Shown in pieces: positions 1-64,000 of a DNA stretch of 64,000 nt (the stretch's first letter is position 1; each line of letters starts with the position of its first letter). Source of the stretch: Halioglobus sp. (lineage in GTDB: Bacteria; Pseudomonadota; Gammaproteobacteria; Pseudomonadales; Halieaceae). The position numbers and the translations under genes are program-made. The notes below the pieces were generated by a model, which did not search any database, was not told the DNA's origin, and saw only the letters and a program-made list of their open reading frames with translations. Location: the NCBI GenBank assembly GCA_002699145.1, contig PABK01000012.1:1-64000 (forward strand). Reading direction: 5' to 3'.

Positions 1-100
1 ACCCCTGCTCATTATTTGTGCAGGGAGGGGTTATACGTGGGTCAAAATTCGATGCAAATCTGGGGGGTTAGTGGGTCAATTTTCGGTGCAAATCAACACA
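1..100 (-). mobile_element. End of an IS21-like insertion sequence (partial, runs off the left edge)
   Basis: Reading the minus strand leftward from about position 100, the sequence begins with TGTG and then has two spaced copies of a related motif: GATTTGCACCGAAAATTGACCCAC (roughly 74-95) and GATTTGCATCGAATTTTGACCCAC (roughly 39-61). A terminal TGT followed by spaced copies of a GATTTGC...TTGACCC-type motif is what IS21-family ends look like. The transposase genes would lie to the left, outside the window. The boundary at about 100 is set by where the apbE-like reading frame stops matching its family. Family assignment is from memory of the end pattern and has not been checked by a search. 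Confidence 0.55.
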
Positions 101-303
101 AAAGAGCCCGTGCCCGCGCACTGGTTCAGGCGACTAATAACACTGTCGGGATCGAATGCGCTGAATTTGCGCTCAAGCCGAAGCAACTCAGCTTTACATA
201 GCGAGAGAAACTCCTCGCCGCGCCCATCGGTATTGTCGACAATTATGCGGCAGGCCCGGCCAAAAGCGTGGACCCGGACTTCACTCACCTGCAATGTCCC
301 CAC
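101..303 (-). pseudogene. Truncated apbE-like FAD:protein FMN transferase, 5-prime fragment
   Basis: About 68 codons from a GTG at 303 are intact and resemble the N-terminus of ApbE-family flavin transferases, which attach FMN to threonines of periplasmic proteins. The telling segment is LLRLERKFSAFDPDSVISRLN, matching the family pattern of a helix with R-x-E-x-x-F/Y-S followed by DS-x-(L/I)SR-(I/L)N. Full members are about 300 residues. Here the frame reads a few more codons into the IS end and stops at 76. The rest of the gene is missing from this side, so it is probably inactivated by the insertion. The true start could lie slightly upstream of 303. Confidence 0.6.
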
Positions 304-386
304 CCGCTATCCGCTTGCGTTATGCCCCTGTCGGGCTATTCAGCCCCCTGCGCACCTTCGGGCTGTGTTATAAGCCTGCAAATGTA

Positions 387-405
387 ACACCGCATAGCGC
401 GGTGT
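387..405 (-). terminator. Hairpin after the propeller kinase gene, possible terminator
   Basis: A perfect 7-bp stem (387-393 with 399-405, arms ACACCGC and GCGGTGT, loop of 5) lies 10 bases after the stop at 415. On the minus strand the sequence after the stem reads TTACATTTG, which is only modestly T-rich, so termination is plausible but weak. Confidence 0.4.
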
Positions 406-414
406 GCCAAGAGT

Positions 415-3400
415 CTAGAAGCCGCGCCAGTCCTGCTCAGGCAACTGGACAGATACGCTGGTGCCAGAGGAGGTATCGATTTCTACCGTGCCGCCCAGGT
501 GAGCCGCAATTGCCTGGATCACAGAGAAGCCAGAGCCTGGCGGCGCCAACTCCAGGGCGTCCGGTTCCAGCCCGACACCATTGTCGCTGACCGTCAGGGT
601 GTATGAAAAGCGAGAGGTGGATTTGAGTAGTTCCTCGCTGAAGCGAATGATCAGGTATTTTGTCGAGAAATCGTTGTCGAAGGCATGAAACAGGCTATTC
701 TGCAGCAGTTCGAGCAAAACGACTGCCAGCGGAGCGCTGATGGTCGTGGGGATCAGTTTGTCGGGCAGATCGTTTACCGTGATAACGGTGGCAGAGTCGA
801 GCGGCGATTCTTCAAGCAATCGCGACAGGATAAAGTCACAGTACTCAAACAGATTTGCCTTGGGTTCGTCCGGCCCATAGAACGTGTAGTCCTCGAACGC
901 CGACAGCGCGTACATGCGTTTTGCCAGGCCATCGCCATGAATGACCAATGGCGACTCTCCGCTGGATTTACAGTCCGTGCCGGTAAAAACACCGACCAGG
1001 CCCAGTATCTCCAGTTTGTGATCGTAAGCCGACTGGAGAACCTCGTTCTGGTACTCGAGTTGCTCCTGCATATTGTCGTCAGCGATCTCTCCTTCGATAA
1101 ACATCTCATGGGCAAGTTCTTTCGCGCGCCGTTCGACAACATAGCTTGTATACACCCGGTGTACGTTCCACCAGAACACTAGTAGAGCGACGCCGTAGAG
1201 TGAATACGCCCACCATGTGCGCCACGGTGGCGGCAGAACTGTCAGGGAAAGTTCTGCTCCGTCCGGATCCCAAACACCGGAAGAGTTCGAGCCCTTGACT
1301 GTGAAGAGATACTCACCTGGAGGGAGGTTGGTGTAGGTTGTTGAGTTCTTGGTGCCGTTGTCGATCCATTTCGGGTCGAAGCCGTTTAGTTTGTATCGAT
1401 ACTCTCCTAGTCCAGGATGAAAAACGTCCATTGTGCTGAACTGTAGCGTGACTGAATGAGCGTGATGTGGAATTACAATTCCCTTCCTGAGTACTACTGG
1501 AGATAGCTCCCTTTCTTTGCCTTCATACAATGAAACGTATGTTAATCGCGTAGTGGGGATGCTAGATTCAATTCGAAAATCGCCGGGAAGAAAACTGTTG
1601 TAGCCGTTGGTTCCCCCAAAATATACATTACCTCTAGAGTCTTTGTATGCCGATCCATAGGTAAAGTCTTGATCTTGCAGGCCGTCAGCTACTGTGTACA
1701 GTTTTGTGAGTGAGCCGCCTGAGTCTAGATTTGCAATACCTTGACTAGTGGATAGCCAGATGTTGCCCGAGTGGTCCTGTTGTATGCTGTATACATTGAG
1801 GCCCTTCAATGGGGTCGTATAAGGCGCAGATTCAAGCTTTCTATAGTTTCTCCTGATACTGTCCTTGTTCCAACGATAAAGCCAATGGTGCCTTGTTCCT
1901 ATCCAGATATCTCCGGTGTGTGATTCGGTCAATGAATATACAAACGGTACATCGGTACTATCTTCTAACACAAGAGGAAGAAGCTCAAAGGCATCATACT
2001 CCTCTACATACCTGTAAATCTTGTCAACACATACTACAAGTAGTCCCAATGAACTGGAGTGAAAAACTAGATTGACCCGGCTTTCAGGAAGAAGGTCCTC
2101 CTCCAGCATGGATCGTGTAGACTCATTTCCCACTCTGACTAGACCGCTTCCAAATGTAGAGACCCAATACTCGGATTTGTCCGTATCCGGGTAGATGTGC
2201 ACTATCTGGCTTTCGCTCGTGTAGTCCGCAGAATGCGCATTGAAGTCTAGGGTATCTGCGTCTATAACTAGAATGCTTCCGCCGAAGAATCCTGCAATGA
2301 CCTTGTTTCCGAGAGTGGCCAGCGCTGTTACTCTCTGGTCTGGCAAGGAGGGATCGCTCGTATTTACAAACTTACCAACTGGAAAGTGTTCGCCTGAGGA
2401 CGAATTTCTTCTGAATAGACCGTGGTAAGTTCCTATCCATAAATTCCCGTTGTGGTCCTCGGTAAACGCAGTCACTTCCCCAGTTAATGGGCTGTTACGT
2501 GAATGAATGTACGAGAAAGGACTAAATGAAAGAATGCTCAAACCTTTGGTAGTGCATATCCACACATTGCTCCCGTCTGGATAAAGCGCGTATATATCTC
2601 TACTTGATAAGCCTGCTCCTTCATTGCTGATATCTTTGTAAGAAAGAAGCTGCTTATCAGAAATGTACAAACCATTGTCCGTTGCAATAAGAACGTGCTC
2701 AGAAGTAACCAGAATGTCAGAAATATGTACGGCGCTATCTCTCCGAATCTGCAGATATCCAATTATTGCTCCAGTAGTTGGGTCTACTTTGGCAATTTCT
2801 CCTTTCTCAGTGCTCAAGTACAAGTATCCGTTCGCATCGAACTCAAGATTTGAGACCTGAATGTTCCCATTGAGCTTTGTGCCACGTATAACAAATTTTT
2901 CTGCGACCTTTTCGGCCGTATTCAATCGGAACAACACACGATCACCAGCCACTATAAACTCATTGACCAAAACTTCTGCGATAGCTGTTGGCCTTCCGAT
3001 CTGCTCTGCCATTTCTTCACTGTTAAGCCAATATGCGTGCCTTTCAGTTTCCGGATAATAGAGCCAAAGCTTACTTTCGTCTCCCAGCCACATTGCGCCC
3101 GAAGTCGAGCTATACATGCTTGTGAAAAATCCTGTTGACCCAGGAAAAATACTCTTGAGATCGCGCCACTCACCAGTAGATCTATCCCACTCAAGCAGGC
3201 CCTTGCCGTATGTGGCTACCAGTATGTTCTTAGATTGGCTTTCTGAAATTCCTCTGACATCATACGGCGTAGAGTTAGTGTTTCTAGAGTTGGGAGCGCT
3301 ATAAGAGACTAAGCGGTTGCCATCGAATCTAAACAGGCCTTGCTGAGTGCCGATCCACAGTAGGCCCTCTGAGTCTCTCAGAACTCTAGTAACCGCAGCT

Positions 3401-3501
3401 TTCTGAAGAACTATTGGAAGATTCGAGTGAGTTATGTGAGGTTGAAGTGCTTGTGTGGTCTGGCTTAAAAAAAATAGAGTAAAAAAGTACAGAGGTAACA
3501 T
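415..3501 (-). CDS. Periplasmic-propeller sensor histidine kinase-like protein without a receiver domain
   Basis: About 1028 residues. The start chosen is the ATG at 3501, because it gives a clean Sec signal peptide (MLPLYFFTLFFLSQTTQA); a TTG at 3627 is also in frame but would put some 40 hydrophilic residues before it. Next come many two-component-regulator propeller repeats (pattern LWIGT..GLFR, VWICTTKGLS, IWIGTRHHW), a Y_Y_Y domain ending in LPPPWRTWW, and one membrane segment near residues 762-785. The cytoplasmic part has an ATPase with an N box (LELLQNS), a G1 box (DNGVGL) and a G2-like PGSGFSV. I see no standard H box: the dimerisation stretch reads SAYDHKLEILGL, so the phosphoacceptor is uncertain. 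It lies directly downstream of a related hybrid kinase and is probably co-transcribed. GC is well below that of the genes after 9 kb. Confidence 0.8.
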   Translation of the reverse strand: MLPLYFFTLFFLSQTTQALQPHITHSNLPIVLQKAAVTRVLRDSEGLLWIGTQQGLFRFDGNRLVSYSAPNSRNTNSTPYDVRGISESQSKNILVATYGKGLLEWDRSTGEWRDLKSIFPGSTGFFTSMYSSTSGAMWLGDESKLWLYYPETERHAYWLNSEEMAEQIGRPTAIAEVLVNEFIVAGDRVLFRLNTAEKVAEKFVIRGTKLNGNIQVSNLEFDANGYLYLSTEKGEIAKVDPTTGAIIGYLQIRRDSAVHISDILVTSEHVLIATDNGLYISDKQLLSYKDISNEGAGLSSRDIYALYPDGSNVWICTTKGLSILSFSPFSYIHSRNSPLTGEVTAFTEDHNGNLWIGTYHGLFRRNSSSGEHFPVGKFVNTSDPSLPDQRVTALATLGNKVIAGFFGGSILVIDADTLDFNAHSADYTSESQIVHIYPDTDKSEYWVSTFGSGLVRVGNESTRSMLEEDLLPESRVNLVFHSSSLGLLVVCVDKIYRYVEEYDAFELLPLVLEDSTDVPFVYSLTESHTGDIWIGTRHHWLYRWNKDSIRRNYRKLESAPYTTPLKGLNVYSIQQDHSGNIWLSTSQGIANLDSGGSLTKLYTVADGLQDQDFTYGSAYKDSRGNVYFGGTNGYNSFLPGDFRIESSIPTTRLTYVSLYEGKERELSPVVLRKGIVIPHHAHSVTLQFSTMDVFHPGLGEYRYKLNGFDPKWIDNGTKNSTTYTNLPPGEYLFTVKGSNSSGVWDPDGAELSLTVLPPPWRTWWAYSLYGVALLVFWWNVHRVYTSYVVERRAKELAHEMFIEGEIADDNMQEQLEYQNEVLQSAYDHKLEILGLVGVFTGTDCKSSGESPLVIHGDGLAKRMYALSAFEDYTFYGPDEPKANLFEYCDFILSRLLEESPLDSATVITVNDLPDKLIPTTISAPLAVVLLELLQNSLFHAFDNDFSTKYLIIRFSEELLKSTSRFSYTLTVSDNGVGLEPDALELAPPGSGFSVIQAIAAHLGGTVEIDTSSGTSVSVQLPEQDWRGF

Positions 3502-3635
3502 TCTACGACGAGCGGAACATTCCTGCTTATGAAAAGCGGCCCGGAGGTGTGCTTCGCTCAGACTGGCCTGGGTATATTGAAGTTCTAGAGGCGTCTCAGA
3601 CGGTCCGGCGTTTTGATTGATGCGCAATTCGCCAC

Positions 3636-6600
3636 TTATTGCTGTCGAACTTCAACAAAGGTCGATCCAAATTCGTCGACAAAGCTAAGGTAAGAAGCTT
3701 GCAATATTTCGACTTGGTCTTCTATGTTTTCCATCTTTCCTGCCTTGCTCAGTTTCTCAATATCGGCGCTAATTGTTCTAACTTTCTCTGCTCCAATATT
3801 AGCGCTCATAGACTTGATGGCGTGGGCCGCTCGAGACGCCTCTATGGAGTCATTTTCTGAAACGTGCTGAAAGAGTTCGTTCAACTTAAGAGCCATCTGG
3901 TCGCAGTAACCTTCGAATATTGAATCCAGTATCGGCTTGCCAGTTTGGCGTTCTACCTCTTTAATGCTCTCAATCGCGGAAAGATTGAATATTTCATCTC
4001 GTTCAGAGTTTTCAGTCTCCTGAGGTTCTGTAGACTCGACTATCTGAAATGCTTCAACAAAGGATTTTGAATCGGCGGTTGGGCGGGCAATCTTGTTGCC
4101 GAGAAGGCTCTCTATAGTTTTCTCTATATCGGCGAGTGAAAAGGGCTTATTGATGTATGCATCCATACCCGATGCCTCGCATCGTCTGCGATCATCTTCG
4201 TCAGAACCGGCTGTTAAGGCCACAATTGGGGTTGGCGCAGATTCTTGGGATTGCTCAAACTCCCGAATTTTCTTCGTGGATTCATATCCATCTAGTACTG
4301 GCATTTGGCAGTCCATGAATACAAGGGAATAATTTCCATTCTTGAATTTGTTAAGTGCAACCTGTCCGTTAATGGCTATCTCTACCTGATATCCTAAGAT
4401 CTGTAGCATTTCCATAACGATGCGTTGGTTAGTTTCGACGTCCTCAGCTACCAAAATACTTAGTCTAGGAGTGGCGGCTTTTGAGTTGTCTGCGGGCGCT
4501 AAGCCCGTTGATAATTCAGTAAGTGAATCCGCAAGGAGCAATTTTTGTAGCGCAGAAGACATTAATGGCTTACTAAGCATCTTCCACTTCCCAGCGAATG
4601 CCTCTGGTACGTTTGTATTGATCGGGACTAGTAGGATGTTAAGTTTTCCTGTTGCGTCATTAAGAGCTTGCGCGTCTATTTCAGAAAAGATTCCTTGATT
4701 GTAGTCCACCACAAGTAGATCACATTCTTTTTGATCAATGCCAAAAATGCCTTCTCTGCCAATCTGGATCACTGAGATTCTGAGACGTGCCAAGTGGCTG
4801 TCAATCATTTCAAAGACATAAGGGTTCTCTGTTAGGACTATTGCGGTTTTTCCAGATAAGTCTACGGTGCTTTGAGTAGTCTCCTTTGCGATTTCAAAAG
4901 GCATTGATAACGTAATTTTTGTGCCTTTCCCCACGGCGGAGTTCACGATGATGTCGCCACCCATCAGTTCAATGTAGTGACGGGATATGGAGAGGCCGAG
5001 TCCGGTACCTCCATATTCTCTGGTGGTGCTTGTATCCGCTTGTGTGAACGGTTCGAATACGCGATTTTGCGTATCCTCGTCCATGCCTATGCCATCATCT
5101 TCAACGCTAATATAGACCAAGGCGCGTTCTGGAGTGGACGAACTAAATTTCGGTTCTATGCGAACGTTGATATTTCCGTGATGAGTAAACTTGATCGAGT
5201 TGCTAACCAAATTCATTATAACTTGCCGCAATTTGGTTGGGTCGCCGAGCAACAGATAGGGAGTGTCAGGGTGGCATATATTGTTAAGTTCTAGTCCCTT
5301 GCGGGTTGCAGGTTCGCTCTGCAAATAACAAATATCGTCGATTAGTTCCGTTAGGTTGAATTCAACAGATTCAAGCTCTACTTTCGAAGCCTCTACCTTT
5401 GAGAAGTCTAAAATTTCATTGATCAGACCAAGAAGAGATTCCCCGCTTTTGTGAGCAGCGTTTGCAAACTGTTCCTGTTGGCTATTCAAGTTTGTGTGTA
5501 GCAGCAGTTCAGTCATGCCTATGATGCCGTGCATGGGTGTTCTAATCTCGTGACTCATTGTCGCTAAAAAGTCTGATTTGGCACGTGTCGCATCTTCAGC
5601 AATTTTCCTGGCTTCCTCTAAGTCTTTTGTTCTTTCTTCGACTCGAGTTTCAAGTTCGCGTTGGATTTCTAAAGCTTTGAAGGCTTTCCTTCTCTGCCGG
5701 TAGAAGTAATAAGCAATAATTCCAATCGCGACGATCGAGTAGACGATATATGCAGCGTTGCTCCGCCACGGTGGTGGGGCGACTATTATAGGAAGGCTTA
5801 ATCCATCCCAGTTCCATGTGCCGTCAGGACTGGCGGCCGCTAGTCGAAGCGTGTAGGTGCCAGGCGGCAGTGTGGTAAACGAGGCGACTCTGGAGTCAGG
5901 GGATATAACCCATTCAGGGTTTATGCCTTCTAGTTTATAGGCGTAGTTGATCAGATCTGGGCTGGAGTAGTCTGCTGCGAAAAATTCTACGGACAGCATG
6001 CGATCTTGATAGCCAAGTTCGATAGACTCTAGCGCGTGATATGGAGTCTCGAACTCGCGGCGCTGATTCATAACCTTGATCTGGGATATTGCGATTTTTG
6101 GTGGAACTCTTTCTAAGCTTAGTTCGCTAGGGTGGACGGTATTGAAGCCACTAATACCTCCAAAATAGATTGTCCCTGAGTCTGATCGGAAAGAGGCGCC
6201 CAGTGTGAACTCGGAAGCCTGCAAACCGTCTCTGACACCGTATTGGTGAACCTCCAAGTCAACCGGATTAATCCTAGTAAGACCTTTATTGTGAGAAACC
6301 CAGACCCACCCATTGTCATCACCCTGAATCCCGTAGATGTTAGAACTGGGCAGGGACATTTTCTCCGAAAATTGCTGTATAGCTAGTGTTAGATTCGCCC
6401 TGCTTTGGGCCGGCCACAGGTTAATTCCACCTCCAGCTGTGCCAATCCACAGCGTCCCATCTGAGTCTTCCCAGAAACACCAAGGCATATCGGACGAAAG
6501 AGAATCTGAGTCAGTTGGGTCGGCAAAAAAGCGTGTGAACTCAAGTGTCTGAATGTCAAGTTTGTTGAGACCGTTTTCTGTTCCTATCCATACGAAGCCC

Positions 6601-8138
6601 AATGAATCCTCGTATATCGCTAGTACTTCGTTGTTGCTGAGACTTGAGTTGCTATTTGGGTCGTGTGTCAGATTCAGAAAGGTTATGCCGTCGTCTCGTA
6701 AAATACTAAGGCCACCACCGTACGTCCCGACTAAGAACTGGCCAGTGGATAGTCTCAGCATCGAAGTAATGCCATTTGCGCCAATAGAGTTTGGTCGTAG
6801 GCTACTGTGGCGGTGAACTGTAACGTTTCCAGAAGTTAGATCTAGTTCATTCAGTCCACCTTCATAAGTGCCAACCCAAAGTTTGTCGTCATCGCTATAC
6901 AGGCTCATTACACGGGGATCAGAAATTGAGGGTGTAGTTGATTCGTTTATCCAAGTAAACGAATCGGACTCAGGGCGTAGTCTATTAAGGCCATCGTCTG
7001 TGCCGACCCAAAGGCTTTCATCAGGTGTTTCAGCGAACGCGTTGACAGAGTTGTTGGATAAATTGCCTTGAGCCTGATCAAATTTTTGAAAATCAGTTCT
7101 CATTCCGGATGCCAGGCCTGACATAGTACCGACCCAGTATTTTTTCTCTTGAGATTGGTAGACGCTAATAACTATGTCTTCGGGTAAGTTCGTGTTTTGC
7201 CTCGTGTATCTAACAAACTGTTCTGAATATTTGTCGTAGAAATTCAATCCTTCTATTGTGGCTACCCAAATATCGCCGTTCATGTCTTCGAATATGTCTG
7301 AAACTTTATTTGATGACAGTGAGCTTTGGTCAGCCATGGAATGCTGAAAAAATGTGGCGGATTCTGTTCTGGGATCAAACTTTGCTATTCCGGCATTGAG
7401 TGATGCCAGCCATATATATCCAGATCGATCAGTAATTATTCTATGGATTCCTCCAAGTATGCTTATCCCAGGGTCACTTTTGCCTTTAGAGATGATTCGA
7501 ACTTGGTTTTGCTGCGGGTTAACTTTCAGTAAGCCGGTAGATTCCGTAGCAGCCCATATGGTGCCGTCGGGAGTTTCAGTAAAGCTGCCGATTTCCCCAG
7601 TATAAGGGATGTTCCCATTGCCAGAGATGTAGTGATGAAACGAGCGGTCAGTGGGATTGAACTGGCTGAATCCGTTCGAATACCCGAGCCACAACATCCC
7701 CATAGAATCAGTGAAGACGGTATGAATATTGTTTGAGTAGGGTGTTTCTCTATTGTTTGGGTCGGCGTCAATTGCCTCAAAGCTATTGGAGATTGAATTG
7801 TAGAAAACTAGCCCTCTTCCAAACGTAGAGAGCCAGATATTGCCTGTTTTATCCTCTGTGATTCTTGTGATGAAGTTGGTTGGCAGGGAGCGAGGGTTGG
7901 AGGCTGAGTGGCGATAACTTTCCAATTCATGCCCATTGTATTTGTTTAGCCCTTCTTGAGTGACAAACCACAGTACGCCACGAGAGTCTTGGAAAGACTG
8001 CCTCACGCTGTGTTGAGTTAGCTTATCGGAAAAAACAGCGGGGTTGAGATTTACATCAACTAGTGGAAGTTCCGCTCCGTAAGTTGAGGCTGTCAACGAA
8101 AACAGTGCGATTAGAGCAAGATGATGTCGAAGCTTCAT
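3636..8138 (-). CDS. Hybrid sensor histidine kinase with periplasmic propeller, receiver and Hpt domains
   Basis: 1500 residues. A signal peptide (about 1-22) is followed by a long series of propeller repeats (to about 690; motifs such as [14 protein letters not shown] and [12 protein letters not shown]), a Y_Y_Y domain, a membrane span near 795-814 and a coiled coil ([19 protein letters not shown]). Then come HisKA with H863 in the motif [12 protein letters not shown], an HATPase ([26 protein letters not shown]), a degenerate receiver-like segment, a canonical receiver with acceptor D1276 ([12 protein letters not shown]), and a C-terminal Hpt with H1439 ([10 protein letters not shown]). This is a full phosphorelay protein whose last phosphate goes to an unlinked regulator. 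Unlike Bacteroidetes HTCS proteins it has no AraC output domain. The ligand is unknown. GC is lower than in most of the window, suggesting acquisition or different selection. Confidence 0.93.
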
Positions 8139-8221
8139 GTGTTTTTTAGCCAGGACATGATTGGAGGCTAGTTTAGGCCACTAGTTTATAGGCATAAAGC
8201 TATCAAACTCGCGCATTTATT

Positions 8222-8281
8222 AAAAAAAACAGAAAAAAACGCACCCCTCGGGGGAAGGCGTCCCCGAATTGGATGCGTTTT
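8222..8281 (-). terminator. Strong bidirectional hairpin terminator
   Basis: A GC-rich stem (about 8239-8254 with 8262-8278, with internal mismatches) is followed on the minus strand by seven T residues and a second T run. On the plus strand the other side also ends in a run of T. It lies between the repeat-protein gene (stop 8332) and the hybrid kinase (start 8138), so the two minus-strand genes are probably separate transcripts. Confidence 0.85.
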
Positions 8282-8331
8282 TCAGTTCGCGCTCTGGCCT
8301 TACGGCCGAGAAGAGCGATATTAAAGTCGCT

Positions 8332-8952
8332 TTATCCGCGACCCCAGCGATTGCCGGTCTGCTCGGAGAAGCTACCGCGACCCCAACGCTTGCCAGACTG
8401 CTCGGAGAAGCTACCGCGACCCCAACGCTTGCCAGACTGCTCGGAGAAGCTACCGCGACCCCAGCGCTTGCCAGACTGCTCGGAGAAGCTACCACGGCCC
8501 CAGCGCTTGCCGGACTGCTCGGAGAAGCTGCCGCGACCCCAACGCTTGCCAGACTGCTCGGAGAAGCTACCACGGCCCCAGCGCTTGCCGGACTGCTCGG
8601 AGAAACTGCCGCGGCCCCAGCGCTTGCCGGTCTGTTTGGCGACTCCGGCATTTGCAGATTGGTGAATGCCAGACTTGCTTTGGCCCCACTTGTAGCCACT
8701 TTGGGGCTCGGGAGAGTCGGCCCACATAGTGCGGGATTGATGGGAAGTTGAGGGGCTGCCCCACTTATTCCCAGACACAACCTTCCCAGTGTATTGCTGG
8801 GTGTTAGCCAGGGCATGGCTGACGCGGTGTACGAGGTTGCCAGATTCTGCCGACTGCCCCTGGAGGCCTTCAGCGAGGGACGTAGAGGGCGCGAGCAGTA
8901 CAAGTGCAGCACTTGTAATACCAGTGACCCCCATCTTCTTGATGGTTTTCAT
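8332..8952 (-). CDS. Secreted protein with seven 13-residue repeats carrying Gly-Lys-Arg junctions (unknown function)
   Basis: 206 residues, not recognised as a known family. The start ATG at 8952 has a good AGGAAG site 5-6 bases upstream. A Sec signal peptide (MKTIKKMG..., cleavage likely after SLA at about 27) is followed by a linker with degenerate W-G units (GNKWGSPS, GYKWGQSK). Then come seven copies of the unit SGKRWGRGSFSEQ (first copy begins TGKR) and a last partial unit, TGNRWGRG, ending at the stop. Between copies the DNA differs only at synonymous positions as far as I can see, so this frame is coding and the peptide is under selection. Each junction is Gly-Lys-Arg, which in animal peptide precursors is the dibasic cleavage plus amidation signal; here that is only a resemblance. 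The next gene upstream on the strand is a secreted subtilisin-like protease. Alternatives are a surface or cell-wall binding repeat protein, a cationic antimicrobial protein or a nucleic-acid-binding RG repeat. Confidence 0.85.
   Translation of the reverse strand: MKTIKKMGVTGITSAALVLLAPSTSLAEGLQGQSAESGNLVHRVSHALANTQQYTGKVVSGNKWGSPSTSHQSRTMWADSPEPQSGYKWGQSKSGIHQSANAGVAKQTGKRWGRGSFSEQSGKRWGRGSFSEQSGKRWGRGSFSEQSGKRWGRGSFSEQSGKRWGRGSFSEQSGKRWGRGSFSEQSGKRWGRGSFSEQTGNRWGRG
8362..8634 (-). repeat. Seven tandem 39-bp repeats inside the secreted repeat protein
   Basis: Seven head-to-tail units of exactly 39 bp, each starting CTCGGAGAA on the plus strand and encoding one 13-residue unit on the minus strand. 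Because 39 is a multiple of three, other frames are open too, which explains spurious plus-strand reading frames here. Units differ at wobble positions (for example CGT or CGC for Arg, GGT or GGC for Gly), so the array is not a very recent expansion. Confidence 0.95.
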
Positions 8953-9236
8953 AGTTACTTCCTGCCTTCTTGTTTAATAAAGCCCGGTCATACATGTGAC
9001 CGAGTTCTCCATTTGGGTCCTGACTAGGGACTCAGTTCGCACTCTTACGGCACGATACTTGACATGTTATACGGAAGTTGGCCGGGAAAGAATAGTTTTT
9101 GCTTTACCCTTTTTGGGGTAGGCCTTTGGCAAGGCGGCTCGGGGATCGCGGGCGAGGCGCCGGGACGCGCCTAAGGGGCTGATTTATTAAACATTAATTT
9201 CGCGGGAGAAGGGGGTTTGTGGCTGACCCGGGTGGG
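8953..9236 (-). promoter_or_regulatory. Leader region of the repeat-protein gene with an 18-bp palindrome
   Basis: This 284-base stretch between the protease gene and the repeat-protein gene contains no convincing gene. At 8985-9002 lies a perfect 6-bp inverted repeat, CGGTCA with TGACCG, separated by 6 bases, 33 bases before the start codon. It could be an operator or a leader hairpin. A TATAAC sequence on the minus strand near 9066-9071 could be a -10 element, but no good -35 is visible. The stretch CCTTTTTGGGGTAGG near 9109-9123 and the following GC-rich part could hold the end of the protease transcript; I see no clear terminator. Confidence 0.35.
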
Positions 9237-11273
9237 TCACTGGCCTTCCCCGGGGAGCGTATTTGCGGGCCCGGCTGCCGGTTTCCCGGGCTGCCGGAGG
9301 AGGTTGTCGATAGCGGCCTTCTCTGACAGGTACATTTCCTCCCAGTCGAACGCGGATTGAGCTGCCTGGGCGGACTCCTGGCCGCCTATATCCATTCTTT
9401 CTATATGGTCTTTGACTCCCCAGCGGCGCGTATCACTCATGCCTTGAGCGCTGGGTTCGCTGGCAACCATTTCCGCGAGCCCGGGGAGGCTGGGGTTATC
9501 GTCCTCGTCTATTATCGCCGGGCCGTAAAAATGCCTCTCTCCGGCGAGGTCAGCGGCGATATCGAGGTCCGTGTTGCCACAGCCGCGCTCGCCGAGGATG
9601 ACCGCCCGGGTCGCCGTGACATAGCCGTAGCCCTGCTCGAAGGGGCTGTACGCCAGCAGGCCATCGCGGTTGATGGCCGGTTCGGCGCTGGTTATCAGTT
9701 TGCACTTGATGTCGTCGGGGCTCAGGTCTGGCTCCAGTTGCAGCAGCAGGGCCGCAAAGCCGGACACCAGGGCGGCGGCCTGGGAGGAGCCGGTTGAGGC
9801 GTACTCTCCGCCGGCAAGGATGTCCTCCGGGGCGGATTCGGCGAGGTCCGAATCGGGGTGCACCAGGCCGGTCATGTGGCCGCCCAGGGCCACGATGTCG
9901 GGTTTGACGTGTCCGGCGGGCGTGGGGCCGCGGGAGGAAAAATCCGGAATGTAGTCGTCGTCGCGCGTGTCCGGTGTCCAGGAGTCGGTCACCGCGCCCA
10001 CGGTGATCACGTAGGGCAGGTTTCCCGGTGAGCCCACGGTCATCAGCTCGGGGCCGTCGTTGCCTGCCGCGGCGACGACGGTGATGCCCGCCGCCCAGGC
10101 GCGCATGGTCGCCTGGTTGACCGGGTCTTCCCAGTAATGCCAACGCGGCAACTGTGCGAAGGACAGGTTCAGCACACGGATATTGTACTTCTCCCGGTGG
10201 TCCACGACCCACTGAATACCGCGTACGATGTCCAGCAGGTGCGCCTTGCCCTCACGGTCGAGGATTTTTACCGCGACGATATTGGCGTCCGGCGCCACGC
10301 CCTTGAAGCTGCCGGTCGCCTGGCCGTTTTTCAGGGTGGGGCCGCTGTGCGCGACAATGCTGGTCATGTGGGTGCCGTGCCCACTCTCATCCAGCGCCTC
10401 CTGTCCGGCGGTGTCGGTAATCGCGTCGTAGCGCGCCAGCACACGGGGTTTGCCCTGCGTATTGTGCATGAGGGCAGGGTGCTCCCACAGCCCCGAGTCC
10501 ACCACGGCCACGGTGACTCCCTGGCCGCGGATGCCTTGCAGGTGCAGATCCGCGGCCCCGGATACCGTGCTGTAGTAGAAGTCTTCGTGATTGTTGTCGT
10601 ATCCCGGTACGAGGTCGGTGGAGCAATCGCCGACGAAGCTCGCATCCAGTTCGAAATCCCGCTGCCGCAGCGCTTGTAGCAGGGAACGGGCCTGCGGCGC
10701 GCTGAACCCGATGACGAGATCCTCCCTGCCCTCGATAAGTGGCGCAGACGCTGTCGGGAAGGAGATTTCCAGGCTGGAACCGGACTGGTCGCGGTACAGC
10801 TGCTGGTCGACAACCTGGTCGCCCAGCGCCAGGTGGGTGACCCTGCCCAGGGATTCGGGCCAGCTGATCGTGAGAGATTTCCAGCGCGCGGCCTGCTCCC
10901 GCTTGTTGTACAACGGCCAGGCGATCTGGTCGCCCCTGAAGTCGAGTTCCAGGTGGCCGCGAACACGGCAGGGCTCGTCGTCCTCCTCCGGCGGGTCGTC
11001 CTCGCCCAGGTCGTCTATGTGGCGCGCCACGAGTTCCGACTCGAGCGCCCGCTCCAGTTGCGCCCTGGACATCCTCGCGCCGACCGCGTCGATGATGTGC
11101 AGGCTGTGTGTCAGGGTGCCGCCGGTGTCCTCCACCAGTTGCGCCAGCTCCTGCGCGGAGGCGCCCTGCAGCAGGACGTGTAGCTCCTCTTTGGCTTCGG
11201 CGTCGGCGCGCGCGGCGTGGGCGCCGTGCAGCAGCAAGGCCGAGAGAAAAGCTGCCAGCGGGGCGTGCTTCAT
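9237..11273 (-). CDS. Secreted subtilisin-like (S8) serine protease with propeptide
   Basis: 678 residues. A signal peptide (about 1-24) precedes an I9-like propeptide (about 28-90, LHVLLQGASAQELAQLVEDTGG). The catalytic domain begins near 245, with Asp259 (VAVVDSGLW), His299 (ESGHGTHM), oxyanion Asn405 (AAAGNDGP) and Ser497 (STGSSQAAA, in place of the usual GTSMA). About 170 residues follow the catalytic Ser, including Pro/Ala-rich sequence and TRRWGVKD at 615-622, which resembles the KRWGRG core of the neighbouring repeat protein. The enzyme should act in the periplasm or outside the cell. It starts 16 bases after the stop of the REC-GGDEF-EAL gene and is probably co-transcribed with it. 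Its substrate is unknown; the adjacent Lys-Arg-rich repeat protein is a candidate by position only. Confidence 0.92.
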   Translation of the reverse strand: MKHAPLAAFLSALLLHGAHAARADAEAKEELHVLLQGASAQELAQLVEDTGGTLTHSLHIIDAVGARMSRAQLERALESELVARHIDDLGEDDPPEEDDEPCRVRGHLELDFRGDQIAWPLYNKREQAARWKSLTISWPESLGRVTHLALGDQVVDQQLYRDQSGSSLEISFPTASAPLIEGREDLVIGFSAPQARSLLQALRQRDFELDASFVGDCSTDLVPGYDNNHEDFYYSTVSGAADLHLQGIRGQGVTVAVVDSGLWEHPALMHNTQGKPRVLARYDAITDTAGQEALDESGHGTHMTSIVAHSGPTLKNGQATGSFKGVAPDANIVAVKILDREGKAHLLDIVRGIQWVVDHREKYNIRVLNLSFAQLPRWHYWEDPVNQATMRAWAAGITVVAAAGNDGPELMTVGSPGNLPYVITVGAVTDSWTPDTRDDDYIPDFSSRGPTPAGHVKPDIVALGGHMTGLVHPDSDLAESAPEDILAGGEYASTGSSQAAALVSGFAALLLQLEPDLSPDDIKCKLITSAEPAINRDGLLAYSPFEQGYGYVTATRAVILGERGCGNTDLDIAADLAGERHFYGPAIIDEDDNPSLPGLAEMVASEPSAQGMSDTRRWGVKDHIERMDIGGQESAQAAQSAFDWEEMYLSEKAAIDNLLRQPGKPAAGPANTLPGEGQ

Positions 11274-11289
11274 CAGTGAGGGCGGAAGC

Positions 11290-13125
11290 CTAGTTGTCGA
11301 CGACTTTTTTGAGTTGGCTTTTTACGACATTACTGATCTGCTGCGCAAAGTTTTCGCTCAGCATGGTCGGTACGTCCTCGGGGTAGAGCGGGCGCGAGAA
11401 ATAAAAGCCCTGCAACAGGTTGCACTCGTTCCTGACCAGGTAGGACAGGTGGCGCTCGTTCTCGATGCCCTCGGCGATCACACGCAGGTTCAGTGTTTTC
11501 GCCAGCGCCAGGATGGCGTCGACGATGGCGGCGCCGTCGGGCGTGTCCAGGTCGGAGATGAAACTCTGGTCGATCTTCAGCGTATCGATGGGAAAACGCT
11601 TCAGGTAACTCAGGGACGAGTAGCCGGTGCCGAAATCGTCCACTGCCAGGTCGACCCCCAGCGCCTTGAGTTCGCGCAGCCGGGCAATATTGGTTTCCGC
11701 GTCCGTCATGATCGCGCTTTCGGTGAGTTCCAGTTCCAGGCGCTCCGGCGGCAGGCCGGACCTGTCGAGGAAATGGGCTATCCACTCCGGCAGGTTGCGC
11801 TGGTTGAACTGCAGCGGTGAGATATTGACGCAAACGCGAAAGGGCTTCAGTCCGAGCTCGTCCCAGTACAGGCAATTGCGGGCCACCTCGTCCATGACCC
11901 ATTCGCCCAGCTCGATGATCTGTCCGGTACTCTCGGCGACCGGGATGAATTCGATCGGCGACACCATACCCCGCTTTGGGTGCTTCCAGCGCACCAGCGC
12001 CTCCATGCTGACCACCTCGCCGGAGCTCACGTCGATCTGGGGCTGGTAGCGAAGTTCCAGTTCATGATTGCGCATCGCATCGCGCAGCTCTTCTTCCATC
12101 TTGAGCTGCTCGACGGCCCTGGCGTTCATTTCCTCGTCGTAAAAACGGAAGCAGGCGCGCCCCTCGGCCTTCGCCACGTACATGGCGGTGTCGGCATTGC
12201 GCACCAGCGTATCGGCATCGGTGCCGTCCTGGGGGTAGAGGGCGATGCCCACGCTGGGGGTCACCACGGGGTTGTGCGACTGCAGCGCGATCGGTTCTGA
12301 CAGGCTGTCCAGTATGCGCCTGGCGACCCGTTCGATATCGGCGACGCCCTCGACGTCAGAGAGCACCACGGTGAACTCGTCGCCACCGAGCCTGGCGATT
12401 TCCGTGGAGCCGCCGTCGTCCTCTCCGCGCTCGGCGTCGTTGTCCGTGAAGTAGCTGATCGCGTCGTCCTCGCGCAGCTCCATCGTCAGCCGTTTGGCGA
12501 TCTCCACCAGCAGCCTGTCGCCGCGCGCATGGCCGATCGAATCATTGATGCGCTTGAAGTGATCAAGGTCGATGAACAGGAGGGCGGCGGACTTCTTGTG
12601 CCGCTGGGCGCGTTTCAGGATGCGGTTGAGTTGCTCGTTGAAACTGCGCCGGTTGGGCAGGCTGGTCAGCGGGTCGTAGTAGGCCAGGTAGCGCAGGCGA
12701 TCTTCCTGGCGCTTGAGCGAGTTGAACGCGTTGCTGGCGCGCAACATGTACTGGACGTCGCGGCCGAGCAGGGACCAGTTGACGGGCTTGGTCTTGTATT
12801 GCGTGGCGCCGGCCTCGAAGCCCTCGTCGATGGATTGCCGGTCATCGGAGCCGGTGACGATCATGATGGGAATGGACTCGCCCTGGGGCAGCTGGCGTAT
12901 GCGCTGGCAGGCTTCCAGGCCGGTCATGCCCGGCATCTCCACGTCGAGGAAGACGAGGTCGGGCCGCTCGCGCACGAAGATGTCCACCGCCTCCAGGCCA
13001 TCGGATGCCTCGACCACGGTCATGCCTTCGGCTTCGAGGCACTGGCGGGTCAGGAGGCGCACATTCTGGTCGTCATCACAGACCAGGATCTTCGCCTGGT
13101 GATGGTTGCTGTCGTTGCTGGACAT
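11290..13125 (-). CDS. Response regulator with GGDEF and EAL domains (c-di-GMP turnover)
   Basis: About 611 residues from the ATG at 13125 (MSSNDSNHHQAKILVCDDD); the frame is open to 13242, but that extension overlaps the divergent gene and precedes the natural receiver start. An N-terminal receiver has acceptor D61 (DLVFLDVEMPGMTG) and a conserved Lys (KTKP). The GGDEF domain keeps RLGGDEFTVVL near residue 246 and the EAL domain keeps MEALVRWKHP near 373, plus the DDFGTGYSS and EGIE motifs, so both synthesis and hydrolysis of c-di-GMP are possible. It is a plausible output for an unlinked phosphorelay, and its own kinase is not encoded next to it. The S8 protease gene follows after 16 bases. 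Confidence 0.93.
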   Translation of the reverse strand: MSSNDSNHHQAKILVCDDDQNVRLLTRQCLEAEGMTVVEASDGLEAVDIFVRERPDLVFLDVEMPGMTGLEACQRIRQLPQGESIPIMIVTGSDDRQSIDEGFEAGATQYKTKPVNWSLLGRDVQYMLRASNAFNSLKRQEDRLRYLAYYDPLTSLPNRRSFNEQLNRILKRAQRHKKSAALLFIDLDHFKRINDSIGHARGDRLLVEIAKRLTMELREDDAISYFTDNDAERGEDDGGSTEIARLGGDEFTVVLSDVEGVADIERVARRILDSLSEPIALQSHNPVVTPSVGIALYPQDGTDADTLVRNADTAMYVAKAEGRACFRFYDEEMNARAVEQLKMEEELRDAMRNHELELRYQPQIDVSSGEVVSMEALVRWKHPKRGMVSPIEFIPVAESTGQIIELGEWVMDEVARNCLYWDELGLKPFRVCVNISPLQFNQRNLPEWIAHFLDRSGLPPERLELELTESAIMTDAETNIARLRELKALGVDLAVDDFGTGYSSLSYLKRFPIDTLKIDQSFISDLDTPDGAAIVDAILALAKTLNLRVIAEGIENERHLSYLVRNECNLLQGFYFSRPLYPEDVPTMLSENFAQQISNVVKSQLKKVVDN

Positions 13126-13214
13126 TACTGCTGGCGGTGCCCGGTGTGTCTGGCTTTCGTGGTAGGCTATCATTACTGGAACCTGCCGCATAGTGGAATA
13201 AGAACATACGCGGC

Positions 13215-14495
13215 ATGGGCTTTGGCAGGGGTGTTTCCGCACAGTTTTCGGGGGAGATGATCGGCGCGATGCAACTGTATCCCGCGGCGCTGCTTAGGCT
13301 GCTGCCGCCCGCCGTCGTTACCGGGGCTGCGCTGTGGGGCCGCGCCTACCTGCCCGGCCTCGGCGGCGAGGCCAGGGTGATCCTGGAGTACCTGCCGTAC
13401 CTGCTCTGCCTGGTCGCGGTGTGCATGGCCTGTCAGTTCAATCGCGCCAGGATGCTGCTGGCGGCCGTTGCCGTGGCGGCATTCTACTGGGCGGTGCAGC
13501 GCGACCTGCAGGTCAGCCTGGCGGAGGCGGAGGCGGCGCGCGCCTACCTCGCGTTCAGTCTCGCGCTGCCCCTGCTCACACTCTACCTGCTGCTTGTGCC
13601 CGAACGGGGCATCCTCAACTACCGCGGGCTTGCCACCGGCGCGGGCTTTGTCCTGTTGCTGCTGGTGGCTACCACCCTGGGGCCGCGCCTGGCTGAGGTG
13701 AACGCGGCGGCGGCGCAGTACTACGCGGCCTGGCCCGCGCCTGGCTACGTCATGTCCCGCGGCGCCAGCCTGCTGGCGGCGCTGGTACTGCTGGCCGGGC
13801 TGGTCATCCTGACCCTGCGTCACGAGGAGTCGGACGCGGCGCTGTTGGGGGCGTTTCTCGCCCAGTATCTCGCGCTGGCGTTGCTGCACCTGCCCCAGGT
13901 GTCGCTGGCGATGGGGCTGGCGGCGGCCCTGTGCGTCTTGTGGGGGGTGCTGCGCAGCTCCCACGCCATGGCCTACCGCGACGAACTGACCGGGCTGCCG
14001 GGTCGCCGCGCCCTGAATGAACGGCTCAAAATGCTCGGCCGCAGCTATGTCATCGGCATGCTGGATGTGGATCACTTCAAGCGCTTCAACGACACCTACG
14101 GCCACGATGTCGGCGACCAGGTGTTGCGCCTGGTCGCCTCGAGGATTCGCACCGTGCGCGGCGGCACCGCCTACCGCTATGGCGGCGAGGAGTTTTGCGT
14201 GGTGTTCCCGCGGCGTACGCTGGAGGAGAGCGCCGCGGCGCTGGACGCGATGCGCGATGAGGTCGCCAACTACCGCATGTCGTTGCGCGATCGCAACCTG
14301 CGGCCGGAAAATCGCCGCCAGGGCAGCCGTCGGCGAGGCGCCACGCGCCTGGGCGCCGACCAGGTCTCGGTCACGGTCAGCGCGGGGTTGGCGGCCCGCG
14401 ACGATGAAAAACCCGACCCCGGGTCCGTTATAAAGTCAGCGGATGCAATGCTCTACAAGGCCAAGCGCGCCGGCCGCAACCGCGTCGCGTATTGA
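13215..14495 (+). CDS. Membrane diguanylate cyclase (GGEEF)
   Basis: Up to 426 residues. The N-terminal half is hydrophobic with roughly seven or eight membrane segments (for example YLPYLLCLVAVCMA, GFVLLLLVATTL, LLAALVLLAGLVIL) and no recognised sensor domain. The C-terminal half is a GGDEF domain with DELTGLPGRRALNERL, DVDHFKRFNDTYGHDVGDQVL and the active-site motif RYGGEEFCVVF near residue 323. No RxxD inhibitory site is visible five residues before GGEEF. The start is uncertain: ATGs at 13215, 13257 and 13269 are in frame, and a GGGGGAG stretch ends right at 13256, so 13269 is a reasonable alternative. It is divergent from the REC-GGDEF-EAL gene. Confidence 0.9.
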   Translation: MGFGRGVSAQFSGEMIGAMQLYPAALLRLLPPAVVTGAALWGRAYLPGLGGEARVILEYLPYLLCLVAVCMACQFNRARMLLAAVAVAAFYWAVQRDLQVSLAEAEAARAYLAFSLALPLLTLYLLLVPERGILNYRGLATGAGFVLLLLVATTLGPRLAEVNAAAAQYYAAWPAPGYVMSRGASLLAALVLLAGLVILTLRHEESDAALLGAFLAQYLALALLHLPQVSLAMGLAAALCVLWGVLRSSHAMAYRDELTGLPGRRALNERLKMLGRSYVIGMLDVDHFKRFNDTYGHDVGDQVLRLVASRIRTVRGGTAYRYGGEEFCVVFPRRTLEESAAALDAMRDEVANYRMSLRDRNLRPENRRQGSRRRGATRLGADQVSVTVSAGLAARDDEKPDPGSVIKSADAMLYKAKRAGRNRVAY

Positions 14496-14503
14496 GCGGT
14501 TGT

Positions 14504-14533
14504 GCGGGATCTAGGATGGCGGGATCTAGGATA
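14504..14533. repeat. Two tandem copies of a 15-bp sequence between convergent genes
   Basis: GCGGGATCTAGGAT followed by G or A is repeated at 14504-14518 and 14519-14533. The second copy overlaps the stop codon of the minus-strand GGDEF-EAL gene, so the duplication may have remodelled that gene's 3-prime end. Confidence 0.7.
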
Positions 14534-16232
14534 GAAGCTGGTCGCGCCGCTTCAGGCCCTGCTCGCGTACGAAGCGCGGCAGTTGTTGCAGCGGTATGGC
14601 GGAACTGTAGTAGTAGCCCTGTACCTGCTGGCACTGCTTTTCTCGCAGGAATTCGACCTGTTCGTGGGTTTCCGCGCCCTCGGCCACCACCAGCATGCCC
14701 AGGCGGCGCCCCATTTCGATGATCATGGTGCACACCGCTTCCTGGTGCTCGTTGTGCGGCAGGTCGCGTACAAAGCAGGCGTCGATCTTCAGCGCGGATA
14801 TGGGCAATTCGGTGAGGTGGGTCAATTGCGAGAACCCGGTGCCGAAATCGTCCAGCGAGAAGGAGATGCCCAGGGAGCGCAGTTCGTCCATGCGCGCCTT
14901 GATCGCGCCGGGGCTCTTCAGGATGATCGACTCTGTCAGCTCGAACTCGATGCGCGATGCGTCGGCTCCGCTGCGCGCGATGATATCCTTGACGATATCG
15001 ACGAAGCGTTCTTCCTGGATCTGTGAGAAGGAAATGTTCACTGCGACGTCGACGTTGTCCATCTGCTGGTCGGCGAGCCACACCTGGGCATTGCAGGCGT
15101 GCTGGATGACCTGGTAGCCGATGGTCTTCATCATGCCCATGTCTTCACAGGTGGAGATGAACTCGCCCGGCAGTATCAGCCCGCGCTCCGGGTGATTCCA
15201 GCGCAGCAGCGCTTCCAGTCCCACCAGGTGCCCGGTCGCCAGGTCCACACGCGGCTGGTAGTGCAGTTCGAACTGGTTTTTACGCACCGCGGTACGCAGT
15301 TCCGCCGCCAGGGAGTTGTTGCCCGCCACGTCGAAGGTGAGCTTGTCCGAGTAGCGGATGAAACGCCCGCCCTCGATGCTCTTGGCCTGCTGCATTGCGC
15401 TGCGCGCGTGCTCCACCAGGTCGGAGAAGTCCTGGCCGTCCTCGGGGTACATGGCCGCGCCAATGCTGGCGTCCACCGCTACCTGCTGGTCGCTGAGGAT
15501 CATCGGCGCGGAGATGGACTTGAGCATCTTCTCCGCGATCTGCTCTACCGCCTGGGCGGAGTTCACGTCCTCGAGCACCACGGCGAACTCGTCGCCGCCG
15601 AGGCGGGCGATGCTGTCGGTGCTGCGCATCTTGTTGATCAGCCGCCGCGAGATGGACTTGATCATGATGTCCCCGTCGGCCTCGCCGTAGTGATCGTTGA
15701 TGTTCGCGAACTGGTCGATGTTGATATAGAGCAGGGCGGTGTTGAAACCGTAGCGCTCGGAGCGGCCCATGGCGCGCTCCAGGTGCGCGCGGAAACCGAC
15801 GCGGTTGAGCGCACCGGTCAGGGAGTCGCGGTTGGACAGCCGCTGGATTTTTTCGTGGGCCCGCTTCAACTGGACGCTGTAGTCGAGAATGCGGTGCACC
15901 AGGGCATCCTGCAACTGGCCGCGCACCAGGTAGTCCTGTGCGCCGAGTTCGCGCAACTGCGCGACGGTGTCTTCGTCCGCCTCGTCCAACAACAGGATCA
16001 ACGGCGCGGTGGCCTCGTGCTTGCTGGCCAGGCGCAGCAGGTACTCCGTCTCCGGTCCGTAGGCCATGATCACCACGTCCACCATCGGGTCCAGCAGCGC
16101 TTCCAGGGGGCGTTCGAAGGATTCGGAGGAGGCGAGGCGAAAACGCGGCGGTACGGCGCGCTCGAGGCTGGCAGACAGCACGAGGTGATCTGCCTTGTCC
16201 TCGGAGATAATCAGTACTGTCTGTTGTTCCAC
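14526..16232 (-). CDS. GGDEF-EAL protein with a degenerate receiver domain
   Basis: 568 residues from a GTG at 16232 preceded by AGGAACAGGAC. The N-terminus folds like a receiver (VLIISEDKADHLVL) but the phosphorylation site region reads DVVIMAYGP, with no Asp at the usual position, so phosphorylation is doubtful. The GGDEF domain has RLGGDEFAVVLE near residue 210; the EAL domain has LEALLRWNHPERG near 340, DDFGTGFSQ and EGAE. Both catalytic domains look intact. It converges on the membrane cyclase gene, and is the third c-di-GMP protein in 5 kb. Confidence 0.92.
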   Translation of the reverse strand: MEQQTVLIISEDKADHLVLSASLERAVPPRFRLASSESFERPLEALLDPMVDVVIMAYGPETEYLLRLASKHEATAPLILLLDEADEDTVAQLRELGAQDYLVRGQLQDALVHRILDYSVQLKRAHEKIQRLSNRDSLTGALNRVGFRAHLERAMGRSERYGFNTALLYINIDQFANINDHYGEADGDIMIKSISRRLINKMRSTDSIARLGGDEFAVVLEDVNSAQAVEQIAEKMLKSISAPMILSDQQVAVDASIGAAMYPEDGQDFSDLVEHARSAMQQAKSIEGGRFIRYSDKLTFDVAGNNSLAAELRTAVRKNQFELHYQPRVDLATGHLVGLEALLRWNHPERGLILPGEFISTCEDMGMMKTIGYQVIQHACNAQVWLADQQMDNVDVAVNISFSQIQEERFVDIVKDIIARSGADASRIEFELTESIILKSPGAIKARMDELRSLGISFSLDDFGTGFSQLTHLTELPISALKIDACFVRDLPHNEHQEAVCTMIIEMGRRLGMLVVAEGAETHEQVEFLREKQCQQVQGYYYSSAIPLQQLPRFVREQGLKRRDQLLS

Positions 16233-16333
16233 GTCCTGTTCCTGGATGCCGGGCTAATCGCGTCGCTGTTCAAGGCGCCGTTCGCTCCGCGCGCTCGCCG
16301 GGGGTCGGTGAGGCTCAGGGCGTCTTATTCTTT

Positions 16334-16352
16334 GTATAACATGAAGTTATAC
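16334..16352. promoter_or_regulatory. Inverted repeat in an AT-rich intergenic patch
   Basis: GTATAAC and GTTATAC form perfect 7-bp arms around ATGAA. It sits in the 300-base gap between the divergent GGDEF-EAL gene (start 16232) and the enoyl-CoA hydratase gene (start 16533), within a patch (about 16325-16400) much richer in A and T than its surroundings. It could be an operator for either gene. The rest of the gap holds nothing I can identify. Confidence 0.45.
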
Positions 16353-16532
16353 GGAATTACTAAGAGAAATTCTAGTGATAGTTTCTTCAAAATTACCAAA
16401 CGTCAGGCGCGCCGCCCCGGGGCGCCGGCGATGCGGGTGCGGGCAACAAACGCAATGCGATCCTGGCCCGGGCCGCCATTGCCTGTATTGCGCCATGCAT
16501 TAGGCTACGGGAAACCCCTTAGGAAGCAGGCT

Positions 16533-17345
16533 ATGAACGACGAGTTACGGTTTGAAGTCAGCGACGGTATCGCACTGGTCACCCTGAATCGCCCCGAGGC
16601 CTACAACAGCATTTCCAGCGCGATTATCGACGGCCTGGGTCAGGCCTACCGGCGCTGTGACGAGGACGATGACATCCGGGTGGTGGTGGTGACCGGCGCC
16701 GGCAAGGCGTTCTGCGCCGGGGCCGACATGAGCGCCGGGGGCGACACCTTCGATGGCGCGGCGCAATCGGTGCAGGTCGATTCCTGCCCCCTGGCCACCC
16801 AGGCCTGGGAGGTGCGCAAGCCGGTCATCGCCGCCTGCAACGGGCACGCCGTGGGCGCCGGCCTGGGCCTGGCGATGCAGTGTGATATGCGCATCCTGGC
16901 CAACGAGGGCAAGTACGGCTTTTTGCAGGCGCGACGCGGCGTGGTCACGGATTTCGCCATGGAATACCTGCTGCCCCGCCTGGTGGGCTTTGAGCGCGCC
17001 TTCGAATTGCTGGTGCGCGCGCCGCGACTCGGCGGCGAGGAGGCGGTGAACTGGGGCCTGGCGGGACGCAGCGTCCCCGCCGGGCAGGTTCTGCAAACCG
17101 CGCTGGATATCGCCGCCGATATCGCCGCTAACTGTGCGCCGCTGGCGGTGGGCCTGCACAAGCGCCTGCTGTGGCGCGGCCTGGACATGTCGCTGGACGA
17201 ACTGGCGCAGGCCGAGACGCGGGCGCTGAATCACAGCATGGCCCTGCCGGATGCCATCGAGGGCGGAGTGGCCTACGTGGAGCGCAGGGCGCCGCGCTGG
17301 AGTGGCAGCGTCCGCGACGACTGGCCACAGTGGCTGGACAAGTGA
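16533..17345 (+). CDS. Enoyl-CoA hydratase/isomerase family protein
   Basis: 270 residues from the ATG at 16533, preceded by AGGAAG. Crotonase fold with LVTLNRPEAYNSIS, the oxyanion-hole motifs AGKAFCAGADMS and NGHAVGAGLGLAMQCDMR, and the C-terminal helix. The position of the usual second catalytic Glu falls in FLQARRGVVTDF, where no clear Glu aligns, so hydratase activity is uncertain and an isomerase or another crotonase reaction is possible. The stop overlaps the GTG start of the next gene (GTGA), indicating coupled translation. It is separate from the steroid cluster 30 kb away. Confidence 0.88.
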   Translation: MNDELRFEVSDGIALVTLNRPEAYNSISSAIIDGLGQAYRRCDEDDDIRVVVVTGAGKAFCAGADMSAGGDTFDGAAQSVQVDSCPLATQAWEVRKPVIAACNGHAVGAGLGLAMQCDMRILANEGKYGFLQARRGVVTDFAMEYLLPRLVGFERAFELLVRAPRLGGEEAVNWGLAGRSVPAGQVLQTALDIAADIAANCAPLAVGLHKRLLWRGLDMSLDELAQAETRALNHSMALPDAIEGGVAYVERRAPRWSGSVRDDWPQWLDK

Positions 17346-19342
17346 GGCGGGGCGTCTGGCGGCGCGTGGGCCCGGCGCTGCTGGGCCTGGCACTGGGCGC
17401 CTGCGGCGGGGTCGAGCCGCCGCCGGAATCCGTCTACGCGGCGCGCCAGTTCGAGGATGCGCCGCCGGCGCCCTGTGCGCTGTCGGTGCCCACGGGGCAG
17501 GCGCTGTTCGGCGACCTGCATGTGCACACGGCCTATTCCAACGACGCCTGGAACTTCGATGTGCGTACGTGGCCCGCGGACGCCTATCGCTACGCCTTTG
17601 GCGAGCCCATTCGCCTGCCCGCGGGGGACGACTTCCGCGCGCGGGAGGTGCGTATCGATCGCCCGCTGGATTTCGCCGCCGTGACCGATCACGCCGAGTT
17701 CCTGGGCGAACAGTCCGTCTGTTACGACGACACGGCGGCCGGATACCAGGCCGGTTTCTGCGAGGTGATGCGCAGCGGGGAGGGCCGGGCGCCGCAACTG
17801 GTGATGCAGATCATCTCGCCGTTTGCGCGCCGCCGCCCGGATGTTTGCGGCCCCGACGGGGAGGACTGCGCGCAGCGCGCCGCAGCGGCGTGGCGCGACA
17901 TCATCGCGGCGGCGCAGCAGTGGAACGACCGCAGCAGCGACTGTGCGCGCTCCACCTTTATCGCCTACGAGTACAGTTCCTTCCGCATGGGCTCGAACCT
18001 GCACCGCAACGTGATCTTTCGCAACGCAGCGGTGCTGGCCCGGCCGGTGTCCTACCTCGACGAACACCGGGAGTGGGGCCTGTGGCGCATCCTGCAGCAA
18101 CAGTGCATCGACAGCGACACGGGTTGCGACGTGCTGGCGATACCGCACAATGCCAATATCAGCAACGGGCGCATGTTTGCGGTCGACTATCCCGGCGCCT
18201 ATACGCTCGCGCAGCAGGCGCGTCGCGCGGCCCTGCGCCAGCGCATCGAGCCGCTGGCGGAGGTCATGCAGCACAAGGGCGACTCCGAGTGCCGCAACGG
18301 GCTGCAGGGCGTGCTCGGGGCCGTGGACGAGCTGTGCGACTTCGAGAAATTCGAGAACCAGGTATTTCGCCAGACGGTGGGCGAGGGCGAGGCCGTGGGG
18401 CAGTGCTACCGCGGGCCCCTCGCCGACTGGGTGCCGCACAGGGGGCCGAACTGTCTCGACCGCAACAGTTATCTGCGCTACGCCCTGGTGGAGGGTTTGC
18501 GCGAGCAGCAGCGCCTCGGGGTCAACCCGTTCAAGTTCGGCCTGATGGCCAGTACCGACACGCACAACGCCATGGCGGGCGGCGTGCAGGAGGCGGACTA
18601 CCCGGGGCACCTGGGCAATGGCGATTCGCGTGTTGCGCAACGCGTGCAGTTTGACGGCGATGTGCCCGGCAACGCCAGCAACAATCCCGGTGGCCTGATC
18701 GGCGTGTGGGCGCCGCACAACAGCCGGGACGCCATCTTCGACGCGCTGCGTCGGCGCGAGGTATTTGGCACCAGCGGCCCGCGTATCCAGCCGCGTTTTT
18801 TCGGCGGCTGGCAGCTGGACCCGGACCTGTGCGCCAGGGCCGACATGCTCGACAGCGCCTATGCGCAGGGGGTGCCCATGGGCGCCGACCTGCCGCCGGC
18901 GCGTCGCGCGGGCGCCGGGGCGCCGGTGTTTCTCGCCGCGGCGGCGGCGGACCCGGGCACGGCGGACTTCCCCGGTGTGCCGCTGCAGCGCCTGCAGGTG
19001 ATCAAGGGCTGGGCGGACGAGGAGGGCAATCACCACCAGCGGATATACCGGGTCGCCGGCGATGGCGCCGGCGCCGCCGCGGTCGATCCCGCCACCTGTG
19101 AACCGCGGGGGCAGGGGCACCGGCAACTGTGCGCGGTCTGGCGCGATCCGGACTTCGACCCGGCCGTGCCCGCGGTCTATTACCTGCGGGCGGTGGAAAA
19201 CCCGAGTTGTCGCTACACGGCCAGACAGTGCCTGGCCCTGCCGCCGGGCGCGCGTCCGGCAGACTGTGCGCAGCCGTTTTTCGACCCGGTCATCCAGGAG
19301 CGGGCGTGGACTTCACCGATCTGGTACACCCCTGCGGGCTGA
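17342..19342 (+). CDS. DUF3604 lipoprotein (PHP-like putative metal-dependent enzyme)
   Basis: 666 residues from the GTG at 17342, chosen because it overlaps the upstream stop and gives a lipoprotein signal with lipobox LALGAC (Cys about 20). The mature part matches DUF3604: a PHP-like start GDLHVHTAYSNDA with His60 and His62, then VTDHAEFLGE, IPHNANIS, MASTDTHNA and a C-terminal part about reaction to mixed loops. The histidines and aspartates suggest a metal site. The function of the family is not established. It is anchored in the envelope, facing the periplasm or outside. The gene is translationally coupled to the enoyl-CoA hydratase. Confidence 0.85.
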   Translation: MRRGVWRRVGPALLGLALGACGGVEPPPESVYAARQFEDAPPAPCALSVPTGQALFGDLHVHTAYSNDAWNFDVRTWPADAYRYAFGEPIRLPAGDDFRAREVRIDRPLDFAAVTDHAEFLGEQSVCYDDTAAGYQAGFCEVMRSGEGRAPQLVMQIISPFARRRPDVCGPDGEDCAQRAAAAWRDIIAAAQQWNDRSSDCARSTFIAYEYSSFRMGSNLHRNVIFRNAAVLARPVSYLDEHREWGLWRILQQQCIDSDTGCDVLAIPHNANISNGRMFAVDYPGAYTLAQQARRAALRQRIEPLAEVMQHKGDSECRNGLQGVLGAVDELCDFEKFENQVFRQTVGEGEAVGQCYRGPLADWVPHRGPNCLDRNSYLRYALVEGLREQQRLGVNPFKFGLMASTDTHNAMAGGVQEADYPGHLGNGDSRVAQRVQFDGDVPGNASNNPGGLIGVWAPHNSRDAIFDALRRREVFGTSGPRIQPRFFGGWQLDPDLCARADMLDSAYAQGVPMGADLPPARRAGAGAPVFLAAAAADPGTADFPGVPLQRLQVIKGWADEEGNHHQRIYRVAGDGAGAAAVDPATCEPRGQGHRQLCAVWRDPDFDPAVPAVYYLRAVENPSCRYTARQCLALPPGARPADCAQPFFDPVIQERAWTSPIWYTPAG

Positions 19343-19843
19343 TCAGGCGCTGCCGGGCTCGCACATAAAGACGGGGATGTTGCGGTCGGTGCGCGCCTGG
19401 TACTCGTCGAAGTCGGGGTACAGCGACAGCAGGTGCGGCCACAGCTCGGCCTTCTCCTCGTCGGAGACCTGGCGGGCGATGTAGTCCTTTTCCTCGCCGC
19501 CGACCATGATTTTCACCCCGGGGTTGGCCTTGATGTTGTAATACCACACCGGGTTTCTCGGCATGCCCCCCTGGGATGCCACCAGCAGTTTCTTGTCCGG
19601 TCCGTAGGGCAGGTGAATCAGTGCGATGCGACGCACCTTGCCGGTTTTCGCGCCGCGGGTGGTGACGATGCACACCGGGTAACCGCCGATGAAGCGGTTC
19701 ATCAGCCGCCCCTTGCTGGCGCGGAACACCGCGACGTTCAGGCGGGTCGCCCAGCGCATGAAGAAGCGCACAATGGGAATCTGGTTTTCCTTGATCTCCG
19801 GGACGTCCTCGCGGCGGGTTTTTACGTAGGGGTATTCAACCAT
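19343..19843 (-). CDS. Ddn-like nitroreductase family protein (deazaflavin/flavin dependent)
   Basis: 166 residues from the ATG at 19843, which has GGAG seven bases upstream. It belongs to the split-barrel family typified by mycobacterial Ddn: the pattern GYPVCIVTTRGAKTGKVRRIALIHLPYG followed by LVASQGG and NPVWYYNIKANP is the family signature. Members use F420 or another flavin to reduce quinones or nitro compounds. In a gammaproteobacterium the cofactor is uncertain. Its stop codon abuts the end of the DUF3604 gene on the other strand. Confidence 0.85.
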   Translation of the reverse strand: MVEYPYVKTRREDVPEIKENQIPIVRFFMRWATRLNVAVFRASKGRLMNRFIGGYPVCIVTTRGAKTGKVRRIALIHLPYGPDKKLLVASQGGMPRNPVWYYNIKANPGVKIMVGGEEKDYIARQVSDEEKAELWPHLLSLYPDFDEYQARTDRNIPVFMCEPGSA

Positions 19844-19904
19844 GGCAGTTCTCCAGCAGACGGGCAGCGCCACAGGATAGAAGAGAATCCTCGGGGTGCC
19901 AAAC

Positions 19905-19950
19905 TGTGTTAAAATAAGCGCCCTTTTTTTTCCGCATCCGCGTTTTTAGT
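19905..19950 (+). promoter_or_regulatory. Likely nadA promoter region
   Basis: TAAAAT at about 19910-19915 (context GTGTTAAAATAAG) is a good -10 candidate, but no convincing -35 lies 17 bases upstream. A run of eight T residues follows, about 26-34 bases before the start. No NadR- or NrtR-type palindrome was recognised. Confidence 0.35.
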
Positions 19951-21027
19951 ATGAGTATCGCTACCGACAAACTGCAAGTTATTCGCGAGCAGGTGCAGTC
20001 CCACCTGGATCATGCCGAAAAGCAGCGGCAGCTCGACCCCGTGCGCGAGCAGGCGCTGAAAGATGACATCCGCGCCATGCTGGTAAGGGAGAACGCGGTC
20101 ATCGTGGCGCATTATTACACCGCCCCGGCTATCCAGGCGCTGGCCGAGGAAACCGGCGGCTGCGTCGCGGATTCCCTGGAAATGGCCCGCTTCGGCCACG
20201 ATCACCCGGCCCAGACGCTGATCGTCGCCGGGGTGAAGTTCATGGGTGAGACGGCGAAGATTCTCACCCCGGACAAGCGCGTCCTCATGCCCACCCTGGA
20301 GGCGACCTGCTCGCTGGACCTGGGCTGCCCGATCGAGGAGTTTTCCGCCTTTTGCGACGCGCATCCCGAGCGCAAGGTGGTGGTCTACGCCAACACCTCC
20401 GCCGCGGTGAAAGCGCGCGCCGACTGGGTCGTCACCTCCAGCATCGCCCTAGATGTCGCCGAGCACCTGGCCGGGCAGGGCGAGAAGATCATCTGGGCGC
20501 CGGACCAGCACCTGGGCGAGTACGTACGCAGCCAGACCGGCGCGGACATGCTCATCTGGGACGGCGCCTGCATCGTGCACGAGGAGTTCAAGGCCCGCGG
20601 CATTCTCGACCTGAAACGCGTCTACCCGGACGCCGCGGTGCTGGTGCACCCGGAATCGCCGGCAAATGTCGTGGAGCTGGCCGACCGGGTCGGTTCCACC
20701 ACGCAGATCATTCGCGCGGCCCGCGAGATGGACAACAAGCAGTTCATCGTCGCCACCGACCAGGGCATCTTCTACAAGATGCAGCAACAGGCCCCGGACA
20801 AGGAACTTATCATTGCGCCGACCGCGGGGCATGGGGCGACCTGTCGCAGCTGCGCCCATTGTCCGTGGATGGCAATGAACGACCTGGAGACGCTGGCGCA
20901 GGTCTTCGAGCGCGATGACAACGAGATTTTTGTCGACCCGGAGCTGGGCCGCCGCGCCATGGTGCCGCTGCGGCGCATGCTGGATTTCGCCGCCGAACTG
21001 AACGTCAGCGTCAAGGGCAATGCCTAG
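19951..21027 (+). CDS. nadA: Quinolinate synthase
   Basis: 358 residues. It condenses iminoaspartate with dihydroxyacetone phosphate to quinolinate in NAD synthesis, using a 4Fe-4S cluster. Visible motifs: [31 protein letters not shown], the Cys-containing segment [29 protein letters not shown], and the C-terminal [14 protein letters not shown] that carries the last cluster ligand. Full family length. No nadB or nadC is nearby. Confidence 0.97.
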
Positions 21028-21084
21028 GGGCGGTGGCGATCAGGCGCGCCTGGCGAAGGTCTGCCGGCGGCTTGCGCCCGCGGC

Positions 21085-22560
21085 CTAGAAGCTCTCCATC
21101 TGTTCGCGCAGCTCGGCGACGTAGCGCAGGCGCTCCTTGATGCGCGAGGTGCTGTAATGGTCGCCCTGGGTCAGCTTCAGCGCATACTCCAGCTGCCGCT
21201 GCGCCTCGTCCAGGATGCCGTTGAGGATGAAGTACTCCGCGCGCGACTGGTGCAGCCCGGCGATGTTGCCGGACAGGCCCTGCACCTCCGCCAGCAGGTA
21301 CCACAGCCCCGGATCATTCGGCCGTCGCTTGCTCTGCTCGACCAGCACCTGTTCGGCGATATGTGACTGCTGGCTCTGCATCAGCGCGTTGGCATAGGCC
21401 ATGGTCAGGGGGTGGTTGCCCGGCGATACAGCCAGTTGTTCGGCGAGTTTTTTTGCCGCGCTGGCGGGCTCGTTGCGCGCCATGTCGATCTCGGCGTCGG
21501 CGATAATATATTCGATGCGATTGCGATCGCCCGACCAGATATCGTCCAGGCGCAGGCTGGCCTCGTCGGGCCTGCCGGCGGCAGTCAGGGCCAGCACCAG
21601 GCCGTAGGTCGCCGCCTCGCGCGAGCGCGGCGAGCCGTCCAGTTCACCGCGGAAGCGCTCGACTGCCTGCTCGGGGGTGTCCGCCAGCTGCATCACTGCT
21701 CGCGCGCGCATCAGCTGGTAGTCCAGGCTGGTATGGCGTATCTGCCTGGGATACTGCCGCGCGCGATTGCGCGTGTCGGCGATACGGCTCTCGGACAGGG
21801 GGTGCGAGCGCAGGAATTCCGGGATGTGGCTGGCATTGGAGTAGCGCGAGGCCTGCAGCATGCGCTCGAACATGGCCGGTGCGGCGTGGGGGTCCATGCC
21901 GGCGTCGACCATGGTCTGCATGCCGACCCGGTCCGCCTCCTGCTCGTTGCTGCGGCTGTAGCGCAGCGCCGAATCCTGTGCCGCGGCCTGGGTCGCCGAG
22001 AGCGCCGCCATGCCCGCGTCGCCGCCCGCGGTAGCCATCAGCACCAGGCTGGCGAGCATGGCCGCCAGGGTCAGGGGCTGTTGTTTTTGCTGGAACTCCA
22101 CCCCGCGGGAAAAATGCCGCTGGCTCAGGTGAGCGAGTTCGTGGGAGAGCACCGTGGCCAGTTCGTCCTCGGTCTGCGCGTACAGGAGCAGGCCGTTGTG
22201 CACCCCGATGACCCCGCCGGGCACGGCGAAGGCGTTGATGGCCGGGTTGTCGACGATGACCAGCTCGATGCGCCGGTCCTCCAGCTGGCTGTGAGTCGCC
22301 AGCTGGTAGGTCAGGTTCTCCAGGTAGTCGAGCATCAGCGGGTCGTCCACGGTGGGGGCCTGGCTGCGGAACACGCGCAACCAGGCCCGGCCGAGCTGGT
22401 GCTCGTACTCGCTGGAGAACAGGCTGGTGCTGGACTCGCCGAGGTCGGGCAGTTTCAGCTCCTCCGTGTTCGCCGCGGCGCCTGCGGCGGCGAGCAGCGA
22501 CAGGGCCAGCCCCGCCGCGCAGCGGCGGACGCTCACTGCCAGCGCCGATAAGTCAAACAC
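21085..22560 (-). CDS. bepA: BepA-like periplasmic M48 metalloprotease with TPR domain
   Basis: 491 residues from a GTG at 22560, close to E. coli BepA (487). A signal peptide (ends near AGAAA) precedes the M48 domain with the zinc motif HELAH at 140-144 and the third ligand region EQEADRVG, then TPR repeats over the C-terminal half. The family helps assemble or degrade outer-membrane beta-barrel proteins such as LptD. The frame is open further upstream but lacks a better start; a second GTG at 22536 is possible. It is divergent from the tusA-like gene. Confidence 0.9.
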   Translation of the reverse strand: MFDLSALAVSVRRCAAGLALSLLAAAGAAANTEELKLPDLGESSTSLFSSEYEHQLGRAWLRVFRSQAPTVDDPLMLDYLENLTYQLATHSQLEDRRIELVIVDNPAINAFAVPGGVIGVHNGLLLYAQTEDELATVLSHELAHLSQRHFSRGVEFQQKQQPLTLAAMLASLVLMATAGGDAGMAALSATQAAAQDSALRYSRSNEQEADRVGMQTMVDAGMDPHAAPAMFERMLQASRYSNASHIPEFLRSHPLSESRIADTRNRARQYPRQIRHTSLDYQLMRARAVMQLADTPEQAVERFRGELDGSPRSREAATYGLVLALTAAGRPDEASLRLDDIWSGDRNRIEYIIADAEIDMARNEPASAAKKLAEQLAVSPGNHPLTMAYANALMQSQQSHIAEQVLVEQSKRRPNDPGLWYLLAEVQGLSGNIAGLHQSRAEYFILNGILDEAQRQLEYALKLTQGDHYSTSRIKERLRYVAELREQMESF

Positions 22561-22662
22561 GTGAAGGGACCACTCAAGTAGGATGATAGCCAGATTGTAC
22601 TGTATACGCGCCGGGGCGCACGCCGGGAATTCGTTACTTTGGAAAGCGCCGCGGGCGGAAAG

Positions 22663-22692
22663 TTCATGCCGGCGCCGCCTATCCCGTATACT
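22663..22692 (+). promoter_or_regulatory. Putative promoter of the tusA-like gene
   Basis: TATACT at 22687-22692 is a near-consensus -10, with a poor -35 (TTCATG, 22663-22668) 18 bases upstream. The start codon follows 31 bases later. Confidence 0.4.
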
Positions 22693-22722
22693 CGCGCGAT
22701 TGTCCCCACAGGAGTGCCTTGC

Positions 22723-22956
22723 GTGAGTGAGCCGGATGTCACTGAAGTGGATGCCCGCGGCCTGGACTGTCCCATGCCCCTGCTGCATGCCAAACGCGCG
22801 CTGAACGCGCTGGCCCCGGGTGGTCTCGTCCGCGTGCTGGCTACCGACAGTGGCTCGGTGCGCGACTTTCGCGTGTTCGCCGAGCAGTCCGGCCACCAGT
22901 TACTGGAGAGCGAGGAGTGCGACGGGGTCTACCGCTACCTCCTGCAGAAGCGCTGA
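22723..22956 (+). CDS. TusA-like sulfur carrier protein
   Basis: 77 residues from the GTG at 22723, preceded by AGGAGTGCCTTGC, giving a good ribosome site. The N-terminal DARGLDCPMPLLHAKRAL holds the conserved Cys-Pro-x-Pro (Cys16), the persulfide-carrying site, and the C-terminus GVYRYLLQKR fits the small two-layer fold. Members relay sulfur for tRNA thiolation or other pathways; SirA/YedF-type members lack assigned roles, so the exact function is open. Confidence 0.88.
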   Translation: MSEPDVTEVDARGLDCPMPLLHAKRALNALAPGGLVRVLATDSGSVRDFRVFAEQSGHQLLESEECDGVYRYLLQKR

Positions 22957-23075
22957 AGACGGCGTTGCAGCCGTGGTGCGCAAATGGCCGCGCGCGCACC
23001 GTTGATGGCGATGGCCAGCCGGGCTGGATTCGTATAGCTTATGCACTGTCCTGAATATCGTCCCTCGCGGTCCTC

Positions 23076-24152
23076 ATGCTGAAGATTTTCGAAAAATGGT
23101 ACCGGCGCTACTTCTTCGAGGAAGAGTCGATACTGTTGCTGGTGTTGCTGGCAGTGGCGCTGGTCCTGCTGATGACCATAGGCGATATTCTCGCACCGGT
23201 GCTGGCGGCCATCGTGCTGGCCTATCTGGCACAGGGTCTGGCCGCGCGACTGCAGGGGCTGGGCCTGCCCGAGTGGCTGGGCGTATTGATCTCCTACCTG
23301 GTGTTTGTCGGCGTCTTCTTCGGCGTCACCCTCGGTCTGGTACCGCTGGTATGGCGGCAGATGTTGAGCCTGGCCGGTGAGCTGCCGCGGATGCTGGAGC
23401 AGGTGCAGCAGTTCCTCGGCGTGCTGCCCGAGCGCTACCCGAATATCATTACCAAGGAGCAGCTCGGCCAGGTCATCGATGCCGCCCAGTCCGAGATCGC
23501 CGGCCTTGGCCAGACCGCGGTGACGCGCACCCTGGCCTCCATTCCCGGCCTGTTCATCGTGCTCGTGTACATGATCCTGATACCCATGCTGGTGTTCTTT
23601 TTTCTCAAGGATCGCAAGCAGATACTGCAATGGCTGGGCAGCTTCCTGCCCCAGCGGCGCCCCCTGCTGCGGCAGATCTGGCTGGAGATGGACATACAGG
23701 TGGCCAACTACGCGCGCGGCAAGGCGCTGGAGGTTATTGTCGTGGGCGCGGTGAGCTACTTCGCCTTCGCCTGGCTGGGGCTCAACTACGCCGCCCTGCT
23801 CGGCCTGCTGGTGGGCCTGTCGGTGATCATTCCCTATATCGGCGCGGTCCTGGTGACCCTGCCGGTGGTCGCCGTGGGTTTTTTCCAGTGGGGAATCAGC
23901 AGTGAATTTTACTGGCTGTTCGCGGTCTATCTGGTGATCCAGGCGCTGGACGGCAACGTCCTGGTGCCGTTGCTGTTCTCCGAGGCGGTCAACCTGCACC
24001 CCGTGGCGATCATACTGGCCGTACTGTTCTTTGGCGGTATCTGGGGCCTGTGGGGCGTGTTCTTTGCCATTCCGCTGGCCACGCTCATCAAGGCCATACT
24101 GAATGCCTGGCCGCGCTCGGACGCCGAGGCCGTCGAGGCGGCCGCCGATTGA
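23076..24152 (+). CDS. PerM-like AI-2E family membrane protein
   Basis: 358 residues with about eight membrane segments. Family features include an N-terminal pair of helices (LLVLLAVALVLLMTI and APVLAAIVLAYLAQG), FFFLKDRKQILQWL, and the C-terminal NVLVPLLFSEAVNLHPVAIILAVLFFGGIWGLWGVFFAIPLATLIKA. The family is often labelled as autoinducer-2 exporters, but most members, including PerM, have no proven substrate. It lies in line with tusA-like and the M16 protease gene (19-base gap). Confidence 0.92.
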   Translation: MLKIFEKWYRRYFFEEESILLLVLLAVALVLLMTIGDILAPVLAAIVLAYLAQGLAARLQGLGLPEWLGVLISYLVFVGVFFGVTLGLVPLVWRQMLSLAGELPRMLEQVQQFLGVLPERYPNIITKEQLGQVIDAAQSEIAGLGQTAVTRTLASIPGLFIVLVYMILIPMLVFFFLKDRKQILQWLGSFLPQRRPLLRQIWLEMDIQVANYARGKALEVIVVGAVSYFAFAWLGLNYAALLGLLVGLSVIIPYIGAVLVTLPVVAVGFFQWGISSEFYWLFAVYLVIQALDGNVLVPLLFSEAVNLHPVAIILAVLFFGGIWGLWGVFFAIPLATLIKAILNAWPRSDAEAVEAAAD

Positions 24153-24171
24153 ACCATTGAGGGAGTCATTG

Positions 24172-27033
24172 ATGTCCATGCCTTTTGCCCGCGTGGTGAC
24201 GCGGTACCTCGCCTGCCTGTTCGCCATGCTCCTGCTGGCGGCCTGTGCCAGCGTTCCCGAGACCACCGACCAGCCGGTCAAGAGCCCCAACGACAAGTAC
24301 GACTACCGCCTGCTGACCCTGGACAACGACATGCAGGTGTTGCTGATTTCCGCCCCGGATTCGCCCAAGGCCGCCGCCGCCCTGGCGGTGATGGTGGGCA
24401 GCGGCGACAACCCGCCCGGTCGCGGCGGCCTGGCGCATTTTCTCGAGCACATGCTGTTCCTGGGGACCGACAAGTACCCGGACGCGGCGGAGTACGAGCG
24501 TTACATCACCGAGCACGGCGGTAGTCGCAACGCCTACACCAGCTTCGACCACACCAACTATTTCTTCGACATCAATGCGCAATTCCTGCCCGAGGCACTG
24601 GACAGGTTCGCCCAGTTCTTCATCGCGCCGCGGTTTGACGAGCAGTACGTGGAGCGCGAGAAGAAGGCCGTGGAAGCGGAATACCAGATGGGGTTGAAAA
24701 GCGACGGCCGCCGCGGCCTGGATGTGCTGCAGGAGGTCATGAACCCCGAGCACCCCTACAGCCAGTTCGCCGTGGGCAGCCTGGAGACCCTTGCCGACCA
24801 CGAGGACTCGCTTATCCGCGACGAACTGATCGACTTCTACGATCGCTACTACTCGGCCAATATCATGCGTCTGGCCGTGCTGGGCAATGAATCCCTGGAC
24901 GAGCTGGAAGCCCTGGTGCGGCCGATGTTCAGCCAGGTACCCAATCGCGCCGTGGAGCATGAGAGGATCGCGGCGCCCCTGTTCAGCCCGGGCAGCCTGC
25001 CCATGGCGGTGCGGGTACAGCCCCTGGCGACGCAGCGCCAGCTCGAGGTGTCCTTTCCCATTCCCGACTACCGCGCCGAGTATCACACCAAGCCGGTGAG
25101 TTACCTCGGCAACCTGGTCGGGCACGAGGGCGAGGGCAGCTTGCTCTCGGTGCTCAAGGCGGAGGGGCTGGCCGAGTCGCTCTCCGCCGGCGCCGGGCTG
25201 GGCTGGCGCGGCGGTTCGCTGTTCAGTGTCAGCATCACGCTGACCGAACGGGGTGCAGAGCACCACGATCGCGTGCTGCAGCTGCTGTTCGCCTATCTCG
25301 ACATGTTGCGTGCGCAGGGGCCGCGCGACTGGCTGTACCAGGAACAGTCGCAACTGTCGCAGCTGGGATTCCGTTTCCGCGAGCCGGGCAATCCCGCCTC
25401 CTATGTCACCTCGCTGGTCAGCGGCATGCACTACTACGCCCCCCGGGACGTGTTGCAGGGCCCGTACATCATGGACGACTACGAGCCGGCGATGCTGCGG
25501 GAGCTGGTGGGCCTGCTGCGTCCGGACAACGCACTGGTGGTGCTCAACGACCAGGACGTGGCCACCGACCGCGTGTCGCAGCACTACCAGGTTCCCTACG
25601 CGCGCGAGCCGCTGGACACCGCGCCGTTGGCGCTGGCGGGGGACGACGCGGGCGCGCGGGCGCTGCAGCTGCCCGCCCCCAACGACTTTATTGCCCAGGA
25701 CCTGTCACTGGTGGCCCTGGAGCAGCCGCTGCAGGCGGTTCCGCAGGTGCAGATGGAACGCGAGCGACAGACGCTGTGGTACATGCCGGACGAGGAGTTT
25801 CGCGTGCCCAAGGGGGCGATCTTCATCAATTTCCGCTCGACCGAGGTGGGCCAGAGCCCGCGGCAGTCGGCGCTGGCCTCGCTCTACACCGCGGTGTTGT
25901 CGGATCACGTCAATGAATTTTCCTACCCGGCACACCTGGCGGGGCTGAGTTTCAGCTTTTACACGCATGCCCAGGGGATTTCGCTGCGGCTCAACGGTTA
26001 CAACGACAAGCAGCTCTACCTGCTGTCGCGATTGCTGGATGTCATCAGCGATCCCGGCTTCGATCCGCAGCGCGTGGAGAACATTCGCGCGGACATGATT
26101 CGCGCCCTGCGCAACAGCGTGGCCAAGCGGCCCAGCAGCCAGGTGATGGACGACCTGGGCGAGGCCGTCTGGCACGGCCGGTGGGGCGAGGAGGCATTGA
26201 TCGCGCAACTGCAACAGGCCGACCTGGATGCCCTGATGCAGTACGCGCGCGCATTCTGGCGCGGCGCGACGGCGGAAGCGCTGGTCTACGGTAACTTCGA
26301 CGCCGCCACGGTACCGCGCCTGTCGCAGCTGCTCGAGGTGGTGGTGAGCGAGCAGGCGGCGCCAGAGATGCCGGGTGTGCGCCTGCTGCGCCTGGCGCCG
26401 GGGGAGACGCTGCAATACGCGGTACAGGTAGCGCACGACGATTCGGTGGTCGCCTGGTACCTGCAGGGCGCCGGGGACAGTTGGCGGGACCGCGCGGCGA
26501 CCGCGCTCAGCGCGCAGGTCATGAAGTCGGGATTTTTCCAGCAACTGCGCACCGAGCAGCAACTGGGTTACGTCGCCAGCGCCTTCAACTGGCCGCAGCT
26601 GGACGTGCCTGGCCTGGTGATGCTGATCCAGTCGCCGCGGGTGGATGCCGCCGAGGTGGCGCGGCGCATGGATGACTTCATGCAGGGGGTCCTGCCGGAC
26701 CTCGATGAAGAGCAGTTCGCGCGGCACCGGGCCGCCCTGGTCAGCGATATCCTGCGCCCCGACAAGAACCTGCGCGAGCGCGCCGATTTCTACTGGTCTT
26801 CCATCGCCAGGCGCCAGTACGACTTCGACGGCCGCCAGGCCCTGGCCGAGGCGGTGGAAAACCTCAGCCTCGAGGACTGGCGGGCGTACTTCACGCGCGT
26901 ATTCCTGCAGCAGCGCCACGCCCTGCAGGTTGTCGCGCCGGGACGCTGGGGCACGCTCCCGGCCAACGGCGGCCCCAATGTGGACAGCGCCGCGGCGGTC
27001 AAGGAGGGTCGCGCGGTCTATCATATACGCTAG
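24172..27033 (+). CDS. Pitrilysin-like M16 zinc protease, lipoprotein
   Basis: 953 residues from the ATG at 24172 (GGGAG upstream). A lipoprotein signal ends in the lipobox LLAAC. The inverted zinc motif HFLEH is at 89-93, followed by the distal Glu helix REKKAVEAEYQMG; the total length and the four-domain M16A plan fit protease III (PtrA). The C-terminal half keeps RTEQQLGYVAS, the arginine/tyrosine patch typical of the family. It probably degrades peptides in the periplasm while anchored to a membrane. Confidence 0.92.
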   Translation: MSMPFARVVTRYLACLFAMLLLAACASVPETTDQPVKSPNDKYDYRLLTLDNDMQVLLISAPDSPKAAAALAVMVGSGDNPPGRGGLAHFLEHMLFLGTDKYPDAAEYERYITEHGGSRNAYTSFDHTNYFFDINAQFLPEALDRFAQFFIAPRFDEQYVEREKKAVEAEYQMGLKSDGRRGLDVLQEVMNPEHPYSQFAVGSLETLADHEDSLIRDELIDFYDRYYSANIMRLAVLGNESLDELEALVRPMFSQVPNRAVEHERIAAPLFSPGSLPMAVRVQPLATQRQLEVSFPIPDYRAEYHTKPVSYLGNLVGHEGEGSLLSVLKAEGLAESLSAGAGLGWRGGSLFSVSITLTERGAEHHDRVLQLLFAYLDMLRAQGPRDWLYQEQSQLSQLGFRFREPGNPASYVTSLVSGMHYYAPRDVLQGPYIMDDYEPAMLRELVGLLRPDNALVVLNDQDVATDRVSQHYQVPYAREPLDTAPLALAGDDAGARALQLPAPNDFIAQDLSLVALEQPLQAVPQVQMERERQTLWYMPDEEFRVPKGAIFINFRSTEVGQSPRQSALASLYTAVLSDHVNEFSYPAHLAGLSFSFYTHAQGISLRLNGYNDKQLYLLSRLLDVISDPGFDPQRVENIRADMIRALRNSVAKRPSSQVMDDLGEAVWHGRWGEEALIAQLQQADLDALMQYARAFWRGATAEALVYGNFDAATVPRLSQLLEVVVSEQAAPEMPGVRLLRLAPGETLQYAVQVAHDDSVVAWYLQGAGDSWRDRAATALSAQVMKSGFFQQLRTEQQLGYVASAFNWPQLDVPGLVMLIQSPRVDAAEVARRMDDFMQGVLPDLDEEQFARHRAALVSDILRPDKNLRERADFYWSSIARRQYDFDGRQALAEAVENLSLEDWRAYFTRVFLQQRHALQVVAPGRWGTLPANGGPNVDSAAAVKEGRAVYHIR

Positions 27034-27089
27034 CGTGCGGGGCCGGGGCTTCGCCCGCAGGGGGCGAGGCGCAATCGGAGTAAAGGTGA

Positions 27090-27106
27090 AGTTCTTTAAT
27101 AGAACT
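27090..27106. promoter_or_regulatory. First copy of the aceE operator-like palindrome
   Basis: AGTTCT, then TTAAT, then AGAACT: a perfect 6-bp-arm inverted repeat with a 5-base centre. The same arms and spacing recur at 27231-27251. Both lie in the 279-base gap between the M16 protease and aceE, so they are candidate binding sites for a regulator of pyruvate dehydrogenase. The E. coli PdhR site is different (TTGGT-type arms). Confidence 0.6.
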
Positions 27107-27132
27107 GTAATGTAAGCCCGACGCCCCCGCGC

Positions 27133-27138
27133 TATACT
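27133..27138 (+). promoter_or_regulatory. Candidate -10 element for aceE
   Basis: TATACT, 175 bases before the aceE start and between the two palindromes. No convincing -35 is visible, as would fit an activated promoter; the assignment is tentative. Confidence 0.3.
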
Positions 27139-27230
27139 GCGGCAAGCCGCATTCGCGCAGCGCTGTCCGGGTACCCCTGGAGGCCTCTAGAATTAAGCGT
27201 TTGCCGCTGTCGTACCCTGTGTTCAAGCGT

Positions 27231-27251
27231 CAAGTTCTCAAATAGAACTTG
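27231..27251. promoter_or_regulatory. Second copy of the aceE operator-like palindrome
   Basis: CAAGTTCT, then CAAAT, then AGAACTTG: a perfect inverted repeat with 8-bp arms and the same 5-base centre length as the copy at 27090-27106. The centres are 143 bases apart, and this copy ends 61 bases before the aceE start. It would lie downstream of the TATACT candidate, as expected for a repressor. Confidence 0.65.
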
Positions 27252-27312
27252 CGTGTGCCCAGGCCTCACACACCGCGAGAGTCGACAGGAGTCGACGGAG
27301 GTAGATGGCCCG

Positions 27313-29964
<2,652 letters not shown>

Positions 29965-29979
29965 GCGGGGAGGGGAGAC

Positions 29980-31326
29980 GTGGCGAGCGAAAAAGTGGTG
30001 GTTCCCGATATCGGCGGGTCCGAGGGAGCCGAGGTGATCGAGTTGCTGGTGGCAGTGGGCGATGAGGTCAGCGTCGACCAGGGATTGATCGTCCTGGAGT
30101 CGGACAAGGCGTCGATGGAGATTCCCTCCACGGCTGCCGGCAAGGTCACAGAGCTGTTCGTCGCCGAGGGCGACCAGCTGGTGGAGGGCGCGCCGATTGC
30201 GGCCATCGAGGTGGCGGCAGAGGGCGCAGCCGCGCCCGATTCCGGCTCTGCTGCGCAGCCTGCGCAGGATGAGGCGCAGGCTGCGGACGATGCGGAACCC
30301 GCCGCGGCGGCACCGCCGGAATCCCCACGGCCGGCCCCCGCGGCGGCCGTGGATGAGGCGCCCGCGCCCGCCACAGACGCCGCGCCCGCGTCGCCGCCAG
30401 CAGCGCAGCAGGGCGCGGGCGAGCCGGCCGACGTCTACGCCGGCCCCGCCGTGCGCAAGCTGGCGCGCGAATTGGGCGTACAGCTCGAGCAGGTCTCGGG
30501 CAGCGGCCCCCAGGGCAGGGTACTCAAGGAAGACCTGCAGCAATTCGTGCGCGGCGCGCTCGCCGGTGAGCGCAGCGTGGCCAGTGGCCAGGCGCTGCCG
30601 GCGGTGCCCGAGGTGGATTTCGCGCGGTTCGGTGAGGTCGAGGTCACCCAGCGCAGCAAGCTGGACAAGCTCACCGCGGCGAACATGCAGCGCAGCTGGC
30701 TCAACGTGCCCCACGTGACCCAGTTCGACGACGCCGACATCACCGAGCTGGAAGACTTCCGTCGCGGCCTGAAAGCCGAGGCCGAGCGCCGCGGCACCAA
30801 GCTGTCGCCACTGCCTTTCGTGCTCAAGGCCTGCGCCGCCGCGCTGCGCGATAATCCAAAACTCAACAGTTCACTGGCCCGCGGCGGCGAGGACCTGGTG
30901 TACAAGCAGTACTGTCATATCGGCATGGCCGTGGATACGCCCGCGGGGCTGATGGTGCCGGTGATTCGCGATGTCGATCGCAAGTCCGTGTGGGAAGTGG
31001 CGGAGGAGGTGCTGACCCTGGCCGAGCTGGCGCGGGAGCGCAAGTTGACCCCGTCGCAAATGCAGGGCGGTGGCTTCACCGTGTCCAGCCTGGGCAATAT
31101 CGGCGGCAGTGGCTTCACGCCCATCGTCAATACGCCGGAGGTGGGCATCCTGGGCGTTTCCCGGGCGCAGGTGCGGCCGGTATGGGACGGCTCTGCCTTC
31201 GCGCCCCGCACACTGCTGCCGTTGGCGCTGTCCTACGACCACCGCGTGGTCAACGGCGGCGATGGCGGGCGTTTCCTGACGCGCCTGGTGGAACTGCTCG
31301 GGGATATTCGCCAGCTCGTGATGTAG
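29980..31326 (+). CDS. aceF: Dihydrolipoamide acetyltransferase, pyruvate dehydrogenase E2
   Basis: 448 residues from the GTG at 29980, preceded by GGGGAG. There is a single lipoyl domain (lipoyl Lys in LESDKASME, about residue 46), where E. coli has three. A long Ala/Pro linker (about 80-150), an E3-binding domain (AGPAVRKLARELGVQLEQV, about 152-190) and the catalytic acetyltransferase domain follow, ending with YDHRVVNGGDGGRF containing the active-site His and Asp. It forms an operon with aceE. Confidence 0.97.
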   Translation: MASEKVVVPDIGGSEGAEVIELLVAVGDEVSVDQGLIVLESDKASMEIPSTAAGKVTELFVAEGDQLVEGAPIAAIEVAAEGAAAPDSGSAAQPAQDEAQAADDAEPAAAAPPESPRPAPAAAVDEAPAPATDAAPASPPAAQQGAGEPADVYAGPAVRKLARELGVQLEQVSGSGPQGRVLKEDLQQFVRGALAGERSVASGQALPAVPEVDFARFGEVEVTQRSKLDKLTAANMQRSWLNVPHVTQFDDADITELEDFRRGLKAEAERRGTKLSPLPFVLKACAAALRDNPKLNSSLARGGEDLVYKQYCHIGMAVDTPAGLMVPVIRDVDRKSVWEVAEEVLTLAELARERKLTPSQMQGGGFTVSSLGNIGGSGFTPIVNTPEVGILGVSRAQVRPVWDGSAFAPRTLLPLALSYDHRVVNGGDGGRFLTRLVELLGDIRQLVM

Positions 31327-31331
31327 GTGCG

Positions 31332-32762
31332 TCAGCCGGCGCCGTCCAGCTCATCACACAGTTCACGCGCGAAGGCCTGGCCGCGCGTGAGTACGGCCAG
31401 CAGCGGTGACAGGTTGCCGTCCTGCGCGCGCACCGCGCGCATTGCCTGCCCCATGTTGCCCTGCAGCCCGAGTTCGGAGGGCAGCAGCGCGGGCATCAAG
31501 CCGGCCCATTCCAGTTCGCGGTTCATCCAGGTGAGCGCCACACGGCCGTTGCCGTCATCGAAGCAGAGCAGGTCGGTGAGTACCATGAGCAACACGGCTG
31601 CGCGGGTCAGTCCGGGCCTGAGTTGCAGGTAGTGCTGCGCCATGAAGTGCTGGAACGTGGCGCTCGCCAGCGGCGGATCCACCCGCTTCTGCAGAGGTGA
31701 CTCGGCCGACCAGTTGCGCGTGTACTTGAAATGACCGGGCCGATAGCCGTCAACCCCGCGGCAGGCCAGCGCGTGCCAGTGGCGCAGCTGCACTTCGGCA
31801 TCCAGCGGTGCCTGCATGTCCTCGCGACAGTGCCGTGCGGCGCGCAGCAGCGATTCCATGTTCAGCCACAGTTGCTGCCGCTCGTCCCTGTCGCCCCGGG
31901 CGGAAAGCGTCTTGCGCGCCGCCCGGTATTGCTCCACATCGCTCGCCAGGCCCACGGCGAAGGCCGCTTCCACCCACGGCCACTCCGCGGGCAGGGGTTG
32001 CAGCTCTACCGCGGGATGGTTTGCCAGTTCCCGCGCCGAGGCCAGGTATTGCGGCACGCCGGCCAGCGCGGCCTCGTCCACCCGGCGCAGCGGCCTGGGC
32101 AGTTCCGCCAGGGCGGCGCGCAGCGGTGCAGTGTCGGCGCTATCCACCAGGGCGGTCAGCGCACCCTCGAGCCGTTCGCACTCGGCCAGCGCCAGTCGCG
32201 CGGAGGCCACCTCGGCCTGTTCCGCCGGCGCCAGTTTGGCCCCCTGCAGGGCCTGCAGTTGCTCGCGGGCGGCGGTGAACTTGCCCGCCTCCAGCTGCAG
32301 CGTCGCCAAATTGACCCTGGCGAGGGTAAAGTTCGGGGCGCGCCGGATCGCCTCGCTGTACAGCGCTTCCGCGTCGCGCGCCTGCAGCCGCGCGCGCAGG
32401 GCGCAGGCGAGCTTGTTCAACGCCGCCGGCGACCTGTCCAGCGCCACCGCCTGCTCGTAGTGGCGCAGCGACTCGTCGCTCCTGCCCAGCATGCGCCGCG
32501 TGTCGCCCAGCAGCATGTGCGTGGTCATCAGGCGTGGGTTGAGCGCCAGGGCGGTCTTCAGCGCCTCCTCCGCATCGTCGAGCAGCCCCGATTGCAACAG
32601 GGCGGAGCCCAGGTTCACCCAGCTCTCCGCGCGCTCCGGCTGCAGCTTGGTGGCGCGACTGAAGGCGCGCGCCGCGCCGCGCAGGTCGCCGTGTTGAAAG
32701 CAGCGTTTGCCGGCATTCATCTGCTGCAGCCAGGAGTCCTGCTGGTGTAAAGGAGACGTCAT
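31332..32762 (-). CDS. TPR protein with a degenerate Fic-like C-terminal domain
   Basis: 476 residues. The N-terminal 200 or so residues hold several TPR units (AESWVNLGSALLQSGLLDDAEEAL, and ARVNLATLQLEAGKFTAAREQL). Near the C-terminus, TDLLCFDDGNGRVALTWMNREL (around 396-417) matches the Fic core motif H-x-F-x-D-G-N-G-R-x-x-R in its central part. The catalytic His position is Leu399 and the final Arg position is Leu410, so AMP transfer looks unlikely. TPR plus Fic is the arrangement of the metazoan enzyme FICD. It could be a pseudoenzyme acting through binding, or a distant relative. It is convergent with aceF (5-base gap). No signal peptide is seen. Confidence 0.65.
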   Translation of the reverse strand: MTSPLHQQDSWLQQMNAGKRCFQHGDLRGAARAFSRATKLQPERAESWVNLGSALLQSGLLDDAEEALKTALALNPRLMTTHMLLGDTRRMLGRSDESLRHYEQAVALDRSPAALNKLACALRARLQARDAEALYSEAIRRAPNFTLARVNLATLQLEAGKFTAAREQLQALQGAKLAPAEQAEVASARLALAECERLEGALTALVDSADTAPLRAALAELPRPLRRVDEAALAGVPQYLASARELANHPAVELQPLPAEWPWVEAAFAVGLASDVEQYRAARKTLSARGDRDERQQLWLNMESLLRAARHCREDMQAPLDAEVQLRHWHALACRGVDGYRPGHFKYTRNWSAESPLQKRVDPPLASATFQHFMAQHYLQLRPGLTRAAVLLMVLTDLLCFDDGNGRVALTWMNRELEWAGLMPALLPSELGLQGNMGQAMRAVRAQDGNLSPLLAVLTRGQAFARELCDELDGAG

Positions 32763-33054
32763 AGCGGATCGGCCCTAGTTTAGTGCAGAGAGTGTAGCCA
32801 AGCCGCGCCCGGCTGGAGAAGCCCCAGCGGCTGGATTTTCCGCCTTCGCGATCCATATGGCATGGATACTGCTTGGTTGTGCTTGCAATGATAGCACTGG
32901 CGCTCAACTATAGCGGGATGATAGTGGATTTGACGATTCGCGGACGTTGCGGCGGCCGCTGGCGCCGCGCAATGATCGTGCATGGGGCACCCGCGGCGGG
33001 CGGGTTGCCCCAAAAAAGTGCACGGCGGCCCCGCTGGCGCAGGTCTGCGCAGTA

Positions 33055-33912
33055 ATGGGCGCCGGCAACAAGCCTTTGCGCCTGGTGTTCACCGACCTGG
33101 ACGGCTCCCTGCTGGACCACTACAGCTACCGCTTCGACGCGGCCCTGCCGCAATTGCAGCGCCTGCGTGAGCAGGGCATCCCGTTGATCCCGGTCAGCAG
33201 CAAGACGCGCAGCGAGATCGAGCAACTGCGCACCGAACTGGATCACCGCGAGCCCTTCATTGCGGAAAATGGCGCCGCGGTATTCATTCCGCAGGGCTAT
33301 TTCCCCGCACAGCCCGCCGCGACCGAGGCGCGGGACGGTTACTGGGTGCGCCGGGCCTGCCAGGGCCGGCAGCACTGGCAGGCTCTGCTGGCGCAGTTGG
33401 GGGACGAGTTTGCCGGGTCTTTCGAGAGCTTCGCGCAGGCGGGGCAGGCGGGAGTGATGCGCATGACCGGCCTGGACGAGGCGGCGGCGGCTCGGGCCAA
33501 CGAGCGCGAGTACAGCGAACCGCTGCAGTGGCGCGGCAGTGAGTCCGATAAACGGCGCTTCATCGCGCGGCTCGAGGCGCTCGGCGCCCGCGTGCTCCAG
33601 GGCGGCCGCTTCCTGGCGGTGTCGGGTGAGTGCGACAAGGGCGAGGCGCTGGCCTGGCTGCGCGGCAGCTATGCGCGCGCCCATCCGGGCCGTACAATCC
33701 GTGACCTCGCCATCGGCGACAGCGGCAATGACCGGGCCATGCTGGAAGTGGCGCAGACCGCGCTGCTGGTTCGTTCGCCAGTGCACGATTTCCCGCCGCT
33801 GGCGCGAAGCTCGGGTGTGATTCACAGCACCGCCTGCGGACCGTCGGGCTGGGCGGAAGGGGTGGCGCACTGGCTGGAGACGCCGCCGCAACAACAACAG
33901 GAGTTTGCATAG
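33055..33912 (+). CDS. HAD phosphatase of the mannosyl/glucosyl-3-phosphoglycerate phosphatase family
   Basis: 285 residues from the ATG at 33055; the frame is open upstream to 32947 but without family similarity. HAD motif 1 is FTDLDGSLLDHYSY with nucleophile and acid Asp residues, motif 2 is PVSSKTR, and motif 4 is AIGDSGNDRAML. This pattern is that of MPGP-type phosphatases. Given the GT81 synthase three bases downstream, the expected substrate is glucosyl-3-phosphoglycerate, giving glucosylglycerate. The 292 bases upstream (32763-33054) hold no gene I can support. Confidence 0.88.
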   Translation: MGAGNKPLRLVFTDLDGSLLDHYSYRFDAALPQLQRLREQGIPLIPVSSKTRSEIEQLRTELDHREPFIAENGAAVFIPQGYFPAQPAATEARDGYWVRRACQGRQHWQALLAQLGDEFAGSFESFAQAGQAGVMRMTGLDEAAAARANEREYSEPLQWRGSESDKRRFIARLEALGARVLQGGRFLAVSGECDKGEALAWLRGSYARAHPGRTIRDLAIGDSGNDRAMLEVAQTALLVRSPVHDFPPLARSSGVIHSTACGPSGWAEGVAHWLETPPQQQQEFA

Positions 33913-33915
33913 GCA

Positions 33916-35142
33916 ATGGGCGATTTTTACCAGAACGGCATCATTACGACGCTGCATAACCTGGCCGACCGTCCCCTGGAGGATATCGAGGGGGAACTGC
34001 TGGCGTTTTCGCGGCGACGGCCGATGGGGTTGATCCTGCCCTCGCTGTATTCGGAACTGGAAGGCGAGGCCCTGCCACACATCCTCGAGGAACTCGTCGA
34101 GGTGCCCTACCTGGGGGAAATCGTCATCGGGCTGGACCGCGCGGACAGCGACCAGTACCGCGCCGCCCTGGCGTTTTTCTCGCGCCTGCCCCAGCGGCAC
34201 CGGGTACTGTGGAACGACGGGCCGCGCCTCAAGGCGCTGGACAAAAAACTCGAGGACCTGGACCTGGCGCCACGGGAGCTGGGCAAGGGTCGCAACGTCT
34301 GGTACTGCATGGGTTATACGCTGGCCTCGGGCCGGGCGGAATCGGTGGCCCTGCACGATTGCGACATTCTCACCTACGACCGCAGCATGCTGGCGCGCCT
34401 GATCTACCCCGTGGCCAACCCGCAGTTCAACTACGAGTTCTGCAAGGGCTATTACGCGCGTATCGCCGACGGCAAGATCAACGGCCGGGTCAGCCGCCTG
34501 CTGGTCACGCCCCTGCTGCGCGCGCTGAAGAAGATGCACGGCGATATGGAGTACCTGGAGTACATGGACAGCTTCCGCTATCCGCTCGCCGGGGAGTTCT
34601 CCTTCCGGCGCGACGTGCTCAACGACATACTCATTCCCAGCGACTGGGGCCTGGAGATCGGCGTCCTGTCGGAGATGTACCGCAACTACGCCAACAATCG
34701 CCTGTGCCAGGTGGATATCGCCGAGTGCTACGATCACAAGCACCAGGACCTGTCCGCGCACGACGATGAGAGCGGCCTGTCCAAGATGTCCATCGATATC
34801 GCCAAGGCATTGTTCCGCAAGCTGGCGACCCGCGGCGTCACCTTCGATTCCGAAACCTTCCGCTCGCTCAAGGCCACGTACTACCGTATTGCACTGGATT
34901 TCGTCGAGACCTATTACAACGATGCGGTCATGAACGGCCTGAGCCTGGATATACACAACGAGGAGAAGGCGGTGGAGCTGTTTGCGGAGAACATCATGAA
35001 GGCCGGCGAGGTGTTCCTCGCGCGGCCGATGGAGCGGCCCTTCATCCCCAGTTGGAACCGGGTGATCAGCGCGATCCCCGATGTCCTCGAGCAGCTGTTG
35101 GATGCGGTCGAGTCGGATCACGCGGAGTTTGCGCAAGCTTGA
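33916..35142 (+). CDS. Glucosyl-3-phosphoglycerate synthase-like glycosyltransferase (GT81)
   Basis: 408 residues. It should transfer glucose from a nucleotide sugar to 3-phosphoglycerate. The family pattern is present: GLILPSLYSELEGEALPHI at the N-terminus, LGKGRNVWYCMGYTLA, and the metal-binding motif LHDCDILTYD, then NPQFNYEFCKGYYARI and GLEIGVLSEMYRN. It lies between the phosphatase (3-base gap) and the phosphorylase (15-base gap). Whether UDP- or GDP-glucose is the donor cannot be told from the sequence. Confidence 0.9.
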   Translation: MGDFYQNGIITTLHNLADRPLEDIEGELLAFSRRRPMGLILPSLYSELEGEALPHILEELVEVPYLGEIVIGLDRADSDQYRAALAFFSRLPQRHRVLWNDGPRLKALDKKLEDLDLAPRELGKGRNVWYCMGYTLASGRAESVALHDCDILTYDRSMLARLIYPVANPQFNYEFCKGYYARIADGKINGRVSRLLVTPLLRALKKMHGDMEYLEYMDSFRYPLAGEFSFRRDVLNDILIPSDWGLEIGVLSEMYRNYANNRLCQVDIAECYDHKHQDLSAHDDESGLSKMSIDIAKALFRKLATRGVTFDSETFRSLKATYYRIALDFVETYYNDAVMNGLSLDIHNEEKAVELFAENIMKAGEVFLARPMERPFIPSWNRVISAIPDVLEQLLDAVESDHAEFAQA

Positions 35143-35157
35143 AACGGGGCCGGTCAG

Positions 35158-36924
35158 TTGAGCAGTGATTCCATTTCCCTGCAGGAGCGCCTGCGCCGTC
35201 ACCTCGAGTTTATCTACGACGGGGTGTCGCCGCCGGTCGACGCGGACGCCCTGGCGAGTGAAGCCCTGGCGCTGATGCGGCTGGACCCGGGCGAGCCGCC
35301 GGTGCCGCGCCAGGTCAATTTCTGGAGCCAGCAGGACGCCCTGGTTATCACCTACGGCGACACGTTCCTGCGCGAGGGCGAGGCGCCGCTGCATACCCTG
35401 AAGTCTTTTCTCGACGAGTACGCACAGGGCTTGTTGTCCGGGGTGCACATCCTGCCGTTCTATCCCTGGAGCTCCGATGACGGCTTCGCCGTGCTCGACT
35501 ATTCCAGCGTCAACGAGGCCTTGGGCAGCTGGGCCGATGTCGCGGCCATCGGCAGGGACTACGACCTGATGGCGGACCTGGTGATCAACCACTGCTCTGG
35601 CCGCAGCCTGTGGTTCAGCAATTTCCTGCAGGGGCGCTCCCCGGGGGCGGACTATTTCTTCACCGCGCAGCCGGACCAGGACCTCTCTGCGGTGGTGCGC
35701 CCGCGCACCTCGCCGCTGCTGCGCGAGGTCGACACGGCCAACGGTACCCGGCACGTCTGGTGTACGTTCAGCCACGACCAGGTCGACCTGGATTTTCGCA
35801 ACCCGGAGGTGCTGCTGCAGTTCGTCTCCATTTTGCGCCTGTACCTCGACCAGGGTGTGCGAATCCTGCGCCTGGACGCGGTCGCCTTCCTGTGGAAGGA
35901 GCCCGGCACCACGTGTTTGAACCTGCCGCAGACCCACGAGGTGGTGCGCCTGCTGCGCACGCTGGTCGAGCACGCGCTGCCCGATGCGATGCTGATCACC
36001 GAGACCAATATTCCCAACCGGGAAAACCTGTCCTATTTCGGCAATGCCAACGAAGCACACTGCGTGTACAACTTCTCACTGCCGCCGCTGCTACTGCACA
36101 CCCTGGTCAGCGGCGACTGTACGCACCTGAAGCAGTGGATGATGAGCATGCCGCCGGCGCAGAACGGCACCGCCTATTTCAATTTCATCGCCTCGCACGA
36201 TGGCATCGGGCTGCGCCCGGCAGAGGGTTTGCTTTCGGACGAGGAACTGCAGGGGCTCATCGCGACGATGAGCGAATTTGGCGGCCACGTGTCCTACCGC
36301 GCGCTGGAGGACGGCCAGTCACGCCCCTACGAGATCAACATCGCCCTGTTCGACGCCCTGCAGGGCACGCTCGCCGGCCCCGACCAGTGGAACCTGGAGC
36401 GCTTCCTCTGCGCGCACGCGATCATGTTCGGCCTGGAGGGAATCCCGGGTATCTACGTGCACAGTCTGCTGGGTACGCGCAATGACTACCAGCGCGTGGA
36501 GAACGCCGGCCACTACCGCGCGATCAATCGCCACCAGTGGGACTTCGGGCAGTTGGTGGCGGAACTGGCAGATGAGCAGTCCCTGCACCGGCGGGTGTTC
36601 GCGGGCCTGACCGGGTTGCTGGCAGTGCGGCGCAAGCAGGCCGCATTCCACCCCAACGCGACCCAGTTCACCCTGCACCTGGGAACCGGGTTGTTCGGCT
36701 TCTGGCGACAGAGCATGGACCGGCGCCAGAGCATTTTTTGTATCAGCAACGTCACCGATACCGCGTTGGACCTGGACCTGGCCGACCTCAACCTGATCGA
36801 CTCGGAGCAGTGGCACGACCTGCTCGGCGCGGCAATCATCGAGGGGCGCGACCAGATCTTGTCGCTGTCCCCCTACCAGACCGTGTGGATTACCAACGTG
36901 GCGGATCACCCGGGGCCACGCTAG
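35158..36924 (+). CDS. Glucosylglycerate (or sucrose-type) phosphorylase, GH13 subfamily 18
   Basis: 588 residues from a TTG at 35158. The GH13_18 plan is clear: [33 protein letters not shown], the nucleophile region [17 protein letters not shown] and the acid/base region [11 protein letters not shown], then [14 protein letters not shown]. Subfamily members split sucrose, sucrose 6-phosphate or glucosylglycerate with phosphate. The two preceding genes make glucosylglycerate, so that is the likeliest substrate here (EC 2.4.1.352). Having synthesis and phosphorolysis in one operon suggests a turnover cycle. The last 4 bases overlap the convergent glycosyltransferase gene. Confidence 0.88.
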
Positions 36925-38222
36925 CGCCATCCCCAGTGTGCGGCGACTCGCTGGCGCAGTACCCCGGGTTGCGTGTCGCCGTCCGCGGGACCAGGCCACA
37001 GCCAGGGCGTCTCCTGGGCCAGCTCGGACAGCGGCAGCATCGGCCAGCCGGCATCGCGTAGCAGGTGCAGGAATTTCAAGGTGCGAAATGCGTCGAACCA
37101 CTGGTGGAAGTGGCGCGTGAAACCTGCCGGGTCGCGATGCCGGCGGCAATTCAGCAGCGCCTTTTCCATGCCGAGCGCCTGCAGCGCGGTCGCGGCGGGC
37201 GCACACAGCTCCGCGGCGAGGCCGTGGTCGGCGAGCAGTCGCCCGGGCTCGGCCCCGGCCTCTGTCACCAGTGGCTCCACGCAGTCCAGCACGGCGCGCA
37301 GCGCGGTAAAGGTCGCCGGGTGATAGAACAGCGCGGGCTGTTGTGCGCCGGGCGGCGACAGCAGGGCGGCGACCGCCGGGCCGGTGCCGAAAGGCACGCG
37401 GTCAGACAGGCGCGCATCGATACCGATGCAGTCGCCGCCGAGCCTGGCCACGGGTCCCAGCTTGGCCAGCTTGCTCAGCAGGTAGAAATCCTCCGCGCCG
37501 GCGCGCCGGGGGAAACCGCGGCAGTGCGCGTAGGCCGCCGCGCGCACCGCCAGGCAACTGCCCATGCTGTGCCACGCCCAGGGTGAGGCGGCGTACTCCA
37601 GCCCCAGCACGTAGTGATGCAGCCGCAGCTCGTACAGTGCGGTGGCCGCGGCGATGTCGGCCGCTTGCGCCGCGACATGGCGAAACGGGAAGGTCGCCGC
37701 GACGGCGTCGGCGGCTGCCGTGGACAGTTGCCCGGGGTACGTATCGGGCAGCTGTGCGTCGGCGTCGCTGCAGCAAATCCAGTCGCTGTCGACCAGGCCT
37801 GCGTCGATCCACTGCAGGGCGAGGTCGCAGCCGCACTTGCGCGCCAGGCCAACGCCCAGGTCGGCGGGCAGCGGTCCCGCCAGTGCATCGAGGTCCAGGA
37901 GCAGAAGTGCCGCGTGCTCGCCGACGGCGAAGAGCCGCGCTGCGCCGGCCGCCGGCGCCGCGGGCAGGGCGTTGACGGCGCCGCGCAGTGCGCTGTTGTC
38001 GTCGGGACCGGAGCGGCCGTCGGGCCGGTTGAGCACCAGTACCACCAACAGCGCCTCGCCGGGGCCGCCCAGGCGGGCAAGGCGACGCAACAGCGTCGGG
38101 GATTCGCGAAACGCGGGTAGCACCAGCACGTGGCGCCAACGCGCGTTGCCGGCCTCCGCTCTCGGCAGGCCGGGCTCCGCGTGGCGCTGCAGGTAGCGCG
38201 AAATCGCCAGGGCATCGCGCAT
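36921..38222 (-). CDS. GT2-like glycosyltransferase
   Basis: 433 residues. The N-terminal domain has the nucleotide-sugar strand [18 protein letters not shown] and [18 protein letters not shown], where DAD is a metal-binding motif of family 2 transferases, followed by [20 protein letters not shown]-terminal region (about 290-433) lacks recognised motifs. No membrane segment is obvious. Substrate is unknown. The gene is convergent with the glucosylglycerate operon and is followed upstream by the MiaE-like gene on the same strand, 16 bases away. Confidence 0.75.
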
Positions 38223-38238
38223 CAGGGTACCGTGCGCC

Positions 38239-38817
38239 TCAGTGTAGTGCGGGTCGGATAGGCAATTCCGCGGCGATGGCGGCCTCGATATCGAGCAGTT
38301 CCGCGCTGCGCGCGGCCACCGTCGCCGGGTCGATGTAGCGCCTGGCGAGCTCCAGGAAGAGACTGTAGTGGCGTTCTTCCGAGCGCGCGATGGAGCGGTA
38401 GAACTGCTGTAACGGACCGGGTTCCAGCGCCTGGGCCACGAGGCCGAAACGTTCCGCGCCCCGCGCCTCGATGATACCGGCGGTGAGCAGGCGATCGAGC
38501 AGGTACAGCTCCCGTCCGCGGCGGATGTGCTCGCGCAGGCCGAGTACGTAGGCGTCCTTGCGGTCCGCGGCGGTAACCCCGCCGCGTCGATGGATCCATT
38601 TCACCACCTCCCGGTAGTGGGTCAGCTCCTCCACTGCCAGGTCGGCCATGGCGGCGACCAGCTCGGTTCGGTCGGGATAGTGGGAGAGCATGGAAATGGC
38701 CATGCCCGAGGCCTTTTTCTCCGCCGCCGCGTGATCCTGCAGGAACGTGTCGAAGTCAGCCAGCACCGCCTCGGTCCAGGCGGGCGGTGTGGCAAAACGC
38801 AGGGGTGAAACAGGCAT
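38239..38817 (-). CDS. miaE: MiaE-like tRNA-(ms2io6A)-hydroxylase
   Basis: 192 residues from the ATG at 38817 (MPVSPLRFATPPAW); a GTG at 38874 is also in frame and neither has a clear ribosome site. The di-iron ferritin-like pattern is visible: DHAAAEKKASGMAISML, AVEELTHYREVVKWI, IEARGAERFGLV and IARSEERHYSLFLELA, supplying Glu and His ligands. The enzyme hydroxylates the isopentenyl group of modified A37 in tRNA. No miaA or miaB lies in the window. Confidence 0.88.
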   Translation of the reverse strand: MPVSPLRFATPPAWTEAVLADFDTFLQDHAAAEKKASGMAISMLSHYPDRTELVAAMADLAVEELTHYREVVKWIHRRGGVTAADRKDAYVLGLREHIRRGRELYLLDRLLTAGIIEARGAERFGLVAQALEPGPLQQFYRSIARSEERHYSLFLELARRYIDPATVAARSAELLDIEAAIAAELPIRPALH

Positions 38818-39018
38818 GGATAACGCGGACAGTGGCGACGGCAGGGTATTGAACGCGAAGTTTTCGCTGAACACAAGAACCGGGGCGCGCCTTGCCGCCC
38901 CGCACCGGCCCTATGCTACACTCGCAACCTCCTGCGCGCCGTTCGCGGCGGCCTGCCCGGCCCGACCGGAATGCCAGGGCGAGTACTTCTTCATTGCAGC
39001 TTCAGGACCCGTTAATCG

Positions 39019-40212
39019 ATGATCATCAAACCACGCGTACGCGGATTTCTCTGTATTACCACCCACCCCGCGGGCTGTGACGCCAACGTGAAAAAACAGA
39101 TCGACTTTGTCCGCGGCCGCGGCCCGATCGAGGGCGGGCCGCAGCGGGTCCTGGTCATCGGCGCCTCCACCGGTTACGGCCTGGCCTCGCGCATAACCGC
39201 GGCCTTCGGCTGCGGCGCGCAGACACTGGGCATTTTTTTCGAGAAGGAGGGCACGGAGAAAAAGCCCGGCACGGCCGGCTGGTACAACTCCGCCGCGTTC
39301 CATCGCTACGCCGGGGCCGAGGGGCTGTACGCCAGGAGCATCAACGGCGATGCCTTTTCCGATGAGATCAAGCGCAAGACCATCGACACCATCCGCGAGG
39401 ACATGGGCCAGGTGGACCTGGTGGTGTACAGCCTCGCGGCGCCGCGGCGGCAGCACCCGGTCACCGGCGAGGTGCACAACTCCACCCTCAAGCCCATCGG
39501 TGGCGACACCGTGCAGAAGGGGGTGAACACGGACAAGGAGGAAGTGCAGGATTTCCATATCGAGGCGGCCACCCAGGATGAGATCGACAACACCGTGGCG
39601 GTCATGGGCGGAGAGGACTGGCAGATGTGGATCGAGGCGCTGGACGAGGCGGGGGTGCTCGCCGACGGCGCCAGGACCACCGCCTATACCTACATCGGCG
39701 AGAAGCTGACCTGGGATATCTACTGGCACGGCACGATCGGCGCCGCCAAGCAGGACCTCGACAAGCGCGTGGTGGATATCCGCGCGCGCCTGGCGCAGCG
39801 CGGAGGCGACGCGCGCGTGTCGGTGTTGCAGGCGGTGGTGACGCAGGCCAGCGCGGCGATCCCGGCCATGCCCATCTACCTGGCGCTGCTGAAAAAGGTC
39901 ATGCGCGAGCGCGGCGAGTACGAGAAGTGCATCGAGCAGATCGACGGCCTGTTCCGCGACTCGCTGTACAGCGAGTCTCCGCGGCTGGACGACGAGGGCC
40001 GTTTGCGCGCCGACGCGAAGGAACTCAGCCCCGAGGTGCAGGGCGCCATCGCGGCGCTGTGGCAGGACATCAATACCCAGACCTTGCGCGAGTTGTCCGA
40101 CTTCGAGGGCTACAAGCGCGAGTTCCTGCAACTGTTCGGCTTCGAGGTCGAGGGGGTCGACTACGATGCCGACGTCGACCCGGTCGTCGCCATCGACAAC
40201 CTGGTGCAATGA
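39019..40212 (+). CDS. fabV: Enoyl-ACP/trans-2-enoyl-CoA reductase
   Basis: 397 residues. The FabV signature is present throughout: [20 protein letters not shown] at the start, the nucleotide site [40 protein letters not shown] and the active-site Tyr...Lys pair in [21 protein letters not shown]. It performs the last reduction of fatty-acid elongation and is naturally insensitive to triclosan in several species. The stop codon overlaps the start of the next gene (ATGATG/TGA), so the two are translationally coupled. Confidence 0.97.
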
Positions 40213-41048
40213 TGTTTGAACACGGGGTAGCCTTCCGCCTCAACGACCGCGTCCGGCGCATCGTCGCGCCCAATCCCGGGGTGATGACCGGCCCGGGTAC
40301 GAACACCTACCTGCTCGGCGACGAGGCGGTCGCCGTACTCGACCCGGGGCCGGCCGAGCAGTCACATATCGACGCCATCCTGGCGGCCGCGGGAGAGCGT
40401 ATCCGCTGGGTGGTCTGTACCCACACCCACCCCGATCACTCGCCGGCCTGGCAGGCCATCGCCGAGGCGACCGGCGCCGAAGCCATCGGCGGCTCCCCGC
40501 CGGACGACATGTTCCAGGACGACACCTTCGCCCCGGTGCGGGAACTGCGCCACGACGATGTCCTGTCCACGGACGAGTTCACCCTGCGCGCCGTGCACAC
40601 GCCAGGCCATGTCGGCAATCATTTTTGCTTCTTTCTCGAGGAAGAGGGCGTGATGTTTGCCGGGGACCACATCATGAACGGTTCCACCGTGGTGATCATC
40701 CCGCCCAGTGGCGACATGAAGGCCTACATAGAGTCGCTGCAACGCCTGCTCGACTACCCCCTGCGTGCTATCGCACCCGGGCATGGCGACCTGATGGGCG
40801 ATCCGCGGGCGGTCGTGGAGTGGCTGGTGGAGCACCGTCTGCAGCGCGAGGCGAAAGTGCTGTCCGGCCTCGTTGCGCTGGGCCGCTGTTCGCTGGATGA
40901 ACTGGTGCTGAACGTCTACGACGATGTCGATTCCAGCCTGCACAAGATGGCGCGCCTGTCGCTGTCGGCCCACCTGATCAAGTTGCGCGACGAGGGCCGC
41001 GCCACCGAGCATGCCGGGGACGACACCTGGGAGTTACGGGCCGGCTGA
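40209..41048 (+). CDS. MBL-fold metallo-hydrolase (LACTB2-like)
   Basis: 279 residues from an ATG ATG pair at 40209-40214, overlapping the fabV stop. The zinc motif reads [12 protein letters not shown] (HxHxDH), followed by [26 protein letters not shown] and [12 protein letters not shown], the order typical of LACTB2/glyoxalase-II-like hydrolases with a C-terminal winged-helix tail. Substrate is not predictable: ribonuclease and acyl-thioester hydrolase are both known in the family. Its 3-prime end overlaps 15 bases with the convergent sulfatase-like gene. Confidence 0.88.
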
Positions 41049-42587
41049 CGCCTCCGCCGGCGGCTTGTCCGGCTGGCCCTGTTCTTGCCCCGGCGCTTCC
41101 CGCGGCGCCGTTGTTCCGTTTGTATCCGCGTTTTGCAGGTAGCCGATGGCCTGCAGGCTCTTGATCTGCTGGTCCGAGAAGGTGCCCGGAGGCGCCTGCG
41201 GCGCCAGGATACTGTCCAGGTAATCCACCAGAAGACCGTCGAAATGCAGGGCCCAGTCCGGGCTCGCCAGTGGCTGCCGTTCCGCCGGGTCCGTCGCCAG
41301 GTCGAAGAAATCGCTGTCGCTGGACGCGGCGAACCACACCGCCTTGCGCGCGCCCCGGCGCACAGCCACCTGTTGTTCGCCGTAGGCGATGCCCGAGGCG
41401 TACAGGACCCGTTCTTCCCCGTCGTCCGCCGGTGCGAGCGCCTCTTCGAGGTGGCGGCCCGCCCATGCCTGCGGCGCGAAATCGAGATCCAGCCAGCGCG
41501 CCACGCTGGGCGCGATGTCGACCAGACTGACCGGCTCATCGACGACGGCGCCGTCGTGGGCGGGGTGCCAGACGAGCAGGGGTACGTGCAGTATCTCCTC
41601 GTACATCGTGCCCCCGTGTCCGTACTCGTAGGGGTAGGACCTGGCGAAGCCCTCGCGCCGCGCCGGGGTGCGGGCCGCACCGGCGTGTTCGCTGAACTCC
41701 TCACCGTGATCGGAGAACAGGACCACGGCGGTATCGTCCAGGCCGTTCACCGCCTGCAACCGGTCGAGCAGTGTGGCGACGGCCTCGCGCTGCGCGCGTA
41801 TGGCCGAGAGGTAGACCAGGAAGCGCTTGCAGATCAGGGAGTCCCGGTCGCGACAGGTACCGGACGGGTCGAATGCCGTCAGCACGGCCAGTTCCTGCTC
41901 ATCCAGGCCCGCCAGGTAGGCGTCGAGGCTTTCCTCGCTGCGCGTATGCCAGTCGTGGGCCTCCATCAGGTGCAGCAGGTAGAGGCCGCCACCCTCGGCG
42001 CGGTGTTTCGCGAAGGAGCGCATCAGGTCGTCGATCATCGTCGGGGCGAGCAGGTCCTGTGCCGCGACCTGGTACCTGGCCACCTCGTCAAAGCCGCGCA
42101 GCAAGCCCAGGCTGATGACACGGTAGTTGGTCCATGTCGAGGCGGAGAAGGAGGCGGTGTGCATGCCCTGTTTCCCGGCCGCCTGCGGCAGGAACTCCAC
42201 GTCATCCGCAGCGGGCAGGGGCGGGGGGCGCACCGACATCTCGGCGACCACCCTGTCGAAACGGCCCGCGGCGTGCTCGGAGGGCCACAGTCCGGTCAGC
42301 ACCGAGCCGAATGCCGGTACGGTCCAGGACGAGGCGGAACTGGCGCGTCTGAAGTCCAGCGCGCGTTCCTGCCAGGGGGACAGGGCATCGGCGGACGACT
42401 CGCCCAGGCTATAGAAAGCGTCCGCCCTGACGGTGTCGATACATACCAGCAGCAGGTTGTCGACGCTGCCGGTGGTGGCCGTGGCGACGCCGGGGTCGGC
42501 GTCGTTTTCATGCGTGCCGTCGGGCTCGCCCGTACAGGCGGACAGCAGCAGGGCAAGCAGTAGCGCGCAGCGCAACAGGTATGGCAT
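41034..42587 (-). CDS. Sulfatase-like alkaline-phosphatase-superfamily lipoprotein lacking the formylglycine motif
   Basis: 517 residues from the ATG at 42587, chosen because it gives a lipoprotein signal with lipobox LLLSAC; an in-frame start at 42623 exists. Metal-site motifs are CIDTVRADAF and LFSDHGEEFSEH. At the nucleophile position the sequence is SSWTVPAFGSVLTGLWPSEH, where the usual C/S-x-P-x-R for formylglycine is absent; such members use a Ser or Thr and behave as phosphatases or phosphotransferases. HGGTMYEEILHVPLLVWHP is the late family block. It should act outside the inner membrane. Substrate unknown. Confidence 0.85.
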   Translation of the reverse strand: MPYLLRCALLLALLLSACTGEPDGTHENDADPGVATATTGSVDNLLLVCIDTVRADAFYSLGESSADALSPWQERALDFRRASSASSWTVPAFGSVLTGLWPSEHAAGRFDRVVAEMSVRPPPLPAADDVEFLPQAAGKQGMHTASFSASTWTNYRVISLGLLRGFDEVARYQVAAQDLLAPTMIDDLMRSFAKHRAEGGGLYLLHLMEAHDWHTRSEESLDAYLAGLDEQELAVLTAFDPSGTCRDRDSLICKRFLVYLSAIRAQREAVATLLDRLQAVNGLDDTAVVLFSDHGEEFSEHAGAARTPARREGFARSYPYEYGHGGTMYEEILHVPLLVWHPAHDGAVVDEPVSLVDIAPSVARWLDLDFAPQAWAGRHLEEALAPADDGEERVLYASGIAYGEQQVAVRRGARKAVWFAASSDSDFFDLATDPAERQPLASPDWALHFDGLLVDYLDSILAPQAPPGTFSDQQIKSLQAIGYLQNADTNGTTAPREAPGQEQGQPDKPPAEASAGP

Positions 42588-42977
42588 GGTCAGGTCGTCC
42601 TGTAAAAATAACGCAACCGGCAACCCCCCCTGACCTTGTTATCCGTGTAGTGCGAGGAGGGCGCGGGCAGCTTACACGCTAGCATACCCGTCGCGTTAAA
42701 TGTAGCCATCGCTACCGTAACGCCCGGTGCCGGTCGTCACATCGTTCCCTGGTGGGATGTGGCGCACAAAAATACAGCGGGGCGATTGACATCGTCTAGA
42801 ATTAGCGAGTAACTGCTGCTGGAATAGGCGCTGCCTCCCATTCCAGGCAGGGTGAAGGACTCTGGCTTGGCAGGATGACAAGACCGCGAGCATATTAAGC
42901 AAACAAGTTAAGCAAACAAGGGTCGCGGCTGCACCGGTATGGACACCGCCCCAACGACTTCCGCAGGTAAAACAGAC
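42588..42977. other. 390-base intergenic region with a hairpin and a tandem repeat
   Basis: No supported gene lies here. A stem-loop with arms TGGAAT/ATTCCA and an inner AGGC/GCCT sits at about 42815-42850. A 13-bp tandem duplication follows at 42895-42920. TTGACA at 42785-42790 looks like a -35 for the plus strand, but no matching -10 is spaced correctly. The region probably carries the promoters of the two divergent sulfatase-type genes. Confidence 0.4.
42895..42920. repeat. Two tandem copies of a 13-bp sequence
   Basis: TTAAGCAAACAAG occurs exactly twice, back to back, 58 bases before the start codon at 42978. Direct repeats at this distance can be regulator sites, or a simple duplication. 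Confidence 0.7.
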
Positions 42978-44291
42978 ATGAACAGGATTGCAACCGCGCT
43001 GTGCGCACACCTTGGCGTACTTGCCTCTCTATTCGCGCTCCACGCACCACTGGCCAACGCCACGCCCAGCGGCAGGAACATACTGTTCATCGCCATCGAC
43101 GACATGCGTATCGAACCGCAGGCGCTGACACCCAATATCGATGCCCTGGCGAACGAATCGACGCGTTACAACGCCGCCTATGCGCCGGCGCCGTTCTGTG
43201 TGTCCTCGCGCGCGACCGTGCTCACCGGGCTCAAGCCCAGCACCCACGGGGTGGGCCTGAAATTCGAGTCATTCCTGCTCAGCCAGGCGAGTTACAACGA
43301 CCTGTTCACCGACCCGCAGATCACCACCATCCAGGAGGTGCTCGGCGCCAACGGCTATTTCACGGCCACGACCGGCAAGGTGAACCACACCCAGTTCCCG
43401 GCGAAGTGGGACCTGGCCCAGCCCTATACCCTGCCGACCTGGAACCCCGCCGATCCCGGCCCGGACGGCACCTATATCGAGCCCACCGTTTTGCCGCCGG
43501 GTGAGACCCACCCCGACCAGGAGGTGGCGGACTGGGCGGTGTCCTTCATGCAGGGTTACAACGCCAGCGCCCCGTTTTTTCTCGCCATCGGCTTCTACCA
43601 GCCCCACCTGCCCTGGCGCGTGCCGCAGTGGGCCTACGACCTGTACCCGGCGCCAGTGCCCTACATTCCCGAGCCCGGCGACTTCGATGACGAACCCAAC
43701 GCCGCGGTCCGCCTGGCAGAGAACCTGATCTGGACGGGTAACAACCCCAATAACCCCTCGCAGTACGACCTGATCGAGGACGCCGGCAAGGCCGCCGATT
43801 ACACCGCGGCCTACCTGGCGGCGATTTCCCACACCGACGCCATGGTGGGCCAGGTCCTGGCCGCGCTGGCGGCCAGCCCGCACGCCACGACGACCGATGT
43901 CATCCTCTGGTCCGACCACGGCTACCACCTGGGGGAGAAATTCCACTGGCGCAAGTTCACGTTCTGGGAGCAGTCGGTGAAGGTCCCGTTCCTCATCAAG
44001 TCGCCGGCGATCACCGCGGGCGATGTCGATGTCGAGGTCAGCCTGCTGGACCTGGCCCCCACGCTGCTGGACCTGGCGGGCCTGCCGGCGGAACCGCAGT
44101 TCGAGGGTGTGTCGCTGGTGTCGGGACGCAGCCCGGTGGAAATCTTCTACGACAAGGGCAGGGCGACGGTCGCCAACGGGATCAAGGACATCGATTACGA
44201 TGTGGACAACCCCGGTCCCAACCACCTGGCGTCCTACGACCTGGTCAACGACCCGCTGGAACTGGTCAACCTGACGCCCCCAGGCTGTTGA
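42978..44291 (+). CDS. Secreted sulfatase with formylglycine motif
   Basis: 437 residues from the ATG at 42978, which starts a signal peptide ending near ANATPSG. Metal and active-site motifs: LFIAIDDMR at the N-terminus, the maturation motif CVSSR with Cys74 (APFCVSSRATVLTGL) to become formylglycine, TGKVNH, and WSDHGYHLGEKFHW. This pattern fits S1 sulfatases of the iduronate-2-sulfatase/choline-sulfatase type. Formylglycine is made by a separate enzyme (FGE or anSME) not in this window. It likely cleaves a sulfate ester of a polysaccharide or small molecule. Confidence 0.9.
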   Translation: MNRIATALCAHLGVLASLFALHAPLANATPSGRNILFIAIDDMRIEPQALTPNIDALANESTRYNAAYAPAPFCVSSRATVLTGLKPSTHGVGLKFESFLLSQASYNDLFTDPQITTIQEVLGANGYFTATTGKVNHTQFPAKWDLAQPYTLPTWNPADPGPDGTYIEPTVLPPGETHPDQEVADWAVSFMQGYNASAPFFLAIGFYQPHLPWRVPQWAYDLYPAPVPYIPEPGDFDDEPNAAVRLAENLIWTGNNPNNPSQYDLIEDAGKAADYTAAYLAAISHTDAMVGQVLAALAASPHATTTDVILWSDHGYHLGEKFHWRKFTFWEQSVKVPFLIKSPAITAGDVDVEVSLLDLAPTLLDLAGLPAEPQFEGVSLVSGRSPVEIFYDKGRATVANGIKDIDYDVDNPGPNHLASYDLVNDPLELVNLTPPGC

Positions 44292-44518
44292 GCCGGGCGT
44301 TGCGCCCCCCGTCGCGCACGGGGCAGCGCCGTGGCCGCTGACTGTTGCGGGCGTCGCAGCGCGCGCTGCAGCGCGTACAGCTTGACACTGAGCCGACTAT
44401 TTCATTCCATGGTGGCGGGTCGTCGATGCCCCGACTATGACAACAATACCAGGGTCGGCCAGAAGCTCACGGCAACTCGTTCGAGTTCACGCCAGCTGAC
44501 AGCGCCACGGGAGATAGA

Positions 44519-46426
44519 ATGAGATACCGGTTCATTCGGTGCGCCACGTTGCTTGTTTTCCTCGCGGCGCTGGGCGCCTGCGGCGGCAAGGCGCCGCCGG
44601 ATGTCCAGTCGGGCCGCACCATCGTGCTGGGCTTCGACGGCATGGACCCGCGGCTGGCGGCGCAGTGGATGGACTCGGGCGACCTGCCCCACTTTGCGCA
44701 GCTGGCGCAGCAGGGTTACTTCGGCTCCCTGGGCACCACCATCCCGGCGCAGTCGCCGGTCGCCTGGTCGAGTTTCGCCACCGGTACGCAACCGGGCCAA
44801 CACGGCATCTACGATTTCCTGCGGCGGGAGAAGGAGTCCTACCTGCCCAGCTTTTCCGTATCTGAAACGATTTTCCCGGACGCCGCGCTGGACCTGTTCG
44901 GCTGGCATATTCCCCTGGCCGACGCCAGTATCCGCAATCGCCGCGTCGGCGCGCCGTTCTGGGAGGACTGGGAGAGCCGCGGCGGCTCCGCTACCGTGCT
45001 GCGGGTGCCGGTGACCTACCCGCCGGACGACATAGACCACATGATCGCCGGTATGGGAGTGCCCGACCTGCTGGGCACCCAGGGCACCTACACCCTCTAC
45101 AGCACCCGCCCGGTGGCGGGCGGCGAGAGCGGTCGCGTGGTGCTGATGAAGGCCGGGGAGGACGGGCGCATCGAGACCGCGCTGGCAGGTCCGCCGCACC
45201 CGTTGAAGCAGGCGCTGGAGCCGCTGGAGACGCCCCTGCAGTTTTATCCCGCCGAGGGCGGCACCGGCGTGGTGCTCGGCGAGCGCGACTTCGTGCTGGC
45301 CCAGGGGGAGTGGTCCGACTGGGTCGCGGTCTCCTTCGACCTGCTGGGGGTGATCAGGATTCGCGGCGTGGTGCGCCTGCACCTGCTGGAGGACTACCCC
45401 CGTCCGCGCGTCTACGTCTCTCCCATCCAGATCGACCCGCACAACCCGCTGGCGCCGATCTCCTCGCCGCCGGACTACGCCGGCAAGCTGGCGGACCGTA
45501 TCGGCATGTTCCATACCATCGGCATGCCCGAGGAAACCTGGTCGCTGAACAATGGCCACCTCACCGACGAGGCCTTCCTGGAGATGATCGAGACGACCTT
45601 CGCCGAGCGCGAGGCGATGCTGTTCGACGCCCTCGAGAACAACGGCAGCGACCTGGTGGTCGGCGTCTTCGTGCAGACGGACCGGGTCAGCCACATGTTC
45701 TACCGCGGGCTCGATCCGCAACACGCACTGTACGGTGAAACCGGCGCGCGCGCGCGCGGGGCGATCGCCTGGAGTTACCGCGAGGCGGACCGGGTGCTGG
45801 GCCGGGTCATGGAGCAACTGCGCGAGGGCGACCGCCTGATCGTCCTGAGTGACCACGGCTTCTCGCCCTACCGCTGGTCGGTCAATCTCAATGCCTGGCT
45901 GCGGGACAATGGCTATCTCGCCCTGCAGGACGGCAGCGGCACTTCCGACGTCGGCTTCGCACAGGTGGACTGGTCGCGCACCCGCGCCTACGCCGTCGGC
46001 CTGAACAGCCTCTACCTGAACCTGGCGGGGCGCGAGGCCCAGGGCATTGTCGGCGCCGAAGAGGTGGATGAACTCAAGCGCGAATTGTCCCGCGGCTTGC
46101 TCGCAATGCGCGACCCGCAGCGCGAGCAGCCGGTGGTCAAGACCGTGTACGACGGGTCGCGGGTCTACAGCGGCAACGCCAACGGCGACGCCCCCGACCT
46201 GGTGGTCGGCTACCACAGGGGCTACCGGGCGTCCTGGCAGACGACGCTGGGCGCGGCCCCCGCGGAACTGATCAGCATCAATCGCGGCAAGTGGAGTGGC
46301 GATCACTGCGTGGCTGTCGACGAGGTGCCCGGGGTGCTCTTTACATCCTTCAAGCTGGAGCAGAGGGTCGACTCGATTGAACAGGTGGCGCAACTGGCCA
46401 TGCAGGGCCGCAGGGCGCAACCCTAG
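44519..46426 (+). CDS. Alkaline-phosphatase-superfamily phosphodiesterase-like lipoprotein
   Basis: 635 residues from the ATG at 44519 (GGGAGA upstream). Lipobox ALGAC ends the signal. The type I phosphodiesterase/nucleotide pyrophosphatase pattern is present: VLGFDGMDPRLAAQWM with metal-site Asp, then IPAQSPVAWSSFATGTQPGQHGIYDFL where Ser/Thr is the expected nucleophile, and VLSDHGFSPY plus a late His region (KWSGDHC). The family hydrolyses phosphate esters or transfers lipids; the substrate is unknown. It is the third member of its superfamily in 5.4 kb. Confidence 0.85.
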   Translation: MRYRFIRCATLLVFLAALGACGGKAPPDVQSGRTIVLGFDGMDPRLAAQWMDSGDLPHFAQLAQQGYFGSLGTTIPAQSPVAWSSFATGTQPGQHGIYDFLRREKESYLPSFSVSETIFPDAALDLFGWHIPLADASIRNRRVGAPFWEDWESRGGSATVLRVPVTYPPDDIDHMIAGMGVPDLLGTQGTYTLYSTRPVAGGESGRVVLMKAGEDGRIETALAGPPHPLKQALEPLETPLQFYPAEGGTGVVLGERDFVLAQGEWSDWVAVSFDLLGVIRIRGVVRLHLLEDYPRPRVYVSPIQIDPHNPLAPISSPPDYAGKLADRIGMFHTIGMPEETWSLNNGHLTDEAFLEMIETTFAEREAMLFDALENNGSDLVVGVFVQTDRVSHMFYRGLDPQHALYGETGARARGAIAWSYREADRVLGRVMEQLREGDRLIVLSDHGFSPYRWSVNLNAWLRDNGYLALQDGSGTSDVGFAQVDWSRTRAYAVGLNSLYLNLAGREAQGIVGAEEVDELKRELSRGLLAMRDPQREQPVVKTVYDGSRVYSGNANGDAPDLVVGYHRGYRASWQTTLGAAPAELISINRGKWSGDHCVAVDEVPGVLFTSFKLEQRVDSIEQVAQLAMQGRRAQP

Positions 46427-46521
46427 ACAGCTGCCGCACCCCCTCCGGGGCGGGACGCGCAGACAGTATGCAGACAACATAATCCCGGCTCGGGGCCGGC
46501 AGGCGAAAAAGAGGTACAGCG

Positions 46522-48150
46522 ATGAACGGTTTGATGATGGACATGCCCCTGTTGATCTCCTCGATCGTGGAGCATGCGGAGAAGGTCAACGGCGACGCCG
46601 AGATCGTCTCGGTCACCGCGGACAACCCGCGGCACCGGTATACCTACCGCGAGGCGTTCGCGCGCGCGCGCAGGCTGGCCGGCGCCCTGTCCGCTCGCGA
46701 CCTGGCCCTGGGCGATCGCATCGGCACCCTGGCGTGGAACGACTACCGCCACTTCGAGACCTATTACGGCGCCGCCTGCGCCGGTTACGTATGCCACACC
46801 ATCAACCCGCGCCTGTTTCCCGAACAGCTCGTCTACATCATCAACCACGCCGAGGACCGTTACGTCTTCGTCGACCCTGATTTCGTCGCCCTGGCGGAGG
46901 GCCTGGCCGCGCAGTGTCCGCAGGTGCAGGGCTGGGTCGTGCTGTGCAGCGAGGAGCGCATGCCCGATACCTCGCTGCCCAACGCCATCTGCTACGAGAC
47001 CCTGGTGGCTGGCGGCGATGCGGGATTTGTCTTTCCGACGCTGGACGAGCAGGCCGCCTGCGCCCTGTGCTACACCTCGGGCACGACCGGCAACCCTAAG
47101 GGCGTGCTCTACTCGCACCGCTCCACCATGCTGCATTCCCTCGCCACGATGATGCCGGACGCGCTGGGCATCGCGCGCCGCGATGTGGTGCTGCCCATCG
47201 TGCCGATGTTCCACGTCAACGCCTGGGGCATGCCCTACGCCTGTCCCATGGCCGGCGCGAAGCTGGTGTTTCCCGGCAACAAAATGGGTGACGGCGCCAC
47301 CCTGGCCGAGCTGATCAACGAGGAGGAAGTGACGCTGTCCGCCGGCGTACCGACCGTATGGCTGGGCCTGCTGGCGCACCTGAAATCCACCGGTGCGCGC
47401 ATCGACTCCCTGCGGCGCATCGTTGTCGGCGGCGCCGCGTGCCCGCTGTCCATCATGGAGGACATGGACGGCTACGGCGTGGAGACGCGCGTCGGCTGGG
47501 GCATGACCGAGATGAGCCCGCTGGGCAGCGCCAACAACAGCGCGGATCGGCGCGACGATTACAGCCCGCAGGAGTTCGCCCGGGTGCGGCTGAAGGCGGG
47601 CCGGCCGATCTTCGGTGTGCAGATGAAAATCGTCGACGACGAGGGCGCCGAACTGCCCTGGGACGGCGAGGCCTTCGGTTCGCTCAAGGTGCGCGGCCCG
47701 TGGATTTGCTCCAGTTACTTCAAGCTCGAGGGCGTGGACGCCCACGCCGAGGACGGGTGGTTCGAGACCGGCGACGTGGCCACTATCGACCCGGACGGGT
47801 TCATGGCGATTACCGACCGCACCAAGGACGTGATCAAGTCCGGCGGTGAGTGGATTTCCTCCATCGAGGTGGAGAACGTGGCCACGGACCACCCCAAGGT
47901 CGCCGAGGCGGCCGTCATTGGCCAGTACCACCCGAAGTGGAGCGAACGCCCGCTGTTGATCGTGGTGCGCGGTCCCGGCGGCGAGGACCTCACGGCGCAG
48001 GAGATGCTCGCCTGGTTCGACGGCAAGATCGCGAAGTGGTGGATTCCCGAGGCGGTGGAGTTTGCCGACGAGTTACCGCACACCGCCACCGGCAAGGTGC
48101 AGAAGGTGAAATTGCGCGAGGCCTACAAGGATTTCGAGTTCCCCGGCTGA
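46522..48150 (+). CDS. Medium/long-chain acyl-CoA ligase (AlkK-like)
   Basis: 542 residues. AMP-forming ligase motifs are the P-loop-like TSGTTGNPKGVLYSHRS near 188, GWGMTEMSPLG, GWFETGDVATIDPDGF and the catalytic Lys in TATGKVQKVKL (about 525). The residue pattern is closest to AlkK-type fatty-acyl-CoA synthetases. It precedes the steroid cluster by 133 bases and runs the same way, so it may activate a side-chain acid, but that is inference from position. Confidence 0.9.
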   Translation: MNGLMMDMPLLISSIVEHAEKVNGDAEIVSVTADNPRHRYTYREAFARARRLAGALSARDLALGDRIGTLAWNDYRHFETYYGAACAGYVCHTINPRLFPEQLVYIINHAEDRYVFVDPDFVALAEGLAAQCPQVQGWVVLCSEERMPDTSLPNAICYETLVAGGDAGFVFPTLDEQAACALCYTSGTTGNPKGVLYSHRSTMLHSLATMMPDALGIARRDVVLPIVPMFHVNAWGMPYACPMAGAKLVFPGNKMGDGATLAELINEEEVTLSAGVPTVWLGLLAHLKSTGARIDSLRRIVVGGAACPLSIMEDMDGYGVETRVGWGMTEMSPLGSANNSADRRDDYSPQEFARVRLKAGRPIFGVQMKIVDDEGAELPWDGEAFGSLKVRGPWICSSYFKLEGVDAHAEDGWFETGDVATIDPDGFMAITDRTKDVIKSGGEWISSIEVENVATDHPKVAEAAVIGQYHPKWSERPLLIVVRGPGGEDLTAQEMLAWFDGKIAKWWIPEAVEFADELPHTATGKVQKVKLREAYKDFEFPG

Positions 48151-48220
48151 AGCTACCCAGGGCGGGCACATGACACGGCGCCGCCAGATGAGGCGCTTAA
48201 AGCCGTATGTTATGAAGATA

Positions 48221-48250
48221 TTCGTAGAATATTATTAAATAATCTACGAA
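48221..48250. promoter_or_regulatory. AT-rich palindrome upstream of fadD3, candidate Lrp/AsnC operator
   Basis: TTCGTAGA (48221-48228) and TCTACGAA (48243-48250) are perfect 8-bp arms around a 14-base centre of almost only A and T. It lies 33 bases before the fadD3 start in a gap that is unusually AT-rich for this region. An AT-rich centre with short conserved arms is typical of Lrp/AsnC sites, and two such regulators are encoded just downstream. I see no second copy elsewhere in the cluster. Confidence 0.6.
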
Positions 48251-48283
48251 AAGCGCTTCTATTGTAAAAAATTCCCGATTATC

Positions 48284-49897
48284 ATGTCGGCCCCGGTGAC
48301 GACTAGCCCCGACGGCCGAGAGATGACGGACACGCAATACCCCCACCGCACACTGCCACAGCTGGTCGCCGAAGCGGCCGGCAGGTACGGCGAGCGCGTG
48401 GCCATCACCGACGGCGCGGTGCAGCTGACCTACAGCGAACTGGACGCGGCGCGGCGGCGCGCCGCTGCCGCCTTCCTCGCCGCCGGGCTGGAGCGCGGTG
48501 ACCGCTTCGCCATCTGGGCGCCGAACATGTACCAGTGGATTGTCGCCGCCATCGGCGCGCAGAGCGTCGGCGGCGTGCTGGTGCCGCTGAATACGCGTTA
48601 CAAGGGCAGCGAGGCGGCCTACGCCATCAACGCCAGCGGCGCGCGCATGCTGTTCACGGTGGAGGAGTTTCTCGGCGTGCGCTACGCCGATATGCTCGCC
48701 GACCAGGACCTGCCGCAACTGCAGCACCGCGTCCTGCTGGAGGGCGCCGCCGACGGCTGCCAGTCCTGGACGGATTTCCTGCGCGGTGGTGACGCCACGA
48801 GCGATGAGCAGGTCGCGGCGCGCGAGGCCGAACTCAGCCCCGACGACCCGCTGGACATCCTGTTTACCTCAGGCACCACAGGCAATCCCAAGGGCGTGGT
48901 CACCTGCCACGGGCAGAACATCCGCACCTTCGAGACCTGGAGCGGCACGGTCGGTCTGCGCAGCGACGACAACTACCTCGTCATCAACCCGTTTTTCCAT
49001 TCCTTCGGCTACAAGGCCGGCTGGCTGGCGGCGATCATCCGCGGCGCGCGCATCCTGCCGGTGCGCAATTTCGACCTGGACGAGGTGCTGGCCTGTATCG
49101 AGCGCGAGCGCATCTCCATGATCCCGGGGCCGCCGACCATCTACCAGTCGCTGCTCGCCCATCCCGAACGCGAACGTCACGACCTGTCCAGCCTGCGCCT
49201 GGCGGTGACCGGTGCGGCGCCGGTGCCGGTGGAACTGGTGCGCCGCATGCGCCAGGAGCTGGGCTTCGAGGTGGTGGTCACCGCCTACGGCCTGACCGAG
49301 AGCTGCGGCGTGGTATCTATCTGCCGTCCCCAGGACAGCGCCGAGCGCATCTCCCACAGCTCTGGCCGCGCCATGGACGGGGTTGAATTGAAGTGTGTCG
49401 ACGCCGCTGGCGTCGAGGTGCCCAGGGGCAGCGACGGCGAACTGTGGTGTCGTGGCTTCAACGTCATGCGCGAGTATTTCGAGAACCCCCAGGCCACCGC
49501 CGAGGCCATCACCGCCGACGGCTGGTTGCGCACCGGCGACATCGGCGCCATGGACGATGACGGTTACGTGAAGATCACCGGGCGTTTGAAAGAGATGTTC
49601 ATCGTCGGCGGTTTCAACTGCTACCCGGCCGAGATCGAGAACGCCCTGTGCGACATGCCGGGGGTGGAGCGCGCCGCGGTGATCGGCGTGCCCGACGAGC
49701 GCATGGGCGAGGTGGCGCGCGCTTTCATTGTGCGCCAGGCCGGCTCTGACGTCGACGAGGCGGCGGTGATCGCCTGGTCGCGGGAGCGCATGGCCAATTA
49801 CAAGGTGCCGCGCTCGGTGGTGTTCCTGGACGAGCTGCCCATGAATGCCGGGGGCAAGGTGGACAAGGCGCTGCTGCAGGCGCAGGGCGGACAGTGA
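48284..49897 (+). CDS. fadD3: FadD3-like acyl-CoA ligase for the steroid C/D-ring propionate HIP
   Basis: 537 residues. AMP-ligase motifs: TSGTTGNPKGVVTCHGQNIRT near 195, TAYGLTESCGVVSICRP, GWLRTGDIGAMDDDGY, and the C-terminal Lys in NAGGKVDKALL (about 525). FadD3 forms the CoA thioester of HIP (the methyl-hexahydroindanedione propionate left after steroid A/B rings are removed). The identity rests on the following genes ipdA, ipdB, ipdC, echA20, fadA6, fadE30 and ipdF. The start is uncertain: an in-frame ATG at 48323 is an alternative. Its stop overlaps the next GTG start. Confidence 0.85.
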   Translation: MSAPVTTSPDGREMTDTQYPHRTLPQLVAEAAGRYGERVAITDGAVQLTYSELDAARRRAAAAFLAAGLERGDRFAIWAPNMYQWIVAAIGAQSVGGVLVPLNTRYKGSEAAYAINASGARMLFTVEEFLGVRYADMLADQDLPQLQHRVLLEGAADGCQSWTDFLRGGDATSDEQVAAREAELSPDDPLDILFTSGTTGNPKGVVTCHGQNIRTFETWSGTVGLRSDDNYLVINPFFHSFGYKAGWLAAIIRGARILPVRNFDLDEVLACIERERISMIPGPPTIYQSLLAHPERERHDLSSLRLAVTGAAPVPVELVRRMRQELGFEVVVTAYGLTESCGVVSICRPQDSAERISHSSGRAMDGVELKCVDAAGVEVPRGSDGELWCRGFNVMREYFENPQATAEAITADGWLRTGDIGAMDDDGYVKITGRLKEMFIVGGFNCYPAEIENALCDMPGVERAAVIGVPDERMGEVARAFIVRQAGSDVDEAAVIAWSRERMANYKVPRSVVFLDELPMNAGGKVDKALLQAQGGQ

Positions 49898-50385
49898 GCA
49901 GTCCGGCCGCCAGCAATCCGGTACACATCGACCTGGATGAAACCGACCAGGCGATTATCGCGCTGTTGCGCAACGACGGCCGTATGGCCTACCGCGCCAT
50001 CGCACGCGAACTGGATATCGCCGAAAACACCGTGCGCGCCCGGGTCCGGCGCATGGAAGAGTCGAACGCCATGCGCGTGGTGGCGGTCACCGATATCGGC
50101 GCGGCCGGTTACAGCATGCTGCTGGCGATCGGCGTGCAGGTGGAGGGGCGGGCCCCGGAAAAGGTGGCGCGCGAACTCGCCGCAATCGACGAGGTGTTCT
50201 CGGTCAACGTCGTGGTCGGCGCCCAGGACATCGAGATTCTCGTCGTGGCCAGGGACCAGGCACACCTGAACGAGCTGATCAGCACCCGGCTGGGCGGCAT
50301 AGCCGGGGTTCGCCGGCTCACCCCGGCGCTGGCCCTGGACGTACTCAAGAACCAGCCGGACTGGGTGCCGTTCCATGACGCGTGA
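49894..50385 (+). CDS. Lrp/AsnC family transcriptional regulator, first of a tandem pair
   Basis: 163 residues from a GTG at 49894 that overlaps the fadD3 stop (GTGA). The N-terminal winged helix-turn-helix reads DQAIIALLRNDGRMAYRAIARELDIAENTVRARVRRM, followed by a RAM-like effector domain. The next regulator starts 11 bases inside its end. Pairs like this can form hetero-oligomers. Presence inside the ipd cluster suggests it senses a CoA intermediate and controls the cluster; this is inference. Confidence 0.85.
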   Translation: MSSPAASNPVHIDLDETDQAIIALLRNDGRMAYRAIARELDIAENTVRARVRRMEESNAMRVVAVTDIGAAGYSMLLAIGVQVEGRAPEKVARELAAIDEVFSVNVVVGAQDIEILVVARDQAHLNELISTRLGGIAGVRRLTPALALDVLKNQPDWVPFHDA

Positions 50386-50839
50386 ACTGGACGGCCTGGA
50401 CCTGGCGATTGTCGAGCGCCTGTCGCGCGACGCGCGGGTCAGCAACCGGGAGATCGCCGAGACGCTGGACGTGACCGAGGGCACGGTGCGCGCGCGGGTG
50501 AAGCGCATGGAGCAGAACCGGCAGATTCGCATCACGGCGGTCACCAATATCGACCGCTTTCGCGACGCCGCGCTGGCGTATATCTGGATCGAGGTCGAGC
50601 GCAGCGAACAGACTGCCGCGGTGGCTGAACAGCTGGCGCAGATCACCGAACTGGGCTTCGTCGGCGTCATGCTCGGCAGGGCGGACATCCTGGCGGTGAC
50701 CATGGTGCGCAACGCGGAGCACCTGGCGCGATTCGTACACAAGCGCATCAGCCCGCTAGAGGGCGTGCGCGGCACCCAGAGCACCCTGGGCGTCAATTTT
50801 ATCAAGCACGACTATCGCATGGCGCGAATTGTCGGGTGA
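50375..50839 (+). CDS. Lrp/AsnC family transcriptional regulator, second of a tandem pair
   Basis: 154 residues. The HTH part reads DLAIVERLSRDARVSNREIAETLDVTEGTVRARVKRM, similar to its upstream neighbour but with different RAM-domain residues (AYIWIEVERSEQTAAVAEQL). It overlaps the first regulator by 11 bases and precedes ipdA by 34 bases. Low similarity between the two proteins beyond the HTH makes a very recent duplication unlikely. Confidence 0.85.
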   Translation: MTRELDGLDLAIVERLSRDARVSNREIAETLDVTEGTVRARVKRMEQNRQIRITAVTNIDRFRDAALAYIWIEVERSEQTAAVAEQLAQITELGFVGVMLGRADILAVTMVRNAEHLARFVHKRISPLEGVRGTQSTLGVNFIKHDYRMARIVG

Positions 50840-50873
50840 AACAGTCAGCTGAAGCGGGAAAAAGGAAGGGACA

Positions 50874-51749
50874 ATGAACAAGCTTATGACAGCGGCCGAC
50901 ATGGTCGCGGAGCTGGAAGACGGTATGACCGTCGGTATCGGCGGCTGGGGGCCGCGGCGCAAGCCCATGGCCCTGGTGCGGGAGATACTGCGCTCCGACC
51001 TGAAAGACCTCACCATCGTCGCCTACGGCGGCGCGGACGTGGGCATGCTGTGCGCCGCGAACAAGGTGAAAAAGGTGGTGTTCGCCTTTGTCTCCCTGGA
51101 TTTCATCCCGCTGGAGCCGTATTTCCGCATCGCGCGGCAGAGCGGCGCCATCGAGGTGATGGAGATCGACGAGGGTATGATGCTGCTCGGGCTGCGCGCC
51201 GCCGCCTGGGGGCTGCCCTTCATTCCCACCGAGGTGGGACTGGGCACCGACATTGTGACGAAAAACCCGGATATCCAGGTGATCGACAGCCCCTATGACG
51301 ACAAGGAGTGGGTGGCCATGCCGGCGCTGCCGCTGGATGTTGCGCTGATACACGCGGACCGTGCGGACGCCCGCGGGGTCTGCCAGATCGCCGGGCCGGA
51401 CCACTACATGGACGACTGGTTCGCACGCGCCGCGACAAAAACCTTCGTCTCCTGCGACGAACTGGTGGAGACCGGCTATTTCCACGACCCGGCCCAGGCG
51501 CGGCTGGTGCACTGGGAACGCTCCGCCACCACCGGCGTCATTCCCATTGCCGGCGGAGCGCACCCGACATCCTGCGCGCCGCTGTACGGCTTCGACGTGC
51601 CGCATTTCAAGGCCTACGCCGCCTCCGCCAGGGAGGAGGGCGGCATTCAGGGCTATTTCGAGCAGTACCTCGGCGCCAGCGAGGAGGACTACCAACAGAA
51701 GGTCGGCGGCCTGGACGCGATTCGCGCCATCGAACTTCCCACCTACTGA
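50874..51749 (+). CDS. ipdA: COCHEA-CoA hydrolase alpha subunit
   Basis: 291 residues, ATG at 50874 with GGAAGGG upstream. It follows the CoA-transferase family I alpha fold: MTVGIGGWGPRRKPMALVREILRSD, VAYGGADVGMLCAANKVKKV, and FVSLDFIPLEPYF. The segment AIEVMEIDEGMML (about 92-103) contains the acidic residues that correspond to the catalytic Glu of characterised IpdA. IpdAB opens steroid ring C by a retro-Claisen hydrolysis and does not transfer CoA. It pairs with ipdB 14 bases downstream. Confidence 0.9.
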   Translation: MNKLMTAADMVAELEDGMTVGIGGWGPRRKPMALVREILRSDLKDLTIVAYGGADVGMLCAANKVKKVVFAFVSLDFIPLEPYFRIARQSGAIEVMEIDEGMMLLGLRAAAWGLPFIPTEVGLGTDIVTKNPDIQVIDSPYDDKEWVAMPALPLDVALIHADRADARGVCQIAGPDHYMDDWFARAATKTFVSCDELVETGYFHDPAQARLVHWERSATTGVIPIAGGAHPTSCAPLYGFDVPHFKAYAASAREEGGIQGYFEQYLGASEEDYQQKVGGLDAIRAIELPTY

Positions 51750-51763
51750 CCGGCCAGGAGCAA

Positions 51764-52570
51764 ATGACCATGACAGCAGCAACCGATTACACCCTGGCCG
51801 AACTGTGCATCGTCGCCGCGAGCCAGGCCTTCGCCGGCGACGGCGAGGTGCTGGCGACCGGTATCGGCGTGATCCCGCGCCTCGCCGCCAGCCTGGCCAT
51901 GAAGACCAGCAACCCGGACCTGATGATGACCGACTCCGAGGCGTTCATGCTCAGCGAGCCCAACCCGCTGGGCAAGCGTCCCGCGGATTTCGTGCAGGCC
52001 AACGAGAGCTGGATGGGCTTCTCGCGCATCTTCGACAACGTCTGGTCCGGGCGCCGTCACGCCATGCTGGGGCCGACGCAGATCGACCGTTACGGCCAGT
52101 CCAACACCTCGGCGCTGGGCGGCACCTACGAACAGCCGAAGGTGATGATGCTCGGCGCGCGCGGTTTTCCCGGCAACTCCATTTCCCACGCCAACAGCTT
52201 TTTCGTGCCCGCCCACAACACGCGGGTGTTCATGGAGGGAGAGTGTGACTTTGTCTCCAGCATTGGCTATAACCCGCAGCGCCTGCCCAAGGGCCACAGC
52301 CTCGACGATGTGGATATCCGGCTCATCGTCACCGACCTGTGCGTGATGGACTTCGGCGGCCCGGAGCACCAGATCCGCCTGGTCTCCCTGCACCCCGGCA
52401 TCGATGTGGAGCAGGTGCAGGAAAATACCGCTTACCCGGTGTATATCGACGGCGAGGTGCCGACCACGGCAGCGCCGACGCCCGAGCAATTGCAGATCAT
52501 CGCGGCGCTGGATCCGCACAACCTGCGCGCCGCGCAGATCAAGGACAACCCGGCCGGGGACCGTTCCTGA
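51764..52570 (+). CDS. ipdB: COCHEA-CoA hydrolase beta subunit
   Basis: 268 residues from the ATG at 51764 (CAGGAG upstream); the frame is open earlier without family similarity. The beta-subunit pattern is present: GDGEVLATGIGVIPRLAASLAMKTSNPDLMMTDSE, QIDRYGQSNTSALGG, GARGFPGNSISH and a terminal region of cis-regulated length. Mtb IpdB is 251 residues. With ipdA it forms the ring C hydrolase. Confidence 0.9.
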   Translation: MTMTAATDYTLAELCIVAASQAFAGDGEVLATGIGVIPRLAASLAMKTSNPDLMMTDSEAFMLSEPNPLGKRPADFVQANESWMGFSRIFDNVWSGRRHAMLGPTQIDRYGQSNTSALGGTYEQPKVMMLGARGFPGNSISHANSFFVPAHNTRVFMEGECDFVSSIGYNPQRLPKGHSLDDVDIRLIVTDLCVMDFGGPEHQIRLVSLHPGIDVEQVQENTAYPVYIDGEVPTTAAPTPEQLQIIAALDPHNLRAAQIKDNPAGDRS

Positions 52571-52584
52571 ACGGGGGTGACACC

Positions 52585-53667
52585 ATGCTGGAGACACGCC
52601 TGACAGAACTGCTTGGCTGCCGCTACCCCATCGTACAGACGGCGATGGGCTGGGTGGCGGACCCGAAGCTGGTGGCCGGCAGTTGCAACGCCGGGGGCTT
52701 CGGCTTTCTCGCCGGGGCCACCATCCCCGCGCAGGAAATGGAGCGCGACATACTGCGTGTGAAGGAGCTGACCGACCGGCCATTCGGTGTGAACTTCCAC
52801 ATGTACCAGCCCAACGCCGCGGACATCGTCGAGCTGGTCATTCGCCACGGCGTGCGCGCGGTCAGCTACTCGCGCTCTCCCGGCCCTGAAATGATCGGCA
52901 GGCTGAAGGCCGCGGGCGTGATCTGCATGCCCACCGTCGGCCTGCCCAAGCACGCCATCAAGGCGGTGGAACTGGGCGCGGATGCGGTCACCGTACAGGG
53001 CGGCGAGGGCGGCGGGCACACCGGCGCGGTGCCGACCACGCTGTTGATTCCGCAGGTCGTCGATGCCGTCGGCGACAAGGTACCGGTCGTGGCGGCCGGC
53101 GGTTTCAAGGACGGCCGCGGCCTGTTGGCGGCGCTGTCCTGGGGCGCCGATGGAATCGCCATGGGGACACGCTTTCTCATGACCGAGGAGAGTCCCGTGC
53201 CCAGGGCGACGCTGCAGCGCTACATCGATTGCAAGAACCCGGGAGAGATCATCGTCTCCAGGGCGATGGACGGCCTGCCCCAGCGCATGATCATGAACGA
53301 ACTGCTGGCCGAGCTGGAAAAAGCCGGTCCGTTGAAAAAACTGCTGATTGCGCTGCGCAACGGCCTGGCGTTCCGCAGGCACACCGGCGCCAGCGTGTTC
53401 GGCCTGCTCAAGTCCGCGCTGGCCATGAGTCGCGACGACGACATGAGCGCGGCCCAGGCGATCATGTCGGCCAACGCGCCGATGATCATCCAGAAAGCAA
53501 TGGTCGACGGCGAGCCGGACCGGGGCGTACTGCCCTCCGGGCAGGTGGCGGGCGTCATCGACGAACTGCTCACCTGTGAGAGCCTGATTACAGCCATTGT
53601 CGAGGAGGCCGAACAGCGCCTCGCACTGCTGGCGCTGCGCGCCGGCGAACAATCCAGGGAGCACTGA
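52585..53667 (+). CDS. ipdC: IpdC-like FMN-dependent reductase (nitronate monooxygenase family)
   Basis: 360 residues from the ATG at 52585. It has the NMO barrel plan with PIVQTAMGWVADPKLVAGSCNAGGFGFLAGA, the FMN phosphate motif VTVQGGEGGGHTGAVPTTLLIPQV and VPVVAAGGFKDGRGLLAALSWGADGIAMGTRF. In the HIP pathway IpdC acts on the hydroxylated HIC-CoA intermediate to give the enone that EchA20 opens. It is in line between ipdB (14-base gap) and echA20 (1-base gap). Confidence 0.88.
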   Translation: MLETRLTELLGCRYPIVQTAMGWVADPKLVAGSCNAGGFGFLAGATIPAQEMERDILRVKELTDRPFGVNFHMYQPNAADIVELVIRHGVRAVSYSRSPGPEMIGRLKAAGVICMPTVGLPKHAIKAVELGADAVTVQGGEGGGHTGAVPTTLLIPQVVDAVGDKVPVVAAGGFKDGRGLLAALSWGADGIAMGTRFLMTEESPVPRATLQRYIDCKNPGEIIVSRAMDGLPQRMIMNELLAELEKAGPLKKLLIALRNGLAFRRHTGASVFGLLKSALAMSRDDDMSAAQAIMSANAPMIIQKAMVDGEPDRGVLPSGQVAGVIDELLTCESLITAIVEEAEQRLALLALRAGEQSREH

Positions 53668-53668
53668 C

Positions 53669-54427
53669 ATGTCCAAACCCTTCAACACCAGCATCGACGA
53701 CAACGGCATCGCCGAGATGATCCTGGACCATCCCCCCGTCAATGCCTTCGACAGTGCCGGCTGGTTCGCCATCGCCGCCGAGATCGACGCCCTGGGCGCC
53801 GATGACGCGGTGCGTGTCATTGTCATCGGCGCCGCGGGCAAGGGTTTCTGCGCCGGCGTGGATATCAAGGAACTGGCGGCCGAGCCGACGAAGATCGTCG
53901 ACGTCAACAAGGGCAACTACGAAACCTTCCGCGCCATTCACCGCAATCCCAAGCCGGTGATCGTCGCCCTGCACAGCTTCGTGCTGGGCGGGGGGATCGG
54001 CATGGCCGGGGCGGCGGACATCCTGGTGTGCTCGGACTGCGCGCGCTTCGGCGTACCGGAGATCGATCGCGGCGCCATGGGCGGCGGCGCTCACCTGCAG
54101 CGCATGTTCCCGGTACAGAAGGTGCGCTACATGTACTTCACCGGCGAGTTCATCGATGCGGCGGAGGCCTACCGCCTGGGCGCCGTGGAGCGCGTGGTGC
54201 CGCTGGACGAACTGCTGCCCACGGCGCGGGATATCGCGGCGAAAATCGCGGCGAAATCGCCGGCCATGGTGAAGCTGGCCAAGGAGGCGCTGACCGGCAT
54301 CGAGGACGGCAACCTCGAAGACAAGTACCGCTGGGAGCAGGGCTTCACCCTGGAAGCCTACACCATGGGGGATTCCCAGGAGTCCCGCGACGCATTCGTG
54401 CAAAAGCGCGACGCCAAATTCGACTGA
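53669..54427 (+). CDS. echA20: EchA20-like crotonase, ring D hydrolase
   Basis: 252 residues from the ATG at 53669 (GGGAG upstream). Crotonase motifs: AGKGFCAGVDIKELA and HSFVLGGGIGMAGAADILVCSD, followed by GAMGGGAHLQRMFPVQKVRYMYFTGE. EchA20 hydrolyses the carbon-carbon bond of steroid ring D in HIEC-CoA. Assignment relies on its place between ipdC and the IpdE pair, as in actinobacterial clusters. Confidence 0.87.
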   Translation: MSKPFNTSIDDNGIAEMILDHPPVNAFDSAGWFAIAAEIDALGADDAVRVIVIGAAGKGFCAGVDIKELAAEPTKIVDVNKGNYETFRAIHRNPKPVIVALHSFVLGGGIGMAGAADILVCSDCARFGVPEIDRGAMGGGAHLQRMFPVQKVRYMYFTGEFIDAAEAYRLGAVERVVPLDELLPTARDIAAKIAAKSPAMVKLAKEALTGIEDGNLEDKYRWEQGFTLEAYTMGDSQESRDAFVQKRDAKFD

Positions 54428-54476
54428 AGCTTGCCGTGTTGCCCGCACTGGCGGGGCGGCGGATTGAGAGACCGGG

Positions 54477-55640
54477 ATGGATCTAGCATACACCGAGGAA
54501 CAAAATGCCTTCCGCGAGGAAGTGCGTACCTGGCTGGCGGCCAACGTGCCCGCCGAACCACTGCAGACCTTTGACACCGAGGAGGGCTTCGCCCAGCACC
54601 GCGCCTGGGAAGCGAAGCTCAACGAGGGGCGCTGGGGCATGGTGACCTGGCCCGAGGAACTGGGCGGGCGCGCCTGCGATCTCATCCAGTGGCTGATCTT
54701 CGAGGAGGAGTACTACCGCGCGCGGGCGCCGCTGCGCGTGAACCAGAACGGTATCTTCCTGCTCGGGCCGACGCTGATGGAGTACGGCAGCGAGGAGCAG
54801 AAGGCGCGCATCCTGCCGAAGATGGCCACCGGCGAGGAGGTCTGGGCGCAGGGCTGGTCCGAACCCAACGCGGGCTCGGACATGGCGGCGATACGCTCCA
54901 CCGCCAGGCTGGAGGGCGACCGTTACGTGATCAACGGCCAGAAGACCTGGTCGACGCGCGCGGTCTGGGCCGACTGGTGCTTCGGCATGTTCCGCACCGA
55001 CCCCGAGTCGGAGCGTCACCGCGGCCTCACTTTCATCCTCGTGCCGCTGGACAGCCCGGGCATTACCGTGCGCCCGATACCCCAGCTGGACGGCCTGCCG
55101 GGCTTCGCCGAGATCTTTTTCGACAACGTCGAGGTGTCCGTGGACAACCGCCTCGGGGACGAGGGCGCCGGGTGGAAAGTCGCCATGGCCACTGCCGGTT
55201 TCGAACGCGGCCTGATGCTGCGCTCGCCGGCGCGTTTCCAGGAGACCGCGCGGCGCCTGGTGCAGCTCTACCGCGACAACCGCGAGTCCGCGGACCGCGA
55301 CCCGGCGATCAGGGACGCGGTGATGCGCGCCTACCTGGATGCGGAGAGTTACTGCCTGACCACCTACCAGACCGCCTGTCGCCTGAACAAGGGCGGCAAG
55401 ATCGGCGCCGAGTCCTCCACCAACAAGATCTTCTGGTCGGAACTGGACCAGGCCATGCACGCCACGGCGATGAGCATCCTCGGCGCGCGCGCGGAGTTGT
55501 TGCCGCACGCGCCCGACGCCGCGGGTGTCGGCAGCTGGCTGGACGGCTGGCTGTTCGCGCAGTCCGGTCCGATCTACGCCGGCACCAACGAAGTACAGCG
55601 CAATATTATTGCGGAACGCATGCTCGGCATGCCCCGCTGA
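54477..55640 (+). CDS. Acyl-CoA dehydrogenase, IpdE1-type subunit candidate
   Basis: 387 residues. Acyl-CoA dehydrogenase features: GWSEPNAGSDMAAIRSTA (FAD/substrate block), YVINGQKTWSTRA, GWKVAMATAGFERGLML, and the C-terminal YAGTNEVQRNIIAERMLG. Together with the shorter partner 13 bases downstream it fits the two-gene, heterotetrameric (alpha2beta2) dehydrogenases of steroid degraders. IpdE1-IpdE2 acts late, after ring opening. Which of the four dehydrogenases pair with which is inferred from gene order only. Confidence 0.85.
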   Translation: MDLAYTEEQNAFREEVRTWLAANVPAEPLQTFDTEEGFAQHRAWEAKLNEGRWGMVTWPEELGGRACDLIQWLIFEEEYYRARAPLRVNQNGIFLLGPTLMEYGSEEQKARILPKMATGEEVWAQGWSEPNAGSDMAAIRSTARLEGDRYVINGQKTWSTRAVWADWCFGMFRTDPESERHRGLTFILVPLDSPGITVRPIPQLDGLPGFAEIFFDNVEVSVDNRLGDEGAGWKVAMATAGFERGLMLRSPARFQETARRLVQLYRDNRESADRDPAIRDAVMRAYLDAESYCLTTYQTACRLNKGGKIGAESSTNKIFWSELDQAMHATAMSILGARAELLPHAPDAAGVGSWLDGWLFAQSGPIYAGTNEVQRNIIAERMLGMPR

Positions 55641-55653
55641 TGGAGACCTGACC

Positions 55654-56697
55654 GTGGATTTCACCTTTACAGAAGATCAATTGCTGTTCCAGGAATCGGT
55701 ACGCGATTTCCTGCGCAACGAGGTGACGCCAGAGCGTATCCGCGCGAGCTGGGAAAGCGACAGCGGGCGCGAGGACGCCCTGTGGGCGCAGCTGGCGGAG
55801 CTCGGGCTGACCGGCATGACCGTACCGGAAAGCAGCGGCGGTCTGGGTATGTCGGCACTGGATTTCGTCCTGCTCGCCCAGGAGTGCGGCTACGTGGCGC
55901 TGCCCGAGCCGCTGGTGCACACCGCCCTGGTGGCGGTGCCGGCGCTGTGCGATATCGGTGGCGAACTCGCTGAACAGTGGTTGCCGCGCGTGGCCGCCGG
56001 GGAGGCGAAAGTGGTCGTCGGCCTGGAGCAGAATATGCTGGTCGAGGACGCCCACGTGGCGGACCTGCTGTTGTTGCAGCGCGGCGCTGCGCTGCTCGCG
56101 GCGACCCCGGACCAGGTCAGCTTGCGCCACAACGAGTCCGTCGATCCCTCGCGCAAGCTCTACGCCGTGGACATCGACGCCGCGGCCGCGCCGGTAGTGG
56201 AAGGTGAGCAGGCGCAGCGCATTGTCGCGCGCGCCCTGGACCACGGCGCCCTGGGTAGCGCGGCGCAGGCGCTGGGCCTGGCCCAGCGCATGGTCGACAT
56301 GTCCGTGCAGTACACGGCGGAGCGCCAGCAGTTCGGCGTGCCCATCGGCAGTTTCCAGGCGGTCAAGCACCACATGGCCAACATCGCCGTGCGCCTGGAA
56401 TACGCCAGGGCTCCTGTGCACCGGGCGGCCTACGCCATCGCGCACGAGCGCGCAAATGCCGCGCTCGCGGTGTCGCACGCCAAGCTGGCGGCCTGCGAGG
56501 CGGCAAACCTTGCGGCGAAGAACTGCATCCAGGTACACGGCGCCATGGGCTACACCTGGGAGGTGGACCTGCACATTTTCATGAAGAAAGCCTGGGCGCT
56601 GGCCAATACCTGGGGCGATGCGGGCTATCACAAGGCGCGCGTGGGCGAGCGCATTTTCGCCGACGGCGCGGTCCTGGGCGCGGGCGCGACATTCTAG
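55654..56697 (+). CDS. Acyl-CoA dehydrogenase, IpdE2-type subunit candidate
   Basis: 347 residues from a GTG at 55654 (GGAG upstream); the frame overlaps the preceding gene further upstream without similarity. It is shorter and more diverged than its neighbour: VPESSGGLGMSALDFVLLAQECGYVALPEPLVH, AERQQFGVPIGSFQAVKHHMAN and AKNCIQVHGAMGYTWEVDLH. The FAD-binding block is reduced, as in beta subunits of heterotetrameric dehydrogenases. Confidence 0.85.
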   Translation: MDFTFTEDQLLFQESVRDFLRNEVTPERIRASWESDSGREDALWAQLAELGLTGMTVPESSGGLGMSALDFVLLAQECGYVALPEPLVHTALVAVPALCDIGGELAEQWLPRVAAGEAKVVVGLEQNMLVEDAHVADLLLLQRGAALLAATPDQVSLRHNESVDPSRKLYAVDIDAAAAPVVEGEQAQRIVARALDHGALGSAAQALGLAQRMVDMSVQYTAERQQFGVPIGSFQAVKHHMANIAVRLEYARAPVHRAAYAIAHERANAALAVSHAKLAACEAANLAAKNCIQVHGAMGYTWEVDLHIFMKKAWALANTWGDAGYHKARVGERIFADGAVLGAGATF

Positions 56698-56793
56698 TGC
56701 CGGTGTCGCCGCCGTGGCGGTGATGCGCCGGGCTGTGATTTTCAAGTGGGCGCCTGCACGCACAGGCGCGACAGACCAAGAAGAGGAAGCAAG

Positions 56794-57942
56794 ATGGCTC
56801 AAGCATATATTGTAGACGCGGTGCGTTCGCCGACCGGCAGGCGCAAGGGCGGCCTGGCCGACGTGCACGGCGCCGACCTTGGCGGACACGTGCTGAAAAC
56901 GCTGGTGGAGCGCAACGCGATTCCCGACGACGAGTACGACGACGTGATGTTCGGCTGCGTCGATACCATCGGCCCCCTGGCGGGCGATATCGCCCGCACC
57001 TGCTGGCTGGCGGCGGGCCTGTCTGACGTCGTGCCGGGCACCACCATCGACCGCCAGTGCGGCTCTTCGCAGCAGGCGGTGCACTTCGCGGCGCAGGCCA
57101 TCATGGCCGGCGTCAACGACGTGGTCATCGCCGGCGGCGTACAGACCATGACGCAGATTCCCATCTCCTCGGCGATGATCGCTGCGCAGCCCATGGGCTT
57201 TCCCGACCCGTTTTCCGGCAGCCAGGGCTGGGTCGCGCGCTACGGCGCCACGCCGCCGTCGCAGTTCGCCTCGGCGCAGATGATCGCCGACAAGTGGGAA
57301 CTGTCACGCGAGCAGATGGAGGCGTTCGCCCTGCAGTCGCACACGCGCGCGCTCGCCGCCATCGAGGAGGGCCGTTTCGACCGCGAGATCGCGCCGCTCA
57401 ACGGCGTGGAGATGGACGAGACCCCGCGCAACACCTCCATGCAGGCGATGGCCGACCTCGACCCGCTCGCCGAGGGCGGCACCATCACCGCGGCCGTGTC
57501 CAGCCAGACCTGCGACGGCGCCTCGGCCATGCTTATCGTTTCCGAGGACGCGCTCAAGCGCTATGACCTGACGCCGCGCGCACGCATCGTGCACATGAGC
57601 GTGCGCGCCGCCGACCCGATCTGGATGCTCACGGCGCCGATCCCCGCTACCGAGTACGCAATGAAGAAGTCCGGCATGAAGTTGCAGGACATCGACCTGG
57701 TGGAAATCAACGAGGCCTTCGCCTCGGTGCCCATGGCGTGGCTGGCGGAAACCGGCTACCCGGTCGAGCAGACCAACGTCAATGGCGGCGCCATCGCCCT
57801 GGGCCATCCCCTGGGGGCGACCGGCACCAAGCTGATGACCACCCTGTTGCACGAACTGGAACGCAGCGGCGGCAAGTACGGCCTGCAGACCATGTGCGAG
57901 GGCGGCGGGCAGGCCAACGTAACCATCATCGAGCGCCTCTAA
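56794..57942 (+). CDS. fadA6: FadA6-like steroid thiolase
   Basis: 382 residues from the ATG at 56794 (AGAGGAAG upstream). Closely follows actinobacterial FadA6: [19 protein letters not shown], the nucleophile Cys in [51 protein letters not shown] with its His, and the second Cys in [16 protein letters not shown]. FadA6 cleaves a beta-ketoacyl-CoA of the HIP pathway. About 96 bases separate it from the preceding dehydrogenase. Confidence 0.9.
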
Positions 57943-57986
57943 ACGGGCGGCGACAGAACAGAACCCAAACCAGAGGCAGGAACAAC

Positions 57987-58874
57987 ATGAGCGGAATACT
58001 CGAAGGACGCACAGCAATCATCACCGGCGCCGGCGGCGGCCTCGGCGCGGCCCATGCGCGTGTTTTCGCCAGCGAGGGCTGTGCGGTTATCGTCAACGAC
58101 ATCAATAGCGATGCCGCCCAGGTGGTGGTGGACGAGATCACGGCGGCCGGCGGCAAGGCGCAGGTGAACAGCTCCGATATCACCAACTACGACGATAGCC
58201 TCAACGCGGTGAAGCAGGCCATCGACAGTTTCGGCGGCCTGCACATCGTGCTCAACAACGCCGGCATCAACCGCGACCGCATGTTCGCCTCCATGACCGA
58301 GCAGGAGTGGGACGCGATCATGGCGGTGCACCTCAAGGGCCATTTCTGCATTGCTTCTCACGCCGTGCACTACTGGCGGGGACAGTCCAAGGAGGGCGCC
58401 GCGGTCGATGCGCGCATCATCAACACCACGTCCGGCGCCGGGCTGCAGGGTTCCATAGGCCAGTCGAACTACGCGGCGGCCAAGGCCGGTATCGCCGCGC
58501 TGACCCTGAACCAGGCGGCAGAACTGGGCCGTTACGGCATCACCGCCAACGCGGTGGCGCCGTCCGCGCGCACCGGCATGACCTCGGCCGTGCCGGAAAT
58601 GGCCGAGCGCATGAAGAAGCCCGAGGACGGCAGCTTCGATCACTTCGCCCCGGAAAACGTGTCCAACCTGCTGGCCTGGCTGGCCTCGCCCGCCGCGGCG
58701 CATGTCAGCGGGCGGGTGTTCGAGGCCGAGGGCGGGCGCATCTGTATCTGCGACGGCTGGCGCACCACCGATGGCGTGGACCGCGGCGCCGCCTGGGCGC
58801 CGGCGGAAATTGGCGAGGCGATGGCCGAGCTGCTGGCGAAAGAGGTCCCGGCACAGAAAGTCTGGGGAACCTGA
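57987..58874 (+). CDS. Short-chain dehydrogenase of the Rv3548c type
   Basis: 295 residues from the ATG at 57987 (AGGCAGGAACAAC upstream). The nucleotide motif is ITGAGGGLGAAHARVFASEGCAVIVND; NNAG and the catalytic Ser-Tyr-Lys set (INTTSGAG, SNYAAAKAG) are present. The C-terminal HVSGRVFEAEGGRICICDGWR block resembles the Rv3548c-like SDR of actinobacterial steroid clusters. Probably oxidises a hydroxyacyl-CoA intermediate; exact step unknown. Confidence 0.85.
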   Translation: MSGILEGRTAIITGAGGGLGAAHARVFASEGCAVIVNDINSDAAQVVVDEITAAGGKAQVNSSDITNYDDSLNAVKQAIDSFGGLHIVLNNAGINRDRMFASMTEQEWDAIMAVHLKGHFCIASHAVHYWRGQSKEGAAVDARIINTTSGAGLQGSIGQSNYAAAKAGIAALTLNQAAELGRYGITANAVAPSARTGMTSAVPEMAERMKKPEDGSFDHFAPENVSNLLAWLASPAAAHVSGRVFEAEGGRICICDGWRTTDGVDRGAAWAPAEIGEAMAELLAKEVPAQKVWGT

Positions 58875-58925
58875 TCAACCACCGCCGTTCCCGCGCAGCG
58901 GCTGCGGCACAGGGGCACAGTCACC

Positions 58926-60116
58926 ATGGAATTTGCGTTCACACAAGAGCAGGAAATGATCCGCGACACCGCGGCCGCGTTCCTGGCCGAGGTATCGGGC
59001 AGCGAGGACGTGCGCGCGGCGATGGCGACAGAACTGGGCTATGACCCGGAACTGTGGCAGCGCATCTGCACGCAGATGTACTGGCAGGCCATTCATATCC
59101 CCGAGGACTGCGGCGGTATGGGGCTGGGCTACGTCGAGGTCGCCGCCACGATGGAACAGATGGGCCGCCACCTGCTGTGTTCGCCCTTCCTGGCCACCGT
59201 GTGCATGGCGGCCAACGCGTTGTTGCTGGCCGGTTCGGACGAGCAGAAAACGCAGTGGCTGGGCGCGCTCTGTGAGGGGCGGCTCACCGCGACCCTGGCC
59301 TGCAACGGCGGCGTCAGCGACTGGGGCGCCGACGCGGTACGCGCCACCTGGCGGCGTGATGGCGATGGCTTTGTCCTGGATGGCGAGTACCGCTACGTCA
59401 TCGACGGCCACAGCGCCGACCTGCTGGTGGTGGCGGCGCGTGAGGCCGGCAGCGCCGGCGGGCAGGGTATCGCCCTGTTTCTGCTGCCGGCCGACAGCCC
59501 CGGCGTCAGCCGCCAGTGGCTGCCGACCATGGACCAGGCGCGCAAGCAGGCGCGGGTTCAGCTCGACGGCGTCGCCGTCGATAGCGGCGCGGCGCTGGGC
59601 ACCCCGGGCGAGGGTTGGCCGCTGTTGTCCCGGGTGCTCGACCTGGCCGCGATCGCCCTGGCGGCGGAGCAGGTCGGCGGCAGCCAGCGGCTGCTGGACA
59701 TGACCGTGGAATACACCGCCGAGCGCGTGCAGTTCAACCGCAGCATCGCCAGCTTCCAGGCGGTCAAGCACAAGGCCGCGGACATGATGCTGCAGGTGGA
59801 GGTGGCGCGCTCCGCCGTCTACTACGCCGCCTGTGTCGCCCAGGAGGCGCTGGAGGGCGGCCCATTGGGCGCCGAACTGGCCGAGGCGGCCAGCGTCGCC
59901 AAGTCCTATTGCTCGGATGCCTACTTCGCCGTCGCCGGTGATGCGCTGCAGTTGTTCGGCGGCGTGGGTTTTACCTGGGAGTACGATGTGCACCTGTATT
60001 TCAAGCGCGCCAAGTCCTCGGAGCACCTGCTCGGCAACGGCGCCTGGCACCGCGAACGGCTCGCCGCGCTGTTGCTGGATGACGCGGTGCGCGCCGACAG
60101 CGGGGAGGCCGCCTGA
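58926..60116 (+). CDS. Acyl-CoA dehydrogenase, partner of the FadE30-like protein
   Basis: 396 residues. Diverged dehydrogenase with IPEDCGGMGLGYVEVAATMEQMG, AALAAEQVGG-type helix (AIALAAEQVGGSQRLLDMTVEYTAERVQFNRSIASFQAVKHKAAD) and LFGGVGFTWEYDVHLYFKRAK. Reduced FAD-contact motifs suggest a beta-type partner. Its TGA overlaps the ATG of the fadE30-like gene by one base, so the two proteins are made together, supporting a heteromer. Confidence 0.83.
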   Translation: MEFAFTQEQEMIRDTAAAFLAEVSGSEDVRAAMATELGYDPELWQRICTQMYWQAIHIPEDCGGMGLGYVEVAATMEQMGRHLLCSPFLATVCMAANALLLAGSDEQKTQWLGALCEGRLTATLACNGGVSDWGADAVRATWRRDGDGFVLDGEYRYVIDGHSADLLVVAAREAGSAGGQGIALFLLPADSPGVSRQWLPTMDQARKQARVQLDGVAVDSGAALGTPGEGWPLLSRVLDLAAIALAAEQVGGSQRLLDMTVEYTAERVQFNRSIASFQAVKHKAADMMLQVEVARSAVYYAACVAQEALEGGPLGAELAEAASVAKSYCSDAYFAVAGDALQLFGGVGFTWEYDVHLYFKRAKSSEHLLGNGAWHRERLAALLLDDAVRADSGEAA

Positions 60117-61315
60117 TGAAAGTGAGTTTCAGCGAAGAGGACGAGCACTTCCGCACAGAGATCGCCGGCTGGCTGCAGGACAACCTGCGCGGCGAGTTCG
60201 AGAAACTGCGGTACCGCGGCGGTCCCGGCGACGAGCACATGTACCCGCAGGAGCGCCAGGCCTGGGAGCAGCGCCTGGCCGAGGGCGGCTGGACCTGTGT
60301 CGGCTGGCCGCAGGAGTACGGCGGCCGCGCCTGTTCCATCGAGCAGCAGGTCATCTTTTTCGAGGAGTACGCCCGCGCGGGCGCCCCGGGCCGTGTCGGA
60401 CACATCGGCGAGGGCCTGGCCGGACCGACCATCATCGCCTTCGGCAGCGACGAGCAGAAAGCCAAATACCTGCCGGGTATCGTCGCCGGCACGCAGTTGT
60501 GGTGCCAGGGCTATTCGGAACCTGGCGCCGGCTCCGACCTCGCCAACGTGAAGACCCGGGCGCGCTTCGACGAGGCCCGTGGCAAGTGGATCATTAGCGG
60601 ACAGAAAGTGTGGACCTCCCTGGCCCACGAGTCCGACTACTGTTTCCTGATCGCGCGCACCGACCCCGATTCGGTGGCGCACAAGGGCCTCGGTTTCTTC
60701 CTGGTGGCGATGGACCAGCCCGGCGTCGAGGTGCGGCCCATCGTGCAGATCACCGGCACCTCCGAATTCAACGAGGTGTTTTTCGACGAGGCCGAGTGCG
60801 ACGCGGCGGATATCGTCGGTGCGCCCGGCGACGGCTGGAAGGTGGCCATGGGCCTGCTCGGCTTCGAGCGCGGCGTGTCCACCCTCGGCCAGCAGATGCA
60901 GTTCCAGAACGAACTGGACCAGGTGGTGGCGCTTGCGCGGGAGAATGGCGCGGCCGCGGACCCGGTTATCCGCCAGCGCATCGCGAAAGCCCATGCCGAG
61001 CTGAAAATCATGCGTTACAACGCGATGCGCATGCTCTCCGGGCAGAGTGGCGGCGACGGTTCGCTGCAGAAAGAGGCGCTCATTTACAAGCTCTACTGGG
61101 CTAGCTGGCACCGCAGCCTGGGTGAGCTGGCCATGGACGTGATGGGCCCGGAGTGCGAAATCCTGCCGGCTGCGCCCTACGAACTGAGCCGGCTGCAGGC
61201 CATGTACCTGTTCGTGCGCGCCGACACCATCTACGGCGGCACCAACCAGATTCAGCGCAATATCATCGCCGAGCGCGGGCTGGGTATGCCCAAGGAACCG
61301 CGCGGCAACGCATAG
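60116..61315 (+). CDS. fadE30: FadE30-like acyl-CoA dehydrogenase
   Basis: 399 residues. It tracks actinobacterial FadE30: GWPQEYGGRACSIEQQVIFFEEYARAGAP, WCQGYSEPGAGSDLANVKTRA, GQKVWTSLAHESDYCFLIARTD, QITGTSEFNEVFFDEAE, GFERGVSTLGQQMQF and ADTIYGGTNQIQRNIIAERGLGMPKE. FadE30 performs the first beta-oxidation step on the propionyl side chain of HIP-CoA (5-OH-HIP-CoA). Start codon overlaps the preceding stop. Confidence 0.88.
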   Translation: MKVSFSEEDEHFRTEIAGWLQDNLRGEFEKLRYRGGPGDEHMYPQERQAWEQRLAEGGWTCVGWPQEYGGRACSIEQQVIFFEEYARAGAPGRVGHIGEGLAGPTIIAFGSDEQKAKYLPGIVAGTQLWCQGYSEPGAGSDLANVKTRARFDEARGKWIISGQKVWTSLAHESDYCFLIARTDPDSVAHKGLGFFLVAMDQPGVEVRPIVQITGTSEFNEVFFDEAECDAADIVGAPGDGWKVAMGLLGFERGVSTLGQQMQFQNELDQVVALARENGAAADPVIRQRIAKAHAELKIMRYNAMRMLSGQSGGDGSLQKEALIYKLYWASWHRSLGELAMDVMGPECEILPAAPYELSRLQAMYLFVRADTIYGGTNQIQRNIIAERGLGMPKEPRGNA

Positions 61316-61327
61316 GGAGTGCAGACA

Positions 61328-62119
61328 GTGACATTGAAGAACCCCGAATATGTACCCGGCCACGGGCTGATCAAGGGCAAGTCCGTGCTGGTGACCGCCG
61401 CCGCGGGCGCGGGCATCGGCTTCTCCGCCGCGACCAGGGCCGTGGAGGAGGGCGCCAGGGGCATCGTCATCAGCGACATCCACGCGGGGCGCCTGGAGGC
61501 TTCCGTCGACAGGCTGAAAGAGGAAACCGGACTGGAACAGGTCTACGGCAAGGTCGGCAACGTCGCCGTCGAGGACGATGTGCGCGCGCTGGTCGACTAC
61601 GCCGAGGAGGTGCTGGACGGCACCGACATCCTCATCAACAACGCCGGCCTGGGCACCTCGAAACTGCTGGTGGACATGGACGACGAGGAGTGGCACAAGG
61701 TCATAGACGTCACCCTCAACGGCACCATGCGCATGACCCGCTACATGATGCGCGTGATGAAGGAACGCGCGCGCGGCGGCGTGATCGTCAACAACGCCTC
61801 GGTACTGGGCTGGCGTGCGCAAAAGGAGCAGAGCCACTACGCCGCCGCCAAGGCCGGGGTCATGGCCCTGACCCGCTGTGCGGCGCTGGAGGCGGCGGAC
61901 TTCGACGTGCGTATCAACGCGGTGTCGCCCTCCATCGTGCTGCACCCGATGCTGCGCAAGTCCGCCTCGCAGGAATTGCTGGAGGAGCTGGAGTCGAAAG
62001 AGGCCTACGGCCGCGCCGCCGAAGCCTGGGAAGTCGCCAACGTGATGATGTTCCTGGCCTCGGATTACTCCAGCTACATGACGGGCGAGATCGTGTCGGT
62101 GTCGAGCCAGCGAGGATGA
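61328..62119 (+). CDS. ipdF: IpdF-like short-chain dehydrogenase
   Basis: 263 residues from the GTG at 61328, which has GGGAG nine bases upstream; a GTG at 61319 is in frame but abuts that site. Mtb IpdF has 262 residues. Key parts: VTAAAGAGIGFSAATRAVEEGA, DILINNAGLGTSKLLVDMDDEEW, NNASVLGWRAQKEQSHYAAAKAGVMALTRCAALEAADFDVRINAVSPSI, with catalytic Ser, Tyr and Lys. It should oxidise the 3-hydroxyacyl-CoA of the HIP side chain. It is in line with fadE30 (12-base gap). Confidence 0.88.
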   Translation: MTLKNPEYVPGHGLIKGKSVLVTAAAGAGIGFSAATRAVEEGARGIVISDIHAGRLEASVDRLKEETGLEQVYGKVGNVAVEDDVRALVDYAEEVLDGTDILINNAGLGTSKLLVDMDDEEWHKVIDVTLNGTMRMTRYMMRVMKERARGGVIVNNASVLGWRAQKEQSHYAAAKAGVMALTRCAALEAADFDVRINAVSPSIVLHPMLRKSASQELLEELESKEAYGRAAEAWEVANVMMFLASDYSSYMTGEIVSVSSQRG

Positions 62120-62141
62120 GCATTGCTGCCAGCGCCAGGGC

Positions 62142-62333
62142 GGGAGCCGGCTGGTCAAGGGGTGCCGAAACGGCCCCTGCTCCGCCGGTCGCGCCGGGCT
62201 GCTGCGCAACTCGACCGTTTTTCGCTGCGCGAAAAACCGGGACTCGGACAGTGCTCGCAGAAAGCTCCCGTCGCGACCGGCTGCGCAAAGCGGGGGCCTG
62301 ATTGTTTCGGCACCCCTTGACCAGCCGGCTCCC
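62142..62333. repeat. 192-bp element with perfect 30-bp inverted ends and an inner hairpin
   Basis: Positions 62142-62171 and 62304-62333 are perfect 30-bp inverted repeats (starting GGGAGCCGGCTGG and ending CCAGCCGGCTCCC). Inside, the symmetry continues imperfectly: CGGTCGCG near 62185-62192 pairs with CGCGACCG near 62272-62279. In the middle a 9-bp stem, GTTTTTCGC (62217-62225) with GCGAAAAAC (62229-62237), closes a small loop. No open frame of note and no clear target-site duplication. It lies between ipdF and the last thiolase. It could be a MITE-like non-autonomous element, a structured RNA, or a strong transcription roadblock. Confidence 0.85.
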
Positions 62334-62393
62334 TCAGGCCGTGAACGTCGCAAGAATTTAACCCAACGAATCAGTATCCGCAGGAGAAACAAC

Positions 62394-63596
62394 ATGAGAG
62401 AAGCAGTGATCGTATCCACCGCCCGCACCGGCCTGGCCAAGTCCTTCCGCGGCGGCTTCAACGACACCGAGGCCCCCGCCATGGGCGGCCACGTGGTGCG
62501 CGCGGCGGTCGAGCGCGCCGGCATCGACCCCGCGGAGGTGGACGACTGCATCTTCGGCGCCGCCGCCCAGCAGGGCACGCAGGCCTACAACATCGGCAGG
62601 CTCAGCGGCATCGCCGGCGGCCTGCCCGACAGCGTGGCGGGCATGTCGATCGAGCGCCAGTGCTCCTCCGGCCTGATGTCCATTGCCACGGCGGCCAGGA
62701 GCATCATGTGCAATGAGTACGACATCGCCGTCGCCGGTGGCGTCGAATCCATTTCGCTGGTGCAGACGAAGCACAAGAACAGCTATCGCAACGTGTCGAA
62801 GACCGTGACCGCGATCGATCCCACCGCCTACATGGCGATGCTGGAAACCGCCGAGGTGGTCTCCGAGCGCTACGGCATCAGCCGCGAGGCGCAGGACGAG
62901 TACTCCCTGCAGAGCCAGCAGCGTACCGCGGCAGCGCAGCAGGAGGGCAGGTTCGACGACGAAATCGTGCCCATGAGCACCGTCAAGGCGGTGTTCGACA
63001 AGGAGACGAAGGAGACCCACTACGAGGACGTGGTGGTGGACCGTGACGACTGCAACCGCCCGTCCACCACGCTGGAGAGCCTGGCGGCGCTGGAGCCCGT
63101 GTTCAAGGACGGCCAGGTGGTGAAGGAGGGCAGGTTCATCACCGCGGGGAACTCGTCGCAACTCTCCGACGGCGCCTCCGCCTGCGTGGTCATGGACGCC
63201 AGGCTTGCCGAGCAGCGCGGGCTGGCGCCGCTGGGCATCTACCGCGGCCTCGCCGTGGCCGGTTGCAAGTCCGACGAGATGGGCATCGGGCCGGTGTTCG
63301 CCGTGCCCAAACTGCTCGCGCGGCACGGACTGTCCGTGGACGATATCGACCTGTGGGAGCTGAACGAGGCCTTCGCCTGCCAGGTGGTGTACTGTCGCGA
63401 CGAGCTGGGTATCGACAACGCGCGCCTCAACGTCAACGGCGGCTCCATTGCCATCGGCCACCCCTTCGGTATGAGCGGGGCGCGCATGGTCGGTCACGCA
63501 CTGCTGGAGGGCCGGCGCCGCGCCGCGAAGTTCGTCGTCATCACCATGTGCATCGGCGGCGGCATGGGCGCGGCGGGGCTGTTCGAGGTCGCGTGA
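62394..63596 (+). CDS. Acetyl-CoA acyltransferase (thiolase)
   Basis: 400 residues, ATG at 62394 with GCAGGAGAAACAAC upstream. Thiolase motifs: nucleophile Cys in SIERQCSSGLMSIATAA, LWELNEAFACQVVY, NGGSIAIGHPFGMSGARM and the second Cys in TMCIGGGMGAAGLFEV. The second thiolase in the cluster; it may finish side-chain beta-oxidation or another cleavage. A 274-base gap with the inverted-repeat element separates it from ipdF, so it may have its own transcript. Confidence 0.9.
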   Translation: MREAVIVSTARTGLAKSFRGGFNDTEAPAMGGHVVRAAVERAGIDPAEVDDCIFGAAAQQGTQAYNIGRLSGIAGGLPDSVAGMSIERQCSSGLMSIATAARSIMCNEYDIAVAGGVESISLVQTKHKNSYRNVSKTVTAIDPTAYMAMLETAEVVSERYGISREAQDEYSLQSQQRTAAAQQEGRFDDEIVPMSTVKAVFDKETKETHYEDVVVDRDDCNRPSTTLESLAALEPVFKDGQVVKEGRFITAGNSSQLSDGASACVVMDARLAEQRGLAPLGIYRGLAVAGCKSDEMGIGPVFAVPKLLARHGLSVDDIDLWELNEAFACQVVYCRDELGIDNARLNVNGGSIAIGHPFGMSGARMVGHALLEGRRRAAKFVVITMCIGGGMGAAGLFEVA

Positions 63597-63715
63597 GCGC
63601 GCATTTCCCGGCGCGGTGGTGATTTTTCACCCGATTGAGCTGCCGCGCCGCGGAACTTTGTCCACGGCCTGGGTGCCCAACGAGCTTATCCGGGAGTAGT
63701 TTTCCGGGCAGGGCC

Positions 63716-63721
63716 TATAAT
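63716..63721 (+). promoter_or_regulatory. Candidate -10 element before the prepilin-like gene
   Basis: TATAAT, a perfect consensus -10, lies 33-38 bases before the TTG start at 63754. No good -35 is visible 17 bases upstream. The rest of 63597-63753 shows nothing I can name. Confidence 0.45.
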
Positions 63722-63753
63722 ACCGACCCACCGGGAACGCAGGCAGAGCGCGA

Positions 63754-64000
63754 TTGTTGACAAGCAGGCAGAATTCACCCGCCGCCGCCAGGGGCTTCAG
63801 TTTACTGGAAATGGTCGTTGCCATCGCCATCCTCGGGCTCGTGCTGGGCGCCCTGTACCGGCTGGCCGGTGGCGCCACGCGCACCGTGGCCGTGGACGAG
63901 AAGATGGTCTACGGCGTCGAGCTGGCGCGCTCGCTGCTGGCCAATTATGCCGTGGTGCCGCTACAGGGCCTGCAGGAGGAAGGTGAGACCGCGGGCGGCT
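63754..64000 (+). CDS. Prepilin-type (type II secretion/type IV pilin-like) protein, partial
   Basis: The first 82 residues, open to the window end, starting at one of two adjacent TTG codons (63754 or 63757). The prepilin signature is clear: a short polar leader ending in RG, then FSLLEMVVAIAILGLVLGALYRLAGG, the processing site and hydrophobic helix recognised by prepilin peptidase. The following VELARSLLANYAVVP resembles GspI/GspJ-like minor pseudopilins. The start is uncertain and the downstream operon is outside the window. Confidence 0.75.
   Translation, partial: MLTSRQNSPAAARGFSLLEMVVAIAILGLVLGALYRLAGGATRTVAVDEKMVYGVELARSLLANYAVVPLQGLQEEGETAGG

Follow-up and report, generated by a model that had tools for sequence, protein, structure and literature searches.

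The window, by which we mean the whole 64,000-nt stretch of Halioglobus DNA that was analysed, raises the question of what a small secreted protein with a run of near-identical tryptophan-containing units, here called REP, does beside a gene for a subtilase. An earlier note had read it as the precursor of amidated peptides released at dibasic sites. We favor another answer, to which we assign a probability of about one half, namely that REP is the detached array of a module consisting of subtilase, propeller sensors and c-di-GMP enzymes, and serves as its multi-copy ligand or substrate. The gene set is conserved, the catalytic residues of the subtilase are intact and the core of the repeat is under selection. 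The position, strand, length and Sec-type start first given for the gene (the signal judged by eye) are all correct, and its features are as follows:

8332..8952, minus strand: REP, secreted Trp-repeat protein of 206 aa (repeat search and homologue matches)
8869..8952, minus strand: Sec-type signal peptide, about residues 1-28 (judged by eye; relatives have similar hydrophobic N-termini)
8806..8832, minus strand: VHRVSHALA, conserved block behind the signal, residues 41-49 (alignment consensus VHxVSHxLA)
8758..8772, minus strand: degenerate unit GNKWG, residues 61-65 (W64 invariant in 34 aligned rows)
8683..8697, minus strand: degenerate unit GYKWG, residues 86-90 (sequence and alignment)
8335..8631, minus strand: tandem array, seven 13-aa units and a final unit ending at W+3, residues 108-206
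8242..8260, minus strand: terminator-like hairpin 3' of REP (consensus scan only)
8983..9004, minus strand: terminator-like hairpin in the gap between subtilase and REP (consensus scan only)

The array reads TGKRWGRGSFSEQ, then six copies of SGKRWGRGSFSEQ, then TGNRWGRG. Tandem Repeats Finder describes it as 7.5 copies of a 39-nt repeat with 91% matches, and its score of 474 is the highest of the six repeat rows in the window. Seven units contain GKRWGRG and the last contains GNRWGRG, so that the claim of a Gly-Lys-Arg at every junction holds for seven junctions and fails for the last, which is G-N-R. The two degenerate units, which the note passes over, lie N-terminal of the array and have no K-R before the tryptophan. 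DNA changes between copies are mainly synonymous, as had been noticed (pS 0.335, pN 0.019), and amino-acid changes occur in the first unit (T for S) and in the last (T and N). The gene's own genome gave a single REP match.

That the protein belongs to no recognised family is true for Pfam, where the best match was Clavanin (E 0.048, below its cut-off) with nothing else at E<=1 and no curlin or other repeat family, and for NCBIfam, where no family matched. A profile search of the PDB gave lysostaphin (6rk4, E 5.7e-7). The lysostaphin proregion has 13-aa repeats, and we take this match as a common repeat period and not as kinship. In an Rfam scan of 7000-10500 the single match was ASdes, whose 25.7 bits fall short of the gathering score of 40, and it was disregarded. 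The consensus scan placed five terminator-like sites in 8100-9300, compared with a mean of 1.4 in shuffles. Other frames are open across the array because of the 39-nt period, namely 8220-8912 (minus, 230 aa), 8269-8751 (plus, 160 aa) and 8273-8665 (plus, 130 aa); they probably mirror the repeat and are not genes.

Stand-alone REP was restricted to Halieaceae-type loci in the samples searched. At E<=0.1 there were matches in 53 of 96 related genomes and in 47 of the 60 from the same family, some of them weak in both cases, while the six matches outside the family were all weak (E 0.001-0.09). Thirteen of the 60 same-family genomes, one of them a single contig, gave no match at this threshold, and a REP profile of 34 rows run over 369 genomes of the class found the window's own gene only. 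When a named collection was searched with the subtilase as anchor and the best 80 of 164 matches were kept, the loci came from Halioglobus, Haliea, Parahaliea, Luminiphilus, Pseudohalioglobus, Seongchinamella and further Halieaceae. "Halieaceae-type" here includes several records labelled just Gammaproteobacteria.

The unit consensus of 58 arrays is [SN]-x-[AS]-[DE]-Q-x-[GA]-[YSFN]-[KR]-W-[G mostly]-x-[R mostly], with a conserved core Q-x-[GA]-x-[KR]-W-x-x-R. Counted from the tryptophan, W-5 is Q in 57 arrays, W-1 is K or R in all 58 consensuses, G occupies W+1 in 44, and at W+3 there is R in 46 arrays and one of N, S, D, K, G and Q in the other 12. G-K-R before the tryptophan is found in one of the 58 consensuses, that of the window, and a dibasic pair of any kind in 11. 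Lys-Arg is therefore not shared by relatives while W-G is, which is the outcome that the note itself had named as refuting its idea, and the dibasic, amidated precursor fails; the array-bearing subtilases described below agree, since 36 of their 37 arrays have no dibasic pair. The alternative offered in the same note, that the whole protein binds something through its motif, survives. Most arrays have a period of 13, with spacings of 11, 12, 13 or 15 across lineages, and the core varies by species (YKWGIR, SRWIIR, NRWGRR, YRWALR, KRWGRG). The locus L057, outside the 58-array set, has GYIWGIR units with I at W-1, as in some fused arrays.

Within arrays the cores hardly vary. In chains of period 13, to which this analysis was confined and in which W is fixed by construction, the mean entropy is 0-0.05 bit at W-5 and W-3 to W+3, and 0.26-0.55 in the linker at W-9 to W-6 and W-4. 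The copies of a REP array differ synonymously by 0.08-0.83, and in all 44 period-13 arrays that offer four or more usable units pN/pS stays under 1, with a median of 0.105. As the cores are near-invariant despite this synonymous divergence, the copies are kept under selection, and the description of a secreted multi-copy protein with near-identical, selected units is borne out. The protein ends exactly at W+3 in 43 of 48 complete REP proteins (13 of 61 are cut at contig ends and were left out), the exceptions being L070, L080, L129 (stop at W+2), L112 and L030. L112 and L030 carry short additional tails past W+3/W+2.

These observations could also be explained if REP were a multi-copy peptide signal, cut between its units (e.g., after W+3) by the subtilase or another envelope protease to release near-identical 13-aa peptides that the Reg_prop proteins sense. 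The Sec-type start, the protease gene next door, and cores that are near-identical inside an array and different between species would all fit, as would the arginine at W+3 in most arrays and a C-terminus where the cut would fall. In Bacillus, the signal CSF is made by subtilisin, Epr and Vpr, according to the title of a study cited in PMC11343458. On the other hand, a conserved dibasic site is absent, W+3 is a residue other than R in 12 of 58 arrays, and the common end at W+3 may only reflect expansion of the repeat within the array. Together with the sister clade discussed below, this leads us to regard cleavage into peptides as possible but doubtful.

The genes around REP, and two features of the subtilase needed below, are these:

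11290..13242, minus strand: REC-GGDEF-EAL protein, upstream of the subtilase (Pfam, synteny)
9237..11273, minus strand: S8 subtilase, 678 aa (Pfam Peptidase_S8 2.6e-52; alignments; model)
10623..10970, minus strand: Cys-bounded insert of the subtilase, C102-C217 (C-x(95-130)-C before the catalytic Asp)
9396..9437, minus strand: single C-terminal motif SDTRRWGVKDHIER of the subtilase, residues 613-626, resembling the repeat unit
3636..8138, minus strand: hybrid histidine kinase with Reg_prop/Y_Y_Y sensor part, receiver and Hpt, 1500 aa (Pfam, synteny)
415..3627, minus strand: second Reg_prop/Y_Y_Y protein, with HATPase_c, 1070 aa (Pfam, synteny)

This order, GGDEF-EAL, subtilase, REP and Reg_prop sensors, is the usual one. 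Of the 66 Halieaceae-type loci, four have too little downstream DNA, and in 61 of the remaining 62 REP, whole or cut by a contig end, lies immediately 3' of the subtilase, so the neighbouring protease is indeed conserved in relatives. At L085, a Halioglobus MAG, there is a subtilase with the tail motif and no REP within about 2.5 kb downstream, by loss or misassembly. Regions of up to 20 kb each contain a GGDEF-EAL homologue in 35 of 35 cases and an S8 subtilase homologue in 34, the exception, L064, not being a REP locus. A Reg_prop kinase homologue follows REP in 25 of 31 usable regions, with L064 and three regions that end too early (L039, L060 and L061) left out. The six Halieaceae regions without an adjacent sensor come from same-genus genomes, five of which have a sensor orthologue elsewhere (59-63% identity); in the sixth, which is 87% complete, none was found.

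The linkage of REP to the subtilase (61/62) is thus tighter than that to the sensor (25/31), which would be expected if REP were a partner of the protease only, inhibiting it, stabilising it or feeding it substrate, with the nearby sensors incidental. The half of the array-bearing subtilase genes without a nearby sensor (17/34, see below) speaks for the same explanation. Yet an unlinked sensor is kept in five of the six genomes mentioned, and Reg_prop neighbours recur in the sister clade, at the other 17 of 34 genes, and for a role confined to the protease we see little probability.

At E<=1 the sole Pfam match of the subtilase itself is Peptidase_S8, and a convertase P domain is not hit. D259, H299 and S497 are invariant across the subtilase alignments, and the predicted structure has a mean pLDDT of 80. 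Between propeptide and catalytic domain sits the Cys-bounded insert of about 115 aa, unnamed in Pfam, which is present in 66 of 66 Halieaceae-type subtilases. All 50 matches listed by Foldseek for the subtilase model are subtilases, and none names the insert. Halieaceae-type subtilases bear no array; most have a conserved tail, S-x-x-R-[RK]-W-G-[VI]-K-x-H. In the L050 subtilase a second motif, PGYQWG, stands directly behind the tail motif.

Outside the Halieaceae, the array is found on the protease. L131 and L132 hold subtilases in which GTMWNN-type units follow one another, and a Reg_prop gene lies back to back with each. A query of the L132 type, including its array, found matches at E<=1e-70 in 4 of 369 class genomes (the window's own included), in 14 of 117 and 6 of 85 genomes of the orders of two of these genomes, and in the one genome of the order of a third; a similar query at E<=1e-60 found 2 of 299 phylum genomes, one of them the window's. 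The fused-array subtilases are 44-57% identical to L132. Array-less relatives may be under-sampled, as the query itself ends in the array; the array-less subtilase of the window was also recovered by an array-ending query (1.4e-100). A separate search of the class for hexamer arrays hit 12 of 369 genomes, low-complexity frames among the hits. Five regions, drawn from four of the 12 genomes, were inspected, and two of them contained an S8, whole or in part, that bears an array.

Each of the 34 sister-clade subtilases counted shows three or more G-x-x-W-type motifs within its last 260 residues. The catalytic D, H and S are present in 35 of 37 fused subtilases by regular expression, and the Cys-bounded insert is present in none of 36. 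The fused consensus is G-Y-[TLIVM]-W-[ST]-[QND], and of 300 spacings 242 are 6, 28 are 12, 11 are 11 and 7 are 15. In L211 the units are QGYTWGGR-type and 11-12 residues apart, close to the REP unit. Basic residues are scarce, 18 of 37 fused arrays having none and 29 at most two, and this, with the very attachment of the array to a protease in the sister clade, argues further against release of peptides by cleavage.

A Reg_prop protein lies within 4.5 kb of 17 of the 34 fused-array genes, a proportion that has no base rate from other subtilases beside it; among the 17 without one, a few are cut by contig ends. Four more fused genes, outside the count of 34 (L164, L190, L211 and the second of L194), adjoin a gene homologous to the first kinase of the window. 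The L215 stretch combines a subtilase bearing two GVVWNN units with a Reg_prop-like frame. By Pfam, the neighbour is Reg_prop-Y_Y_Y-GGDEF in L189 and REC-GGDEF-EAL in L184. Twenty neighbours of sensor-less fused genes are mostly unrelated proteins in Pfam, with two GGDEF-EAL proteins, and the unrelated ones count against a universal link to sensors.

The regularity of the repeats brings up a structural or adhesive role, in which units would stack as a solenoid or an amyloid-like fibre, with ladders of Gln and aromatic residues, that coats the cell and tethers the protease by its single motif. The nearly invariant Q at W-5, the period of 13 in most arrays and the predominance of 6 and 12 among fused spacings would suit stacking, and the predicted structure of REP shows weak alternating strands. 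Curli repeats have Q-x-G spacing, which is likewise found inside the REP unit. Against this, the REP model reaches pLDDT 70 at no residue (mean 49, pTM 0.21), the spacing moves among 11, 12, 13 and 15 by lineage, REP matches neither curlin nor another repeat family in Pfam, and the neighbours in the window that were searched in Pfam are not fibre-export genes. We consider a fibre rather improbable.

Free and fused arrays can be linked through the tail of the Halieaceae-type subtilases. The tryptophan of the tail motif stands 34 aa past the GPA block in 59 of 66 of them, and in 18 of the 23 fused subtilases (of 36) with a recognised GPA block the first array tryptophan stands 22-33 aa past it. 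The tail motif was first ranked with a PSSM among 2671 windows centred on W, and the outcome was diffuse, since tails that are homologous do not count as independent. When one score was given to each of 41 conserved Trp columns, from four protein families of the locus, the tail-motif column scored best against the repeat profile (-3.7; next -9.0). The resemblance is short, and W-5 differs, being S in the tail and Q in the repeat. In a tree with midpoint rooting (row L215 left out), each of the two groups, Halieaceae-type and fused, is set off by a branch of its own (99/97 and 100/98). The two clades are thus separate, so that the Cys-bounded insert counts as one event and not as 66, and with sister clades and midpoint rooting the direction, detachment or fusion, is not established. 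The two kinds of subtilase are homologous, with their arrays in cis or in trans.

We therefore return to the reading of REP as a detached array. The locus would encode an envelope module made up of an exported S8 subtilase, the array, propeller sensors of the Reg_prop/Y_Y_Y type and c-di-GMP enzymes, REP being the stand-alone form of the array that sister subtilases bear C-terminally. Array and subtilase would both be exported, the chain of the array would be largely unfolded, as its low mean pLDDT, though no proof of disorder, may suggest, and each [GA]-x-[KR]-W-x-x-R core could serve for binding as a short motif. The subtilase would engage the array in trans, or in cis where the two are fused, and the propeller sensors could read the array, whole or trimmed, and adjust c-di-GMP output. 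Signalling to c-di-GMP is suggested by the domains of neighbouring proteins, Reg_prop-Y_Y_Y-GGDEF in L189 and REC-GGDEF-EAL in L184 and the window. A more specific proposal, that this is a Gram-negative peptide-type signalling system in which near-identical, species-specific peptides, trimmed from the array by the subtilase or presented by it whole, act on periplasmic beta-propeller sensors with c-di-GMP as output, we hold to be unlikely; if it were true, sister groups would carry the same signal on the protease itself.

Reg_prop/Y_Y_Y sensors are widespread, and to our knowledge those in Gammaproteobacteria are mostly without a known ligand. The REP motif would be a concrete ligand candidate for them, as it is conserved, secreted, multi-copy and encoded with the sensors, free or as the tail of a protease, and the system offers a testable link from envelope proteolysis to c-di-GMP.

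Several known systems resemble parts of this arrangement. Kex2/alpha-factor and the dibasic prohormones of animals share with REP a signal peptide, tandem units and a subtilase-family protease, but REP lacks a conserved dibasic site and its subtilase a convertase P domain match. In Bacillota, the accessible part of PMC11343458 describes multi-copy Phr pheromone propeptides (Rap-Phr, RRNPPA), which like REP are secreted and made of repeated peptide units, and which, as precursors, are matured by extracellular proteases. REP units are 13 aa, in up to about 20 copies. The receptors of Phr are RRNPPA proteins, which are cytoplasmic as far as the part of PMC9765709 available to us goes, whereas the REP gene adjoins periplasmic-type Reg_prop sensors; no RRNPPA (TPR) receptor gene was seen among the four neighbours in the window searched in Pfam (S8, two Reg_prop kinases and REC-GGDEF-EAL). 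GdpX2 and GdpX3 of Xanthomonas oryzae are Reg_prop-linked GGDEF proteins of "unknown function" (PMC6637768, accessible part), similar to the module in their sensor domains and, as in L189, in their GGDEF output, but the accessible part of that paper ties no repeat protein or subtilase to them. The fused-array subtilases of other Gammaproteobacteria resemble the REP locus in a homologous protease, a similar motif and a frequent Reg_prop neighbour; they differ in carrying the array in cis, in a spacing of mostly 6, in few basic residues and in having no Cys-bounded insert. Literature searches, which covered few subscription papers, returned no relevant paper on subtilases with Halieaceae, propeller regulators or tryptophan repeats. 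Multi-copy pheromone precursors and Reg_prop-linked GGDEF proteins are thus known, and the gene set itself matches nothing found in the literature searched.

Fused-array subtilases can be numerous within one genome. G524 holds seven (in L185, L193, L194, L195 and L197) and G479 five (L187, L196, L198, L199 and L207), and several of these copies have unrelated neighbours. Many of the fused subtilases in L184-L204 end, after the array, roughly in [IV]-[ND]-x-W-V-x-[QH]-E.
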